This document shows positions 1 to 64,000 of a stretch of DNA of 64,000 bases, piece by piece. The notes beneath the pieces are model-generated. The model had not been told where the DNA came from, ran no database searches, and saw only the letters and a program-made list of their open reading frames with translations. Origin of the DNA: Polynucleobacter asymbioticus (GTDB lineage Bacteria > Pseudomonadota > Gammaproteobacteria > Burkholderiales > Burkholderiaceae); contig NZ_CP061297.1 in assembly GCF_018687575.1 (NCBI RefSeq), positions 1,742,821-1,806,820 of the forward strand, in the 5' to 3' direction. The position numbers and the translations under genes are program-made. Each line of letters starts with the position of its first letter. The stretch's first letter is position 1.

Positions 1-2240
1 ACATTGGAATCTTTTGGCGCTACATAATCTGCCAAGCAACGATTAGGTCGACGAACACCATCTATTACTGGGCGCTCAGCCTGCTGGCGCAGGTTATGCC
101 AAACAAACACTGGATGCTCACGAGATTCATCGCTATACAAGACAATGTCATCACCTATTGTGTTTGCTGGATAGAAGGCCACTACAGCGTCTGCTTGCAA
201 CCACTGACCTTTGATTAATTTATCCAGTAGTGCCTTGCCATCTTCAAATACTTTACGAGCCTCTACGCCAACGATTTCATCGTCCAAGATTGCTGGGAAC
301 TTACCAGCTAAATCCCAAGTTTGAAAGAATGGTGTCCAGTCAATATATTTGGCAATATCACTGAGAGAGAAATTCTTGAAAACACGACGCCCAATAAACT
401 TGGGCTTCTCAGGCACATAATTAGCCCAATCAATCAGCTCGCGATTCTTGCGCGCAGCTTCTAAAGAGATGGTTGGCGATGCTTTCTTGTTGGCATGTTG
501 CTCACGAATACGTACATAGTCATCGCGCAAATCTTGAATAAATTTCTTAGCACTCTCATCGGATAGTAAGCTCGATGCCACCGATACAGAGCGGGAAGCG
601 TCAGGCACATAAACTACCGGGCCATCGTAATGCGGTGCAATCTTCACTGCAGTATGAACGCGTGAAGTAGTTGCACCACCAATCATCAATGGAATTTGAC
701 GTTCACGGAAATAGTCATCACGCTGCATCTCTTGAGCAACGTAGGTCATCTCTTCCAAGGACGGAGTGATTAAGCCAGAAAGACCAACAATATCTGCTTT
801 TTCTTCTTTGGCGCGCTTGAGGATTTCTGCGCAAGGTACCATCACACCCATATTGGCAACTTCAAAGTTATTACATTGCAGCACTACCGTCACAATATTT
901 TTACCAATATCGTGTACGTCACCCTTAACAGTCGCCATCACAATCTTGCCCTTGGCTTTGGCTTCGCCACCAGAGGCAATATGTAAACGTTTTTCTTCTT
1001 CAATGTACGGGATCAAAATCGCAACCGCCTGCTTCATTACTCGCGCACTCTTGACCACCTGGGGTAGGAACATCTTGCCAGCACCAAATAAGTCGCCCAC
1101 GACGTTCATGCCATCCATCAAAGGGCCTTCAATCACCTCGATTGGACGACCGCCTGCACCCATAATTTGCGCACGCAACTCTTCAGTATCTTCTTCAATA
1201 AAGGTGGTGATGCCATGTACCAATGCATGGGTTAAACGCTCACGCACCGGGGATTCGCGCCAGACCAAGTTCTCTACTTGCTTTGCGCCTCCACCCTTAA
1301 ATTGGTCGGCAATATCGAGCAAGCGCTCCGTCGGAGTCTTGCCATCTTTTTCTTTAAAACGGTTTAGCACCACATCTTCGACGCGCTCACGCAATTCAGG
1401 ATCTAGGTCTGCATATACGCCGAGCTGTCCTGCATTGACGATGCCCATATCCATGCCCGCCTGAATGGCGTGATACAGGAACACCGTATGAATCGCTTCT
1501 CGAACGCGATCATTGCCGCGGAAAGAGAAGCTCACATTAGAGACGCCGCCACTCACTTTCGCGCCCGGCAGATTTTCTTTAATCCAACGAGTAGCGTTGA
1601 TGAAATCTACCGCATAGTTATCATGTTCTTCAATACCCGTCGCAATGGCAAAGATATTGGGGTCAAAAATAATATCTTCTGCTGGGAAGCCAATCTCATT
1701 CACGAGAATTTGATAGCAACGCTGGCAGATTTCGGTCTTGCGCTTGAAAGTATCTGCTTGGCCTACTTCATCAAATGCCATCACTACGGATGCTGCGCCG
1801 TAACGTCGGATTAGTCGCGCCTGTTTTCTAAAAGACTCTTCTCCCTCTTTGAGAGAGATCGAATTCACAATCGGCTTACCTTGAATACATTTCAGGCCGG
1901 CTTCGATCACACTCCACTTGGAGGAGTCAATCATGATCGGTACACGTGCAATATCCGGTTCTGAAGCAATCAAATTCAAGAAGCGCGTCATCGCCGCTTC
2001 AGAATCTAACATTGCCTCATCCATATTGATGTCAATAACTTGAGCACCATTCTCAACTTGCTGTCTCGCAACTACTAGCGCTTCATCAAATTGATTATTC
2101 AAAATCATGCGCGCAAATGCTTTGGAGCCTGTGACGTTTGTACGTTCACCAATATTCACAAAGCCGACATCAGTAGTGACATTAAAAGGCTCTAAACCTG
2201 AAAGCTTCATCGGCGGCATTGTCTTTGTTGTCTTACTCAT
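1..2240 (-). CDS. metH: Methionine synthase, cobalamin/folate/activation part (MetH C-terminal module), cut by window edge
   Basis: Transfers the methyl group of 5-methyl-THF through cobalamin to homocysteine. Reading from the start: a pterin-binding domain (GERTNVTGS near residue 25, the IDINMDEAM segment), a cobalamin cap and Rossmann domain with the DVHDIGKN motif that carries the axial His (near 905-925 on the plus strand), and the beginning of the SAM-dependent reactivation domain, which runs off position 1. The homocysteine-binding domain is absent here because it is a separate gene just upstream. The ATG at 2240 overlaps that gene's TGA in an ATGA junction, so translational coupling is likely. 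The 3' end is missing only because the window stops. Confidence 0.95.
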
Positions 2241-3301
2241 GCCGACACCTCCGCGCTCTCACGGTAGAAGGCACGTGGCTTGCGCTTAGCAACCGCATTT
2301 GCAATCGCACGAATATGATCGGGCGTCGTGCCACAGCAACCGCCCACGAGATTGACTAAGCCATCTTTTGCAAAGCCATCAACCAAGCTAGAGGTAATTT
2401 CTGGAGTTTCATCAAAGCCAGTATCACTCATTGGATTAGGTAAACCAGCATTGGGATAGCAAGATACAGCGGCATCACAAATACGAGCAAGCTCAGCAAT
2501 ATAGGGACGCATCAGCGCTGCACCTAAAGCGCAGTTCAAGCCAAAGGTCAGTGGCTTGATGTGGCGCAAGCTATTCCAGAACGCCTCAACTGTTTGTCCA
2601 GACAAAATGCGACCAGAGGCATCTGTCACCGTTCCTGAAATCATCACCGGTAAACGTTCACCCGTTTCTTCAAAGAATTCATCTAATGCAAACAATGCAG
2701 CTTTGGCATTGAGTGTGTCGAAGATTGTTTCGACCAAAAATAAATCAACACCACCCTCAAAGAGACCTTCAATCTGCTCGCGATAAGAAGCGCGCAACGC
2801 ATCAAATGTCACATTACGTGCGCCTGGATCATTTACGTCCGGAGAAATACTCGCTGTCTTTGGAGTAGGGCCAATTGCACCAGCCGCAAAGCGTGGCTTA
2901 TCTGGCGTAGAGTATTTTTCACATGCAGCGCGCGCCAATTGAGCAGAGATGACGTTCATCTCTCTCGCCAAGCCGGCCATTTTGTAATCCTCTTGAGCCA
3001 CAGAAGTAGCGCCAAAAGTGTTGGTTTCAATAATGTCAGCGCCCGCGTCTAAATACTGCTCATGAATCTTGCTAATAATTTGGGGTTGCGTCAGAACTAA
3101 GAGCTCGTTATTGCCCTTGATATCGCCCGGATGATTTTCAAAGCGGGCATTTGCCGGCAATCCGCGATAGTCCGCTTCGTTCAGCTTGTATTGCTGAATC
3201 ATGGTGCCCATAGCGCCATCCAAAATCAGAATGCGCTGCTTCAGTAGCTCGGGAAGTGCCTGACCGCGGGTGTAAGGCTGGGATAAACCATTAGATTGCA
3301 T
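2237..3301 (-). CDS. metH: Methionine synthase, homocysteine S-methyltransferase part (MetH N-terminal module)
   Basis: Homocysteine-binding half of cobalamin-dependent methionine synthase, 354 aa as a free-standing protein. Visible features are [10 protein letters not shown] near residue 27 and the three zinc ligands expected for the family: Cys257 in GLNCALG and Cys322-Cys323 in GGCCGTTP. It ends just after this domain, where classical MetH continues into the pterin domain; here that continues in the overlapping downstream gene. Such split MetH genes are known in Burkholderiales. The alternative, a stand-alone BHMT/MmuM-type enzyme, is unlikely because of the 4-nt coupling to the remaining MetH domains. 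Confidence 0.95.
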
Positions 3302-3330
3302 TGCTTAACCGGGATTAATCTCTAGAATCT

Positions 3331-3350
3331 CTTATTGTATTGGCAATAAG
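3331..3350. promoter_or_regulatory. 7-bp perfect inverted repeat between divergent metH and phaM
   Basis: CTTATTG-tattgg-CAATAAG lies in the 78-bp gap between the divergent starts of the methionine synthase module and PhaM. It has operator-like symmetry but matches no regulator I can name, and it could be chance. No cobalamin or SAM riboswitch is visible in this short gap. Confidence 0.3.
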
Positions 3351-3379
3351 CCACTTTTATCTGACCCGGAGCCCGCCCT

Positions 3380-3829
3380 ATGTTTGGAACTATCCCTGAA
3401 TTCAATCAAAGCCTTGAAATGATGAAAACCATGTGGGGTCAGGGAGCAGGCGGATCGACACCAGGTCAATTCCCTTTCACTACAGACGCCTCTAAGGCTG
3501 CTGGGGGGTTTGGCTCCGCATTTCCAGGGCTAGACACAGATGAGCTTGAAAAGCGCATCAAAGACCTCAAAAGCGTTGAAAACTGGCTAAACCTCAACCT
3601 CAATGTCTTGAAGTCGACGATTCAGGGCCTAGAGGTGCAACATGCCACCATGATGGCCCTCAAATCTTTTGGTGATGCCGTTTCAGCCACTGCAGCCGCT
3701 GCTACCAGTGGAGCTGCCGAAGACTCCGGAACAAAAGCTGCTAAACCACGCAAAACCGCAACACGCCGTCGTCGCAAAGCTGGCGACTCAACCTTCCTCG
3801 ACGAAGTAGGTAATTCAGATGGGCAATAG
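3380..3829 (+). CDS. phaM: PhaM-family polyhydroxyalkanoate granule-associated protein
   Basis: 149-aa protein with the PhaM layout: a short N-terminal segment starting MFGTIPEF, a helical middle (about residues 55-100, with the LKSVENWLNLNLNVL region) and a basic tail rich in Lys, Arg, Ala and Thr (KPRKTATRRRRK). In Cupriavidus necator PhaM binds PHA synthase and uses its basic tail to attach granules to the nucleoid. That is known for the family; the role here is inferred. A GGAG lies about 9 nt before the ATG. The last 89 bp overlap the 3' end of the convergent hydrolase gene. No phaC or phaB is in this window. Confidence 0.8.
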   Translation: MFGTIPEFNQSLEMMKTMWGQGAGGSTPGQFPFTTDASKAAGGFGSAFPGLDTDELEKRIKDLKSVENWLNLNLNVLKSTIQGLEVQHATMMALKSFGDAVSATAAAATSGAAEDSGTKAAKPRKTATRRRRKAGDSTFLDEVGNSDGQ

Positions 3830-4826
3830 CCTCACCCATGGCAAATGTCATTTGGTGAATATCTAATTCACGCTTAAATAAAACCGGCACTATCTCTCGA
3901 GCAGTTGCCGGTTTTTTACATGCCCCGAGCGTTTCTGCCAAGCGCTCATCATGGTGCAATTTCAACTGATCAATTCGCGGCTTCATCCCTGTAAATGGCT
4001 TGCCATGAGATGGGAGCACTAGAGTGTCATCAGGTAACGGCAAGTATCGATCTAAAGAGCTTAGATATAAACCGAGAGGGTCTGCATCAGGATCCGCATC
4101 GTAGACACTGACATTAGTGGAAATCCGCGGTAACAACATATCCCCAGAAATCAACACACCTAGATCTTTACAAAATAGCGAAGCATGTTCTGGAGCATGA
4201 CCAAATCCCATAATCACTTGCCACTCGTGTCCACCAATCAATATCATTTCGCCATCGATGATGCGGCGGTACTGCCTTGGCACACCCGGAACCATGTTGC
4301 TGTAGTAGTTTGATCGCGCCCGAATTTTTTCTAAATCTTCAGGTGCAATGAGTCCATGTCTTTGAAAATGGTCTGCAGAACCACCCCCACCAGCACGCGC
4401 ACCAACTGCAGCGCCACCTTCCTTATGACTGAGCCATTGCGCAGTTAAATAATCCGTCATGGAAATCCAAAGTGGTGCATTCCATTTTTCACAAAGCCAC
4501 TGAGAGAGTCCCACGTGGTCTGGATGCATATGGGTCACGATCACCCGTAATACCAGCAAGCCCTCTAGCTGAGTGGCAAAGATCTGCTCCCAAGCCGCTC
4601 TAGTCTCTTCATTGGCAATCCCACAATCCACGATGGTCCAACCCTGAGTGCCTTCAAACTCATCACGTAGCAGCCATAAATTGATGTGATCCAAAGCAAA
4701 CGGTAGACGCATCCGCAACCAACGCACGCCTGGAGCAAGCTCCATCGAACTTCCCACTTCCGGCAAAGCATCGGCTAAGGGATAATGAATAGCACTAAGA
4801 TCACTGGATTGGTTTTTAGTATTCAT
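3741..4826 (-). CDS. Metallo-beta-lactamase-fold hydrolase
   Basis: 361-aa MBL-fold protein. The zinc-site motif HMHPDH (preceded by VT) lies near residue 110, followed by GFGHAPEH, SGDMLLP and a late PSHGKP, the usual sequence of metal-ligand motifs. The C-terminal 80 or so residues look like the winged-helix extension of hydroxyacylglutathione-hydrolase-like and LACTB2-type relatives. Substrate cannot be read from sequence. Its 3' end overlaps phaM by 89 bp on the opposite strand, and the probable phaM terminator is embedded in its coding sequence. Confidence 0.85.
   Translation of the reverse strand: MNTKNQSSDLSAIHYPLADALPEVGSSMELAPGVRWLRMRLPFALDHINLWLLRDEFEGTQGWTIVDCGIANEETRAAWEQIFATQLEGLLVLRVIVTHMHPDHVGLSQWLCEKWNAPLWISMTDYLTAQWLSHKEGGAAVGARAGGGGSADHFQRHGLIAPEDLEKIRARSNYYSNMVPGVPRQYRRIIDGEMILIGGHEWQVIMGFGHAPEHASLFCKDLGVLISGDMLLPRISTNVSVYDADPDADPLGLYLSSLDRYLPLPDDTLVLPSHGKPFTGMKPRIDQLKLHHDERLAETLGACKKPATAREIVPVLFKRELDIHQMTFAMGEAIAHLNYLLRRGRLSRQLCDDGVLRFCVV
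3880..3917 (+). terminator. Rho-independent terminator for phaM, inside the antisense hydrolase gene
   Basis: A perfect 10-bp stem (AAAACCGGCA / TGCCGGTTTT) with a 16-nt loop is followed by a T run on the plus strand, about 50 bp after the phaM stop. It lies within the coding region of the convergent gene, where it encodes the start of the winged-helix extension. Confidence 0.7.
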
Positions 4827-4848
4827 CTTTTTCTATTTTAGGTTTGCT

Positions 4849-5025
4849 TTGACAACAGTTCCATCACCTTGCATCAACTGGTGCGACATCAACCCTGAGA
4901 ATGGTTTTTGCCGTGGCTGCTATCGCACGCTATCGGAGATTGCAAACTGGTCTGAACTTGCTAACTCTGAAAAACTTGAGGTCTGGGAAAAACTAGAGGC
5001 ACGTAAACCTCAAGCGCCACAGTAA
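4849..5025 (+). CDS. DUF1289 small cysteine-motif protein
   Basis: 58-aa protein in the gap between two minus-strand genes. The reading frame gives PSPCINWCDINPENGFCRGC followed by a YRTLSEIANW segment, matching the DUF1289 signature: two Cys pairs in about 20 residues, probably binding metal or an Fe-S centre, then a conserved helix ending in Trp. The best start is TTG at 4849, with AGG six nt upstream; no ATG lies in frame before the motif. Function of the family is unknown. Confidence 0.75.
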   Translation: MTTVPSPCINWCDINPENGFCRGCYRTLSEIANWSELANSEKLEVWEKLEARKPQAPQ

Positions 5026-5039
5026 GCATTATTCATTGC

Positions 5040-6023
5040 TTATTTATTGACATCCACAATTAAGCGGCCGCGTACATTGCCCGCCATCAGCTCTGACGCA
5101 TATTTAATGGAATCTTCCAAACTAATTTCGTGAGAGATTTCTTCTAAGGTTTTAAGGTCCACCAGCTTACTCAATTGCTCATAAGCAGCAATACGTTTTG
5201 CTTTAGGCACTGTCACGCTATTAATGCCATACAAAGTCACGCCACGCAAAATGAATGGCGCAACAGTCGAGGGAAAATCCATTCCCTGAGCTAGTCCGCA
5301 AGCAGCAACTGCACCGTCGCTTTTGGTTTGTGCACAGGCATTAGCCAAGGTGTGACTACCAACGCTATCGACGACTGCCGCCCAACGCTCTTTAGCCAAA
5401 GGCTTGCCAGGAGCTGACAATGCGGCGCGATCGATCACTTCGCTTGCGCCCAATTTCTTCAAATAATCCGCCTCAGACATGCGTCCAGTGCTGGCAACAA
5501 CGGTAAAGCCCAATTTGCTTAATAGGGTAATGGCGAAACTTCCCACCCCACCAGCAGCACCAGTCACCAATACTTCGCCATCACTCGGCTTCAAGCCATG
5601 CTTTTGTAAAGCCATCACACACAGCATTGCTGTGTAACCTGCAGTACCAATCGCCAAGGCTTGCTTAGCAGTAAAACCTTTTGGTAGCGGAATGAGCCAC
5701 TCTGACTTCACACGTGCTTGCTGCGCCAAACCACCCCAATGCCCCTCTCCAACGCCCCAACCATTGAGCAGCACCATATCGCCCACCTTAAATTCTGGGC
5801 TAGCGCTCTCTAACACCTCGCCTGCAAAATCAATCCCCGGAACCATCGGAAAGCTGCGCACTACCGGCCCTTTGCCGGTAATTGCCAAACCATCTTTGTA
5901 ATTCAGCGTGGAATAGAGCACCTTCACCCTGACATCACCATCAGGCAAGCTAGCTTCATCAACCTGAGAAAGCTCAGCCCGATAACCTTGATCGTCTTTA
6001 TTTACCAAAATAGCCTTAAACAT
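5040..6023 (-). CDS. acuI: AcuI/YhdH-type acrylyl-CoA reductase family MDR oxidoreductase
   Basis: 327-aa medium-chain dehydrogenase/reductase. Features are an N-terminal GroES-like domain with NYKDGLAI and PGIDFAGEV, and an NADPH-binding Rossmann domain with GAAGGVGSFAI near residue 155. No structural or catalytic zinc cysteines are visible, as expected for the YhdH/AcuI quinone-oxidoreductase-like branch. Characterised AcuI reduces acryloyl-CoA to propionyl-CoA with NADPH; that substrate is inferred here. Single gene with its own leader. Confidence 0.85.
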   Translation of the reverse strand: MFKAILVNKDDQGYRAELSQVDEASLPDGDVRVKVLYSTLNYKDGLAITGKGPVVRSFPMVPGIDFAGEVLESASPEFKVGDMVLLNGWGVGEGHWGGLAQQARVKSEWLIPLPKGFTAKQALAIGTAGYTAMLCVMALQKHGLKPSDGEVLVTGAAGGVGSFAITLLSKLGFTVVASTGRMSEADYLKKLGASEVIDRAALSAPGKPLAKERWAAVVDSVGSHTLANACAQTKSDGAVAACGLAQGMDFPSTVAPFILRGVTLYGINSVTVPKAKRIAAYEQLSKLVDLKTLEEISHEISLEDSIKYASELMAGNVRGRLIVDVNK

Positions 6024-6110
6024 GTCTCTTCCTTTTAAATACGCCGCATTCCCCGCAGCAAGTGCCTAATAGGTTTATCCTAACGAGCATTGCTGATTAT
6101 GGAGGTGTCC

Positions 6111-6413
6111 ATGAAAAAAATTCTACTATTAACTACGATTTCTGGCTTAGCGCTAGCTGGATGCTCCTCAAGCCAAATTAATATGTCCATGGGCAATATG
6201 CGCCTCATTACCTCCAGCGCAGCACCACAAGATGTCATGAATTTTGCTAATACAGCCTGTAAGAATGATTTCTACCAAGGTGCCAGCTTTCTGTCTAAGG
6301 CAGGCAAGGAATATCGTTTCAAATGCGTTAAAGCAGAAGAAAATGAAATCCTAACCCCGATTCCTGGCACCAGCATTCCTTCTGATGCGCCAACTCCAGC
6401 TGCAACAAAATAA
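6111..6413 (+). CDS. Small predicted lipoprotein
   Basis: 100-aa protein with a lipoprotein signal peptide: MKK, a hydrophobic stretch, then LALAGC with the lipidated Cys at position 18, followed by SSS. GGAGG sits 5-7 nt before the ATG at 6111, which decides this start over codons further up. The mature part is about 80 residues with two Cys (CKND and KCVK) and a Pro/Thr-rich tail. I do not recognise the family. Confidence 0.75.
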   Translation: MKKILLLTTISGLALAGCSSSQINMSMGNMRLITSSAAPQDVMNFANTACKNDFYQGASFLSKAGKEYRFKCVKAEENEILTPIPGTSIPSDAPTPAATK

Positions 6414-6439
6414 ACAAATTACTTAATAGATAAAGCAAG

Positions 6440-6928
6440 ATGACCCCATTCACCTCCCAAGAGCTGCGCAAAGGCTTTTCCTCTTTTGCGACAGGGGTCA
6501 CAGTCATTACTTGCCTCGATCCCGACCAGAACGCACACGGCATCACGATCAGCTCTTTCAATACCGTTTCATTAGAGCCACCACTCATTTTGTGGAGCCT
6601 CAAAAAACATTCACGTTTAATGCCCCACTTTGAGGTAGGTCACAAACAACTTATTCATGTCTTAGAGCGTTCGCAGGAAGCGATGGCGATGCACTTTGCA
6701 ACCGTTAAAGAAAATCAGTTCATTAACATTCCGCATCAAATTGCAGCTAGTGGCCTCACTCAAATCGATGGATGCTGTGCTTACTTTGAATGCGAGACTG
6801 TATCAGTGCATACCGGCGGCGACCACAACATCATTGTTGCCAAAGTGATCAACCTAAAACACACACCAGAAAGTCACCCCCTCATATTTGCACACAGCAA
6901 ATTTATGGGGCTAGATACACCCCTTTAA
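6440..6928 (+). CDS. Flavin reductase family protein (FMN-binding)
   Basis: 162-aa protein of the flavin-reductase-like split-barrel family. The N-terminus has the FATGVTVITC and GITISSFNTVSLEPPL segments that bind FMN in this family; the C-terminus HSKFMGLD also fits. Such proteins use NAD(P)H to supply reduced FMN to a monooxygenase or act as stand-alone reductases. No partner oxygenase is adjacent. It follows the lipoprotein by 26 bp and precedes a GST by 22 bp, suggesting a small co-transcribed group. Confidence 0.85.
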   Translation: MTPFTSQELRKGFSSFATGVTVITCLDPDQNAHGITISSFNTVSLEPPLILWSLKKHSRLMPHFEVGHKQLIHVLERSQEAMAMHFATVKENQFINIPHQIAASGLTQIDGCCAYFECETVSVHTGGDHNIIVAKVINLKHTPESHPLIFAHSKFMGLDTPL

Positions 6929-6950
6929 ATACAACTAAATAGGAGTTCTC

Positions 6951-7613
6951 ATGATGCGTTTGTGGGGAAGAAAAACTTCAATCAATGTCCAGAAGGTGTT
7001 GTGGTGCCTGGCAGAGTTAGGGCTAGAGGAGGGCAAAGATTTCGAGCGCATAGATGCCGGCCTTCATTTTGGCAAGAATCGCACTCCTGAATTCTTAGCG
7101 CTTAATCCCAATGGTTTGGTTCCAACCCTACAAGATGGTGATCTTGTGCTTTGGGAATCTAATACCATTTTGCGCTATCTGGTTCGCCAGTACGATCAGT
7201 CAAAACGATTCACAAGTGATATTGCTACCCACTATCGATCAGAGAAGTGGATGGACTGGCAGTTGAGTACCATGTGGCCACCACTAAGAGTTGCGCTACT
7301 TGGACTCACTCGCACTCCGGAAGCAGATCGTAACTACGAATTAATTCAAAAGTCTTACCAAGAGGCAGATTCTTTGCTTGCCTTACTTGATCAGCATTTA
7401 GCAATGCACTCCTACTGCTCTGGTGAGCAATTCAATATTGGAGATATTCCATTAGCCTTATGTGTCAGTCGATGGGTATTACTGCACCAAACCTTTCCTG
7501 AAAAAACTGGGCCACGTTCACAATTAAGCAATATTGATGCATGGATGAAACGCATAGAAGCAAAAACCAAATACAGCGTTGTAGCTGAAAAAGAACTCAA
7601 TATTGTTAAATAA
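6951..7613 (+). CDS. Glutathione S-transferase family protein
   Basis: 220-aa GST. The N-terminal thioredoxin-like domain contains the glutathione-site segment NGLVPTLQDGDLVLWESN (cis-Pro and the ESN gamma-glutamyl contact), followed by an all-helical C-terminal domain with the N-capping motif GEQFNIGDIPLA. AGGAG precedes an ATGATG start; the first ATG (6951) is used here but the second (6954) is also possible. The class (beta- or theta-like) and substrate cannot be fixed from sequence alone. Confidence 0.88.
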   Translation: MMRLWGRKTSINVQKVLWCLAELGLEEGKDFERIDAGLHFGKNRTPEFLALNPNGLVPTLQDGDLVLWESNTILRYLVRQYDQSKRFTSDIATHYRSEKWMDWQLSTMWPPLRVALLGLTRTPEADRNYELIQKSYQEADSLLALLDQHLAMHSYCSGEQFNIGDIPLALCVSRWVLLHQTFPEKTGPRSQLSNIDAWMKRIEAKTKYSVVAEKELNIVK

Positions 7614-7630
7614 GATCAGAGTTCAATAAG

Positions 7631-7660
7631 AAAAGGGTGAACTCAGTTCACCCTTTTTCT
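7631..7660. terminator. Bidirectional terminator between GST and efflux pump genes
   Basis: AAAAGGGTGAACT-c-AGTTCACCCTTTT is a perfect inverted repeat with A/T runs on both sides, between two convergent genes. It can terminate transcription from either direction. Confidence 0.85.
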
Positions 7661-7680
7661 TTATCGCCATAACAAGCAGA

Positions 7681-10600
7681 TTACTGTTGCTTGAATTTTT
7701 TCTGATGGTGATCAGCGCCAATAAATAAATACATGGCAGGCACTACAAAGAGCGTGAACAAGGTGCCAATCGATAGGCCAGTAAAAATCACGATGCCCAT
7801 AGATTGACGGCCAGCTGCACCTGCGCCAGAGGCAATCACCAAAGGCACTACGCCTAATACCATGGCGGCAGTGGTCATCAAGATTGGGCGTAGACGCACG
7901 CTACTCGCTTCTACGATGGCATCTAACTTGCTACGACCAGCTTCTTGTAACTCATTAGCAAATTCCACAATCAAAATACCGTGCTTACTAATTAATCCCA
8001 TCAGTGTGACCAGTCCAACCTGGGTATACACATTCAAGGTGGTGAATCCTAAATTAATAAAGATCAAGGCTCCAAATAAGGCGAGCGGCACTGAAACCAA
8101 AATCACGATCGGATCGCGGAAGCTTTCAAATTGCGCCGCTAAGACCAAGAACACAATCAAGATCGCAAAGAACATCGTCACCAAGAAACCGCCAGACTCT
8201 GCCATGAACTGACGGGATGGACCGGCGTAATCCATGGTGTAACCATTGGGTGCCACTTCTTTTAAAGTTTGACGCATGAACTCCAGCAGGTCTGCCTGAG
8301 AAATAAACGGCGTACTTACACCAGAGATGGTTGCAGAGTTGAGCTGCTGAAAGTGATTAATAGATTGTGGAACTACTTTTTGCTTAATTGTTGCAATCGT
8401 ACGCGCCTGAATCATCTGCCCACTTGGAGTGCGTATGTAGTAATCCAAGATCTGATCAGGGTTGAGGCGATCCACTTGCTTCACTTGCGGGATCACCCGA
8501 TAGGAGCGGCCGGCAACAGAGAAGTAATTCACAAAGCCACCACCCAAGGCCGCGGAGAGTGCGCTACCTACTTGCTGTTGAGTCATGCCCAGCGCAGCGA
8601 CTTTCTCACGATCGATTTCTAATACGTCTTGTGGCTTGTCAATCTTCAAGTCTGAGTCTACGAAGAAGAAGTTGCCACTACGACGCGCTTTATCGAGTAC
8701 CGCTTGAGACACTTCATTCAGCTGCTCATAAGACTCAGTAGTATTGATCACTACCTGAACAGGCAAGCCCTGTGCGCCTGGCAAAGCTGGGAATTGGAAG
8801 GCGGCTACTCGAGCGCCGGCAATCGCATTCCACTTACTCTGCATATCCTCTTGAAACTTGGTGGCGTTGCGACTACGTTGATCCCAGTCTTTTAGCAATA
8901 CGCCACCAAAGCTACTAGTGGGGCTGGTGATCTGGAACATCTGCTCATACTCTGGCTCTGCTGCTGAGATTTGATAAATCTGATCAGCGTAGGTCTGCAT
9001 CTGATTGACGGTACTGTTCGGTGGGCCTGAGGCCTGCATCAGCACAATGCCCTGATCTTCTGTTGGCGCTAATTCAGAGTGGGCAGTAGCGTAGAGATAA
9101 GCAACCCCACCCAATAAAATGACACCCATCACGATGATCACTTGCCAGGTACTCAAGAGCTCACGCAAGGTTGTTTGATAGCTGTGGTGGACCTTTTCAA
9201 ATATGCGGTCAATCTTTTGCACAAATGATGAGGCTTCTTGCTCTTCAGTAAAGATGCGGGAACACATCATTGGAGAAAGCGTCAAGGCAATCAATCCTGA
9301 TACCGCGACTGCACTAGCTAAAGTAAAGGCAAATTCCGTAAAGAGTGCGCCAGTTAATCCGCCTTGGAAGCCAATTGGGATATATACCGCGATCAATACA
9401 ATGGTCATCGCCAAAATAGGACCGCCCAGCTCACGCGCAGCGATTAAGGAAGCTTCTAACGGAGACTTGCCTTCCTTCATATGACGGTCAACGTTCTCAA
9501 CCACAATAATGGCGTCATCGACGACTAAGCCAATCGCCAGCACGAGGGCAAGTAATGTCAGCAAGTTAATGGAGTAGCCTAGGACCTGCATTAAGAAGAA
9601 TGTCCCGATTAAAGAGAGTGGCATCGCAATCACAGGCACAGCAACCGCACGCGCACTTCCTAGGAAGAGATAGATCACCACCGTCACAATCAATAGTGCC
9701 TCTAGAAGAGTTGCAACTACCTCATCAATCGAAGTTGTAATAAATTTAGTCGAGTCGTAAACCACCTTGCCCGACATGCCAGTGGGTAACTGCTTCTGAA
9801 TATCTGGCACCACGGCGCGGACACGCTCAGCTACATCGAGTAAGTTAGCTTGAGGCGCTACCTTAATAGCAATAAATACTGAGCGCTTGCCACTAAATGC
9901 GACATTCGTGTTGTAGTCCTCGGAGCCCATGGTCACAGTAGCCACTTGGTCAAGGTACACAATATTGATGCCGTCTTTCTTGACGACCAGTTTACGGAAC
10001 TCATCAAGTGTATGGAGATCAGTGCCTGCCACCAAATCCACAGCAACCATATCCCCTTTAGTGCTACCTACTGCGGATAAATAGTTATTGGCTGCCATAG
10101 CACTGTAGACGTCATCCGCACCCACACCAAGCCCTGCCATCTTCTCGCGATCAAGCCAAGCGCGCAGAGCAAATTTTCTGCCACCAGTAATTTCAGCATT
10201 CTGAACACCGTCCACAGAATCTAGCTTTGGCTTCACTACCCGTAACAAGTAATCGGTAATCGCATTATTCGGAATGTCATCGCTATAAAAGCCCATATAC
10301 ATTGCCGCAGTGGACTGGCCAATTTGCACAGTCAATATAGGCTGCTGAGCTTGGGGTGGCAGTTGATTCTTCACCGAACTAATCTGGGTCTGAATCTGCG
10401 TTAATGCAGCATTGGAGTCGTAATTGAGCTTGAGAGTTGCGGTGATAGTCGATAGGCCGCTCACACTCATCGAAGACAAATAGTCGATACCTTGAGCCTG
10501 TGCAATCGCCGTCTCTAGTGGCTGCGTAATAAACCCTGCAATCGTCTCTGGGTCAGCGCCATAGTAAGCGGTTGTAATCGTAACGATCGCATTTTGAGTT

Positions 10601-10716
10601 TGTGGATACTGATTAACTGGCAAAGATCCAACTGCCCTTAAACCAAATACCAAGACGAGTGCACTCACTACCAGCGAGAGTACCGGCCTACGAATAAATA
10701 TGTCAGTCCAATTCAT
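7681..10716 (-). CDS. RND efflux transporter permease subunit (AcrB/MdtB-like)
   Basis: 1011-aa inner-membrane proton-driven pump of the hydrophobe/amphiphile RND family, slightly shorter than AcrB. It starts in typical style (DIFIRRPVLSLVVS) and has two repeats of TM helix plus large periplasmic loop. The TM4 segment ALVLAIGLVVDDAIIVVEN carries the Asp pair of the proton relay, and the second half has GLISKHGILIVEF. Third gene of an outer-membrane factor-adaptor-pump set, 7 bp after the adaptor. Substrate range is unknown; the link to a MarR/quinone-reductase block upstream suggests aromatic or electrophilic compounds (inference). Confidence 0.95.
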   Translation of the reverse strand: MNWTDIFIRRPVLSLVVSALVLVFGLRAVGSLPVNQYPQTQNAIVTITTAYYGADPETIAGFITQPLETAIAQAQGIDYLSSMSVSGLSTITATLKLNYDSNAALTQIQTQISSVKNQLPPQAQQPILTVQIGQSTAAMYMGFYSDDIPNNAITDYLLRVVKPKLDSVDGVQNAEITGGRKFALRAWLDREKMAGLGVGADDVYSAMAANNYLSAVGSTKGDMVAVDLVAGTDLHTLDEFRKLVVKKDGINIVYLDQVATVTMGSEDYNTNVAFSGKRSVFIAIKVAPQANLLDVAERVRAVVPDIQKQLPTGMSGKVVYDSTKFITTSIDEVVATLLEALLIVTVVIYLFLGSARAVAVPVIAMPLSLIGTFFLMQVLGYSINLLTLLALVLAIGLVVDDAIIVVENVDRHMKEGKSPLEASLIAARELGGPILAMTIVLIAVYIPIGFQGGLTGALFTEFAFTLASAVAVSGLIALTLSPMMCSRIFTEEQEASSFVQKIDRIFEKVHHSYQTTLRELLSTWQVIIVMGVILLGGVAYLYATAHSELAPTEDQGIVLMQASGPPNSTVNQMQTYADQIYQISAAEPEYEQMFQITSPTSSFGGVLLKDWDQRSRNATKFQEDMQSKWNAIAGARVAAFQFPALPGAQGLPVQVVINTTESYEQLNEVSQAVLDKARRSGNFFFVDSDLKIDKPQDVLEIDREKVAALGMTQQQVGSALSAALGGGFVNYFSVAGRSYRVIPQVKQVDRLNPDQILDYYIRTPSGQMIQARTIATIKQKVVPQSINHFQQLNSATISGVSTPFISQADLLEFMRQTLKEVAPNGYTMDYAGPSRQFMAESGGFLVTMFFAILIVFLVLAAQFESFRDPIVILVSVPLALFGALIFINLGFTTLNVYTQVGLVTLMGLISKHGILIVEFANELQEAGRSKLDAIVEASSVRLRPILMTTAAMVLGVVPLVIASGAGAAGRQSMGIVIFTGLSIGTLFTLFVVPAMYLFIGADHHQKKFKQQ

Positions 10717-10723
10717 CTAGGAC

Positions 10724-12055
10724 TTATTCCTGTGGCTGTGGGTTTGGTGAATTCGATGGCAACACCTTGTTATTCACAATCAGTGGTGTGCCATTCTTCA
10801 ACTTAAGCTGGCCACTAGTTACAACTGTGTCCCCCTCTTCAACCCCTTTGAGAATCGCCACTTGATCCCCACGCGTTAAACCAGTGGTTACAAAGACTTG
10901 TTGCGCCTCAAGCGCAGGCTTACCCTGCTTATCCTTTTTGCCGGTTGGCTTAGCAATAAAGACTGTCGATCCATATGGGTTATAAGTTACGGCAGTTTGA
11001 GGTAGCGTCAGCAACTTCACTTCATCGCCCAACTTAATATTCACATTGGCAAACATGCCGGGCAAAATCTTTTTATCTGGATTAGCCAGCTGAGCCTCAA
11101 TCTGAATATTGCGGGTATTAGTATCTACTTTAGGACTCACAGCAGTAACCTTGCCAGTAAAGCTTGAGCCCTTAAATGCATCGGTCGTCACTACAATTTC
11201 TTGTCCGACCTGAATCTGCTCCGCATTACTTTGCGGAAGATTAAAGTCCACAAAAATAGGATCTAGGGTTTGGAGGGTAAGCAACTTATCGCCCGGGTTA
11301 ACAAACTGTCCAGGGTTGATCATCACAATACCAACACGACCACTGAAGGGGGCTTTTAGATTCTTCTTGGCCACTAAAGCGGTTTGCTGTTCTACCTGAG
11401 CCTGCTTAGATTTGGCATCTGCTTTACTAGTATCAAATACGTTCTTACTAATAGCCTGAATCTCTAACTGTTGTCTATCACGCTCATTTATTACCTTAGC
11501 CAAATCTGCCAATGCTTTTAAAGAATTGAGTTGCGCAACATCAGAGGCGTCATTCAATTTAATGAGCAAGTCACCCTCTTTCACATCCATGCCGGATTTA
11601 ATGGGTACGTTTTGCACTAGGCCACCAATTTCAGTGCTGAGCTCAACGCCTCTAAATGCACGCACATTACCAACACTAGATAACTTAGGTTGCCATGCTG
11701 TTGTTTCCACCACCATCGTCGAAACCGTTGCTGGAGGTAAACCCATGCCAGCAATGAAATGCTTAATCATGAAAGTCTTGAGTTGATTGAATCCAAATAT
11801 CAAGCCCAATAACAAAAATACGCCACACAACATAATTGTCATGCGTCGACCCAAAGGCGTCATGGATTGCAGCCTGGCATTGGCCTTACTGCGGATGAAG
11901 CGTTCGCGCAAACGTACCCAGAACCCTTTTACCTTTTCCCAAAGTGCAATGAGCTTCTCGCGAAGTTTCCACTCGACAGCCTTCGCACACATCCAAGTCC
12001 ACAAGGCAAGTACTGCCGCAGTTACCTTGGTTTTAATTGTTTCCAGAAGTTTCAT
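10724..12055 (-). CDS. RND efflux periplasmic adaptor subunit
   Basis: 443-aa membrane fusion protein. The core is recognisable: a lipoyl half (VQNVPIKSGMDVKEGD), a shortened alpha-hairpin, the second lipoyl half (KAPFSGRVGIVMINPGQFVNPGD), beta-barrel and membrane-proximal domains. Before the membrane anchor (about residues 72-93) there is an extra 65-70 residue basic, Trp-rich, amphipathic segment not typical of AcrA/MexA. An internal ATG at Met65 would remove it, but its ribosome site is not better. The start overlaps the outer-membrane gene by 23 bp, favouring translational coupling. Confidence 0.9.
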   Translation of the reverse strand: MKLLETIKTKVTAAVLALWTWMCAKAVEWKLREKLIALWEKVKGFWVRLRERFIRSKANARLQSMTPLGRRMTIMLCGVFLLLGLIFGFNQLKTFMIKHFIAGMGLPPATVSTMVVETTAWQPKLSSVGNVRAFRGVELSTEIGGLVQNVPIKSGMDVKEGDLLIKLNDASDVAQLNSLKALADLAKVINERDRQQLEIQAISKNVFDTSKADAKSKQAQVEQQTALVAKKNLKAPFSGRVGIVMINPGQFVNPGDKLLTLQTLDPIFVDFNLPQSNAEQIQVGQEIVVTTDAFKGSSFTGKVTAVSPKVDTNTRNIQIEAQLANPDKKILPGMFANVNIKLGDEVKLLTLPQTAVTYNPYGSTVFIAKPTGKKDKQGKPALEAQQVFVTTGLTRGDQVAILKGVEEGDTVVTSGQLKLKNGTPLIVNNKVLPSNSPNPQPQE

Positions 12056-13568
12056 TTTGATCTTTGTTCGCTATGGCTTTTGGTTGAAAGGCTGGGCCGG
12101 TGCGATTCCACCAACCACCACCCAATGCTGCAAATAAGGCTGCTGTGTCAGAGAATCGAGTTGCTTGTGCAGAAACGGATTTGACTTTAGCAATTTGGTA
12201 TTGATTTTGATAATAGAGAACGGCCAAGTAGCTGGCGGTGCCCAGCTTATATTGCTGCTGGACCAACTCTAGCGTTTCATAAGCATAGCGCTCTGCATCC
12301 GATGCAGACTTCAATGCCTGAGCTCCGGTCTCTAAGGCACGCAGAGAATCTGCCACTTCTTGAAATGCTTTGAGCACAGTCGCTTGATATTGAAAAACTG
12401 CTTGTTCGTAATTGGCCATGGCGCCACGGCGTTGCGCTAATAGCTGCCCACCCTGAAAGAGTGGCTGAAAGATCCCCCCAGCAATCGACCATAGCGTCGC
12501 GTTTGGCCCAAAGAGGGCTGCACTAGTTAGGGCTGCAGAGCCAATTGCGCCAGTAATATTAAATTGCGGCAATAAATTAGCAGTGGCTACTCCCACCAAA
12601 GCATTGGTAGCCTTGAGTTGTGCCTCTGCTGCACGCACATCCGGACGCTGGCGCACCAAGCTTGATGGCACGGAGAGTGGTAGCTTCTCTGGCAAATGCA
12701 AAGACTTCAAGTCGAACTGGGTGATGTTGGCATTACTGGGCAACTCACCAACCAATACCGCTAATTGATTTCGTGCAAATGATAGATTGCGTTCGTAAGT
12801 AAATAAATCTACTTGCGAGTTAGAAACTAAAGTTCTTTGTGATGTCACATCCACTCGAGAAACTGTACCAATCACCAATTGCTTCTCTGTTACTTCAGCC
12901 AAATTCGTTTGCGCCTTCAGAATTTCTTCTGTGGCCTGCATCTGCGCACGTAAAGCAGCTTCACGTACAGCACTGGTCACAATATTCGCCGTCAGGGAAA
13001 GGTATGCACCTTCTAGCTGAAACTGTGCAATCTCCGCTTGCGCTCTCGCACCTTCAACTGCGCGGCGAGCACCACCAAATACATCGAGCTTGTAGGTAAC
13101 GTTTACAGAAGCGTTGTAGAGGTTGTAGGTATCAGAACCATACGGTAAGCCATAAATACCGGCTGGCTGTAACTGCCGAGAGGTACCACCATTCAAACCA
13201 ATCGCCGGAAAGTACTGCCCACCAATTTGTGCGCTGACATTTTCTTGGCTGGCACGTAGCGCAGCATCAGCTGCCCCTAAATTGGGATTTTGCTGCAAGG
13301 CTTTTTTAATGAGTACATCGAGCTCTGGAGATTTAAATAACTCCCACCATTGAGCCTCAATATCGGCGCCCTCAATAAACTCTTGATCTGTTCCGCCGGG
13401 CACACCAGGTGCAGTGGCTAACTTCTGTGAGAGAGTCTTCTCTGTATATCTTGATGTATTTGGAGCATCAGGTTGTTTGAAGTCTGGACCCACCGCGCAT
13501 GCAGAAAGGAATCCCGCAAAAACAAGCGGAAGCCAACGCAAACTAGAGAAATCTTTGGAGCCGAGCAT
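12033..13568 (-). CDS. Efflux outer-membrane lipoprotein (OprM/NodT family)
   Basis: TolC-like outer-membrane factor of the NodT lipoprotein type, about 511 aa. The signal peptide ends in LSACAVGPDF, with the lipidated Cys near residue 24. Two tandem OEP repeats of helices and beta strands follow; SLVRQRPDVRAAEAQL marks the second repeat. The ATG at 13568 is chosen; a TTG at 13580 is also in frame but lies only 3 nt from the AAGGA. First gene of the pump operon, 131 bp after the pirin gene on the same strand, leaving room for its own promoter. Confidence 0.92.
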   Translation of the reverse strand: MLGSKDFSSLRWLPLVFAGFLSACAVGPDFKQPDAPNTSRYTEKTLSQKLATAPGVPGGTDQEFIEGADIEAQWWELFKSPELDVLIKKALQQNPNLGAADAALRASQENVSAQIGGQYFPAIGLNGGTSRQLQPAGIYGLPYGSDTYNLYNASVNVTYKLDVFGGARRAVEGARAQAEIAQFQLEGAYLSLTANIVTSAVREAALRAQMQATEEILKAQTNLAEVTEKQLVIGTVSRVDVTSQRTLVSNSQVDLFTYERNLSFARNQLAVLVGELPSNANITQFDLKSLHLPEKLPLSVPSSLVRQRPDVRAAEAQLKATNALVGVATANLLPQFNITGAIGSAALTSAALFGPNATLWSIAGGIFQPLFQGGQLLAQRRGAMANYEQAVFQYQATVLKAFQEVADSLRALETGAQALKSASDAERYAYETLELVQQQYKLGTASYLAVLYYQNQYQIAKVKSVSAQATRFSDTAALFAALGGGWWNRTGPAFQPKAIANKDQNETSGNN

Positions 13569-13711
13569 GAGTTGTGACAAATATCCTTTTCTTCACTTGC
13601 TATTAGAACACAGTTTTACCAGTGATTTTTTGTAACATATTGATTTAATTGGTTATTTTCTTGTACACAGCCAAACAAAGAAGTCAAATGGAATTTTGAT
13701 GCTGTTGATTT

Positions 13712-14578
13712 TTAATGGGCAATTCTTCCAAAGCTGCCGCTATTGAAATCCTGCATTGCCTGAGCAATCTCTTCCTTGGTGTTCATGACAAATGGACCGT
13801 ACCCAACGATGGGCTCATTAATCGGCTCACCACTCAACAGCAAGGCAATCGAGTCCTCGAGCACATTGACTTGAATATCTTGACCCTGGTTACTAAACAT
13901 CAGCATCTGAGCGTCTTTAGCCACTGCACCTTCACCTGCTTCAATAGCGCCCTTCAGCACCACTAGAGAAGTATTCCAGCCCTCAGGCACAGGAATGCTT
14001 GTTGAGCCCTTCTTCAACTTGAGGTCAATGACATTCATAGGGGTAAAGGTATGCGCAGGCCCCTCATGACCATCAAACGTCCCAGCAATGATGCGCGCTT
14101 TTCCTGCACCATTATTCAAATCAATTTCTGGAATCTGCTTGTCCAAAATGGCTTGGTAGCCTGGCTCAGTCATTTTGAGTTTTGCGGGGAGATTTACCCA
14201 CAATTGCACCATTTCTAAAGTTCCACCATTTTTGGCAAAGTCTTCAGAATGAAACTCTTCATGCAAGATGCCAGAACCAGCAGTCATCCACTGCACATCG
14301 CCGGGACCAATCACTCCGCCTTGACCTGTGGAATCCTTGTGAGCCACTTCGCCTTCATACACAATGGTGACCGTTTCAAAACCGCGATGAGGATGTGAGC
14401 CCACACCCTTACGATCTGTTGTTGAGGGGAACTGTGCTGGACCCGCATAATCCAACATTAAGAATGGACTCATTTGCTTTCCCAGATCTTGATAGAAGAA
14501 CAAGGTACGCACTGGAAAGCCATCGCCCACCCAATGACCTCGATCATTACCTTGTATGCCAATGAGTTTTTTCATCAT
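13712..14578 (-). CDS. Pirin family protein
   Basis: 288-aa bicupin protein. The N-terminal cupin has the pirin signature HPHRGFETVTIVYEGEVAHKD, with metal-binding His residues, and the GDVQWMTAGSGILHEE segment supplies the remaining His and Glu ligands. Bacterial pirins such as YhhW can have quercetinase activity or act in redox regulation. Its place directly behind a MarR regulator and a flavodoxin-type reductase suggests a role in the response to quinones or phenolics (inference). Confidence 0.92.
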   Translation of the reverse strand: MMKKLIGIQGNDRGHWVGDGFPVRTLFFYQDLGKQMSPFLMLDYAGPAQFPSTTDRKGVGSHPHRGFETVTIVYEGEVAHKDSTGQGGVIGPGDVQWMTAGSGILHEEFHSEDFAKNGGTLEMVQLWVNLPAKLKMTEPGYQAILDKQIPEIDLNNGAGKARIIAGTFDGHEGPAHTFTPMNVIDLKLKKGSTSIPVPEGWNTSLVVLKGAIEAGEGAVAKDAQMLMFSNQGQDIQVNVLEDSIALLLSGEPINEPIVGYGPFVMNTKEEIAQAMQDFNSGSFGRIAH

Positions 14579-14605
14579 CCCCCCAATTTTTCAGAAAATA
14601 AATTC

Positions 14606-15163
14606 TTACTTTGCTTTTAGTTCGCCAGCAATCTTTGCAATACGCTCGCCATAGAGACGTGCAGTTTCTAAGTCGCCCACATTCACTTCATCAGCACTTG
14701 CATCTGAAGGTGTTTGCATCATTGCGCCAGCAGATGAACCAACATAGTTCACATCATCACGCTTCGCTGCTTTCGAATTGGAGGGCATCAAACCAGTGCC
14801 CACCCAAACACCTGAATGCTGCATTGCTAGCGTAAAAAAGTAATGCAAGGTGGAATGCTTATCACCGTTCATCGTTGCAGAATTTGTGAAGCCGCCAAAT
14901 ACTTTATCTTTCCACTGCTGTGAAAACCATTGCTTAGAGCTAGCATCAGCGAACTTCTTAAACTGCCAGCTCACAGTACCCATGTAGGTTGGTGAGCCAA
15001 ATACGATGGCATCAGCATTATTTAAAACTTCCCACTGTGCATCAGTGATATTGCCTTCAGCATCAATGGCTATCAATGTCCCATTTGCACCCTTAGCAAG
15101 GGCCTCAGCTTGTTTAACTGTGTGGCCATAACCACTATGAAATACAACGGCTACTTTAGTCAT
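14606..15163 (-). CDS. Flavodoxin family protein, WrbA/quinone-reductase-like
   Basis: FMN-binding flavodoxin-fold protein of 185 aa from the preferred start. Motifs are HSGYGHTVKQAE (phosphate loop), FGSPTYMGTVSWQFK (isoalloxazine contact) and GGFTNSATMNG. WrbA relatives reduce quinones by two electrons and so avoid semiquinone radicals. AGGA lies 8 nt before the ATG at 15163 but only 2 nt before the ATG at 15169, which decides the start. Two nt separate it from the end of the MarR gene, so the two are co-transcribed. Confidence 0.88.
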   Translation of the reverse strand: MTKVAVVFHSGYGHTVKQAEALAKGANGTLIAIDAEGNITDAQWEVLNNADAIVFGSPTYMGTVSWQFKKFADASSKQWFSQQWKDKVFGGFTNSATMNGDKHSTLHYFFTLAMQHSGVWVGTGLMPSNSKAAKRDDVNYVGSSAGAMMQTPSDASADEVNVGDLETARLYGERIAKIAGELKAK

Positions 15164-15165
15164 GA

Positions 15166-15588
15166 TCATTTCCTTTGAAAAATTGTTTTAACTTCTTTTA
15201 ACACCGTTACTGCTTGCTCTAATTCTTTCTTGCCGAGCTTCCCGAAAGCTTTGCCGAGATACTCAACATGCTCCGGAAATACTTTCTTAAATAACTTATC
15301 GCCCGATTTGGAGAGGGCAATCTTATAGCTTCGGCCATCGTCAGTATTCATCAACTTTTCTATCAGCCCTTTATCTTCTAGGCGCTCAAGAACGCCTGTC
15401 ATGGTTCCCTTAGAGACCAGCGTCTTCTCGCCCAGCTCCTTGCAAGTCATTGGCGGCTGATTGCCCAAAGTCGCGACAATATCGAACTGGGTAATAGTTA
15501 AACCCATCTCTTTGATATGCACCGCAGAATAGCCCTCAAATGCCTGATATGCCTGAACCAACTCCTTAACAAGCGATAGGTGATTCAT
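15166..15588 (-). CDS. MarR family transcriptional regulator
   Basis: 140-aa winged-helix protein: QFDIVATLGNQPPMTCKELGEKTLVSKGTMTGVLERLEDKGLIEK is split here as helix-turn-helix (ELGEKTLVSKGTMTG) plus wing (DGRSYKIALSKSG). It heads the block with the flavodoxin-like reductase and pirin. Its promoter contains an inverted repeat exactly in the spacer, the classical arrangement for autorepression by MarR proteins that are released by phenolic or quinone ligands. No ligand can be inferred from the sequence. GAGG precedes the ATG. Confidence 0.92.
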   Translation of the reverse strand: MNHLSLVKELVQAYQAFEGYSAVHIKEMGLTITQFDIVATLGNQPPMTCKELGEKTLVSKGTMTGVLERLEDKGLIEKLMNTDDGRSYKIALSKSGDKLFKKVFPEHVEYLGKAFGKLGKKELEQAVTVLKEVKTIFQRK

Positions 15589-15615
15589 TTAGTTACCTCA
15601 ATTTAGTCTGTATAC

Positions 15616-15649
15616 GTACTATTTTAGTACTAGTTCGTACTAATTGCAA
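15616..15649 (-). promoter_or_regulatory. Promoter and probable MarR operator of the marR-reductase-pirin block
   Basis: On the minus strand a -35 TTGCAA (15649-15644) and -10 TAAAAT (15626-15621) are separated by exactly 17 nt. The spacer is contained in the perfect inverted repeat TTAGTAC-tagttc-GTACTAA (15624-15643, plus-strand reading). A second, overlapping repeat GTACTA-ttt-TAGTAC (15616-15630) covers the -10. A repressor bound here would block RNA polymerase. A lone TTTAGTACG half-site is at about 15700. Confidence 0.7.
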
Positions 15650-15745
15650 GGACTTACGAAATTTAAGGGCATAAATCCAGCGAATTCGCTTCCGCCTGGT
15701 TTAGTACGCCTACAAAAAGTTTAGGATGCATCCACCCCAGAGGAA

Positions 15746-17578
15746 TTACTCGACCGTAACGCTCTTCGCGAGATTACGTGGCTTATCGACATCAGTGCCT
15801 AGGGCGCAGGCTGTGTGATACGCCAAGAGCTGTAATGGAACAACGTGCAGGATTGGGGATAGATTGCCATAGTGCTCAGGCAAGCGAATCACATTGATGC
15901 CTTCGCTACTAGCAATCTCAGTATCTTGGTCGGCAAAGACATATAACTTACCGCCTCGTGCCTTTACTTCCTGCATATTGGATTTGAGCTTCTCCAATAA
16001 ATCATCCTTAGGCGCTACGGTAACAACTGGCATCTTTTCAGTAACGAGCGCAAGAGGACCATGCTTTAACTCACCAGCTGGGTAGGCCTCAGCATGAATG
16101 TACGAAATCTCTTTCAACTTAAGCGCGCCTTCAAGGGCAATTGGGTAATGCATACCGCGCCCGAGGAACAAAGCGTTTTCACATTTAGCAAATCCTGTAC
16201 TCCAAGCCATGATCTGAGGCTCAAGTGCGAGTACTGCATGCAAGGCTTTTGGCAAATGGCGCAAGTCACGCAAGAGCTCTTTCTCTTGCTCAGGACTCAC
16301 CTTGCCTGCGCGTTTAGCTAAGGAAACAGCCAACAGATAAAGCGCAACTAATTGAGTTGTAAATGCTTTAGTGGAGGCTACGCCAATCTCGGTACCAGCC
16401 TTGGTCAAGAAACTCCAATTTGTTTCGCGAACCATTGCACTGGAAGCCACGTTACAAATTGCGAGAGTGTATTGATGACCTAAGGACTGTGCGTGACGTA
16501 ATGCCGCCAAAGTATCGGCAGTCTCGCCGGACTGAGAAACCACCACAATTAAGGTATTTGGATTAGGAACCGTGGTGCGATAACGATACTCACTGGCAAT
16601 CTCAACTTGGGTCGGAATGCCAGCCAAATCCTCTAACCAGTATTTAGCAACACAGGCGGAGTAGTAGCTAGTACCGCAAGCTAAGATCAAAATTTGATCG
16701 AACTTTTTCCACTGCTCAGGATCGGCATGAAAGAGTTCCGGTCCAAAACTAGCAATATTGGCAAGCGTGTCACCAATTGCTCTGGGCTGCTCAAAAATTT
16801 CTTTTTGCATGTAATGCTGATAAGGGCCTAGATCGACTGAATCAGCCTGAGCAGGCATGGGCTTTTGCTCACGCTGTGCTGTCTTGCCCGCTTGATCAAT
16901 GATCTCAACACTCTCCGCCTTGAGAATAGCAACATCACCCTCCTCGAGATACATCATCGAATGTGCGCGACCAGCCAAAGCTAGCGCATCAGATGCGAGG
17001 AAGTTTTCATTTTCACCAAGAGCTACTACCAGTGGAGAGCCAACGCGCGCCCCGACCAAAACATCTGGGCGATCCTGTGCAATCACACCAATTGCATAAG
17101 CACCATGAAGGCGCGGTAATACAGAACGAACTGATGCAACCAAATCCGCTTGATTGCTAGCTACATAAGCTTGATGAATTAAATGTGCAATCACTTCAGT
17201 ATCCGTCTCTGAGGAAAATACATAACCTACAGATTTCAGCTCAGTGCGCAGTGATTCGTAGTTTTCAATAATGCCGTTATGAACAACAGCAATCAATCCA
17301 CCAGAGATATGAGGATGTGCATTTTGTGTATCTGGCTTACCGTGAGTTGCCCAGCGTGTATGCGCAATTCCTAAGGTGCCATGAAAATCTTTGCCCTGCT
17401 CTGCCAACTCAGAAACACGGGCAGTGGTACGAGCGCGCTCAATCGGGTGCTTAGTATCATCACCGTTAATTACGGCAAAACCACAAGAATCATAGCCACG
17501 ATATTCAAGGCGACGCAGGCCTTCGATCAATACCTCAACAATATTCTTGCGCGATGCTGCGCCAACAATTCCGCACAT
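15746..17578 (-). CDS. glmS: Glutamine-fructose-6-phosphate aminotransferase
   Basis: 610 aa, full length. Makes glucosamine-6-phosphate from fructose-6-phosphate and glutamine, the first step to UDP-GlcNAc for peptidoglycan and LPS. The N-terminal Ntn-type glutaminase has the catalytic Cys directly after Met (MCGIVGA) and the [11 protein letters not shown] motif. The C-terminal isomerase has two SIS domains ([17 protein letters not shown]) and ends with KSVTVE. Its ATG shares one base with the stop of glmU (TAATG), so both enzymes of the pathway are coupled. No glmS ribozyme leader is possible in this arrangement. Confidence 0.97.
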
Positions 17579-19053
17579 TATTTTTTAGCCTTCACGGATT
17601 TTTTGGCGGCTACTTTCTTTGTCGCTAACTGCTTATCAGCTACTTTCTTTTCCTTCTTTACTGGGCGTTGCCACTGTAAAGAGATTTGCTTAGCGCGCGA
17701 CACGGTAAGTTGGTTAGGAGGCGCATCCTTAGTCAGAGTCGTGCCCGCACCCAATGTGGCGCCACGACCAACACGCACTGGGGCAACCAACTGAGTATCC
17801 GAACCAATGAATACATCGTCCTCAATAATGGTTTGGTGCTTATTCACACCATCGTAGTTACAAGTAATCGTACCTGCGCCGATATTAACTCTAGAGCCCA
17901 CAATCGAATCACCCACATAGGCCAAGTGATTAGCTTTACTGTTAGCGGCAATCTTGCTGTTCTTCACTTCGACAAAGTTGCCAATATGGACATCATTGGA
18001 CAAATCTGCGCCAGGTCGTAAACGTGCGTATGGCCCAATCAGAGAATTTGCCCCAACCTGAGCTCCGTCGATATGGCTGTATGGGTGAATGGTGACATTC
18101 TTACCAATCACGCTATTACGAATGATGCAGTACGGCCCTACTTTTGTGCCGGCGGCCAAAGTGACGCAACCTTCAAATACACAACCTACATCAATGAAGA
18201 CATCAGTACCGCACTCCAGCGTTCCACGGATATCGATGCGTGCTGGATCGGTCAAAGAAACGCCAGCATCCATTAATACATTCGCTTGATTGAGCTGATG
18301 GACTCGCTCTAATGCCGCCAACTGATCACGACTGTTAACACCAACCGTCTCATATTCAGCATCGGCTTGCGCAGTGCGAATAGGCACACCATCCTTTACT
18401 GCCATCGCAATGACATCAGTTAAGTAGTATTCACCTTGAGCATTACTAGCCCGTAAAGCCTTCAACCATTTCTTCAGTGAGTTTGTTGGCAGCACCATAA
18501 TGCCGGTATTGATTTCTTGAATACGCTTTTGCTCATGCGTTGCATCTTTTTCTTCAACAATCTCTTTTACGGAGCCATCGATATCTCGCACGATGCGACC
18601 GTAGCCCGTTGGATTACTCAAGTTTTGGGTTAGCAGCGCTAATGCAGAATCTTGGCCACGCACACCATCAGCCAATTTGGCCAATTTAGAGAGTGTTTTC
18701 TTACTTGTCAGAGGTACATCGCCATACAGAACCAAAGTAGGCTCATTCACATCGAGCTTAGGCAAGGCTTGTAATAAGGCGTGGCCTGTTCCCTTTTGCT
18801 CAGCCTGTAATGCAGTGCCCACTTTGCCAAATCGATAATCCTGCTCGTTAGCTATTTGAATAAATTCTTTAACATCGGCTGCGCCGTGACCAATAACAAC
18901 GATGGGGCCAGTTTTAGCGCTCTTACCTTGTAAATCTAGGGCTGTATTGAGAACATGCTGGAGAAGGGGTTTCCCGGCCAAGGTTTGAAGAACCTTGGGT
19001 AATGCGGACTTCATCCGCTTTCCCTGCCCAGCAGCCAAAATAACGATGTTCAT
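17578..19053 (-). CDS. glmU: Bifunctional UDP-GlcNAc pyrophosphorylase / GlcN-1-P acetyltransferase
   Basis: 491 aa. The N-terminal nucleotidyltransferase has [18 protein letters not shown] and YGDVPL; the C-terminal left-handed beta-helix acetyltransferase has the hexapeptide repeats and the [11 protein letters not shown] segment. It is longer than most GlmU because of a Lys/Ala-rich tail of about 25 residues ([15 protein letters not shown]). It overlaps ttcA upstream by 4 bp and glmS downstream by 1 bp. Confidence 0.96.
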
Positions 19054-19958
19054 ATGGAGGGATTATAAGACCCCTGAATGAGTGTTCCACAGGCTATTTC
19101 ATCGATTTCAGTCTCGTCAATTGCCTTATCGCCAACCGATCTTGCGGCAATACCCGATAGCTCTGTAGAAATCTCCAGATTCTTGAAGTCAAAGGCCTCG
19201 CCATCCATTAAATGGGATGGCACGATGTGGTGCATTGAACGAAAGAGATTCTCGACGCGCCCTGGATGCTTCTTCTCCCACTCGCGCAACATCTCTTTCA
19301 TGGCGCCACGCTGTAAATTAGGCTGACTGCCGCATAGATTGCACGGAATAATGGGGAAGTTCATATCAACCGCATAACGTTCAAGCAACTTTTCAGGAAC
19401 ATATGCGAGTGGACGAATCACAATATGCTTACCGTCATCTGATCGTAGCTTTGGCGGCATGCCTTTGAGCTTGCCTGCAAAGAACATATTCAGCATCAAT
19501 GTTTCTAAGATGTCATCACGGTGGTGACCCAAGGCAATCTTTGTTGCACCCAGCTCGTCTGCCACGCGATACAAAATTCCACGACGCAAACGAGAGCAAA
19601 GACCGCAGGTAGTTTTACCTTCTGGAATGACACGCTTGACGATGCTATAGGTATCTTGGTTTTCAATATGGTATTGAACACCCAAAGCTTTTAAATAGTT
19701 CGGCAAAATCTCTGCCGGGAAGCCTGGTTGCTTCTGATCCAAATTGACAGCAACGATTTCAAAATCAATTGGGGCGCGCTCGCGAAGCTTCAGAAGAATA
19801 TCGAGCATGGCGTAACTATCTTTACCGCCTGACAAGCAAACCATCACCTTGTCACCATCCTCGATCATGCCAAAGTCTCCGATCGCTTGACCAACCAAAC
19901 GACAGAGCTTTTTCTCTAGCTTGTTTTCTTCGAAGACTACTTTACGGATATCACTCAT
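19050..19958 (-). CDS. ttcA: tRNA 2-thiocytidine biosynthesis protein TtcA
   Basis: 302-aa PP-loop ATPase that thiolates cytidine 32 in certain tRNAs. The loop is [13 protein letters not shown] near residue 44. The two CxxC motifs that hold the Fe-S cluster in this family are present ([10 protein letters not shown] and CNLCGSQ). It ends 4 bp inside glmU and starts 26 bp after folB, in the same minus-strand run. Confidence 0.95.
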
Positions 19959-19984
19959 AGCTGCTAAATTTTTCTGGATTCTCT

Positions 19985-20380
19985 TTAAACCTGCTTCATC
20001 CGAAATACTTCAACACCAACGGAGTGGCAATCTGGATAGACATCGGGCTTAGCTGTACTAACACGAGCAGCAATGACCTTGGGATGCAAGAGCATCGCGG
20101 CAACGATGTCATCGCAGAAAGTTTCTTGCAGATGAATATGGCCCTGGGAAGACCGTGCCTTAATGGTTTCACGCATGAAGTCGTAATCTACAACCTCCTC
20201 CAATAAGTCTTTAGAAGGGGTATTCATTTCCAAAGGAATATAAAGATCTACGTTCAAAATAACGCGTTGCTCTGCCTTCTTCTCAAAATCATGAACACCA
20301 ATATTGATATAGATTTCATAGTCACGCAGAAATAAGCGGCGGCAATCAGCAAGGGCTGGATGAGAAAGAATGGCATGCAT
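19985..20380 (-). CDS. folB: Dihydroneopterin aldolase
   Basis: 131-aa folate-pathway enzyme converting dihydroneopterin to 6-hydroxymethyl-dihydropterin and glycolaldehyde. It has the family's [18 protein letters not shown] stretch, with the conserved Glu, and [10 protein letters not shown]. The gene upstream is a pteridine-reductase-like SDR, which supports a pterin role. Confidence 0.88.
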
Positions 20381-20423
20381 AATTTTTATGAACTCTTTTT
20401 AATTTTTATTCTGTATTAAATTC

Positions 20424-21245
20424 TTAATTTGTTTTAAACATCACATCGCGTGATGATGGCAGCAGATGTTGTCCACCATCTACATATAGTGTTGTGCCTG
20501 TAATCGCATTCGAGTTAGCCAAAAATACAGCTGCTAATGCAATATCACTAGGTGTTGATGACTTTCCTAGTGGCGTCATCTGATGTGCTTTAGTAAACCC
20601 AGCTTCGGTTTGGTCACCTGAAGTTAGCGTAATGCCAGGAGCCAAACCAATTACCCGTAAGTGCGGAGCGAAATCTACCGCCAGTACCTCAACTGAAGTG
20701 AGGAGTGCTGCTTTAGATAATGTATAAGACAAATAATCTGGATTGAGATTAATTAATTTTTGATCGAGCAGCTGAATCACTGAGGGGATAGATAAATCAG
20801 CCTCGCCTGCTTTCTTTGTTTGACTCTTTTGATACTTAAACATTAACTGGGCCAGCAGTATGGGTGCGGCCAAATTAACTTGCATGTGGTCTTGCAAACT
20901 TTTGTCGCTAAGCGGGGTATCTGAATTGGCGCGATCATATTCAAAGATTGAAGCGCTATTTACGAGACACTCGAGGTTTTGAAACTCAGCAACAACAGTG
21001 CCAAACAGAGAATGAATTTCTGCTTCGCTAGCGAGGTCAGCCTTAAATGCCACAGCCCTTCGCCCCAGTTTCTGAATTTCGGCTACGGTGGCCTTGGCAT
21101 CGGACTCCGAACGGCCATAATGAACTGCCACATCCCAGCCCTGACGAGCAAATTCCAAGGCAATTTCCCGACCAAGACGCTTGGCAGCGCCGGTCACTAA
21201 AACCGCTTTATTTTGCTGAGGTGATGGGTTTGAACTCAAGTTCAC
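20424..21245 (-). CDS. SDR oxidoreductase, pteridine reductase (FolM/PTR1)-like
   Basis: 273-aa short-chain dehydrogenase. The NADP-binding loop TGAAKRLGREIAL has the TGxxxRxG form typical of pteridine reductases rather than the usual TGxxxGxG. The catalytic YLSYTLSKAAL carries the Tyr-x-x-x-Lys pair, and YVDGGQ marks the C-terminus. With folB 43 bp downstream, reduction of dihydropterin or dihydrofolate is the likely job. The substrate is inferred; other SDR functions remain possible. Only 25 bp separate its start from the divergent methyltransferase. Confidence 0.75.
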   Translation of the reverse strand: MNLSSNPSPQQNKAVLVTGAAKRLGREIALEFARQGWDVAVHYGRSESDAKATVAEIQKLGRRAVAFKADLASEAEIHSLFGTVVAEFQNLECLVNSASIFEYDRANSDTPLSDKSLQDHMQVNLAAPILLAQLMFKYQKSQTKKAGEADLSIPSVIQLLDQKLINLNPDYLSYTLSKAALLTSVEVLAVDFAPHLRVIGLAPGITLTSGDQTEAGFTKAHQMTPLGKSSTPSDIALAAVFLANSNAITGTTLYVDGGQHLLPSSRDVMFKTN

Positions 21246-21270
21246 TTAAATTCTCTTAGACTAGCGAGCT

Positions 21271-22458
21271 ATGGATATTACCTTGACCAGCCTTGAAACG
21301 GCTCATACCGAGCTTCTTAGCCAAAAAATAATGGCTGAAATCGCCTCTAAAGGCGGCTGGATCCCCTTTTCAAGGTATATGGAAATGGCTCTGTATGAGC
21401 CTGGAATGGGCTATTACAGTGCTGGGGCTCATAAATTGGGTGCTGGCGGTGATTTCACAACCGCACCTGAGCTCTCCCCCTTATTTGGCGCAGCTATTGT
21501 AGAAACGCTTTTACCGATTCTGGAGGGCCTCCAAGCCCAAGGGCTGCCTACCCAGATTCTGGAGTTTGGCGCTGGCACCGGAAAATTGGCTGAATCCATT
21601 CTCACCCGCCTGCACGATCTTGAGTTCTCCTTGGATCACTACGACATCATCGAGATATCACCAGACCTAGCTCAAAGACAAGAGGAGCGCCTCAAGCAAC
21701 TTATCCAGAAACTAGGCCTATCTACTAAATGTAATTGGTTAAGTGCTTTGCCTAGCAACTTCAAGGGCATCATTCTGGCCAACGAGGTAATTGATGCCAT
21801 CCCTTGTGATGCCATCATTTTTCAAAATGGCTTTTGGTATCAACAAGGAGTCGTTGTAGTAGATGGCAAGCTTACTTGGTCAGTAGGACAACCCCTTGAG
21901 CAGTCACTGCTTCCAGAGACTTTGCTCACCGGAGACTTTTCTGAAGGCTACGCTACTGAATTGCATGCCCCAGCAAATGCTTGGATGCGCCAAGTAGCCA
22001 AGCATCTTGATACCGGACTCTTCCTCACTTTTGATTATGGATTTCCGGAGAGTGAGTATTACCATGCACAACGCCTAGAAGGCACACTCATGGCACATCA
22101 TCGCCATCATGCCATTCAAGATCCGTTTCACCTTCCGGGGCTATGTGATTTAACGACACATGTGGAATGGTCGCAGATTGCACGCAGTGCACTCCAAGAA
22201 GAAGTTGATGATGTCTATCTCAGCAATCAGGCAAGTTACTTACTAGATGCAGGCATTGGCGATATTGCACTAGAAGTTGGAGATCCCAGCAATCCAGAAA
22301 CTTTCTTACCAATCTCCAATGCGTTACAAAAACTATTATCTGAAGCGGAGATGGGTGAGCTCTTTAAAGTCTTTGCGTTCTCAAAGAAACTAGCTGACGT
22401 ATTGCCAGACCATGTCCTAGAAGACTTACCTGGCCTTCGAGGCAGAAATCGGTTGTAG
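21271..22458 (+). CDS. MidA/NDUFAF7-type SAM-dependent methyltransferase (COG1565)
   Basis: 395-aa class I methyltransferase. Markers are GYYSAGAHKLGAGGDFTTAPELSPLFG split over the start of the domain, the SAM-binding EFGAGTGKLA near residue 98, and LTFDYGFPESEYY. The eukaryotic relative NDUFAF7 methylates an arginine of a complex I subunit. A complex-I-linked NDUFA9-like gene is close by on the other strand, but the bacterial substrate is not established. Its stop is 3 bp from the convergent cca stop. Confidence 0.85.
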   Translation: MDITLTSLETAHTELLSQKIMAEIASKGGWIPFSRYMEMALYEPGMGYYSAGAHKLGAGGDFTTAPELSPLFGAAIVETLLPILEGLQAQGLPTQILEFGAGTGKLAESILTRLHDLEFSLDHYDIIEISPDLAQRQEERLKQLIQKLGLSTKCNWLSALPSNFKGIILANEVIDAIPCDAIIFQNGFWYQQGVVVVDGKLTWSVGQPLEQSLLPETLLTGDFSEGYATELHAPANAWMRQVAKHLDTGLFLTFDYGFPESEYYHAQRLEGTLMAHHRHHAIQDPFHLPGLCDLTTHVEWSQIARSALQEEVDDVYLSNQASYLLDAGIGDIALEVGDPSNPETFLPISNALQKLLSEAEMGELFKVFAFSKKLADVLPDHVLEDLPGLRGRNRL

Positions 22459-22461
22459 TAG

Positions 22462-23601
22462 TTAAATGCTTACGGCTGCGGTAATAGCCAAGAGCCTCGC
22501 AGCATCTACCGCACAGCGAATGCTTTCCCCGTTGGACCGGTCTTCTGCGGGAATGCCTCCAATAATTTTTGCTGTGTCGAGTGCCTGAGAATTTTGCATT
22601 GCCAATATTAAAGCGCTCACGCTGAAACCAATACGTTCAGCTAAATCTAACAATGCATGCCCACGATCCGGCTTACGCCATACATCAGCTCGATTAAACC
22701 AAGCCAGTACATCAGCAGGCTGAAATACACCATTTTTAATCTTTGCCGTATTTTCAATGAGCAAATGGAGCTCACTAAATATTTCACTGAAATCCCGCAC
22801 TTCATTTGGCATCTTGACGCACTCTGCCCATGAGCGAATTTCACTAGCAGGCAAATGCATGAGTGTTACGGCGCAGCGATCTTCAAGACGGCTAGCTGCT
22901 GCATGCAAATAGGTGATAAGTTGCTCGCGGAACTCTTCTTTAGCTATAAGGGATGTCAGTGTTGACGGCAGCAGCACTTTGGCTGCATCAGCATCCAGCA
23001 AAACCTGAAACATCCGCATAGGCTTAGTAGCAGTAAAGCCTCTAGCTAACTCCTGCCAGATTCTCTCAGCCGAGAGTGCTGATAATTCATTGGACTGAAC
23101 GATGGCCTGTAAAGCATCCATGGTTTCGGACGCCACCGTGAATTCAGGAAAGCGCGCTGCAAAACGGGCGATACGCAAGAGACGTAAGGGATCTTCAGCA
23201 AACGCATCAGACACATGACGAAATACCTTAGCCGCCAAATCTTGCTGGCCGTTATAGGGATCCAAAATAGGTCCCACCCATTTACCATCAGCACCCACCT
23301 CTTGAGCCATTGCATTGATAGTCAGATCGCGACGCTCTAAGTCCTGCTCTAGCGTGACAGTCGGGTCAGCATAAAACATGAAGCCTTTATAACCCTTGCC
23401 CGTTTTACGCTCGGTGCGCGCTAAGGCATATTCAGCTTGGGTCTCTGGATGCAAGAACACTGGAAAATCTTTTCCCACCGGACGATAGCCCTGGGCAATC
23501 ATTTCTTCTACGCTAGAACCAACCACCACATAATCGATGTCATGCACCGGCAAACCCATCAGGGTATCCCGAATAGCGCCACCGACTGCATAGATCTTCA
23601 T
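22462..23601 (-). CDS. cca: CCA-adding tRNA nucleotidyltransferase
   Basis: 379 aa. Adds or repairs the 3' CCA of tRNA. The nucleotidyltransferase core has [23 protein letters not shown] (split across the G-loop and DxD) and [10 protein letters not shown], then [18 protein letters not shown]. It is short for the family: E. coli Cca continues into an HD phosphohydrolase domain, which is missing here, so repair-associated phosphatase activity is not expected. Last gene of the slt-NDUFA9-like-cca run. Confidence 0.93.
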
Positions 23602-23605
23602 CGAC

Positions 23606-24514
23606 TTATTTCATGCCTTCTAAGGTGCGACGACTAATGCCAAAAACTTTAGTCAAGGCATCTACGCCATTCAGCGGCAAGATATTTGGCAACTGCATTG
23701 AGGCAATATTGTCGCGTGACATTAAAGTGGGGACAGGCAGAAATTCGAAAGCCAAAGCCTGGAGATAACCAACGAAATCTGGCACAGGAATAATGGCGCA
23801 TTTTGTATTTACCTTGCGCGCAGCAAATTCCACAATCTCTTTCATGGTGTAAACCGTCGGCCCCACTAAATCATAAGACTGATGAATAGTTGATGGCATT
23901 TTTAGAGCCTTGGTAAAGGCAGTTGCCACATCATCTACGCTCACCGGCTGGAACTGTGCTCCAGAGTTAGCTAGCGGCATTGCTGGAAATAATTTTGTTA
24001 ACTTGGAAAATAAATTAATAAATTGATCTTGAGAACCAAAAATGACTGAGGGTCTAAAAATAGTCCAATCGAGGTTGCTAGCTTTTACAGCAGCCTCTCC
24101 ATCACCCTTGCTGCGCTGATACATCGATGGGCCATTCGAATCCGCGCCTAATGCACTCATGTGCAGGTAACGCTTGAGACCATGCAATTGCATCGCAGTC
24201 ATGATGCTCTTTGGGAGCTCGACGTGAGCTGCTGAAAATACCTTGCCATAAGGCTGAGCAGGCTTGTCATGCAACACGCCAACTAAATTAATGACTGCAC
24301 CACCAGGCTTAATTCGTGAGCAAAGCTCTTGCAAAGAATCAAACTCATGCACATCAGCATCTTCTAAGTGCACTTTCGGCAACATACGCAATTCACGTGC
24401 AGATGCTAAATGTCTAGTGGGTAGCAAAACGGAACAGCCCTCTGCTTGCAATTGAGCAGCTAAGACTCTACCTACAAAACCGTTACCACCAATTAGCAGA
24501 ATGTCATATTTCAT
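23606..24514 (-). CDS. NDUFA9-like atypical SDR / NAD(P)-binding epimerase family protein
   Basis: 302-aa extended-SDR-fold protein starting with the nucleotide-binding [14 protein letters not shown] motif and containing [19 protein letters not shown], as in the complex I NDUFA9 family. The canonical Tyr-x-x-x-Lys of active SDRs appears as YQRSK. Bacterial members are often encoded away from nuo and their role is unclear. Four bp upstream of cca and 23 bp downstream of the transglycosylase, so probably one transcript. Confidence 0.78.
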
Positions 24515-24537
24515 AAAACTCCAATGTAATTGAAATA

Positions 24538-26502
24538 CTAGGGTAGTTCAGATGCGTTTGCCGCTTTAGGAGTAATCACACCTAAACGCTGCTTTAAAGA
24601 CTGTGTCTGTCCATGCATCACCGATGAATAATACGTTGCATTGGCTAATACATTTTTTACATAAGTTCGCGTTTCATTGAACGGAATCGTTTCCGCAAAA
24701 ATTGCACCCTCAGTAGGACTCGTCAGCTTTTCTCGCCAAGTCTTTGAGCGTGATGGACCGGCGTTATAAGCAGCAGATGCTAGAACCCAAGAGCCATCCA
24801 GGTCCACCAAGACCATATTCAAGTAATTGCTACCTAAAGTGAGGTTGGTATTGGTATCAGTAAGCTTGTCATTGGTATATGAGGTCATGCCAATTTTCTT
24901 AGCAACATACTTGGCAGTGTTTGGCATCACCTGCATCAAGCCTGAGGCGCCGACTGAAGAAGAGGCATTCATGATGAAGCGCGATTCTTGACGAATCAAA
25001 CCATAGGCCCAAGCCAAATTCAAATCAATTTGCTTAGCAATTGGCGATAACTCGTCACGATAAGGCGTTGGATAGCGCAAGCTAAAGTCATGCTCTTGCT
25101 TAGTACGATCGGCTGTATTTACAACGCGATCATATAAGCCAATACGCTTAGCGTATTCAGCAGCCGCCAGTAATTGCTTGTCACTCATATTGCGCAGCTC
25201 CCAATTCCAATCGCGGTTGCCTTCAAAGCGCAAATTCATGGCGTAGAAACGCTCACCCCGAATAAAGCCTTTACGTTGAGACATCGCTTCGATTTCTGCA
25301 TCACTCACTTTGGTGCGGGCAGGCGCATGATTGGATTTACCCAAATCTTCACGCGCAAGCTGTCCATAAAAGTTGTACTGATCAGCAACCAGCTCCAGAT
25401 TCTCGCGGGCTTTCTCATTTTGGCCGTCGACTTTTAATGCGCGCGCATACCAATAAGTCCAAGCGGGATCTTTACTGCGAACTGCTGGGTTCATACCCTC
25501 AATGGCATTCTTTACTAGAGCCCAATCTTTAGCCCGCAAGCCTGCGCGCACTTTCCACTCCTGACCTTCAGTAGAAAGAAGTTCGTTGTAGCCTAACTCT
25601 TGCTGTAGACGATACGCATCATCCGCATTAGGATCTAATTTTTTCGCAAGGAATTGGCCAATCACACCCCAAGCTACAGCCTGGTTTTCTTTGCTATAGC
25701 GCGATGCATTTTGTGAAAAATCTTTAAACGCTTTTGCAGGATCGGCTTTGGCGGACTTGACAATCTCAGCAATAGGATCCTCGCCACCCAAGCGTCGTGA
25801 CATGGTGTCAAAACCCATCTCACTAGCAGCACGACCAATGGCCTTTGCTTCGCTTGGCGTCATGCCGCCAGCCCCAACCAAGATGGGGACGAGCTCTTGG
25901 CAAGCCTGACCGAAATAACGTGGATCCAATAATATTGCGCGTGCGTCTATTGCTACTTTGCTTGGGTTCTCACCTTGGGCCAATTTTGACTGCAGTGAAT
26001 AGCACTTCACTTGAGTGTCATCATCCAAAACAAACTTAGGGTATTCGACATCAAAACGCGCCCAATCTTTTCGCTTACCCAAGACGAGTAGCCAGTCATT
26101 GCGCATCCGGTCAGCCAAAGCCGTACCTTGGTACTGATTTAGAAAAGCCACCACCTGAGAGTCAGCATTACTATCGGCACGTGCACCACCAGCACTATCA
26201 AATAACTGGGGCTTAATACGAAAATAAGCTACATAGTCCTCATACGGATAATTAGAGAGGCTAGCAGCCAATGTTTGCGCCCGGGCTACATCATTTCGTT
26301 TAGCGGCCTCACGTAATTCAATAAAAGTACGATCACCTTCCGTGATCTCAAAGGCTGAAATCCGGCTTTCTTTTGCAGGAATAGTTTTCTTCGCTTTTTC
26401 AGCAAAAATGCTGGGCGCAGAAACAGCAAGGGCTAGAAATAGAATCCCGCCCACGGTTTTTTGCCAGCCATCAAAAACATGAAACTTCTTTTTCACCGTC
26501 AT
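24538..26502 (-). CDS. slt: Soluble-type lytic murein transglycosylase
   Basis: 654-aa exported peptidoglycan-cleaving enzyme. An N-terminal signal segment of about 34 residues is followed by a long alpha-solenoid (Slt U and L domains, about residues 45-460) and a C-terminal catalytic domain with RQESRFIMNASSSVGASGLMQVMP; the catalytic Glu is in RQESRF. AYNAGPSRSKTWR and ETRTYVKNVLANATYY complete the SLT signature. Only 39 bp separate it from the divergent cyclo-ligase gene. Confidence 0.92.
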   Translation of the reverse strand: MTVKKKFHVFDGWQKTVGGILFLALAVSAPSIFAEKAKKTIPAKESRISAFEITEGDRTFIELREAAKRNDVARAQTLAASLSNYPYEDYVAYFRIKPQLFDSAGGARADSNADSQVVAFLNQYQGTALADRMRNDWLLVLGKRKDWARFDVEYPKFVLDDDTQVKCYSLQSKLAQGENPSKVAIDARAILLDPRYFGQACQELVPILVGAGGMTPSEAKAIGRAASEMGFDTMSRRLGGEDPIAEIVKSAKADPAKAFKDFSQNASRYSKENQAVAWGVIGQFLAKKLDPNADDAYRLQQELGYNELLSTEGQEWKVRAGLRAKDWALVKNAIEGMNPAVRSKDPAWTYWYARALKVDGQNEKARENLELVADQYNFYGQLAREDLGKSNHAPARTKVSDAEIEAMSQRKGFIRGERFYAMNLRFEGNRDWNWELRNMSDKQLLAAAEYAKRIGLYDRVVNTADRTKQEHDFSLRYPTPYRDELSPIAKQIDLNLAWAYGLIRQESRFIMNASSSVGASGLMQVMPNTAKYVAKKIGMTSYTNDKLTDTNTNLTLGSNYLNMVLVDLDGSWVLASAAYNAGPSRSKTWREKLTSPTEGAIFAETIPFNETRTYVKNVLANATYYSSVMHGQTQSLKQRLGVITPKAANASELP

Positions 26503-26542
26503 ACCTTATCGATTTACTATATCTCTTAATTTTCGCCTGATA

Positions 26543-27175
26543 ATGGTCTATATGCACGGCAATTCTCCAAAATCGCTACGGCAAGACTTGCTAGCCCAAA
26601 GGAAACAGTTTGCGGCTAGCGCAAGCTATTCCATAGCTCAAGAAGCCATTTTGGCTAGCCTAGCTGCTTTTCTAGAGAACCATGACACCCAAATTCAATC
26701 CATAGCCTTGTATTGCCCTATACAAGATGAGCCTGACCTAAGACCCGCACTACTAGCATGGGCTCAGAGTAAGACAGGTAGAGCGTTAGCTCTTCCATTT
26801 GCGCGTCCCGATAAGCATCTGGATTTTTATGCCTGGGAAGCGGGGGATCTCCTGATTCCTAGTCGCCATGGCGTGCCGGAGCCGGATCCCAATAACCCTC
26901 GCAGACCTCAAGTCACTCCAGACTGCATCCTGATTCCCTGCGTAGGCTGGTCAGAATCCAGGGTGGGCGATAAAACACATTATTGGCGGCTTGGGTATGG
27001 GGGTGGCTACTTTGACCGCACCCTAGCCCAGTTGCGTAAAGCTAAACCAAGCCTACTGTGCGTAGGCATTGGCTTTGATTGGCAAAAATTAGAGGATTCT
27101 CATTGGCAGGCTCAAGCGCATGATGAGCCTTTAGATGCCATGCTGACTGAGTCAGGCTTATTCATTACTTATTGA
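26543..27175 (+). CDS. 5-formyltetrahydrofolate cyclo-ligase
   Basis: 210 aa. Converts 5-formyl-THF to 5,10-methenyl-THF using ATP, returning stored folate to the one-carbon pool that MetF uses. Recognised by the N-terminal LRQDLLAQRKQFA helix, YCPIQDEPDLRPAL and the ATP-site RLGYGGGYFDRTLAQL. The first ATG is used; an ATG three codons on is also possible. It overlaps metF by 11 bp tail to tail. Confidence 0.9.
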   Translation: MVYMHGNSPKSLRQDLLAQRKQFAASASYSIAQEAILASLAAFLENHDTQIQSIALYCPIQDEPDLRPALLAWAQSKTGRALALPFARPDKHLDFYAWEAGDLLIPSRHGVPEPDPNNPRRPQVTPDCILIPCVGWSESRVGDKTHYWRLGYGGGYFDRTLAQLRKAKPSLLCVGIGFDWQKLEDSHWQAQAHDEPLDAMLTESGLFITY

Positions 27176-27995
27176 GACTGAGATTGTCTGCAATCGCTAA
27201 AACAGCATCTGCCTGATTGAGTGAATAAAAATGTAGTCCAGGTGCGCCAGCCACTAAAAGCTGATCACACAGATCTGTCACCACTTCCTCACCAAACGCA
27301 CGAATCGAAGCGGTGTCATCGCCATAAGACTGCAAACGCAAACGAATCCAACGCGGAATTTCTGCGCCACAGGCATCAGAAAAACGCAGTAGCTGAGTAC
27401 TGTTAGTAATTGGCATGATTCCAGCAATCACTGGCTGAGTAACGCCCAAGTCATAGGCCTCATCCACAAAGCGGAAATAGGCGTCGCTGTTATAGAAATA
27501 CTGAGTCACTGCTGAATTAGCTCCAGCTTTCATCTTCTGCACAAAGAAATCCACATCCGTCGCCGGCGACTTGGCCTGAGGATGACATTCTGGATAGGCG
27601 GCTACATCAATATGAAACCAGTCACCAGTTTCTGCACGAATAAATTCGACTAATTCATTGGCATGATGGAACTCACCATACTGGCCCATGCCAGATGGTA
27701 AGTCGCCACGTAAAGCCACAATCCGCTTAACACCTAAAGCTTGGTACTGCTTCAACATTTCGCGCACGCTTTCACGTGAACTACCAACGCAAGATAAGTG
27801 GGGGGCAACCGCTGCACCTGCAGCGTGAATATCGCTCACCACTTTCAATGTGCCAGATTGTGTAGAGCCACCGGCACCAAAAGTCACAGAATAAAAAGCG
27901 GGCTTGAGCGTTTCACTAAAACGCTCGCGCACGAGATGCAGCTTATTCTCACCTTCAGGTGTTTTTGGAGGGAAGAATTCAACGCTTAATTCCAT
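27165..27995 (-). CDS. metF: 5,10-methylenetetrahydrofolate reductase
   Basis: 276-aa FAD-dependent TIM-barrel enzyme that makes the 5-methyl-THF used by methionine synthase. Markers are EFFPPKTPEGE at the N-terminus (catalytic Glu), SVTFGAGGST, LRGDLP and the GIMPITN segment. It lies 55 bp after ahcY on the same strand, so it is probably under the SAH riboswitch as ahcY-metF. Confidence 0.96.
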   Translation of the reverse strand: MELSVEFFPPKTPEGENKLHLVRERFSETLKPAFYSVTFGAGGSTQSGTLKVVSDIHAAGAAVAPHLSCVGSSRESVREMLKQYQALGVKRIVALRGDLPSGMGQYGEFHHANELVEFIRAETGDWFHIDVAAYPECHPQAKSPATDVDFFVQKMKAGANSAVTQYFYNSDAYFRFVDEAYDLGVTQPVIAGIMPITNSTQLLRFSDACGAEIPRWIRLRLQSYGDDTASIRAFGEEVVTDLCDQLLVAGAPGLHFYSLNQADAVLAIADNLSLNK

Positions 27996-28050
27996 GATCT
28001 TGGGCCTGTATCTCTATTTCTCTATTGAACAATATCTAGCAAGGGGTAGA

Positions 28051-29496
28051 TTAATAACGATAGTGGTCAGCCTTGTATGGGCCTTCCTTCGTTACACCAA
28101 TGTAAGAAGCTTGCTGATCTGACAATACAGTTAACTGTGCATTCAATGTCTTGAGCTGCAAACGCGCAACCTTCTCATCCAAATGCTTTGGCAATGTATA
28201 AACACCAACTGGGTATTTATCTGTGCCAACTGCATTCCACAATTCAATCTGCGCAATCACTTGGTTCGCAAATGAAGAGCTCATGACATAAGATGGGTGA
28301 CCTGTACCGCAACCCAAGTTCACTAAGCGGCCTTTAGCCAAGATGATGATGCGCTTCTCGGGATTGCCATTCTCTGCTGGGAAAATCACGTGATCTACTT
28401 GTGGCTTGATTTCTTCCCACTTGTATTTCTCAATACCAGCAACATCAATCTCGTTATCGAAGTGGCCAATGTTACAAACAATGGCTTGATTCTTCATCTT
28501 CACCATGTGGTCATGTGTAATCACATGATAGTTACCAGTTGCTGAAACAAAGATATCTGCTTTATCTGCAGCGTAATCCATTGTGACAACGCGGTAGCCT
28601 TCCATCGCTGCTTGCAATGCACAGATTGGGTCTACTTCAGTAACCCAAACTTGAGCTGACAAAGCACGTAGAGCTTGGGCTGAACCTTTACCCACATCGC
28701 CGTAACCACAAACCACTGCAACCTTACCGGCAACCATGACGTCAGTAGCACGCTTGATCGCATCAACTAAAGATTCGCGGCAACCATAGAGGTTGTCGAA
28801 CTTGCTCTTAGTAACAGAATCGTTTACGTTAATTGCTGGGAACTTCAAGTCACCTTTAGCGAACATCTGATAGAGGCGATGTACACCAGTAGTAGTTTCT
28901 TCAGTTACGCCTTTTACTTTTTCTAAGCGTGTGGAATACCAAGTTGGATCTTGCGCCAATTTCTTTTTAATAGCTGCAAACAAAATAGTTTCTTCTTCGC
29001 TGGTTGGATGATTCAAGCAAGCTTGATCTTTCTCAGCACGTGCACCGAGGTGCAATAACAAAGTGGCATCGCCACCGTCATCCAAAATCATATTGGTGAA
29101 GCCGCCATCAGCCCACTCAAAAATACGGTGGGTGTAATCCCAATACTGCTCAAGAGTTTCACCCTTGATCGCAAACACTGGAGTGCCATTGGCGGCAATC
29201 GCTGCAGCAGCGTGATCTTGTGTGGAGAAAATATTGCAAGATGCCCACTGCACTTCAGCGCCGAGCGCTTCAAGCGTCTCGATCAATACTGCAGTTTGAA
29301 TGGTCATGTGCAATGAGCCAGTGATACGCGCGCCACGCAATGGTTGCTGTGCTGCGAACTCGTCGCGAATCGCGATGAGGCCTGGCATTTCTGTTTCAGC
29401 AATGGCGATTTCTTTACGGCCAAAGTCAGCCAAAGAAATATCGGCAATAGCGCAACGGGTTGCTACAAAGTTGTTTAAATCGGAAACGGTACTCAT
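28051..29496 (-). CDS. ahcY: Adenosylhomocysteinase (SAH hydrolase)
   Basis: 481 aa. Splits S-adenosylhomocysteine into adenosine and homocysteine, relieving product inhibition of methyltransferases. Visible are [16 protein letters not shown], the long insertion of the plant/proteobacterial type, NAD-binding [20 protein letters not shown] and the C-terminal KADHYRY. The start is the ATG at 29496 (MSTVSDLNN), which has GGAG 5 nt upstream; a reading frame 20 codons longer exists but runs through the leader. Its leader carries an SAH riboswitch. Confidence 0.97.
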
Positions 29497-29501
29497 GAAT
29501 G

Positions 29502-29530
29502 CTCCAGCTAAATACGATCCAATGCTGGAG
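29502..29530 (-). promoter_or_regulatory. Hairpin that sequesters the ahcY ribosome-binding site
   Basis: In the ahcY leader CTCCAGC (29530-29524) is perfectly complementary to GCTGGAG (29508-29502), the latter containing the GGAG ribosome site 5 nt before the ATG. Formed, this 7-bp hairpin would hide the site. It is a candidate part of the riboswitch expression platform (inference). Confidence 0.55.
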
Positions 29531-29561
29531 TAGAAACTCGCTAGCCATTGAATCATGGGTT

Positions 29562-29668
29562 AGCGAGCGCAGTTGCAATTAGCAAACTCTGGGATTACCT
29601 AGGAGTCCACTCCCTTCAAGCCTGGGGAAACGCTGGTTCTCAGCATTCCTTGCAACGCTCCTTGAAGG
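29562..29668 (-). promoter_or_regulatory. SAH riboswitch controlling ahcY-metF
   Basis: The leader matches the S-adenosylhomocysteine riboswitch: P1 pairs CCUUCAAG (29668-29661) with CUUGAAGG (29620-29613). The conserved GGAGCGUUGCAA follows the 5' P1 strand, and P2 is GGAAnGCUG / CAGCnUUUCC. The pseudoknot is GAGCG with CGCUC (29569-29565), inside AACUGCGCUCGC. Downstream, CUCGCUA (29567-29561) can instead pair with UAGCGAG (29543-29537), and this pairing uses part of the pseudoknot strand, giving a mutually exclusive hairpin. SAH riboswitches known upstream of ahcY turn expression on when SAH is high. Confidence 0.88.
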
Positions 29669-29669
29669 T

Positions 29670-29709
29670 ATGGCGAAATTGTAATCAATTTCGCCATATT
29701 TCGCCTCAA
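29670..29709 (-). promoter_or_regulatory. 12-bp-arm palindrome over the probable ahcY promoter
   Basis: ATGGCGAAATTG-taat-CAATTTCGCCAT (29670-29697) is a perfect 28-nt inverted repeat between metK and the SAH riboswitch. On the minus strand a -10 TACAAT (29683-29678) lies inside it, placing transcription start a few nt before the aptamer. The only -35-like sequence is a weak TTGAGG (29709-29704) at 20 nt spacing. A third ATTTCGCC copy follows directly. No T run follows on the minus strand, so it is not an obvious metK terminator; it looks like an operator for an unidentified regulator. Confidence 0.55.
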
Positions 29710-29748
29710 TACAACTACTTACTGCAAATTTACCACTTAGAAGGCCGA

Positions 29749-30915
29749 TTACAGACCAGCTGCTGCACGTAAGGCAGGCGCTTTATCGCACTGCTCCCAA
29801 GTGAATTCCGGCTCTTCACGACCAAAGTGACCATAAGCAGCAGTCTTACGATAAATCGGACGTAAAAGGTTCAACATCTTCACGATGCCTTTTGGACGCA
29901 GGTCAAAGTGCTCAGATACTAGTTGTGCAATCTTCTCGTCAGAGATCTTGCCCGTGCCAAAGGTGCTCACCATCACTGAAGTTGGCTTCGCTACACCAAT
30001 CGCATAGGAGATCTGAATCAAGCACTTGCTTGCTAAACCAGCAGCAACTACGTTTTTCGCTACATAACGACCTGCATAGGCAGCGGAACGGTCAACCTTG
30101 GATGGATCCTTGCCAGAGAACGCGCCACCACCGTGAGGAGCCGCACCGCCGTAGGTGTCCACAATGATCTTGCGACCTGTCAGACCACAATCGCCTTGCG
30201 GGCCGCCGATAACAAATCGACCTGTTGGGTTTACCAAGAAGTTAATTGCGCCTTTGATCAAATGCTTAGGCAATACGGGCTTGATGATTTCTTCAATCAC
30301 TGCTTCACGCAACTTCTCCAAAGAAATATCTTCATCATGTTGTGTGGAAAGAACCACGGTGTCGATTGAGTCAGGCTTGCCATCAACATAGCGCAATGTC
30401 ACTTGTGACTTCGCATCAGGACGCAACCAATTTAAACGGCCATCACGGCGCAGTTGGGATTGACGCTCTACTAAGCGGTGTGACAAGTGGATTGGTAAAG
30501 GCATAAGCTCTGCAGTCTCATCACAGGCGTAACCAAACATCAAACCTTGGTCACCAGCGCCTTGATCTAAACCGTCGTCATGTGCTTTGTCAACACCTTG
30601 AGCAATGTCAGGACTCTGTTTGTCATAAGCCACCAACACGGCACAGCCTTTGTAATCAATACCGTAGTCAGTATTGTCGTAACCAATTTCACGCAAAGTA
30701 TTGCGAGCTACCTGGATATAATCTACATTGGCATTTGTTGTGATCTCACCAGCCAACACTACCAAGCCGGTATTACACAAAGTTTCTGCAGCAACGCGCG
30801 CAGTTGGGTCTTGAGCCAGGATTGAATCCAAGATGGCATCAGAGATTTGGTCTGCTACTTTATCGGGGTGACCTTCAGAAACCGATTCTGAGGTAAAGAA
30901 GTAATCATTTGCCAT
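29749..30915 (-). CDS. metK: S-adenosylmethionine synthetase
   Basis: 388 aa. Makes SAM from methionine and ATP. Signatures are [18 protein letters not shown] at the N-terminus, [12 protein letters not shown] around residue 120 and [19 protein letters not shown] for triphosphate binding. AAAGGA lies about 7-8 nt before the ATG. Preceded by a SAM-II-like riboswitch and a sigma-70 promoter, and followed on the same strand by ahcY and metF. Confidence 0.98.
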
Positions 30916-30982
30916 TGCATATTCCTTTAAAAATTAACACGATCTAAGGGACAACTCGACGTGCCAGGAACTACAACGGCGA

Positions 30983-31033
30983 CGCTTTAGCAGAATTTAT
31001 GAATCGCCCTGCAAGTTGCCTTAACTCAGCGAT
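30983..31033 (-). promoter_or_regulatory. Probable SAM-II (SAM-alpha) class riboswitch upstream of metK
   Basis: A 51-nt element with the compact H-type pseudoknot layout of SAM-II. P1 pairs AUCGCU (31033-31028) with GGCGAU (31008-31003). The class-conserved CUUGCAG lies at 31015-31009, followed by AUAAAU and then GCUAAAG (30991-30985). The pseudoknot can form between GCAG and CUGC. Downstream, UCGCC can re-pair with the 3' P1 strand, and GUUCCU (30971-30966) is complementary to AGGAAU at the metK ribosome site, a plausible switching route. SAM-II is best known from alphaproteobacterial met genes. The class call rests on recalled consensus, not a covariance search. Confidence 0.7.
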
Positions 31034-31039
31034 AGACGA

Positions 31040-31069
31040 ATTCTATCCGAAAAATGCCTTATTCATCAA
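31040..31069 (-). promoter_or_regulatory. Sigma-70 promoter of metK
   Basis: On the minus strand -35 TTGATG (31069-31064) and -10 TAGAAT (31045-31040) are separated by 18 nt. The predicted start of transcription falls within a few nt of the first base of the SAM-II-like aptamer, as expected for a riboswitch leader. Confidence 0.65.
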
Positions 31070-31118
31070 GCATCACCATAAATTTGGCCCTATCGCCCGC
31101 ATTGAATATCATTAGAGG

Positions 31119-31979
31119 GTGCGCAAACTCCTTCTCAAGCTAACCCTCGCTGCAATTGCAGTGTTGCCCTTGTTCCTAGTTCAGGTAATTGGGGCTGCCT
31201 TAGGGATACTGGCCTATCTAGGGTCGAAGCAATATCGATCACTTTTTCGCCCTCAATATGAGGCCGTTGTTAAGAGTCATCATTTACCCCTGCAAATTTG
31301 GCGTGCGGCGGCAGCCTCAGGACAGCTCTTTTCAGACAGCCTATGGATTTGGCGAAATCCCAAAAAAGCACTTGCCCTGGTTGAGGTACAAAACTGGGAT
31401 CTGGTTGAGGCAGCTATCAATGAAGGTCATGGCCTAGTCATGCTGACACCCCACCTAGGTGGCTTTGAAATCATTCCTCGAGTCTTAGCTCAGCACTTCC
31501 CGGCTACCATCCTCTATCGACCCTCACGTCAAGAATGGCTCAACGAAGTGGTGGAAGAAGGTCGGGCCTATCCCAATATGCATTTCGTGCCAACTAACCT
31601 GAATGGCGTTCGCCAGATGACGCGGGCGCTGACACGTGGAGAAGCCATTGGCATTCTTCCAGATCAAGTGCCTAGTGGCGGCGAAGGAGTTTGGGTACCC
31701 TTTTTCGGGCGCCCCGCCTATACAACCCCACTTCCTGCTCGCTTAGCCAATCGCAATAACACGCCGGTTGTGATGTTTACCGCTAAACGCAAAGGCCTTG
31801 GTAAAGGCTGGCTAATGCAGGCCAAGAGATTAGCGCCGCTCTCCGAAGACTCCATGCTTGCTGCTGCAGAACTCAATGTCGCAATTGAAAATGCGATCCT
31901 AGTTGCACCCAATCAATTCATCTGGGCCTATAACCGCTACAAACATCCCAGCGGAGCAGAATTACCACCAAGCAATTAG
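31119..31979 (+). CDS. LpxL/HtrB-family lysophospholipid or lipid A acyltransferase
   Basis: 286-aa inner-membrane acyltransferase with one N-terminal hydrophobic helix. The catalytic H(X4)E motif is seen in LTPHLGGFEIIPR near residue 110, and the ILPDQVP segment with VPFFGRPAYTTPLPARLA is typical of late acyltransferases that add a secondary acyl chain to lipid A. GTG start with AGAGG upstream. It is followed 25 bp later by a second family member, so the two probably act together. Confidence 0.85.
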   Translation: MRKLLLKLTLAAIAVLPLFLVQVIGAALGILAYLGSKQYRSLFRPQYEAVVKSHHLPLQIWRAAAASGQLFSDSLWIWRNPKKALALVEVQNWDLVEAAINEGHGLVMLTPHLGGFEIIPRVLAQHFPATILYRPSRQEWLNEVVEEGRAYPNMHFVPTNLNGVRQMTRALTRGEAIGILPDQVPSGGEGVWVPFFGRPAYTTPLPARLANRNNTPVVMFTAKRKGLGKGWLMQAKRLAPLSEDSMLAAAELNVAIENAILVAPNQFIWAYNRYKHPSGAELPPSN

Positions 31980-32004
31980 TTAATAAATTTATAATTTATT
32001 CAAC

Positions 32005-32904
32005 ATGACCTGGTTACAAAACGTTTTTAATTTCCTAGCGCTGAACTTATTGCGTCTTTTTGCCTTTCTACCTTACACCCTCACCATCTATATTGGTTAC
32101 GGGCTTGGCTGGCTAGCTGCCCATATTCCGAACGAACGTGCCAAGGTCGTAAAAACTAACCTGCGTTTGTGTTTCCCCAATCTGAGCGAAGATGAAATTG
32201 ATGCACTTGCACTAGAGCACTGGAAGTTATTTGGACGTAGCGTAATTGAGCGAAGTCGTATCTGGCTTGGCAGTGGAAAGCAGATTACTGACATCGTCAC
32301 CATCAACTCTGCGATTACGCTTGGCGATCGTAAGCCGAGACTCTTAATCAACCCCCACTTCGTAGGACTCGAGGGCGGCTTCATGGCACTCTCCGTTTTA
32401 GCAAGTCAGCATGATTGGCCGCGCGGTGCGGGACTCTACCAGAACATGAAGAACCCATTCTTTAATCAAAAGATGATTGAATGGAGAAATCGCTTCGGCG
32501 GCAAATCCATTGAGCGTCAAAGTCGCTTACGTGATTTGATTCGGGAAATTCAAACGGGTAACTTTATTTTTATTGCGCCTGACATTGATCTCGGACCACG
32601 CGACTCTGTTTTCGTGCCGTTCTTTGGAATTCAAACTAACACGATCACTTCAGTCTCTCGCTTAGCCAGACTGAGTGGCGCAGAAGTCTGTCTCATGACT
32701 ACAACCTTAAATCCGGATCGCAAAGCGTATACCTGCAACATCAGCGCACCACTTCCCAACTTCCCAACGGATGATGTGGAAGCCGATACTGCACGCCTGA
32801 ATAAATATATCGAAGACCTTGTTCGAGAAAGGCCAGCGGAGTACTATTGGGTACATAAACGCTTCAAACATCGGCCGCCTGGCGAGCCAAATCTTTACAA
32901 CTAA
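32005..32904 (+). CDS. LpxL-family lipid A biosynthesis acyltransferase (paralogue 2)
   Basis: 299-aa member of the same family with catalytic HFVGLE (H-X4-E) in [11 protein letters not shown], then [15 protein letters not shown] and [11 protein letters not shown]. Far more similar to the acyltransferase at 55185-56072 than to its immediate neighbour upstream, judged by shared blocks along the whole length. Probably inserts a secondary acyl chain in lipid A; chain specificity is not readable. Lies between the first acyltransferase and dapF in one direction. Confidence 0.88.
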
Positions 32905-32915
32905 TTGGAATTCTT

Positions 32916-33818
32916 TTGAGTACGAATTTAAACAAGCCAGCACGTACTTTACGCTTCACCAAAATGCATGGTGCCGGCAATGATTTCATTGTGCTCAATG
33001 GGATTGATCAAGATCTCGGTGGCATTACACGTGAGCAGTGGCAAAAACTAGCTCATCGCCAATTTGGAATTGGTGCTGATCAAATTCTGCTGGTTGAAAA
33101 AGCCACACGTCCTGATGCTGATTTTCGTTATCGTATTTTTAATTCTGATGGCGGTGAAGTTGAGCAATGCGGTAATGGTTCACGTTGCTTTGTTCGCTTT
33201 GTACTTGACCAAGGCCTTTCCACAAAGAACCCTTTGCGCGTAGAGGTAGCGCATACCGTTCTCACCTTGAGATCTCATGATGATGGTCAAGTAGAGGTGG
33301 ATATGGGCGCGCCGATTTTTGAGCACAGCCAAATTCCTTTTAACGCAAACGGCTTAGCAAGTAAGCAAGAGTTCCATGAGATGCTCTATGCGCTGCCGAT
33401 TGCTACGCCCGCTCCACACGACAGCTGGATCGGCGTTGTATCGATGGGTAACCCCCATGCCGTGCAAGTAGTCGGTGATGTTGATAGCGCGCCCGTACTC
33501 GAAGAAGGTCCATCGATCGAAAAGGATGCAGCATTTCCGAAAAGAGTTAACGCGGGCTATATGCAGATCCTTAATCGCAATGAAATCAAGTTGCGTGTCT
33601 ACGAGCGTGGTGCTGGTGAGACTCTCGCTTGTGGCACTGGTGCGTGCGCTGCAGTAGTCTCGGGTATTCGTCGTGGTTTACTCGACTCCCCCGTCAAAGT
33701 ACATACACGGGGTGGCGATTTGATAGTTGCCTGGGGTGGCATGATCAACGAAGTAGCTCAGAGCGTCATCATGACTGGGCCAGCCATTACCGTGTTCGAA
33801 GGCGAAACAGCAATCTAA
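32916..33818 (+). CDS. dapF: Diaminopimelate epimerase
   Basis: 300 aa. Interconverts LL- and meso-diaminopimelate for lysine and peptidoglycan. Two-Cys catalytic pair in [10 protein letters not shown] (near residue 88) and [10 protein letters not shown] (near 240), plus the N-terminal [17 protein letters not shown] start at 32916 with GGA about 7 nt upstream; the next ATG would cut into the conserved HGAGNDF block. Confidence 0.96.
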
Positions 33819-33841
33819 AGAGCTGAGCTGCTCTTTAGATT
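33812..33841. terminator. Bidirectional hairpin overlapping the dapF and pyrE stop codons
   Basis: AATCTAAAGAGC-tgagct-GCTCTTTAGATT is a perfect 12-bp inverted repeat. Its left arm contains the dapF TAA and its right arm adjoins the pyrE stop, between convergent genes. It lacks a strong T run, so it may terminate weakly. Confidence 0.55.
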
Positions 33842-34508
33842 AAATCCCGTATTTCTCGCGATAAGCTTTTACTGCTGGTAGATAGTTAGTTAACTCGGTA
33901 TTGCTGGAAGCAGTTAAGAAAGCCATCAAGTCTGCCAAGTTCGCAATTGCCACTACCGGCAACCCAAACTCTTGTTCGACAGCTTGCACTGCGGACTTAT
34001 CGCCAATCTCCGTAGCAGTCCCTGATTTTTCCATACGATCTAAAGCAATTAATACCGCCGCTGGTTCAGCACCTGCATCGCGAATGAGTTTTACAGACTC
34101 TCTCACCGAAGTCCCAGCTGAAATCACATCGTCAATGATGACTACTTTGCCTTTGACTGGGGCACCTACCAATGAACCGCCCTCACCATGGTCTTTGGCT
34201 TCTTTACGGTTATAGGCATAAGGCACATTACGGCCCGCATCGGCCAAAGCGATTGCAGTGGCAGCAGCTAAAGTGATGCCTTTATAGGCTGGCCCATAAA
34301 GCATGTCGTATTGCAGGCCAGATTCTTGCAGGGCTTTAGCGTAATAACGACCTAAGGCACTAAGGCGAGCACCATCATTGAATCCACCCGCATTAAAGAA
34401 ATAAGGGGAAAGGCGCCCTGCTTTAGTTTTAAACTCCCCAAACGACAAAACATTTGCCTCTAAGGCGAATTGAATAAAGTTATCTTGATTAGAATTTTTT
34501 GAGCTCAT
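33840..34508 (-). CDS. pyrE: Orotate phosphoribosyltransferase
   Basis: 222 aa. Joins orotate and PRPP in pyrimidine synthesis. The PRPP-binding loop is VVIIDDVISAGTSVRES near residue 125, with LYGPAYKGI and the N-terminal FGEFKTKAGRLSPYFFNAG. Its start is only 8 bp from the divergent start of exonuclease III. Confidence 0.97.
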   Translation of the reverse strand: MSSKNSNQDNFIQFALEANVLSFGEFKTKAGRLSPYFFNAGGFNDGARLSALGRYYAKALQESGLQYDMLYGPAYKGITLAAATAIALADAGRNVPYAYNRKEAKDHGEGGSLVGAPVKGKVVIIDDVISAGTSVRESVKLIRDAGAEPAAVLIALDRMEKSGTATEIGDKSAVQAVEQEFGLPVVAIANLADLMAFLTASSNTELTNYLPAVKAYREKYGI

Positions 34509-34516
34509 AGGCCTAT

Positions 34517-35299
34517 ATGTTACGCATCATTTCTGCCAACCTCAACGGTATCCGTTCTGCAGTCAAAAAAGGCTTTCTGCCTTGGGTTGTAAAGCAAAAA
34601 GCAGACTTTGTCTGTATGCAGGAGCTCAAAGCTCAACAGGACGATTTGGAGAGTGCCATCCTTAATCCAGATGGCCTGCATGGCTTCTTTCATCATGCTG
34701 AGAAAAAGGGTTACAGCGGTTGTGGCATCTATACCCCTCACAAGCCTGATGAGGTGCTCTATGGCTATGGCAATGAAGAGTTTGATGCTGAGGGGCGCTA
34801 TGTAGAGGCCCGCTTCAAGAATCTCTCAGTAATCTCGGTATATATGCCCTCAGGCTCAAGCTCGCCAGAAAGGCAGGAGGCGAAATATCGTTATCTAGAT
34901 TCTTTCTTGCCACACCTAGTGGAGCTCAAAAATTCAGGGCGTGAGATTGTGCTGTGCGGGGATGTCAATATTGCCCATAACGAGATTGACCTCAAAAACT
35001 GGAAAGGCAACCTAAAGAATTCAGGATTTTTACCCGAAGAGCGCGCTTGGCTAAGCAACTTATTTGGCAAAGTCGGTTACGTAGATGTCTATAGAAAGCT
35101 AGAGCCCGAAGCAGCAGAGTCCTGCTACACCTGGTGGAGTAATCGGGGTCAAGCTTATGCAAAGAACGTGGGCTGGCGCATCGACTATCACATCACCACA
35201 CCAGGGATTGCAGCAAGCGCCAAAAATACTGCTGTATATAAAGATGAGCGCTTCTCAGATCACGCTCCACTCACAGTGGATTACGACTGGTCTATTTAG
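34517..35299 (+). CDS. xth: Exodeoxyribonuclease III family AP endonuclease
   Basis: 260 aa. Metal-dependent AP endonuclease and 3' exonuclease of base excision repair. Conserved motifs are SANLNGIRSAVKKG, MQELKAQ (metal-binding Glu), GDVNIAHNEIDLKNWKGN, YTWWSNRGQAYAKNVGWRIDYH and the terminal SDHAPL with catalytic His. Start codons of this gene and pyrE are 8 bp apart, so each promoter must lie in the other gene's coding sequence. Confidence 0.95.
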   Translation: MLRIISANLNGIRSAVKKGFLPWVVKQKADFVCMQELKAQQDDLESAILNPDGLHGFFHHAEKKGYSGCGIYTPHKPDEVLYGYGNEEFDAEGRYVEARFKNLSVISVYMPSGSSSPERQEAKYRYLDSFLPHLVELKNSGREIVLCGDVNIAHNEIDLKNWKGNLKNSGFLPEERAWLSNLFGKVGYVDVYRKLEPEAAESCYTWWSNRGQAYAKNVGWRIDYHITTPGIAASAKNTAVYKDERFSDHAPLTVDYDWSI

Positions 35300-36626
35300 C
35301 GACTTGTGAATCGTGCTTTTTAAACTCCACTACTTTGAATTGAATAGTGAGCCAAATCAGAATTAATACTGGTGCACCAATAATTGCAGTACTAATAAAA
35401 AAGTTTGAATAGCCAAAGTTATTTACAAATACGCCTGAGAATCCAGCTAACCACTTTGGTAATAAGAGCATCATCGAACTAAATAATGCGTACTGGGTTG
35501 CGGAATATTGAATGTTTGTCAGCGCTGATAGGAATGCGATAAACGCAGCTGTAGCAATTCCGGAACTGAGATTGTCAGCAGAGATAACCCAGATCAGCCC
35601 ATGCAAGTCATGGCCCTGTGTCGCAAGCCAAGCAAATAATAAATTGCTGACGGCCGATAAAATTGCGCCCAAGAACAAGATGCGCATGACACCAAAGCGC
35701 AAAGTGAGCACGCCGCCCACGAATGCGCCCACTAAGGTCATCACCACACCAAAAACCTTACTAACTGCTGCAACTTCATCTTTGGTGTAACCCATGTCTA
35801 CGTAAAACGGATTGGCCATAATGCCCATCACTACATCACTAATACGATAGATGGCGATTAAGGACAAAATCAAAATAGCATGCCAGCCATAGCGCTTGAT
35901 GAAATCTGCAAAGGGCTCAATGAGGGTTTGATGTAGCCATGCCCTTGTATTACGGGCTTTTGCAAGCTCAATGCGAATGGGCTCTTTACTAAACAAAGTG
36001 GTGACAACACCCACACCAATCGAGAGCGCCATGCAAAGATAAGCAAATTGCCATGCAGCTGGGTCGTAGCCAGTAAGACCAGATTCAGCGCGGGCAGCCA
36101 ACCAGAGAACACCGGCACCAGACCAAATCAATGCGAGGCGATAACCTGTTTGATAGGTCGCAGCCAATGCGGCCTGATGGTCGCTATCGGCAGACTCAAT
36201 ACGAAAAGCATCTAATGCAATGTCTTGGGTTGCAGAACCAAAAGCGACTAGGAGCGCGCACCACACAATCGGCGTCAACTGAACCTTGGGATCAATACTT
36301 GCCATACCCACTAGACCCAGAACAATCAGCAACTGCGCAAACAGCAGCCAGCCACGCCTTCTGCCAAATAAATTGGATAGCAAGGGAATGGATAGTCGAT
36401 CTACCAGAGGGGCCCACATCCACTTAAACGCGTAGATTAAGCCAACCCAAGTGAGGTAACCAATGGTGCTGCGATCAATACCCGCCTCTCTTAACCAAAA
36501 GCTGAGTGTTCCTAAAATCAGTAGTAGGGGTAGGCCTGCAGAAAAGCCCAAGAAGAGCATTCGAAGACATGGCCATTCGAGATAAACCCGAAAGTCTTTC
36601 AGCCAGGACTGGGCGCTACTAAGCAC
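35292..36626 (-). CDS. ampG: AmpG-like MFS permease
   Basis: 444 aa with about 12 membrane segments. The N-terminal GFSAGLPLLLILGTLSFWLREAGI matches AmpG, the inner-membrane importer of GlcNAc-anhydromuropeptides for peptidoglycan recycling. Related MFS carriers cannot be fully excluded. Overlaps metW by 8 bp, so it is the last gene of the argB-slmA-metX-metW-ampG run, and it overlaps xth by 8 bp tail to tail. Confidence 0.82.
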   Translation of the reverse strand: MLSSAQSWLKDFRVYLEWPCLRMLFLGFSAGLPLLLILGTLSFWLREAGIDRSTIGYLTWVGLIYAFKWMWAPLVDRLSIPLLSNLFGRRRGWLLFAQLLIVLGLVGMASIDPKVQLTPIVWCALLVAFGSATQDIALDAFRIESADSDHQAALAATYQTGYRLALIWSGAGVLWLAARAESGLTGYDPAAWQFAYLCMALSIGVGVVTTLFSKEPIRIELAKARNTRAWLHQTLIEPFADFIKRYGWHAILILSLIAIYRISDVVMGIMANPFYVDMGYTKDEVAAVSKVFGVVMTLVGAFVGGVLTLRFGVMRILFLGAILSAVSNLLFAWLATQGHDLHGLIWVISADNLSSGIATAAFIAFLSALTNIQYSATQYALFSSMMLLLPKWLAGFSGVFVNNFGYSNFFISTAIIGAPVLILIWLTIQFKVVEFKKHDSQVAK

Positions 36627-37200
36627 GTCGAACGCGGAACAGCGCTAGGCTTCCAAAAAGATTAGGCATCAAAGTAACCTGACGACCCTCATGCAAAATG
36701 CATTGATCCAGTATCTGCAAGCCCAAGCTCGAAGCTAGCTTTTCAAAATCGGCCACCGTGAGAACACGTACGTTAGGTGTGTTGTACCACTGGTATGGCA
36801 AGCTCTTAGAGACAGGCATGCGACCAAAGCCAACAGCCAGGCGATGAGACCAATGGCCAAAGTTTGGAAATGAAACAATCGACTCTTTACCAACTCGAAC
36901 CACTTCACGCAAGATCTTTTCAGTTTCATGAATGGTTTGTAATGTCTGGGAAAGCACTACCGTATCAAAGCTATGATTCTCAAAGAGCGCTAAGCCGCCT
37001 TCCAGATTTTGCTGAATGACGTTCAAGCCTTTTTGTACACAAGACAGCACGCGCGCATCATCAATTTCAACTCCATAAGCGTGCACCGGTTTTTGCTTTT
37101 GCAAATACTCCAAGAAGCTTCCGTCACCACAGCCAAGATCCAACACTTCACTATTGGGCGCAATCCAATTCGCTATTGCGGCAAAGTCTGCGCGCTTCAT
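36619..37200 (-). CDS. metW: Methionine biosynthesis protein MetW
   Basis: 193-aa class I methyltransferase-fold protein. SAM-binding motif [15 protein letters not shown] at residue 20, YGVEID, and the family's [13 protein letters not shown] and SFPNFGHW. MetW works with MetX in methionine synthesis in Pseudomonas and relatives; its biochemical role is not settled. It overlaps metX by 4 bp. Confidence 0.93.
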
Positions 37201-38336
37201 GATTGAGCCTCTAGCATTTGTTCAAAATAAGCACGAATCAGATTGTGATATCTCGGATCATCTAATAAGAAAGCATCATGCCCATGTGGTGCATCAATCT
37301 CTGCATAACTGACCTCACTCTTATTGCTGAGTAAAGACTCCACAATTTCACGACTGCGATTAGGCGGGAAACGCCAATCGGTGGAAAAGCTTACGACTAA
37401 AAACTTGGCTTGCACTTCAGCAAGGGCGCGATTCAAGCTACCCTCATAACGACGAGAAGGGTCAAAGTAATCTAGCGCTCGGGTAATCAGTAAATAAGTA
37501 TTGGCATCAAAGTAAGTGGAGAACTTATCGCCTTGGTGGCGCAAATAACTTTCTACCTCAAATTCCACATCAAAGCTGAAGCGGTAGTCTTGGGATTCAC
37601 CGCTAGGTCTTTGTAACTCGCGCCCAAACTTTTCTGCCATGTCATCATCTGACAGGTAGGTAATGTGCCCAACCATGCGAGCTAGTCTGAGGCCGCGCTT
37701 TGGCACTACGCCATGTTCGTAGTAGTTACCACCATGAAAATCCGGGTCAGACAAAATGGCATTACGAGCCACTTCATTAAATGCAATGTTCTGCGCGCTC
37801 AGTTTTGGTGTCGAAGCAATGACCAAGCAATGGGCAAGTCGTTTTGGGAACTGGATAGACCAAGCTAATGCTTGCATACCACCCAAGCTTCCACCCATTA
37901 CCGCAGCAAAACGACGAATGCCCAACTTATCAGCTAAACGCGCCTGAGTATTCACCCAATCTTCCACCGTGATCACTGGGAAATCTGCGCCATAAGGCTT
38001 ACTGGTGGCCGGATTGATACTCATTGGCCCAGTGGATCCGAAGCAAGAACCTAAGTTGTTAACGCCGATAACAAAGAAGTGATTTGTATCTACTGGCTTA
38101 CCTGGCCCAATCATGTTGTCCCACCAGCCGATATCTTTTGCATCATCGGGATTGGGTCCAGCCACGTGGTGTGATGCATTCAGCGCATGACAAACCAGCA
38201 CGGCATTACTTTTATCGGCATTGAGCTTGCCGTAGGTTTCAATAACTAAATCGTAGCCCGATAAGATGGCGCCACTTTGCAAAGGCAAGGGCTCGGCAAA
38301 ATGGATAGTGTTTCTAGAGAGATGTAGCTCGCTCAT
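37197..38336 (-). CDS. metX: Homoserine O-acyltransferase MetX (acetyl or succinyl)
   Basis: 379-aa alpha/beta hydrolase that activates homoserine at the entry to methionine synthesis. The nucleophile elbow is [13 protein letters not shown] (Ser near residue 150), with [13 protein letters not shown] and the C-terminal [12 protein letters not shown] supplying the Asp/His of the triad. Sequence family alone does not tell acetyl- from succinyl-CoA use: many Burkholderiales MetX are classed as succinyltransferases. Sandwiched between slmA and metW with 4-bp overlaps on both sides. Confidence 0.94.
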
Positions 38337-39007
38337 TCGGACAGAAGAATACGAAGACTAATATCAGATGCTTCGGTTGGAAGCTTCTTAAAGCCGCTAC
38401 GCGCAAAACGGTGCCAGCGCCCCAAAACATAACTCATCAACATTGCTGCGCGAATACTAACTTCATCTTGAGATACGTTTGCCCAGTTACCACCCTGAGT
38501 TTGCGCAATGCGCAGTGCTTGCTTTAAGGATGCCTCTACACGATCAAGCACCTGTGTAATACGGTCTTGCAAGCGATCATCTTCCTGCAAGAGTGCGTCA
38601 CCTAGAAGAACACGAGTCATGCCAGGATTCTTTTCAGCGAAGAACAAAAGCATCTGCAAAATGCCACGAGCTTGGGCAAGTCCGGATTCTTCTTTTTGAT
38701 TAATCTGATTAATCAAACCAAAAACGGTTTGTTCAATAAACGAAATCAAGCCTTCAAACATCTGCGCCTTACTGGCGAAATGTCGATAGAGTGCCGCTTC
38801 TGAAACTTGAATTTTTGCCGCTAATGCCGCAGTGGTGACGCGCTCACCCTTAGGGTTTTGCAACATCTCGGCCAATACTTGCAAGATTTGCAAACGGCGC
38901 TCGCCAGGGCGTGGACGCTTACGTGTCTTACCCTCTTCAGCAACTGTTGCCTCGATCTCTGATGCACTAGGGTCTAAAGAATCACGCATGTCTATATCTC
39001 TTATCAA
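38333..39007 (-). CDS. slmA: Nucleoid occlusion factor SlmA (TetR family)
   Basis: 224-aa TetR-type DNA-binding protein. The helix-turn-helix [35 protein letters not shown] and the [28 protein letters not shown] region are the SlmA signatures (each longer than needed, key residues EAALYRHF and NPGMTRVL). SlmA bound to its sites blocks FtsZ assembly over the chromosome. There is an acidic N-terminal extension of about 30 residues. Four bp downstream of argB and overlapping metX. Confidence 0.9.
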
Positions 39008-39010
39008 CTC

Positions 39011-39913
39011 TTAACGAGAGCGAATCATTGTTCCAAAAGCTTGCTCTGTCAGAATTTCTAACAACAAAGAGTGCTCAATTCGGCCATCAATAATATGAAC
39101 AGAATTCACGCCACTCTTGGCCGCATCTAATGCAGAAGAAATTTTTGGCAACATACCGCCAGAAATCGTGCCATCAGCAAAGAGGCCATCAATTTCACGT
39201 GCGGTCAGGTCTGTTAAGAGCGTGCCATTTTTATCCATCACACCAGGAATGTTGGTCATCATGACCAATTTCTCTGCATGAAGAATTTCCGCCATCTTGC
39301 CAGCCACCAAGTCAGCATTAATGTTGTATGCCTGACCTTCTTCGCTAAATCCAATTGGGGAGATCACCGGAATAAAGGCATCGTCTTGCAATGCTTTAAC
39401 CACTGCCGGATTAATGGCTTCGATTTCGCCAACAAAACCTAAATCAATCGTTGCACCAGCCTTCTTTTCATCGGCAACAAACATTTTCTTCGCCCGAATC
39501 AAACCACCGTCTTTACCAGTCAAACCAACGGCCTGGCCGCCAAAGTGATTGATCAACATCACGATGTCTTGCTGCACCTCACCGCCGAGGACCCACTCCA
39601 CCACTTCCATGGTTTCTTCATCAGTTACACGCATACCTTGAATGAAGGTGCCGGTCTTACCAATCTTCTTGAGGGCCTCATCAATTTGCGGTCCACCACC
39701 ATGAACGACGACTGGGTTCATACCAACCAGTTTCAGCAAGATGACATCGCGCGCAAAACTTTCTTTAAGGCGCTCCTCAACCATTGCATTCCCACCATAC
39801 TTAATCACGATAGTCTTACCGTGGTACGCACGAATATAAGGCAAGGCCTCGGCCAAAATCTCCGCCTTCAGTAAAGGGGAGATTTCGCTAATAGATGGAG
39901 ATTGCTTGGTCAT
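39011..39913 (-). CDS. argB: Acetylglutamate kinase
   Basis: 300 aa. Phosphorylates N-acetylglutamate in arginine synthesis. Motifs are [24 protein letters not shown] and the ATP-site [11 protein letters not shown]. It follows dksA by 26 bp and leads into slmA and the metX-metW pair. Confidence 0.97.
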
Positions 39914-39939
39914 TGCTACTTTTTTATTTGATCTGGTAA

Positions 39940-40428
39940 TTAATCGCCAAACAACTTTTGACGAAGCTCACGACGCTCTTGTGCCTCGAGAGAAAGATTG
40001 GCTGTTGGGCGTGCAATTAAACGGTTCAAACCAATTGGCTCACCAGTTTCTTCACACCAACCGTAATCACCAGACTCAATACGAGCCAAAGCCTGCTCTA
40101 CTTTTTTCAACAGCTTGCGCTCACGATCGCGTGTGCGCAACTCAAGAGCGTGCTCTTCTTCAATCGTTGCACGATCCGCAGGATCAGGAACCAAAATGTT
40201 TTCACGTAAATGCTCTGTAGTTTCAGAAGCATTTTTCAAAATATCGTCTTTTAAGGTCAGAAGCTTTTGACGGAAAAAATCGAGCTGAGCTGCATTCATA
40301 TAGTCCTTTTCGGACATCTTGAGCAATTCAACCTCTGTTAAAGGAGCACCCTTAGCAACCTTTGCACTTGCTGCCTTAGAAGGCGCCTTTGCTGTAGCTG
40401 AAGATTTCGTTGGTGTTTTTACAGTCAT
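39940..40428 (-). CDS. dksA: RNA polymerase-binding transcription factor DksA, cysteine-depleted
   Basis: 162 aa. Acts with ppGpp in the RNA polymerase secondary channel. The coiled-coil tip DxxDxA is intact (PDPADRA, Asp82, Asp85, Ala87), followed by [22 protein letters not shown]. The globular domain keeps the DksA layout ([13 protein letters not shown]), but of the four zinc cysteines only Cys125 remains; the other positions are Thr128, Ser146 and Ala149. An Ala/Lys-rich N-terminal extension of about 28 residues precedes the coiled coil. It is the only DksA in this window and lies downstream of a COG0523 GTPase. Confidence 0.93.
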
Positions 40429-40541
40429 TTCATTCTTTCCATGGATCTAAACCATTATTACTTCATTCTGCCAAACTTTTGCTGCGCTTTTGCCAATATT
40501 TATCAATATTGCCTGTGGCGGCGGATTGTACTTGATATTTC

Positions 40542-41603
40542 CTAGACCAAACAGCCCTCAAGCCCAGCCAGTAGGGTGTCTTTAGGCAAATCAATGCCAA
40601 TAAAGACCATGCGAGTTTGCTTGGGTTCGGTGCCCCATAAACCAGCCATATCGCTCCCCATCATCTGATGGACGCCCTGGAACACAACTTTTCGGTTACT
40701 ACCCTTCACATAAAGCACGCCTTTGTAGCGCAACATCTTCTCTCCAAAGACCTCCAAAATGCCTCCCAGGAAGTCCTCTAATTTTTTATGATCAAAGGGT
40801 TTATCACTACGAAAAACGAAGGATTGGATACGGTCTGTATGCCCAGCATGGCCATGATGATCATGACTATGGTCGTGCCCACAAGTGCTGTGATCATGGT
40901 GGTCATGGCTGTGATCGTGGCCACAATTAGCGTGATCATGATCATCTTGCCCCAAGAAGTGAGGATCAATGTCGAGCTTCGCATTCAAATTAAAGCCCTT
41001 GAGATCCAAAACAGCCTCCAAAGGAACTACCCCCTTAGAAATACCCTGAATTGGTGCGCGGGGATTCATGTGCATCAAACGATTACGTAAGGCATCCACT
41101 TCAGCAGGCGTTACTAAATCGGTCTTAGTGATGAAGATTTGATCAGCAAAGCCTACTTGACGCTGCGCTTCTTCATGCTCAGTCAGCTGTTGTGGGCCGT
41201 GCTTGGCATCCACAAGGGTGACCACCGCATCTAATACGTAATGATCTGCGACATCATCATCCATGAAGAATGTTTGCGCCACCGGGCCCGGATTGGCTAC
41301 ACCAGTAGTCTCAATGACAACGCGATCAAAGCTAATTTTTTTATCTTTGCGCTGTTCCCAGAGAGCGTTCAGCGCCTCAACTAAGTCACCGCGAATAGTG
41401 CAGCAAATACAACCATTGCTCATTTGCACAATATTCTCTTGATTGTCTTGAACCAAGATGTCGTTATCAATATTCTCTTCACCAAACTCGTTCTCAATCA
41501 CAGCTATTTTTTTGCCATGCTCAGCAGTCAGGATGTGTTTGAGCAAAGTGGTTTTGCCGCTACCTAAAAAGCCCGTGAGAATTGTTACCGGAATTAACGC
41601 CAT
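40542..41603 (-). CDS. COG0523 (CobW/YjiA/ZNG1-like) G3E GTPase with His-rich insert
   Basis: About 353 aa. P-loop GFLGSGKTTLLKH, family metal motif GCICC (CxCC), and TKTD guanine-binding motif. Between the GTPase and the C-terminal CobW_C domain lies a His/Asp-rich stretch at residues about 218-254 with a repeated CGHDHSHDHH unit, plausibly binding zinc. COG0523 proteins are metallochaperones, several zinc-regulated. The start is set at the second of two adjacent ATGs (41603), 6 nt after AGGA. Confidence 0.88.
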   Translation of the reverse strand: MALIPVTILTGFLGSGKTTLLKHILTAEHGKKIAVIENEFGEENIDNDILVQDNQENIVQMSNGCICCTIRGDLVEALNALWEQRKDKKISFDRVVIETTGVANPGPVAQTFFMDDDVADHYVLDAVVTLVDAKHGPQQLTEHEEAQRQVGFADQIFITKTDLVTPAEVDALRNRLMHMNPRAPIQGISKGVVPLEAVLDLKGFNLNAKLDIDPHFLGQDDHDHANCGHDHSHDHHDHSTCGHDHSHDHHGHAGHTDRIQSFVFRSDKPFDHKKLEDFLGGILEVFGEKMLRYKGVLYVKGSNRKVVFQGVHQMMGSDMAGLWGTEPKQTRMVFIGIDLPKDTLLAGLEGCLV

Positions 41604-41617
41604 CATTGATCCTATCA

Positions 41618-41648
41618 AAATCTATAAATAGATTTCCCAAATGGGAAA
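41618..41648. promoter_or_regulatory. Two abutting palindromes upstream of the COG0523 gene
   Basis: AAATCTAT-aa-ATAGATTT (41618-41635) is a perfect 18-nt palindrome 15 bp before the GTPase start. It runs into TTTCCC-aaat-GGGAAA (41633-41648). The first has the size, AT-richness and symmetry of a Fur/Zur-type operator but does not match a Zur consensus I can recall. The second could be a weak terminator of xerC or part of an operator. Confidence 0.45.
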
Positions 41649-41669
41649 CCTTCTATCTTACCGAGTTCC

Positions 41670-42671
41670 TCAGGCTTTGCCAGCCTTTGCGCGAGGATGG
41701 GCTTTATCGTATGCCTGCGCTAGGTGCTGGAAATCTAAAGAGGTATAAATCTGGGTGCTAGCAATGCTGGCATGCCCCAGCATCTCCTGCACTGCCCGTA
41801 AATCTTGGGACGATTGCAGGACATGGCTAGCGAAGCTATGGCGCATCATATGTGGGTGCACATGGGTTGGTAGACCGGCTCTCATTGCCAAAGTTCGCAG
41901 GCGTGCCTGCACCGTCCGAGGGGATAAACGCGCACCCGTAGCGGAGATAAATAAAGCTATCGATACATCCGCTTGCTCTAGTTGATCACGGATCGTACGC
42001 CAGACTTTGAGAGATTGCATTGCAGGTCCGCCAATTGGGACTGAGCGGCGCTTGCCACCCTTACCCAAAACCGTTACTTCTGCTGCATCCCAATCCAACC
42101 AGCCAGCAGATTCATGTTGACGATCTTTGCTTTGCATCACATCAATGCCCAGCAACTCTGATAGTCGTAAACCAGAGGAATACAGCAAATCAATGATTGC
42201 TGCGTCACGTATCGTCTCTAAATCCTTTTTTTCTTCAGCCTCTTTTAGGGCTTGATTTACTAAAGAGAGTGCCTGTTCAACCGAAAGTGCTTTAGGTAAA
42301 GACTTCAAACGTTTAGGAGCTTTCACATCATCGACTGGATTAGCTACTAGGTTTGCAGTCACCCTGCCTGCTTGGGCATCGCGACGCGCGTCTTTCTCGG
42401 TTAACCAGTCATACCAACCGCGCCATGCAGACAGCGCTCTTGCAATCGTACGAGATGATTTTCCCTTCGCATGCAAACGGCCTGCCCAGCGACGCACATG
42501 AGCATTTGTTACCTTTAGCAAGTCAACGGCATCATCCGTTGCCAGTGCTTGCAACTCACCCAGATCCATGCGATACGCTTTGAGCGTATGAGGTGAGAGC
42601 TGCCTCAATACATGCAGCTCGTGCAAATACTCCTGCACCAAGGGATGAAGATCAGCTGGTGCTTGGCTCAT
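41670..42671 (-). CDS. xerC: Tyrosine recombinase XerC
   Basis: 333 aa. Site-specific recombinase that resolves chromosome dimers at dif with XerD. N-terminal SAM-like core-binding domain (HVLRQLSPHTLKAYRMDL), then catalytic SSGLRLSELLG (Arg), GKGGKRRSVPIG (Lys), HPHMMRHSFASH (His-x-x-Arg), LGHASI (His) and the nucleophile in QIYTSLD. Placement behind DUF484 is the usual chromosomal context, not a mobile integron or phage. It overlaps the DUF484 gene by 20 bp. Confidence 0.94.
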   Translation of the reverse strand: MSQAPADLHPLVQEYLHELHVLRQLSPHTLKAYRMDLGELQALATDDAVDLLKVTNAHVRRWAGRLHAKGKSSRTIARALSAWRGWYDWLTEKDARRDAQAGRVTANLVANPVDDVKAPKRLKSLPKALSVEQALSLVNQALKEAEEKKDLETIRDAAIIDLLYSSGLRLSELLGIDVMQSKDRQHESAGWLDWDAAEVTVLGKGGKRRSVPIGGPAMQSLKVWRTIRDQLEQADVSIALFISATGARLSPRTVQARLRTLAMRAGLPTHVHPHMMRHSFASHVLQSSQDLRAVQEMLGHASIASTQIYTSLDFQHLAQAYDKAHPRAKAGKA

Positions 42672-43326
42672 AAGCCTGGATACGATCCAAAGCTGCAGCA
42701 GTCAGTTCAGCAATCTGACGTAAATAGAATGCGCCCATGTCGGCGGTAAAGCGCGACTCGTCTTTACTTGCCAGCAAAAGGACGGCTGGCGATTGCACCA
42801 CGCCAATACTCTTACCTAATGGCAAACCAATCGCCACCATACTTTGCCACTCAGGATCAATGCTTACCTGCGTTGCCAGCAGATCCACACTTGCAGCTGC
42901 CAGCTCCTTAGCGGAACCACATAACGGCGTATCAATCCAGGGGCCAAATGCTGTATTGGGCGACAAGAGTTGTGCGGACTCCACTTCAAATACTTCTGCT
43001 AAGCCTGTAGTCACTGCAGACTCTACGTCTGCTTTTGTGTTTGCAACCATCAAACGTAATAACCAAGCCACCAAACTCTGTTGAGTCTTGTCATTACGAC
43101 TACCGAAATGCAGCATCTCACTCAAGCGACGATTGAGCTCTTGATTCTGTGTACGCAACAGAGTCATCTGGCGCTCTTGCAAGGAGATCGCGCGATCTTC
43201 ATGAGGATGCTTCAAGCGAATTTCATTTAAGAGATTGGCATAGCGCTCAAAGAAACCGGGGGTTGCACGCAACCACTCCGCTACCAATTCTTCTTGCTCA
43301 GCTTGCTTAGGATCGATCGCGCTCAT
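42652..43326 (-). CDS. DUF484 family protein
   Basis: 224-aa GAF-like protein of the DUF484 family, recognised by LRATPGFFERYANLLNEIRLKHP and the ERQMTLLRTQNQELNRRL coiled coil near the N-terminus. Commonly found directly before xerC in proteobacteria, as here. Function unknown. Confidence 0.88.
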   Translation of the reverse strand: MSAIDPKQAEQEELVAEWLRATPGFFERYANLLNEIRLKHPHEDRAISLQERQMTLLRTQNQELNRRLSEMLHFGSRNDKTQQSLVAWLLRLMVANTKADVESAVTTGLAEVFEVESAQLLSPNTAFGPWIDTPLCGSAKELAAASVDLLATQVSIDPEWQSMVAIGLPLGKSIGVVQSPAVLLLASKDESRFTADMGAFYLRQIAELTAAALDRIQAYEPSTS

Positions 43327-43360
43327 CTATGTCTTTCTCGCTTATTTTTTATTTAACTAT

Positions 43361-44829
43361 TTAGCTCAGCTTCTTACGCAGCAACTCATTTACTTGGCCT
43401 GGATTGGCTTTACCTTGCGAAGCTTTCATGATCTGGCCCACCAAAGCATTAAATGCTTTTTCTTTACCAGAACGGAACTCTTCTACCGACTTCTCGTTAG
43501 CTGCCAATACCTTATCGATCAGGGCTTCAAGCTCACCACTATCGCTAATCTGCTTCAAACCCTTAGCGTCAATCACTTGATCAACAGTACTAATAGCCTT
43601 ACCTGCGATGGCCTCTTCCCACAGAATTGCAAAGATGTCTTTTGCAATCTTGTTAGAAATAGTGCCATCTGCAACGCGGGTTAATAACGGCGCCAAATGC
43701 TCCGCTTTCAAGGGTGCAGCTGAAGTAGCAATACCGGCACGATTCAGTGATGAAGCAAACTCACCTGCAATCAAATTAGCCGCAGCCTTTGCCAGAGGCT
43801 TACCAACAATCGCAAGCAGCTCTTCAAATACCTTGGCAGTATCGCGATCTTGTGTAAGCAATTGTGTGTCGTAGGCGCTCAAGCCAAATTCACTTTGCCA
43901 TTGCTCTCGTAGCTGTGCTGGTAATGCCGGCATCTTGCTGCGTACATCAGCAATCCATGCGTCATCAATCACCACCGGCAATAGATCAGGATCCGGGAAA
44001 TAGCGATAGTCATTAGCATCCTCTTTACTGCGCATGCTCCGGGTTTCTTGACGATCAGGATCGTATAAACGGGTTTCTTGTACGACTGTGCCGCCATCTT
44101 CTATTAATTCAATTTGACGACGCACTTCATATTGAATCGCTTCTTCTAAGAAGCGGAAGGAATTCAAGTTCTTAATTTCGCAACGAGTGCCAAATTCTTT
44201 TTGGCCTACAGGTCGAACAGATACGTTGGCATCGCAACGGAAAGAGCCTTCTTGCATATTGCCATCACACACCCCAAGCCAAACTACTAAGGTATGAAGT
44301 GCTTTGGCATAAGCCACCGCTTCAGCTGCGCTGCGCATCACTGGCTCAGTCACAATTTCTAGCAATGGTGTGCCGGCACGATTTAAATCGATGCCACTAG
44401 ATGCTTCGCCGTGCGGCCCCAAGAAGCCTTCTTCGTGAACCGACTTACCTGCGTCCTCTTCCATGTGGGCGCGCGTGAGCTCAACTACTTTGACTTGATC
44501 GCCGACTAAGATTTCAAGATGACCGCCCACAACTACAGGTAGATCCATCTGGCTAATCTGGTAGCCCTTTGGTAGGTCGGGATAGAAGTAATTCTTACGC
44601 GCAAAAATACTTGCAGGCGAAATCTTGGCATTCACTGCCAGACCAAAACGAATGGCATGCTCAACTGCTTGGCGGTTCAGCACAGGCAAAACCCCTGGCA
44701 ACGCTAAGTCAACAGCACAGGCTTGTGTATTGGGGCCTGCACCAAAACGCGTACTCGCACCACTAAAAATTTTGGATTGCGTCTGTAACTGCGCGTGAGT
44801 CTCTAGACCAATAACGATTTCCCACTGCA

Positions 44830-44833
<4 letters not shown>
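43361..44833 (-). CDS. gatB: Asp-tRNA(Asn)/Glu-tRNA(Gln) amidotransferase subunit B
   Basis: 490 aa. Kinase/tRNA-binding subunit that activates mischarged Glu- or Asp-tRNA for amidation. Starts [35 protein letters not shown] and the [12 protein letters not shown] motif follow; C-terminal YqeY-like helical tail to residue 490. Overlaps gatA by 4 bp. Confidence 0.97.
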
Positions 44834-47743
<2,910 letters not shown>

Positions 47744-47767
47744 TTGACTTAAGCGTCGATTAGGGAA

Positions 47768-48697
47768 TTGCAACATAGCGCTCCTCCTCTTTTCAGACAA
47801 GGCGTTCCAGCTTTAGTCAAACTGATTGTCTGTCTATCGATCAGCATCGCATTGATGTTGATCGATTTTCGTTTTAAAGCACTTGATCCGATTCGCAATA
47901 ACGTCAATTGGTTATTGCGTCCTTTAGAGTATGTGATGATGATGCCGCGCAATGCATACGATGCCAGCTCTGAATATTTCACAACACGCGGAACGCTTGA
48001 TAAAGAAAATCAAGAAATGAAAGTGCGTCAAGCAGAGCTTTCTTTGCTTGCAAATCAATCTGAGTTTCTGCTTCTAGAAAACCAAAATCTCCGTCAGTTG
48101 ATGGACTTGCAAAAGCAGGTGCCTTTCAAAACATTACCAGTCGAAATTTTATTTAATCCACCCAATCCAATTTCTCAACGCATTGTGATTAACCGTGGGA
48201 GCGATGATGGCCTTAAGCTGGGCAATCCCATTGCGAATGATTCAGGCATCTTGGGCCAAGTGGTGCGTATTTATGATCGCTCTGCAGAAGTATCGCTACT
48301 AGAAGATCGTGACTTTGCAGTACCAGTTCAAGTTGCACGCAACGGCTTAAGGGCCGCTGTTTTTGGCGCAGGTCGCGGCAATCCACTTGAGCTTCGCTAC
48401 CTTCCCGTGGCCAGCGATTTAGAAGTGGGCGATGTATTGATTACCTCTGGTATCGATGGCATCTACCCTCCTGGGTTTGCGGTAGCCGTAATTAGTCGCA
48501 TTGAACGCAATGCAGATAAAAACTCATCAAACGTTTTTTGTGAGCCAGTTGCGCCAGTCAATCGCTATCGCCAGGCCTTAGCCCTGCTTTACGATCCGCA
48601 ATGGGATGCCAAAGCATCTGCCGCAAGTAGTAAGCCTGGCGCACCACTGACTAATACTCCAGGTCGTCGCCAAACTCGTGCGCGAGGAATGCAATGA
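47768..48697 (+). CDS. mreC: Rod shape-determining protein MreC
   Basis: 309 aa. One N-terminal membrane helix (LIVCLSISIALMLIDF), a coiled coil, then the periplasmic beta domains with RIVINRGSDDGLKLGNPIAN and GDVLITSGIDGIYPPGF. A short Pro/Ala tail follows. TTG start at 47768 just after TAGGGA; no ATG lies before the membrane helix. Ends 4 bp inside mreD. Confidence 0.94.
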   Translation: MQHSAPPLFRQGVPALVKLIVCLSISIALMLIDFRFKALDPIRNNVNWLLRPLEYVMMMPRNAYDASSEYFTTRGTLDKENQEMKVRQAELSLLANQSEFLLLENQNLRQLMDLQKQVPFKTLPVEILFNPPNPISQRIVINRGSDDGLKLGNPIANDSGILGQVVRIYDRSAEVSLLEDRDFAVPVQVARNGLRAAVFGAGRGNPLELRYLPVASDLEVGDVLITSGIDGIYPPGFAVAVISRIERNADKNSSNVFCEPVAPVNRYRQALALLYDPQWDAKASAASSKPGAPLTNTPGRRQTRARGMQ

Positions 48698-49218
48698 TCG
48701 ACTTTCAAAGCGGCTATATCCTGCGCCCGGTCAGTCCGGTCTTTATTTACTTCAGTCTGTTTTGTGCGCTACTACTCAACCTGTTGCCTATTGGAAATTA
48801 CGGCTGGGTTCCTGACTGGCTCATTATTTGCATCGTGTTCTGGAATATTCACCAGCATCGCTATGTTGGCGTCATCATTGCATTCATTCTTGGTATGCTG
48901 ATGGACGTCCACAACTCTGACTTATTGGGCCTTCACGCATTTAGCTACTCATTAGTGGCATATATCGCCATCTCTTGGCATCGCCGCATCATTGCCTTGA
49001 CAGTTTTAACGCAAGCCCTGCATTTACTACCCATCTTCTTATTAGTTTCCTTATTTCCAGTGCTGGCTCATTGGCTATTAAGTGGTGAGATTTATTGGTG
49101 GGCTTTAACTGGTGCTATTCAGGCTCTAATTGAGGCATTACTGTGGCCTTTAGCAACGCGCATCTTGTTGTCACCTCAACGTCGTCCTATTGACGTTGAT
49201 CACAACCGTCCAATTTAA
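48694..49218 (+). CDS. mreD: Rod shape-determining protein MreD
   Basis: 174-aa membrane protein with five or six hydrophobic segments; GMLMDVHNSDLLGLHAFSYSLVAY is the recognisable core of the family. Links MreC to PBP2 and RodA in the elongasome. Overlaps mreC by 4 bp and ends 8 bp before mrdA. Confidence 0.92.
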   Translation: MIDFQSGYILRPVSPVFIYFSLFCALLLNLLPIGNYGWVPDWLIICIVFWNIHQHRYVGVIIAFILGMLMDVHNSDLLGLHAFSYSLVAYIAISWHRRIIALTVLTQALHLLPIFLLVSLFPVLAHWLLSGEIYWWALTGAIQALIEALLWPLATRILLSPQRRPIDVDHNRPI

Positions 49219-49226
49219 GTAGCGCC

Positions 49227-51134
49227 ATGGTTTCGTTTAAAAAACCAGACCTCGACTCCTTTCAAGAGCGCATACATATTGCGACCCTGTTTGTCACTTT
49301 CTGCTTCCTATTGCTCATCACCCGTCTAGTGTGGCTGCAAATGGTGAGTCATGGCAAATATGCCCTGCTCGCAGAAAATAATCGTATTGCCCTAGTTCCA
49401 GCACCTGCGAATCGCGGTCTTCTCATAGATCGCAATGGCATTGTGATTGGCAGAAACTATTCGGCGTTGACCTTGGATGTGAATGCAGCAGAGGTTAAGG
49501 GAAACGTAGATGAGCTGATTGATGAGCTATCCCAAATCGTATTAATTTCTCCGCGGGACCGCCGCAATTTCAAGCGCTCCCTAGAAGATTCTCGAAAAAT
49601 GGGCACTTTTCCACTCAGATCCATGCTTACCGAGGCTGAAACTGCCCGATTTATGGCCAATCGCTATCGCTTCCCCGGGGTAGAGATCCGCGCCCGCAGC
49701 TTCCGAGAGTACCCCTACAACGAGCTAGCCTCCCATTTAATTGGCTACATTGGGCGCGTTTCTCAAAGAGATAAAGAGAAAATGCAGGCCGAAATTGAGA
49801 ACTCCAAAGCAGACGATCCCGATGCTCTGCAGGCCTCTTTTTTGCCAGGCATTCAATACGTTGGCAAGATTGGTCTAGAGCAAAGTTACGAAACAGTTCT
49901 TCGTGGCGTGCCAGGATATGACCAAGTAGAAATTACTGCAGGCGGCAAACCAGTGCGCACACTTTCTAGCTCGCCTTCAATCCCCGGAAAAAATGTGGTG
50001 CTGTCAGTTGATATCAAACTGCAATATTTAGTAGAACAACTTTATGGAAATTTCCGTGGCGCATTTGTTGCGATTGAACCTGAGACTGGGGACATCTTGG
50101 CATTTGTATCCAAGCCCAATTTTAATCCCAATGATTTTGTTGAAGGCATTGATTCGGTAACGTGGAAAGAGTTGAATGAATCACCTCAAAAGCCACTCTA
50201 TAACCGCCCCCTCAAAGGAATCTATCCTCCAGGATCAACCTATAAACCATTCATGGCACTGGCTGCTTTAGAAACCAAAAAGCGTACACCATCACAATCT
50301 ATTTCCGATCCAGGTTATTTTGATTTCGGCAATCACACCTTCCGCGATGATAAAAAAGGTGGGCACGGTATTGTCGATATGCAAAAGTCAATTGTCGAAT
50401 CTTGCGACACTTACTACTACCTACTTGCGCGCGACATGGGCGTGAATATGATGCACGACTTCATGAAGCCATTTGGTTTTGGGCAAATCACTGGCATCGA
50501 TTTACAAGGCGAATCCAAAGGCGTACTGCCATCCACTGAGTGGAAGAAAAATACCTTCAAAAAACCAGAGCAGCAAAAGTGGTATGAAGGTGAAACTATT
50601 TCTCTTGGAATTGGACAGGGTTACAACGCATTCACTATTTTGCAGTTAGCCCATGGAATGGCGAATTTGGCAAACAATGGCATTGTGATGAAGCCGCACT
50701 TGGTGAAAGCCATTGAGGATCCATTTACGAGAAATCGTACTCTTACAACTCCGAAAGAAAGCTATCGCATTGATCTTGCCCCGGAGAATATTGAGGTGAT
50801 TAAAAAGGCAATGCTTGAAGTGAACATCTCCGGAACATCTGCATCCGTATTTAAAGGTGCTGGATATCAAGCGGGCGGTAAAACAGGAACGGCTCAAGTC
50901 TTTAGCTTAAATTCAAAAGAGTACAACCATGGATCAACCGCAGAATTTTTAAGAGATCATGCTTTATATGTTGCGTTTGCTCCCATAGATAAGCCAACTA
51001 TTGTGATTGCTTTAGTTGTAGAGAATGCAGGATTCGGAGCACAGCATGCTGCGCCGATTGCACGTAAAGCACTTGATTTTTATCTTGAAGGTAAATGGCC
51101 CAAGGAGATTCCTGAATGGAAAAGAGCGCCATAG
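49227..51134 (+). CDS. mrdA: Penicillin-binding protein 2 (elongation transpeptidase)
   Basis: 635 aa. One N-terminal membrane helix (ATLFVTFCFLLLITRLVWL), a dimerisation/pedestal domain and the transpeptidase domain with SxxK in PGSTYKPF, SxN-type ESCDTYY and KTGT in GGKTGTAQ. Its last 19 bp overlap rodA, the partner glycosyltransferase. Confidence 0.96.
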   Translation: MVSFKKPDLDSFQERIHIATLFVTFCFLLLITRLVWLQMVSHGKYALLAENNRIALVPAPANRGLLIDRNGIVIGRNYSALTLDVNAAEVKGNVDELIDELSQIVLISPRDRRNFKRSLEDSRKMGTFPLRSMLTEAETARFMANRYRFPGVEIRARSFREYPYNELASHLIGYIGRVSQRDKEKMQAEIENSKADDPDALQASFLPGIQYVGKIGLEQSYETVLRGVPGYDQVEITAGGKPVRTLSSSPSIPGKNVVLSVDIKLQYLVEQLYGNFRGAFVAIEPETGDILAFVSKPNFNPNDFVEGIDSVTWKELNESPQKPLYNRPLKGIYPPGSTYKPFMALAALETKKRTPSQSISDPGYFDFGNHTFRDDKKGGHGIVDMQKSIVESCDTYYYLLARDMGVNMMHDFMKPFGFGQITGIDLQGESKGVLPSTEWKKNTFKKPEQQKWYEGETISLGIGQGYNAFTILQLAHGMANLANNGIVMKPHLVKAIEDPFTRNRTLTTPKESYRIDLAPENIEVIKKAMLEVNISGTSASVFKGAGYQAGGKTGTAQVFSLNSKEYNHGSTAEFLRDHALYVAFAPIDKPTIVIALVVENAGFGAQHAAPIARKALDFYLEGKWPKEIPEWKRAP

Positions 51135-52267
51135 GAAAAGCGAAAAAAATATTTCTGAGTATTTTTAGCGGGCTTGATCGCCAGCTAGGCCTTATTTTAC
51201 TTGGCTTAGCGGGAATTGGATTTATCATATTTTTATCTGCAAGTCAGAATACGCCTGTTCGTTTTGAAGATGAACTGCGTAACCTTGCTCTTTCATTTGC
51301 AGTGATGTGGGTCGTTTCACGTATTCCACCAAAATGGTTGGAGATGGCTGCAGTCTGGATTTATGGAATTGGGGTTGCACTACTCATTGCTGTTGCTGTG
51401 TTTGGATTGATTAAAAAAGGTGCGAGGCGTTGGCTTAACATTGGTTTTGTAATTCAGCCTTCCGAGATCATGAAAATTGCAATGCCACTCATGCTGGCCT
51501 GGTATTTTCAGAAGCGTGAAGGTATACAAAAATCTTGGGACTATGGAGTAGCAGCAATCATTCTTGCGATTCCGGTATTCCTGATTGCGCGTCAGCCCGA
51601 CCTAGGCACAGCGCTCTTAGTTTTCGCTGCGGGTATGTATGTGATTATTTTGGCGGGACTCCCATGGAAATGGATTCTGCCATTTATTGGCCTCGGTGCT
51701 TTTGGCATTATCTTGATTATTATTTTTGGCAGCACTATTTGCGCACATGATGTTGTTTGGCCCTTCGTTCATAACTACCAAAAACATCGCGTCTGTACTT
51801 TGCTTGATCCCAGTAGCGACCCTCTTGGTAAAGGCTTTCATACTATTCAATCCATGATTGCAATTGGCTCTGGTGGATTTTTTGGTAAAGGTTGGTTTCA
51901 GGGTACGCAAGCGCATCTGGAATTTATTCCAGAAAAGCATACCGACTTCGTCTTTGCTGTTTTCTCTGAAGAATTTGGTTTGCTAGGCAACCTCGTCTTA
52001 CTTGCTCTATTCTTTGCGCTGGTTAAAAGAGGTCTAGCCATCTCCGCTAGCGCACCTAATCTTTTTACCCGCTTACTTGGCGCATCAGTGACGATGATTT
52101 TCTTTACCTACGCCTTTGTCAACATTGGCATGGTCAGTGGCCTATTACCAGTTGTGGGCGTTCCATTACCTTTTATTAGCTATGGAGGCACCGCTCTAGT
52201 CACACTGGGTTTTGGTGCTGGAATTTTGATGAGCATCCATCGTCATCGACGTCTAGTGCAGAGTTAG
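51116..52267 (+). CDS. rodA: Peptidoglycan glycosyltransferase RodA
   Basis: 383-aa SEDS polymerase with about ten membrane helices. The QPSEIMKIAMPLMLAWYF segment, ARQPDLGTALLV, IQSMIAIGSGGFFGKG, EKHTDFVFAVFSEEFGLLG and the final PFISYGGTALV are SEDS landmarks; QPDLGT contains the catalytic Asp. Works with PBP2 encoded just before it. Confidence 0.96.
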   Translation: MEKSAIGKAKKIFLSIFSGLDRQLGLILLGLAGIGFIIFLSASQNTPVRFEDELRNLALSFAVMWVVSRIPPKWLEMAAVWIYGIGVALLIAVAVFGLIKKGARRWLNIGFVIQPSEIMKIAMPLMLAWYFQKREGIQKSWDYGVAAIILAIPVFLIARQPDLGTALLVFAAGMYVIILAGLPWKWILPFIGLGAFGIILIIIFGSTICAHDVVWPFVHNYQKHRVCTLLDPSSDPLGKGFHTIQSMIAIGSGGFFGKGWFQGTQAHLEFIPEKHTDFVFAVFSEEFGLLGNLVLLALFFALVKRGLAISASAPNLFTRLLGASVTMIFFTYAFVNIGMVSGLLPVVGVPLPFISYGGTALVTLGFGAGILMSIHRHRRLVQS

Positions 52268-52315
52268 AAATTTGGCAGCGGCATTCGCAAGCCTGCTGCC
52301 TAAATAGTGAAAATA

Positions 52316-52341
52316 AAAAAGCCCGGCATGCCGGGCTTTTT
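52316..52341. terminator. Strong bidirectional terminator between rodA and hupB
   Basis: AAAAAGCCCGGCATGCCGGGCTTTTT is split as AAAAA, the perfect GC palindrome GCCCGGCATGCCGGGC, and TTTTT. Works in both directions between convergent genes. Confidence 0.92.
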
Positions 52342-52358
52342 CATCAACAATGCAAGAA

Positions 52359-52643
52359 TTACTTCTTACGCTTGTTAACTGAATCTTTAAATGCCTTACC
52401 AGCAGAAAACTTAACAGTTTTAGCAGCAGCAATTTTGAGTGGCTCGCCAGTTTTTGGGTTACGGCCCATACGTGCAGCGCGCTTACCAGAAGCAAAAGTA
52501 CCGAAACCGATCAGTTGTACTGAGTCGCCTTTAGTAACAGCTTTAATGATTTGCTCAATAGCAGAATTCAATGCAAATTCAGCTTTGGCTTTTGAGATCT
52601 CAGCGTCGTCAGCAATCGCTGCGATTAGTTCTGCTTTGTTCAA
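52359..52643 (-). CDS. hupB: HU family DNA-binding protein
   Basis: 94-aa nucleoid protein. [45 protein letters not shown] (beta-arm with the RNPxTG tip) and [13 protein letters not shown] are diagnostic of HU. Slightly longer than E. coli HU through the KRKK tail. AAGGAGC precedes the start. Confidence 0.96.
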
Positions 52644-52755
52644 GTGAAGCTCCTTATAGATATTGATATCAGCGCACCTTGCGCTTACATGATTTTAACC
52701 ACAAAAAATTACAAAAATAAAGCTGCATCACAGCAAATTTTTTTATAACTACTTT

Positions 52756-53121
52756 TTACTCTTCTATAACAGTCACATCTGATACAAAATACTCGGTATC
52801 GCCGAAACAACTTGTAGGCAATCCGATGTGCTGATCATATTTCAGGGCAACTTTTTTACCCAAATTAGCATTGATTTTTTGCGCCACAGCATCTTCGCGC
52901 ACTGTAAAGAGGAATTTTTCTGACATAGTTCCCGGCATAGAAACCATGGCTAATTCACCTTCCCAGGTTTTACATACGTAGCCGCGATTGGAAAACTTCT
53001 GGACATAGCCTGCGCGCTCACCACTGCCATAGCTCCAATTAAGCATAATCCAGGTATAGGCCGCCAAACCAGCTAAGCCAATCAATACAAGGCTTAAAAG
53101 CCATTTTATGAATCCATTCAT
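52756..53121 (-). CDS. Membrane-anchored hypothetical protein
   Basis: 121 aa. One N-terminal membrane helix (LLSLVLIGLAGLAAYTWIML) and a soluble, probably periplasmic domain starting GERAGYVQKFSNRGYVCKTWEGELAM, with two Cys (VCKTW and TSCFGD) that could form a disulfide. It looks like a small beta-rich domain. I do not recognise a named family. Single gene after a 112-bp hupB leader on the same strand. Confidence 0.75.
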   Translation of the reverse strand: MNGFIKWLLSLVLIGLAGLAAYTWIMLNWSYGSGERAGYVQKFSNRGYVCKTWEGELAMVSMPGTMSEKFLFTVREDAVAQKINANLGKKVALKYDQHIGLPTSCFGDTEYFVSDVTVIEE

Positions 53122-53285
53122 GTGATTTTCCTTAACAAATCCCCCATGCAGCCCTAATTAGGTGCATGACCTGTAAGCCAGTTTTGACCCCAATCAACAT
53201 TTGAGCATATTCATTACAAAAATAGGGATGAAATAGCGGTCCATACAAATTAAAATATTAGTGTTAACGCTAATTGGTAAATTCC

Positions 53286-54188
53286 ATGGAACTTCGTCAC
53301 TTTATCTTTCTGATTTTTGTTGTCTCGGCTATTTATGTCTATTTCAGAGGGAATGTTCGATTTGGTGTGGTGCGCTCTCTAACGGATTACCAAGTACTTT
53401 TAGCGCCAATCAATAGCCTGCTGTACTTATTTTCGAAAACTAAGGCTGGGGCATTTATTCCAGTTGCTGATTTTCCTGAAATGAAGCCCCTTCAAGATAA
53501 TTGGCAAATGATTCGTGATGAGGCCCTCGCCTTAAATGCAGATGGCGCAATTGCTGCCGCTACGGGATACAACGATATTGGGTTCAACTCCTTTTTCCGC
53601 ACAGGCTGGAAACGATTTCACCTCTATTGGTATGGGAAAGAATTGCCATCAGCACAGCTCAATTGCCCCAAAACCGTTGCGCTCCTGAAATCCATCCCCT
53701 CGATCAAGGCGGCAATGTTTGCCTCCTTACCCCCTGGAGCAACGCTAGTACGCCACAGAGACCCCTACGCTGGCTCACTGCGCTATCACATTGGCCTTGT
53801 CACCCCGAACGATCCAAAATGCTTTATCGATGTGGATGGAGAGCGCTACTACTGGAAAGATGGTGAGCCCGTGATGTTTGATGAAACCTATATCCACTTT
53901 GCTGCCAATGAAACTGATCACCAGCGCATTGTCTTGTTTTGTGATGTCGAACGGCCTGTTCACACTAAATTGGTGCAACTATTAAATCGCTGGTTTGGTC
54001 GCTACGTAATGAGTGCAGCCTCCTCCCAAAACGTTGAGGGGGAGAAGGTGGGGCTCGTCAACATTCTCTTTAAATACTTTTATCACCTTAGAGCGCAAGC
54101 TAAAAAGCTGAAAGCAAAGCATCGCGGCGTTTATTACATTGGGAAGTGGGTGCTCATTTTAGGGATTTTGTGGGCAATTTTTTGGTAA
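53286..54188 (+). CDS. lpxO: Aspartyl/asparaginyl beta-hydroxylase-like, probable lipid A hydroxylase LpxO
   Basis: 300 aa from the ATG at 53286 (a TTG four codons up is also possible). Iron(II)/2-oxoglutarate dioxygenase with an N-terminal membrane helix and a C-terminal one (WVLILGILWAIFW). The iron ligands appear in RHRDPYAGSLRYHIGL and DETYIHFAANET. LpxO hydroxylates the secondary acyl chain of lipid A, which fits the third LpxL-type acyltransferase 1 kb downstream. The substrate is inferred from family. Confidence 0.82.
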   Translation: MELRHFIFLIFVVSAIYVYFRGNVRFGVVRSLTDYQVLLAPINSLLYLFSKTKAGAFIPVADFPEMKPLQDNWQMIRDEALALNADGAIAAATGYNDIGFNSFFRTGWKRFHLYWYGKELPSAQLNCPKTVALLKSIPSIKAAMFASLPPGATLVRHRDPYAGSLRYHIGLVTPNDPKCFIDVDGERYYWKDGEPVMFDETYIHFAANETDHQRIVLFCDVERPVHTKLVQLLNRWFGRYVMSAASSQNVEGEKVGLVNILFKYFYHLRAQAKKLKAKHRGVYYIGKWVLILGILWAIFW

Positions 54189-54191
54189 GCC

Positions 54192-54488
54192 TTAGGGGCT
54201 CAGCACTTCAATAATTTGCTCTGGGGTAATTGAACCCCAGATCTCCACCCTTTTAATGCGGCTACTTTGCCCAGATAAGAGTTGAATTTGTTTTTGTGGC
54301 ACTCTCAACTGCTTGGAAAGCCATGATAAAAGCATCTCATTTGCCTTATTTTCCTGGGCAGGAGCCTGTAGCGATATCTTTAGGCAGCCGTCATGAAGTC
54401 CAACCACTTTGGTCAGCTTTGCGCCCGGCTGGCAATGCAAATTGAGGACAATGCCAGTGGGGGTTTGTTTTAACCAAATAGGCATCAT
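54192..54488 (-). CDS. DUF167 (YggU) family protein
   Basis: 98 aa. Recognised by LNLHCQPGAKLTKVVGLHDGCLKISLQAPAQENKAN (key residues PGAK and PAQENKAN) and SGQSSRIKRVEI. A widespread small protein of unknown role. Convergent with lpxO, 3 bp apart. Confidence 0.88.
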   Translation of the reverse strand: MMPIWLKQTPTGIVLNLHCQPGAKLTKVVGLHDGCLKISLQAPAQENKANEMLLSWLSKQLRVPQKQIQLLSGQSSRIKRVEIWGSITPEQIIEVLSP

Positions 54489-54501
54489 TAAAGTACTTTA
54501 A
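54488..54501. promoter_or_regulatory. 14-nt perfect palindrome between divergent DUF167 and carbonic anhydrase starts
   Basis: TTAAAGTACTTTAA spans the 22-bp gap between the two start codons and touches the DUF167 ATG. Operator-like, but it is AT-rich and short, so chance is possible. Confidence 0.3.
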
Positions 54502-54510
54502 ACTCAAATC

Positions 54511-55176
54511 ATGATTATGAAGAACTCCAACGCCTTAGACCAGCTATTTGCCAATAACCGCGAGTGGGCAGAAGCCATGATCGCCAAAGATGCTAATTTT
54601 TTTAAGCGTCTAGTCTCACAACAGGCACCAGAATATCTTTGGATTGGTTGCTCGGATAGTCGTGTACCTGCAAACGATATTGTTAATCTGCTACCAGGCG
54701 AGCTCTTTGTTCATCGCAACGTTGCGAACGTCGTCGTTCACACTGATTTGAACTGTTTATCTGTGATTCAATTTGCAATCGACCTTTTAAAGGTCAAACA
54801 CATTTTGGTAGTTGGTCACTACGGCTGCTCTGGCGTGCATGCTGCGCTTACTGATAAACGAGTTGGACTTGCTGATAATTGGTTGCGTCATGTCAAGGAT
54901 GTGCATCAAAAGCATGAACGTTATCTCGGCGAAGTCATCCCCAGCCCAAAACGTCAAGATCGCTTATGCGAGCTTAATGTCATTGAGCAAGTAGTCAATG
55001 TTTGTGAAACCACCATCGTTCAAGATGCGTGGGCGAGAGGGCAGGATCTCACTGTGCATGGGTGGGCCTATCGCCTTGAGACCGGCTTAGTAAATGATTT
55101 AGGCATGTCTATTAGCTCCACCGAAGAAATGCATGTGCGTTACGCCAAATCCTTATCTCGCTACGATGCCGAATAA
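54511..55176 (+). CDS. can: Beta-class carbonic anhydrase
   Basis: 221 aa. Zinc ligands and the catalytic dyad are seen in GCSDSRVPAND and VVGHYGCSGVHAA: Cys, Asp-Arg, His and Cys of beta-carbonic anhydrase. FVHRNVANVV is also typical. Interconverts CO2 and bicarbonate for carboxylases. ATG at 54511 is used; an ATG two codons on is equally possible. Confidence 0.95.
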   Translation: MIMKNSNALDQLFANNREWAEAMIAKDANFFKRLVSQQAPEYLWIGCSDSRVPANDIVNLLPGELFVHRNVANVVVHTDLNCLSVIQFAIDLLKVKHILVVGHYGCSGVHAALTDKRVGLADNWLRHVKDVHQKHERYLGEVIPSPKRQDRLCELNVIEQVVNVCETTIVQDAWARGQDLTVHGWAYRLETGLVNDLGMSISSTEEMHVRYAKSLSRYDAE

Positions 55177-55184
55177 ATTTAGTT

Positions 55185-56072
55185 TTGTTTAAAAACTTTT
55201 CAAACTATTCTGGGGTGGCACTCCTCAGATTTCTAGTATCGCTACCATACAAAACCCTAGTCTCTATTGGCTATGGCTTAGGTTTTTTGGCGGCGCACAT
55301 TCCTAGCGATCGTAATCGGGTGGTTCAAAAAAATTTAGAGCTGTGCTTCCCTGAGCTGAATGATCAGGAAATTGATCGACTCAGAAAACAGCATTGGCGA
55401 CTACTAGGTCGCAGCCTGGTAGAGAAAAGTATTATTTGGCTTGGGAGTAAAAAACAGCTTGCCGACATGATTGAGGTTCAGTCGGAAGTTGATCTCAATG
55501 ATCGGCAACCACGCATCTTAGTAAACATGCATTTTATTGGTATCGAGGGCAGCATTATTTTAAGTGCGCTTGCAAAAGATAAAGGCTGGCCTCGCACCTC
55601 TGGATTTTTCCAAAGAATGAAAAGCCCCTTTTTCAATAAAAAAATTGTTGAGTGGCGTAATCGTTTTGGCGGAAACTCGATTGATCGCCAGGGAAACTCG
55701 CTTGAGTTGATTCGAGAAATCCGCAAGGGCAGTTTTATTATCATCGCGCCCGATATTGATCTGGGCCTGAAAGACTCTGCCTTCGTTCCCTTCTTTAATA
55801 TTCAAACAAATACAATCACTGCTGTATCGCGTCTTGCCAAGATTACGGGAGCACAAGTCTGCATGATGGTCACCACTTTAAAAAAGAATGAGGCTGGCTA
55901 CATTTGTACTATTAGAAAGCCTCTTGAGAATTTTCCAACTGATAATCCTGAAGCTGACACCGCAAGGCTAAATCAAATTTTTGAACAAGAAATACGACTG
56001 AGACCCGCCGAATACTACTGGGTTCATAAGCGTTTTAAAAATAGGCCATTTAACGAAGCCAGCCCCTATTAA
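55185..56072 (+). CDS. LpxL-family lipid A biosynthesis acyltransferase (paralogue 3)
   Basis: 295-aa acyltransferase with catalytic HFIGIE (H-X4-E). It shares long blocks with the protein at 32005-32904 ([34 protein letters not shown]), so the two are clear paralogues despite lying 23 kb apart. TTG start 8 bp after the carbonic anhydrase stop; the first hydrophobic segment follows. Close to lpxO, so both may tailor lipid A. Confidence 0.86.
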   Translation: MFKNFSNYSGVALLRFLVSLPYKTLVSIGYGLGFLAAHIPSDRNRVVQKNLELCFPELNDQEIDRLRKQHWRLLGRSLVEKSIIWLGSKKQLADMIEVQSEVDLNDRQPRILVNMHFIGIEGSIILSALAKDKGWPRTSGFFQRMKSPFFNKKIVEWRNRFGGNSIDRQGNSLELIREIRKGSFIIIAPDIDLGLKDSAFVPFFNIQTNTITAVSRLAKITGAQVCMMVTTLKKNEAGYICTIRKPLENFPTDNPEADTARLNQIFEQEIRLRPAEYYWVHKRFKNRPFNEASPY

Positions 56073-56110
56073 GCCTTCTGCTGGACGCGCTTTTGTCCTA
56101 TCATTAAAGG

Positions 56111-56863
56111 ATGACTGAACGCATTGGGCTATTTGCCGATCTACATAGTAATTTAGAAGCTTTTGATGCCTGTATGGAGCAGGCAAAAGAGTTGGGTGTA
56201 AGCCGCATGGTTTTCTTAGGAGATATTGTTGGCTACAACGCAGATCCCGGCGCTCTGATTGATCGTATTGGGGAATTGGTTGCTGATAAAAAAGCAATTG
56301 CGGTACTAGGCAATCATGATCAAGCAGTATTTGAAGACCACCGCCACCAAATGAATGCCAGTGCAAATGCAGCAATCGAGTGGACCAAGGCACAGCTGAA
56401 TTCCACTCAAGTTCAATTCCTGAAAGATTTGCCGCTCATCGTTCAAGAGGAGGCGATGTGTTTTGTTCATGCATCAGCTCACAATCCCGCAGACTGGAAT
56501 TACATTACTGACAGCATGAGTGCGTGGCGTTGCGTTCAAAGCTCAGGCAAGACATACACTTTTGTTGGTCACGCGCATGAGCAAGCCCTGTTCTATCAAA
56601 GCGCCGTTGGTAAGCTCATTCGTTTTTCACCACATCCTGGCGATGAAATTCCTGTCATGAACCATCGCCAATGGGTTAGCGTAGTGGGTTCGCTTGGTCA
56701 GCCACGAGATGGAAATCCTGAGGCTTGCTTTGCTGTCTTCGAGCCAGCGTTAGAGGCGCTTACTTTTCACCGCACTCCCTATGATCAATTCACCGCTGCA
56801 GACAAAGTTCGTCGCGCTGGATTGCCCGAAGACCTTGCTAACCGCCTCATTACTGGAAAATAA
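56111..56863 (+). CDS. Metallophosphoesterase (calcineurin-like)
   Basis: 250 aa. All dinuclear-metal motifs are present: FADLHSNLEAF (D-x-H), FLGDIVGYNADP (G-D-x-V-G-Y), VLGNHDQAV (GNHD), FVHASAH and FVGHAHEQAL (GHxH). Closest in layout to bacterial serine/threonine-phosphatase-like or YfcE-like phosphoesterases. It ends 7 bp before the Ser/Thr kinase gene, suggesting an antagonistic pair (inference). Confidence 0.88.
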   Translation: MTERIGLFADLHSNLEAFDACMEQAKELGVSRMVFLGDIVGYNADPGALIDRIGELVADKKAIAVLGNHDQAVFEDHRHQMNASANAAIEWTKAQLNSTQVQFLKDLPLIVQEEAMCFVHASAHNPADWNYITDSMSAWRCVQSSGKTYTFVGHAHEQALFYQSAVGKLIRFSPHPGDEIPVMNHRQWVSVVGSLGQPRDGNPEACFAVFEPALEALTFHRTPYDQFTAADKVRRAGLPEDLANRLITGK

Positions 56864-56870
56864 TTTTCCT

Positions 56871-58289
56871 ATGTCGATCAATACTGATATTGAAGCGGTT
56901 GATGATATTTTCCAGGAAGGCAAAGTTGTTGATGGATTTGTACTAGGTCCCGAGGTTCATCGCGGTGGTATGGCCAGCCTATACTCCGCAACTAAAGAAG
57001 GCGTCGATGTTCCTATTCTTCTGAAGATTCCTAGGGTGGGTCGCGATCAACCGGTAGAAAGTCTAATTGGCTTTGAGACTGAGCTCACGATTTTGCGCTC
57101 ACTAAAGAGCCCCTATGTCCCCAAGTATCTCGGCTCCGGCAATATGGCAACCCGTCCCTATATTGCAATGGAAAGAGTGGAAGGTAGGCCACTTGAGGAT
57201 CTCATCAAAGAAGGTAAGGTTTTTACGATTGATGAGGTTGTACAGATTGGCGCGGACCTAGCACAAGCAGTGCAGTCCTTGCACGCACAAGACGCCATCC
57301 ATTTAGATATCAAACCAGAAAATATTTTGATTGATGAAAAAGGCAAGCTCACCATAATTGATTTTGGCTTATCTCATCATGCACGCTTCCCTGACTTACT
57401 TGTAGAAGAAATGCGCAAGGGAATCGGTTCGGCTCCATATATTGCACCAGAGCAAGTGATGGGTATTCGCTCAGATTACCGTAGCGATATTTTTTCTATT
57501 GGCGTCATCCTGTATGAGCTGTTAACGGGAGAGCTCCCGTTTGGTAACCCGCAGAGCATGAGTGGTTTACGCAAAAGAATGTGGGCGCAAGCTTTTCCTC
57601 CGCGTGCAATCCGCAAAGAGATCCCACGCTGGTTACAAGAAGTTGTTTTACGCTGTCTAGAACCACGCGCAGCAGATCGTTACCAAAGCGCTGCACGTCT
57701 GCGTCAAGTGCTACGCGATCATGAGAGCGTCACTTTGACTGAGCGCGCAGATCGCGTTGACCCTCTGAGCTTTTGGGAAAATCTCAAGCGCATGTTCCGT
57801 GCGGCGGGCTACGAGCCCTCTCCCAGCCCACGCCCTAGCGTCGGAAATTACGATGCACCTCTCATGATTGCTGCGATTGACACACGCCAATCGGATGAGA
57901 GCTTGCGTGATCGAATGCAAACAACTGCAAAGAATTTATTTCTAGCCTATCCCGAAAGTCGCCTTGTATGTATTAGCACCATTGCTAGCACACCCACTTT
58001 TGAAGGCAATCAAGAAAGCGAAACAGCTAGCGGTATTGTGCGCGGGCATCTCGTACAACTCATGGAGTGGGCGAAGCCTTTGAAGCTGCCCCCAGAACGG
58101 ATTTCCTATCACGTACTGGAGGCGCTTGATCCAGCTAGCCGCATTGTAGAATTTGCCAAGGACAACGATGCCTCGCTGATCTTGATTGGCGCCTCTCATA
58201 AACTACCCAATAAAGTCACGCCATGGCGCACCTCAATGACAAAGATTGTTGAGGAAGCCCCGTGTAGCGTTCATATTGTCAGGACCTAG
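56871..58289 (+). CDS. Serine/threonine protein kinase fused to a universal stress protein domain
   Basis: 472 aa. Hanks-type kinase at about residues 18-290: a glycine-rich loop (HRGGMASLY), Lys in LLKIPR (Lys52), HLDIKPENIL (catalytic Asp146), DFGLSHH (Asp164) and an APE in YIAPEQV. No extracellular domain or membrane helix follows, unlike PknB. Instead, about residues 325-472 form a UspA-like domain beginning LMIAAIDT and ending LILIGASHKLP…APCSVHIVR. The start at 56871 is preferred because the longer frame overlaps the phosphoesterase. Confidence 0.88.
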   Translation: MSINTDIEAVDDIFQEGKVVDGFVLGPEVHRGGMASLYSATKEGVDVPILLKIPRVGRDQPVESLIGFETELTILRSLKSPYVPKYLGSGNMATRPYIAMERVEGRPLEDLIKEGKVFTIDEVVQIGADLAQAVQSLHAQDAIHLDIKPENILIDEKGKLTIIDFGLSHHARFPDLLVEEMRKGIGSAPYIAPEQVMGIRSDYRSDIFSIGVILYELLTGELPFGNPQSMSGLRKRMWAQAFPPRAIRKEIPRWLQEVVLRCLEPRAADRYQSAARLRQVLRDHESVTLTERADRVDPLSFWENLKRMFRAAGYEPSPSPRPSVGNYDAPLMIAAIDTRQSDESLRDRMQTTAKNLFLAYPESRLVCISTIASTPTFEGNQESETASGIVRGHLVQLMEWAKPLKLPPERISYHVLEALDPASRIVEFAKDNDASLILIGASHKLPNKVTPWRTSMTKIVEEAPCSVHIVRT

Positions 58290-58313
58290 AGCTTAATCTG
58301 GCCTGGGTGACAA

Positions 58314-59642
58314 TTAGTGCATCTTGTCTTGCTTACGATCCAAAATCACTTCGGGCTCCTGAGCCTCAATCCAACTATCACGATTTAGTGCAGCTGTTAA
58401 TTGCTGCTGATTTAACTCACCGGTCCAGCGAGCTACAACAATAGTTGCCACACCGTTACCAACTAAATTAGTTAGTGCGCGAGCCTCAGACATAAAGCGA
58501 TCGATACCCAAGATAATGGCAAGGCCTGCAACAGGCACATTTCCTACCGCAGACAAGGTTGCTGCCAAGACAATAAAGCCACTACCAGTAATGCCTGCAG
58601 CCCCCTTGGAGGTCAGAAGCAAAACTAGCAATAAGGTAATTTGCTGCGTAATAGTCATTGGCGTGTCTGTAGCTTGCGCAATAAATACCGCTGCCATTGT
58701 TAAGTAAATAGAGGTGCCATCAAGATTGAATGAATATCCCGTTGGGATGACTAAACCGACGCAGCTTTTCTTGGCGCCTAGCAACTCCATTTTCTCCATC
58801 ATGCGCGGCAAAACCGACTCCGATGAGGATGTTCCTAAAACAATGAGCAACTCTTCTTTGATATAGCGTACAAATTTAAAAATGTTAAATCCATTGAAGC
58901 GCGCAATGATTCCAAGAACAACAAAGACAAAAAGTAAGCAGGTGATATAAAACGCGCCCATCAGCTTGCCCAATGAAAATAAAGAGCCCACTCCATATTT
59001 TCCAATCGTGAATGCCATTGCACCAAAAGCACCAACAGGGGCAAATTTCATGACGATGCCAATAATGTCAAAAAGAACATGGGAGGTTTTTTCGATCAAG
59101 TCAAATACCATCGTTCCCCTGCCGCCAAATTTATGCAATGCAAACCCAAATAAAACGGCAACAAAAAGCACCTGCAAAATTTCTCCTTTTGCAAAAGCAT
59201 CGACTACTGTATTGGGAATAATGTTTAACAAGAATTCAGTGGTCGTGGCCATCTTGTCTGGACCCGTATAGGCAGCAATAGCCTTGGTATCCAAGCTGGC
59301 AGGATCAATATGCATGCCCGAACCCGGCTGGAGGACATTGACTACGATTAAGCCAACCATCAGCGCGATGGTACTAACAACCTCAAAATAGAGCAGGGCT
59401 AAGCCACCCGTCTTGCCGACCTTCTTCATATCTTCCATGCCGGCAATACCCAACACAACCGTGCAAAAGATAATGGGGGCAATCAGCATTTTGATGCCCT
59501 TGATGAAGGCATCACCAAATGGCTTCATCTCTACACTCAAGGATGGGTATAGGTGGCCTAACAATACACCCACTACAACCGCTACAAGCACCTGAAAGTA
59601 AAGGATTTTATAAATTGGAGGCTTTTTTAGTGTGGGTGTCAA
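58314..59642 (-). CDS. dctA: C4-dicarboxylate:cation symporter DctA
   Basis: 442 aa DAACS-family transporter for succinate, fumarate and malate. [22 protein letters not shown] at the start, [18 protein letters not shown] (serine-rich hairpin), [16 protein letters not shown] and [16 protein letters not shown] are diagnostic. The TTG at 59642 is chosen: AAAGGAAG lies 5 nt upstream and the protein then lines up with E. coli DctA; an ATG 15 codons earlier lacks a good site. Confidence 0.9.
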
Positions 59643-59749
59643 TTGAACTTCCTTTGCATAATGGATAGCACCGTCCGAATAGGGCATCTAAACCCAATAA
59701 TACCCTCCGGCAAAATGATGAAATTGTCAGCTTGCCCGATAATGCAATC

Positions 59750-60487
59750 ATGGAAGAAAAAATACGCGTATCCAAGCTGCTCTCTGAGCTAGGTCTATGC
59801 TCCCGTCGTGAAGCAGACTCTTATATTGAACAAGGTTTGGTCACCGTCGATGGTGAGGTGGTCAATGAACTAGGATCCCGAGCTTTTCGTCACCAAAAGA
59901 TTGAGCTCCAGTCTGGCGCCAAGGCGCAACAAGCATCTCGAGTTACAGTTATTTTGAATAAACCAGTTGGCTTTATCTCTCACTTTGATGATGAGCAAGA
60001 GTATCAGCCCGCAGCCTCTCTCATTACTCCCGATAACTACTTTGCTAGCCCACTCGATAAAGGTCGTAATCCACGCTTTAATACCCGTGGCCTAGCGCCC
60101 GCTGGTCGCCTCGATATTGATTCGACTGGCATGCTGGTATTAACTCAAGATGGTCGTATTGCAAAACTGCTAATTGGCGAAAACAGTCCCATTGAAAAAG
60201 AATATTTGGTCCGAGTCGAAGGTGCGCTCTCTTTTGAAGATTTGGATAGACTAAAACATGGCCTGGAGTTAGATGGCGTTGTTTTGAAACCGGCTCAAGT
60301 TAGTTGGCAAAACGAAGATCAACTTCGCTTTGTTTTACGAGAGGGTCGTAAGCGTCAAATCCGTCGTATGTGCGAGATGGTTGGCCTCAGGGTGTTAGGT
60401 CTTAAGCGCGTCCGTATGGGTAGAATTTCGCTGGGCGCCTTACCCCCCGGAAAGTGGCGCTTTGTTAGGCCCGAAGAGCAATTCTAA
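59750..60487 (+). CDS. rRNA pseudouridine synthase (RsuA/RluB/RluF family)
   Basis: 245 aa. N-terminal S4 RNA-binding domain (RVSKLLSELGLCSRREADSYIEQG) and catalytic GRLDIDSTGMLVLTQDG with the active Asp, then EKEYLVRVEG and EGRKRQIRRMCEMVGL. The exact target uridine cannot be fixed; the layout is nearest RluB/RluF. ATG at 59750 is used; a TTG six codons up is possible. Confidence 0.9.
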   Translation: MEEKIRVSKLLSELGLCSRREADSYIEQGLVTVDGEVVNELGSRAFRHQKIELQSGAKAQQASRVTVILNKPVGFISHFDDEQEYQPAASLITPDNYFASPLDKGRNPRFNTRGLAPAGRLDIDSTGMLVLTQDGRIAKLLIGENSPIEKEYLVRVEGALSFEDLDRLKHGLELDGVVLKPAQVSWQNEDQLRFVLREGRKRQIRRMCEMVGLRVLGLKRVRMGRISLGALPPGKWRFVRPEEQF

Positions 60488-60532
60488 GAAGCTGCGCCCG
60501 CTTATAATTCTGTCAATTAGATTAAGCGCAGA

Positions 60533-62167
60533 ATTACCATCGATACCATCACCTCCAGCACTCCCGGCGCAGAAGTTTTAAGACGCCGCAGCTTTGCCAT
60601 CATCTCTCACCCAGACGCTGGCAAGACCACACTTACCGAAAAACTCCTTCTGTACGCAGGGGCGATTCAGATTGCAGGTAGTGTAAAAGCCCGTAAAGCT
60701 AGTCGACATGCAACATCCGACTGGATGGAAATTGAAAAACAACGTGGTATTTCCGTGGCTAGCTCCGTAATGCAAATGGAGTATCGCGATTGCATTATTA
60801 ATCTTTTAGATACACCAGGACACCAAGATTTCTCTGAAGATACCTATCGCGTATTAACTGCCGTAGACTCCGCGCTCATGGTCATTGATGCTGCCAATGG
60901 TGTTGAATCACAAACCTTACGCCTGCTTGAAGTCTGTCGCGCACGCAACACACCGATCGTCACTTTCATCAACAAAATGGATCGTGAAGTAAAGCCGCCC
61001 ATGGAGTTGATGGACGAGATTGAAACTGCGCTCGGCATTGAGGTAGTTCCCTTTACTTGGCCAGTAGGCATGGGTAAATCATTTGCCGGCGTCATTGATA
61101 TTGCCAACTCCCACATGCGCATGTTCAAGGCTGGCGAAGATCGTGTCACTGAAAATTCTCATGCGATTGTTGATGTCAACGATCCGGCCTTAAAAGAGCG
61201 CTTAGGCACTGATCTTGAAAATGCACTTGCCGAAGTCGACCTGATTAAAAATGCAATGCCTGCTTTTAATAAAGAAGCCTTTTTGGCAGGCCGTCAGTCA
61301 CCGGTATTCTTTGGCTCAGCGATTAATAATTTTGGTGTGCGTGAAATTCTCAACACCTTAGTAGAGCTCGCACCATCACCAGGATCACGCAAAGCATTGC
61401 AACGGGAAGTTAGCCCAGCCGAGAATAAATTTTCTGCAGTGGTGTTTAAGATCCAGGCCAATATGGATCCAGCCCACCGAGATCGTGTTGCCTTCTTGCG
61501 TATTTGCTCGGGGCACTTTCAGCGCGGTATGAAACTGAAGATTTGTCGCAATGGCAAAGAAGTGCGTACCAACAATGCGCTGTCTTTCTTGTCACAACGC
61601 CGCGATATTTTGGATGAAGCCTTCCCTGGCGACATTATTGGATTGCCAAACCACGGGCTTCTTCGACTGGGCGATACGCTCACCGAGGGAGAGCAATTGC
61701 AATTTACAGGACTGCCATTTTTTGCGCCTGAGATTTTCCGCATGGTGGAGTCTGCTGATCCATTGCGCTCAAAACAATTACGCACGGGCTTAATGCAGCT
61801 TGGCGAAGAAGGCGCGATTCAGGTGTTCCGCCCTATGACTGGCGGCACGATGCTGCTCGGTGCATTTGGGCAGTTACAGTTTGAAGTGGTCAGTCATCGC
61901 CTGCAAACTGAATATGGTGCAGAAGTGCGTTTATTGCCCGCCCGCTACAACCTAGCCCGCTGGGTCAGCTCAGATGATCCTGTGGCACTGAAGAAATTCA
62001 TTCAAGAAAATATTCACCGTATGGCCGAGGATGTTGTGGGAGCCTCAGTATTTTTGGCCAGCCATAAATCTGAATTAGATGTTGCTCAACAACGCTGGGA
62101 ATCCATTCAATTCCACGCGCTTAGAGAGCATGCAGGTCTTATCTACCAATCTGACCTCGCTGGTTAA
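60533..62167 (+). CDS. prfC: Peptide chain release factor 3, probable AUU start
   Basis: 544 aa. GTPase that removes RF1/RF2 from the ribosome. Conserved RF3 sequence begins well before the first ATG in frame (60725): SFAIISHPDAGKTTLTEKLL (P-loop) and SDWMEIEKQRGIS. NKMD and DTPGHQDFSEDTYR follow. From the in-frame stop at 60518 to the P-loop there is no ATG, GTG, TTG or CTG. The best candidate is ATT at 60533 (then ACC ATC GAT ACC), giving a start analogous to MTI. ATC at 60539 is an alternative, and a point error in the sequence is possible. Confidence 0.88.
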   Translation: MTIDTITSSTPGAEVLRRRSFAIISHPDAGKTTLTEKLLLYAGAIQIAGSVKARKASRHATSDWMEIEKQRGISVASSVMQMEYRDCIINLLDTPGHQDFSEDTYRVLTAVDSALMVIDAANGVESQTLRLLEVCRARNTPIVTFINKMDREVKPPMELMDEIETALGIEVVPFTWPVGMGKSFAGVIDIANSHMRMFKAGEDRVTENSHAIVDVNDPALKERLGTDLENALAEVDLIKNAMPAFNKEAFLAGRQSPVFFGSAINNFGVREILNTLVELAPSPGSRKALQREVSPAENKFSAVVFKIQANMDPAHRDRVAFLRICSGHFQRGMKLKICRNGKEVRTNNALSFLSQRRDILDEAFPGDIIGLPNHGLLRLGDTLTEGEQLQFTGLPFFAPEIFRMVESADPLRSKQLRTGLMQLGEEGAIQVFRPMTGGTMLLGAFGQLQFEVVSHRLQTEYGAEVRLLPARYNLARWVSSDDPVALKKFIQENIHRMAEDVVGASVFLASHKSELDVAQQRWESIQFHALREHAGLIYQSDLAG

Positions 62168-62169
62168 AT

Positions 62170-62418
62170 CTAGCGTGGGCTTGATTGCGGCCAATTGCAA
62201 TCAAATACTGTAACTAACTGAGTGTCACTCTTTCTAAAAGAGGCAGTCTTGCCATATTGAGCACAATAGGCATTAGCCTTTGATGTAAGTGAGGCAATAG
62301 ACTCGCCATCGCTATTCAAAAAAGTAACGTGATTTGAGTCTGAGGCATCGGTATAAACTGCGGCGCAAGCACTCAAGCCAACAATACTCAGCAAAACAAT
62401 ATATTTAAGATGCTTCAT
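62170..62418 (-). CDS. Small predicted lipoprotein
   Basis: 82 aa. Signal peptide MKHLKYIVLLSIVGLSAC with the lipidated Cys at 18 in LSAC, then about 64 mature residues including AYCAQYGK and VFDCNWP, whose Cys residues could pair. No family recognised, though the architecture resembles the lipoprotein at 6111-6413 (AN-CK/AYC, short mature part). Overlaps the DUF2798 gene by 14 bp. Confidence 0.72.
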   Translation of the reverse strand: MKHLKYIVLLSIVGLSACAAVYTDASDSNHVTFLNSDGESIASLTSKANAYCAQYGKTASFRKSDTQLVTVFDCNWPQSSPR

Positions 62419-62641
62419 TTTTAATCCTCTTGACTAAGCGGGCAGTGAGTTTGCTTGCGAACGGACGATAAATCAAAATGCAAATCATCGCCACTGGATA
62501 GGCGACCGCCCAAACCTCCAGCCATACCCAAAAGAAATTTTGCGCAAAACCTACGCGCACCAAGGTAGTGGCGAAAGTAATACTCAATGACATGAGTCCG
62601 CCCATGATGGCGGCAAAAATAAGATTGGGAATATTCATCAT
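62405..62641 (-). CDS. DUF2798 family membrane protein
   Basis: 78 aa with two membrane helices (about residues 5-28 and 38-60): IMGGLMSLSITFATT and WLEVWAVAYPVAMICILIYRPFASKL, a pattern I associate with DUF2798. Function unknown. It precedes and overlaps the small lipoprotein gene, so both are probably on one transcript. Confidence 0.78.
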   Translation of the reverse strand: MMNIPNLIFAAIMGGLMSLSITFATTLVRVGFAQNFFWVWLEVWAVAYPVAMICILIYRPFASKLTARLVKRIKNEAS

Positions 62642-62700
62642 CCAATCATAGCGCCTTGACTGCTTAGCTGTTATTCTGATTTGTGATCACTATTCCGCGC

Positions 62701-62757
62701 CCTACTTAGGGGAGTCTACTGAGCAAGCTCAGAGGTTCATCATTTCAAGACTCTAGG
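62701..62757 (+). promoter_or_regulatory. Structured leader before a 68-aa ORF
   Basis: GAGTCT (62712-62717) pairs with AGACTC (62748-62753) around an inner CTGAGC-aa-GCTCAG hairpin (62719-62732). CCTA (62701-62704) can extend this against TAGG (62754-62757), which is part of the ribosome site AGGA. The fold would hide the site. No riboswitch class recognised. Confidence 0.35.
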
Positions 62758-62764
62758 AAAAAAT

Positions 62765-62971
62765 ATGGCTGTTGGCCAAAATCAAAGAAATAGAAAAAAC
62801 GATCCCATGCTGAGCAAAACTGGCAAAGCTAAATTGGGCCCACTAACCGTTACTCAACTCACGAAATTGCTTGAATCTAGTACTAAGCCTAAAGAGAAGG
62901 CAAAGATTCAAAGGGCTCTAAACAAGCGTCCTCTGCTACCAGCGCCTGTCGCTGAGGCTGTTGCAGCCTAA
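62765..62971 (+). CDS. Small basic hypothetical protein
   Basis: 68 aa, rich in Lys, Asn and Gln at the N-terminus and Pro/Ala at the end, with a helical centre (LTVTQLTKLLESSTKPKEKAKIQ; key part TQLTKLLE). AGGA lies about 7 nt before the ATG and a strong terminator follows 6 bp after the stop, so it is a real monocistronic unit. No known family; nucleic-acid binding would fit its charge but is a guess. Confidence 0.7.
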   Translation: MAVGQNQRNRKNDPMLSKTGKAKLGPLTVTQLTKLLESSTKPKEKAKIQRALNKRPLLPAPVAEAVAA

Positions 62972-62976
62972 GTACT

Positions 62977-63004
62977 AAGCCCCGAAATTACCGGGGCTTT
63001 TTCT
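62977..63004 (+). terminator. Rho-independent terminator
   Basis: AAGCCCCG-aaattac-CGGGGCTT followed by TTTTC directly after the small ORF. Confidence 0.9.
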
Positions 63005-63023
63005 TATGTAATATGCTCTCATC

Positions 63024-63530
63024 ATGAAAGCATTACCGCAAATTCACTCTATCTATATTGCCTCTCGCGCGGGCGAATCGATGGTGCAACTTACTCAGGC
63101 TGAGATTGTTGCCGGCGAAGGAATTGTGGGTGATCGCTATGCCTTGGGTATCGGCGCATTCTCAAAATCGAAACCCAAGATCCGTCATGTCTCCCTCATT
63201 GCGCTATCTGCTATCGAGAACGCTAATAACGAACTGCTTGCAAAGCAACAAGTAGTTTTTGATCATGGCGATACTCGCAGAAATATCGTGATCAGTGGCA
63301 TTTCGGAGGATATGCTCAATGGGCTAGTGGGCAAGACCTTCTCTTTGGGTGGTCTTGCTTTTAAAGGCACTGAATTATGTGAGCCTTGTCAGCGACCTGC
63401 TAACTTGCTAAAAAGACCAGATTTTATGAATGTATTTGAAGGTCGGGGCGGCCTCAGAGCACAAGCCCTCGAATCCGGATACCTCGCCCCAGGAAACACT
63501 CTGCTTCTCTCGGTCGCCGAAGAAAATTAA
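63024..63530 (+). CDS. MOSC domain-containing protein
   Basis: 168 aa. MOSC domain with GEGIVGDRYALGIGAFSK, DTRRNIVISG and the conserved Cys in LCEPCQRPANLLKRP, where family members carry a persulfide or bind molybdenum cofactor. Related YiiM proteins reduce N-hydroxylated bases; activity here is inferred only. Ends 19 bp before the phosphatase. Confidence 0.88.
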   Translation: MKALPQIHSIYIASRAGESMVQLTQAEIVAGEGIVGDRYALGIGAFSKSKPKIRHVSLIALSAIENANNELLAKQQVVFDHGDTRRNIVISGISEDMLNGLVGKTFSLGGLAFKGTELCEPCQRPANLLKRPDFMNVFEGRGGLRAQALESGYLAPGNTLLLSVAEEN

Positions 63531-63549
63531 CTCAACCCCTGATTGAAAT

Positions 63550-64000
63550 ATGTCCACAACAACACTCTGCTTGATTCGCCATGGCGAAACTGCCTGGAAT
63601 GCCGAAAGACGCCTGCAAGGGCATACCGACACCCCCTTAAATACCAAGGGTGCAGTTCAAGCCCGACAAATGGCTCAGGCTCTTAAAAATATCAAGCTCT
63701 CGTTTGACGTCTTGTACACGAGTGATCTGAAGAGAGCAGCTGACACTGCAAACGCTGTCGTTGAATTATTTGGGGTTGAGCCACAGATCGATAGCGCTTT
63801 AAGGGAGCGGCATTTTGGGGCGCTTCAAGGCCTCTCCATTAGTGAGGCGCCATTACTTCAGCCCGAGATTTGGCAAGCCCACATTACTCGTGACTTGGAG
63901 CATGATCTTGGTGGCGGGGAAAGCATTCAGCAATTTGCATCGCGCGTTCAAAATGCTCTAGACAAAATTCAAGAGCGTCATGTTGGTAAAACTATTTTGC
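63550..64000 (+). CDS. Histidine phosphatase family protein, 3' end outside window
   Basis: First 150 residues of a phosphoglycerate-mutase-like phosphatase: LIRHGETAWNAERRLQGHTDTPLN (catalytic RHGE), TSDLKRAADTA and ERHFGALQG, then GGGESIQQFASRV. The second catalytic His lies beyond the window. Relatives include CobC and broad-specificity GpmB-like phosphatases; substrate unknown. Confidence 0.92.
   Translation, partial: MSTTTLCLIRHGETAWNAERRLQGHTDTPLNTKGAVQARQMAQALKNIKLSFDVLYTSDLKRAADTANAVVELFGVEPQIDSALRERHFGALQGLSISEAPLLQPEIWQAHITRDLEHDLGGGESIQQFASRVQNALDKIQERHVGKTIL

Follow-up and report, generated by a model that had tools for sequence, protein, structure and literature searches.

The 64-kb window, by which we mean the whole stretch of DNA analyzed here from the freshwater bacterium Polynucleobacter, carries metK, ahcY, and metF in series on the reverse strand. 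These identities had been proposed in a first-pass annotation, and all three were supported by NCBIfam models scoring above their cut-offs:

29749..30915, reverse strand: metK, S-adenosylmethionine synthetase (TIGR01034, 611.6 bits against a cut-off of 309.4)
28051..29496, reverse strand: ahcY, adenosylhomocysteinase (TIGR00936, 582.1 bits against 497.6)
27165..27995, reverse strand: metF, methylenetetrahydrofolate reductase (TIGR00676, 307.7 bits against 293.7)

The start of ahcY was set at 29496, with the open frame extending to 29556. A gap of 55 bp separates ahcY from metF. The latter lacks a separate switch and is presumed to be cotranscribed with ahcY. The leaders of metK and ahcY each hold an aptamer-like RNA element, the two lying on one strand with ~1.3 kb between them, just as first described. 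The elements of the ahcY leader are as follows:

29669..29699, reverse strand: inverted repeat GGCGAAATTG-ATTA-CAATTTCGCC between metK and the SAH aptamer, read from the sequence
29558..29669, reverse strand: SAH riboswitch aptamer, RF01057 (47.6 bits, gathering score 37, E 1.1e-5)
29537..29568, reverse strand: hairpin CUCGCUA...UAGCGAG, its 5′ arm overlapping the 3′ strand of the SAH aptamer, in predicted folds of the window's leader
29502..29530, reverse strand: hairpin CUCCAGC...GCUGGAG, burying the ahcY Shine-Dalgarno (SD) sequence GGAG, in predicted folds of the window's leader

The SAH riboswitch previously proposed to head ahcY was thus recovered above its gathering score; it aligns to the whole RF01057 model (positions 1–78) and ends 61 nt ahead of the ahcY ATG. 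No other Rfam match in the window reaches its gathering score, and the 1.84-Mb genome contains no further RF01057 match. A pattern search placed an SAH core directly 3′ of metK in 76 of the 80 Polynucleobacter loci, the other four having either a variant core (L079 and L080) or a contig end too near (L019 and L061). Of 78 Polynucleobacter loci, 68 show the inverted repeat upstream of the aptamer as a perfect match of 11 bp or more. The TACAAT within the repeat may represent the ahcY −10 box; the promoter pattern scan made no −10 call there. The CUCGCUA...UAGCGAG hairpin is a candidate OFF-state hairpin of the ahcY leader, a similar hairpin being predicted in six of the eight ahcY leaders folded (L034 and L054 fold differently), and the terminator pattern scan gave none at its position. 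Leyn 2014 places ahcY and metF in the core regulon of the SAH riboswitch and describes metK as not controlled by SAH riboswitches. The ahcY element here is a plain member of RF01057, differing in that it adjoins a separate metK element.

The features of the metK leader are as follows:

31040..31069, reverse strand: putative sigma-70-like promoter of metK, TTGATG – 18 nt – TAGAAT (pattern scan, 9/12 matches)
30974..31036, reverse strand: SAM-II-like aptamer of metK (covariance model R2, 64.2 bits, E 8.3e-16; R1, whose training set includes this leader, 76.9 bits)
31003..31033, reverse strand: helix P1, AUCGCU (31033–31028) with GGCGAU (31008–31003), around the third-strand segment GAGUUAA (covariation)
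30981..31020, reverse strand: pseudoknot helix P2, GGC/GUC, CUU/AAG, and GCAG/CUGC, between 31020–31009 and 30993–30981 (covariation)
30911..30980, reverse strand: expression-platform hairpin, GCCGUUGUAGUUCCU with AGGAAUAUGCAAUGGC, the latter holding the metK SD and start codon (minimum-free-energy folds and shuffled spacers)

The promoter scan alone carries little weight, since the region has fewer promoter-like sites than its shuffles (2 against a mean of 5.1). The −10-like block is kept across Polynucleobacter metK leaders, and the putative promoter would set the RNA start near the first pairs of the aptamer.

The first-pass annotation had called the metK leader a SAM-II-like element, to be given up should a covariance search find no significant match. 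For the window's own sequence, RF00521 (SAM-II, SAM_alpha) indeed gave no match at E ≤ 10, and neither did any other Rfam family across 30850–31200. This failure is outweighed by the metK leaders of relatives, which support a SAM-II-like aptamer. R2, trained on 24 metK leaders from genera other than Polynucleobacter, identified the window's leader, with the next-best site in the window at only 11.6 bits. It likewise found all 80 fetched Polynucleobacter metK loci at 58.9–70.1 bits (next best 15.5), with one strong site per genome, including L038 and L081, which lack the exact GCTAAAGCG used for selection and were left out of the alignments.

RF00521 itself matched directly upstream of metK in one other Polynucleobacter genome (G016; 20.9 bits, E 0.015 for that single genome) and aligned at full length to three metK leaders of other genera (20.4, 19.8, and 16.6 bits). 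Such E-values are weak by themselves because 2 of 14 control genomes also matched at E ≤ 0.1, none above the cut-off. Just 4 of 20 metK leaders tested matched RF00521 at E ≤ 5. One of these four, G204, is canonical: its metK is preceded by an RF00521 aptamer that passes the threshold (41.7 bits), and next in line come an SAH riboswitch and ahcY. Conversely, R1 matches canonical RF00521 loci preceding metX (L112 and L117) and metZ (L114 and L115), as these genes were identified by eye. Given that the metK leaders reach 16–21 bits where they match at all, below the gathering score of 36 bits, we have not filed the element under RF00521; what holds of the original assignment is a SAM-II-like variant, and membership of RF00521 by the Rfam threshold does not. 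The models for SAM-V (RF01826), SAM-II long loops (RF01726), and the SAM/SAH riboswitch had no match in the window (E ≤ 10) or in the 20 leaders (E ≤ 5).

An H-type pseudoknot, in which P1 is joined by L1 pairing to the 3′ tail as P2, is present in the metK leaders, and both helices covary. Alignment A1 comprised 45 sequences (34 leaders from the order, 10 of the 80 Polynucleobacter loci, and the window), with the canonical G204 deliberately excluded. The pair count took 35 of these, ten being dropped before it and before R1: G114, G134, G142, G161, G178, G186, G220, G227, and G243, which are out of register owing to a one-base-shorter spacer, and G109, which has a long insert. R1 nevertheless recovers all ten before metK at 40.8–63.7 bits. 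In P1, four of six pairs are changed on both sides and two are invariant, with 96.7% of cells paired across the 35 sequences; in P2, 11 pairs were counted, of which four are changed on both sides and five are invariant (94.7% of cells paired; 95.4% for P1 and P2 together). An extra outer pair of P2 forms in 11 of the 25 sequences having letters there. Double changes affect 8 pairs and 48 cells, compared to 4.9 and 16.7 in shuffles, with 0 of 500 shuffles reaching these values and slid controls giving at most 15 double-change cells; one covariation measure, the count of further standard pair types, was not raised (16 against 17.1 in shuffles).

These data bear on whether the SAM-II resemblance arose by chance, with the conserved block reflecting promoter or coding constraint. 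The lack of an Rfam match at the window's metK leader and the chance occurrence of weak RF00521 scores in the control genomes would fit such a coincidence. It is already refuted, however, by the covariation, the R2 match on the window (E 8e-16), and the 80 of 80 congeneric loci, and both the one strong site per genome and the R1 matches on RF00521 loci weigh against it as well; we give it practically no credence.

PMC11508383 lists the SAM contacts in SAM-II as U10, U11, A19, U20, U21, U44, A45, and A47, a numbering that we carried over to the metK leaders ourselves. Six of the eight equivalents never vary across A2 (35 sequences), namely U11, U20, U21, U44, A45, and A47; the A19 equivalent is a C in nearly all metK leaders, as it is in the RF00521 consensus. 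Position 10, a U in SAM-II, is a G in 28 of the 34 order variants and a U in the other 6; every one of the 11 Polynucleobacter rows in A1 (window included) has the G. Together with a P2b unlike that of canonical SAM-II, this could indicate a SAM-II-derived aptamer with a changed ligand, such as SAH, methionine, or another SAM relative. At other genes, a SAM-II match can be followed by the variant within one and the same leader, which counts toward the same reading as a second sensor of the same ligand would be partly redundant. The equivalents of U11, U21, U44, and A45, which should face the sulfonium and adenine, are nonetheless invariant, U and G swap at position 10 among the metK leaders, and product feedback on metK predicts SAM, so that we consider a changed ligand unlikely and SAM the probable one.

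Downstream of the aptamer, the metK SD (30923–30928, ~52 nt past P2) pairs in a separate hairpin, and both it and the AUG are buried in the predicted folds. Among the order leaders, SD pairing averaged 0.88, compared to 0.62 with shuffled spacers, and exceeded the shuffle mean in 34/34; the corresponding values in Polynucleobacter were 0.90 and 0.60 (79/81), with 0.999 against 0.63 for the AUG. Taken leader by leader, only 17 of the 34 order leaders had two or fewer of 40 shuffles with equal SD pairing, and for the window's leader 7/40 shuffles were equal for the SD and 0/40 for the AUG. L078 and G178, which were cut at an earlier GCTAAA and thus folded over a longer stretch, are still counted here. 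Both stem strands are altered in L079, yet pairing over 12 bp persists. The whole metK leader folds modestly better than its shuffles (z −1.74, 10/200 as good).

Several alternative structures were considered. A GGCGA/UCGCC antagonist helix lacked covariation and was paired in 81.7% of cases, compared to 81.8% in shuffles, and no antagonist helix was kept across the order. Anti-aptamer pairing, searched with three query segments in 41 leaders, was enriched only for the L1/P2 segment (10/41 at rank ≤ 0.05), the ten including all seven Polynucleobacter representatives and the enrichment being confined to this genus and one other family. A long hairpin (GRCAAC/GUUGUC, with inner helices) is 14 kcal/mol less stable than the minimum, and we retain it only as a possible alternative (ON) fold. 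The pattern scan found no intrinsic terminator 3′ of the metK aptamer; SD burial was preferred over a weak candidate, the hairpin GGCACG/CGUGUU with its U run.

The SD hairpin is very stable alone (−25.9 kcal/mol), and SAM dependence therefore does not follow from the fold. This stability without ligand, along with the lack of an antagonist helix kept across the order, would suit control by a protein or by translation itself, whereby ribosomes or an RNA-binding protein open the SD/start-codon hairpin and no metabolite takes part. One would not expect a protein site to retain the SAM-II pseudoknot and ligand-pocket nucleotides over 13 families, and we regard this explanation as very improbable compared to a SAM-sensing leader.

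The element precedes metK in at least 43 of the 148 order-sample genomes having metK, the canonical G204 being one of the 43, and in 13 of 51 families, at most 105 of the 148 having no element before metK; all of these counts refer to the matches listed. G199 appears by eye to have a degenerate metK element and was kept out of the counts. Counted by hand, 16 of the 43 element-bearing genomes have an SAH riboswitch within 2 kb downstream on the same strand, three of the 16 being Polynucleobacter, including the window's own genome. The proposed pairing of two RNA sensors in one metK-ahcY-metF series is thus well supported and recurrent; since the two switches occupy separate leaders, the term tandem riboswitch does not strictly apply.

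The metK element shares with RF00521 the H-type P1/P2 pseudoknot, the third strand G-A-x-U-U-A/G-A, the CUUGC and GCUAAA motifs, and a position before SAM/methionine genes. It differs in having mostly GAGUUAA where SAM-II has GAUUUGA, a GAC/GUC P2b with an AA x C internal loop, a variable insert 3′ of P1, and an SD-burying hairpin downstream with no terminator by pattern. SAM-V, described in PMC6061858 as a SAM-II-like core working as a translational OFF switch, sits behind a SAM-II in Pelagibacter (PMC11508383), just as the metK-type variant stands behind SAM-II matches in this order. In contrast to SAM-V, whose SD lies in P2a directly 3′ of the aptamer, the metK SD pairs in its own predicted hairpin farther 3′. 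SAM-II long loops is an earlier SAM-II variant family of Bacteroidetes and marine sequences (PMC2864571), likewise a SAM-II variant but one whose model is unmatched here. The same paper describes RNA elements at metK, the SAM-Chlorobi motif and the SAM/SAH riboswitch, with a location at metK and ahcY operons in Chlorobi; these are other RNA families without a match here, with one motif there compared to two sensors here. Leyn 2014 also reports a beta-proteobacterial metXZ element, a pseudoknotted metX/metZ leader followed by a terminator. This element, which is not at metK, is probably SAM-II, given that above-threshold RF00521 matches in this order precede genes that look by eye like metX and metZ.

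Overall, we consider it probable that a SAM-II-like aptamer before metK, acting as a SAM-dependent OFF switch, and an SAH-dependent ON switch at ahcY-metF work as a joint circuit in this organism; the ligands, the direction of control, and the joining of the two switches are what we infer from the features above. The metK leader would form an H-type pseudoknot that has the core of SAM-II, with P2b and the third strand altered. Plentiful SAM would fold this aptamer, and the metK ribosome-binding site and start codon would then be hidden in the hairpin that begins immediately 3′ of it, so that MetK may be made only when SAM is short. Rising SAH would in turn cause the SAH riboswitch to free expression of ahcY and of metF behind it. 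High SAM would thereby mean less SAM synthesis, and high SAH more SAH removal and 5-methyl-THF supply.

A broader reading, which we think rather doubtful, is that the metK-type RNA is a separate translation-acting class of the SAM-II superfamily in this and neighboring orders, a counterpart of marine SAM-V that stands alone at metK and second behind terminator-linked SAM-II within the same leader. Its changes at position 10 and P2b may then shift the ligand, with double leaders computing on two ligands instead of sharpening the response to one.

Leyn 2014 reports no regulator or element for beta-proteobacterial metK, with control judged not conserved or the gene constitutive; in the order sample, a conserved SAM-II-like RNA, mostly below the Rfam detection limit, lies before this gene in the 13 families. 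The metK element suggests a translational SAM-II branch beyond the marine alpha-proteobacteria. An RNA much like a known SAM sensor heads metK, whose product makes the methyl donor SAM, and a recognized SAH sensor heads ahcY, whose product clears the by-product SAH, so that RNA may sense the methylation cycle on both of its sides. Side by side, the two elements would let RNA alone gauge the balance of SAM and SAH in compact form, and the locus offers directly testable sensor pairs.

The window (positions 1,742,821–1,806,820 of a 1.84-Mb, single-contig genome) belongs to the genus Polynucleobacter, since its MetK shares 100% identity with the protein of several isolates of that genus. The locus reads on the reverse strand:

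27165–27995, minus strand: metF (NCBIfam)
28051–29496, minus strand: ahcY (NCBIfam)
29558–29669, minus strand: SAH element RF01057 (cmscan, Rfam 15; 47.6 bits, E 1.1e-5)
29749–30915, minus strand: metK (NCBIfam)
30974–31036, minus strand: SAM-II-like element of metK (covariance model R2; 64.2 bits, E 8.3e-16; second-best site in the window 11.6 bits)

The first-pass annotation had placed an SAH riboswitch at the head of ahcY, and the RF01057 search bore this out; the match is the only one to any Rfam family at or above its gathering score across the whole window (cmscan, Rfam 15), and RF01057 matches nowhere else in the genome. Given that RF01057 exceeds its cut-off in 124 of 150 genomes sampled from the order (presumably Burkholderiales) and that the SAH core, located by pattern rather than covariance model, lies within 120 nt behind metK in 76 of 80 fetched Polynucleobacter metK loci, the element is an ordinary member of its family. 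Two loci (L079 and L080) carry a variant form of the core, and two others (L019 and L061) are on contigs that end before the SAH position. Separately, an inverted repeat of 11–14 bp lies between metK and the SAH aptamer (29669–29699), as it does in 68 of 78 congeners; in six of eight sequences compared, the core is AATTG-WTTA-CAATT or a truncated version of it, the arms varying in sequence yet remaining complementary, and the repeat could be an operator, a promoter, or an RNA hairpin.

In predicted folds of the window's ahcY leader, a hairpin (CUCGCUA...UAGCGAG) occupies the 3′ strand of the SAH aptamer, and a second masks the ahcY Shine-Dalgarno (SD) sequence. The first hairpin, or a similar one, was present in six of eight folded ahcY leaders (absent in L034 and L054), and a terminator scan returned nothing at its position. 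SAH riboswitches follow an ON logic, with which these predicted folds agree.

The SAM-II-like element that the same annotation had assigned to metK was at first sight refuted on the annotation's own terms, as the leader gave no match to RF00521 (SAM_alpha, i.e., SAM-II) at E ≤ 10, and no Rfam family matched positions 30850–31200 at that threshold. Comparison with relatives overturned this null result. An alignment of 81 Polynucleobacter metK leaders, the window's among them and 77 of them distinct, shows a near-invariant block with diverging flanks. R2, built from 24 metK leaders exclusively of other genera, picked out the metK leader at every one of the 80 Polynucleobacter loci at 58.9–70.1 bits (next best 15.5), and over the whole window genome its second-best match reached 19.7 bits; both R2 and R1, a model that includes Polynucleobacter, gave a single strong match there, at metK. 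Together with the pseudoknot covariation described below, this identifies a real SAM-II-like element that Rfam misses. We have kept it out of RF00521, as it scored below the gathering score of that family.

RF00521 itself matched 86 of the 150 order genomes at E ≤ 0.1, 26 of them above the cut-off, compared with two and none, respectively, of 14 control genomes; since two controls also match at E ≤ 0.1, low scores alone mean little. Just upstream of metK, the family was found at three places, in G016 (a Polynucleobacter, 20.9 bits), G220 (20.4 bits), and G204 (41.7 bits), of which only G204 exceeds the cut-off, with the gene order SAM-II, metK, SAH riboswitch, ahcY. At E ≤ 5, four of 20 metK leaders matched (G204 at 41.7 bits, the other three at 16.6–20.4), and the alignments span the full model. 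Among 100 metK leaders, spread over genera and taken from the 148 order genomes with metK, a pattern search found the element in 35, including the canonical G204 (32 with a stricter pattern). With R1, the element precedes metK in at least 43 of these 148 genomes, in 13 of 51 families (counted by hand among matches listed to E 2e-6, G204 included). As side observations on metK in the genus, two Polynucleobacter genomes carry a diverged second MetK copy of 68–69% identity (G039:C2:10924-12081 and G008:C7:7674-8825), and neither metK nor its leader was found in another (G033; one contig, listed as 100% complete), where the best R2 match scored 20.4 bits.

In an alignment of 35 metK leaders, ten of an initial 45 having been set aside, the pseudoknot formed by P1 and P2 is paired in 95.4% of cells. 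Changes on both sides affected 8 pairs and 48 cells, against shuffled means of 4.9 and 16.7 that none of 500 shuffles raised to these values, and the covariation score was 0.245 against 0.128; sliding the partners by 1–3 columns left at most 15 double-changed cells. Examples in P2 include GAC/GUC to AAC/GUU and GCAG/CUGC to GCGG/CCGC, with the outermost P2 pair present in just 11 of 25 sequences. Further pair types did not exceed shuffles (16 vs. 17.1). The equivalents of SAM-II U11, U12, U20, U21, G22, C23, and G42–A47 are invariant. Most order variants (28 of 34) have G at position 10; the other six (G117, G152, G163, G200, G206, and G245) have U. The contact sites for SAM, in the numbering of the accessible text of PMC11508383, are U10, U11, A20, U21, U22, U46, A47, and A49 (conversion between numberings is ours). 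The part of PMC6061858 available on SAM-V explains what the sulfonium-facing triple and the adenine-pairing U do, and describes SAM binding by SAM-II as virtually identical. The metK element should function like SAM-II.

Directly 3′ of P2 starts a stem, GCCGUUGUAGUUCCU / AGGAAUAUGCAAUGGC, that in the predicted fold buries the metK SD sequence and AUG. With only the spacer shuffled (40 shuffles per leader), mean SD pairing in 34 order leaders was 0.88 vs. 0.62, each of the 34 lying above its own shuffle mean and 17 reached by at most 2 of 40 shuffles; in 81 Polynucleobacter leaders, which are not independent as congeners, it was 0.90 vs. 0.60 (79 of 81 above). For the window leader, 7 of 40 shuffles reached the SD value and none the AUG value. 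Since predicted AUG pairing was 0.999 vs. 0.63 in Polynucleobacter (again non-independent congeners) and 0.38, below the shuffles (0.51), in the order, start-codon burial is, in these models, a trait of Polynucleobacter and not of the order at large. The SD stem is altered on both strands in L079, retaining 12 bp of pairing, and is also altered in L075–L078 and L081. No covariation was seen in GGCGA/UCGCC, a candidate opener of the SD stem, and GRCAACUUGC showed enriched pairing to the spacer downstream of it solely in Polynucleobacter and one other family.

At least 16 of the 150 order genomes also have the variant as the second aptamer of a double leader, where its start lies 95–174 nt after that of another SAM-II-like match (R1, by hand). 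The first aptamer is an RF00521 match in 11 and an R1 match in five, both aptamers then being R1 matches; in several leaders, a hairpin and T run that by eye resemble a terminator separate the two. Downstream lie a small open frame and a MATE transporter (Pfam MatE in three of three tested, the rest by eye). At 15 double-aptamer loci, Rfam matched the variant aptamer in none at E ≤ 0.05. These leaders look like the same design as the Pelagibacter SAM-II/SAM-V pair, which acts at both transcription and translation according to the available text of PMC11508383, but differ in the second part.

Several further observations concern SAM-II-like leaders. Double leaders (L234–L237, L239–L248, L250, L221, L226, and L227; L235 with GCTAAA cores at 277 and 447) precede the small open frame and MATE transporter or other genes, and two genomes of other orders of the class (G492 and G604) have ten and six R1 matches, several paired. 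A metK-type variant precedes a gene whose product has an AAA_5 ATPase domain in L232, L223, and L227; L232:3096-3219 (minus strand) also matches RF01725 (SAM-I/IV) at 44.9 bits (gathering score 41.1), perhaps by chance in GC-rich DNA. RF02424 (Bp2_287), a candidate sRNA family from Burkholderia, gives matches under its gathering score that run antisense to SAM-II leaders (L188:196-314, minus strand; L235, L236, L221, and L242), and may be the SAM-II leader read in reverse. Above-threshold RF00521 aptamers precede metX and metZ (genes by eye) in L112, L114, L115, and L117, so that the "novel metXZ element" of Leyn et al. is probably SAM-II; in the window genome, metX (37197–38336, minus strand) overlaps the gene upstream and therefore has no leader.

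In the accessible parts of Leyn et al. 2014 (PMC4239095), SAM_alpha is reported from Rhizobiales and Rhodobacterales alone, beta-proteobacterial ahcY and metF have SAH riboswitches, and metK there has no known regulator, the authors' search for one having been unsuccessful. SAM-II in beta-proteobacteria is already mentioned in the available text of Barrick and Breaker 2007 (PMC2258182), tied there to transcription terminators, and of Meyer et al. 2009 (PMC2704228). Brewer et al. 2021 (PMC8632094) searched P. necessarius intergenic regions and describe other motifs, in a main text without the word metK, and in the accessible text of PMC12452182, which examined contiguous riboswitches in 2025, SAM_alpha appears once and metK does not appear. 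None of the openly accessible main texts consulted on SAM-II and other SAM riboswitches at metK or in these bacteria reports the metK element.

An SAH riboswitch lies within 2 kb downstream of the metK element, on the same strand, in 16 of the 43 genomes and within about 3.1 kb in 19 (by hand); among the rest, some have the two on separate contigs and others have them at a great distance, and for a few no SAH match above the cut-off is listed. SAM would stabilize the metK pseudoknot, favor the SD hairpin, and lower metK translation, a step most likely from the kinship of the element, its conserved pocket nucleotides, and its position before metK. SAH would stabilize the second aptamer and raise ahcY-metF expression, likewise most likely, given the RF01057 membership of the ahcY leader. 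The two together may give the locus a joint SAM/SAH logic; the side-by-side layout itself recurs across genomes.
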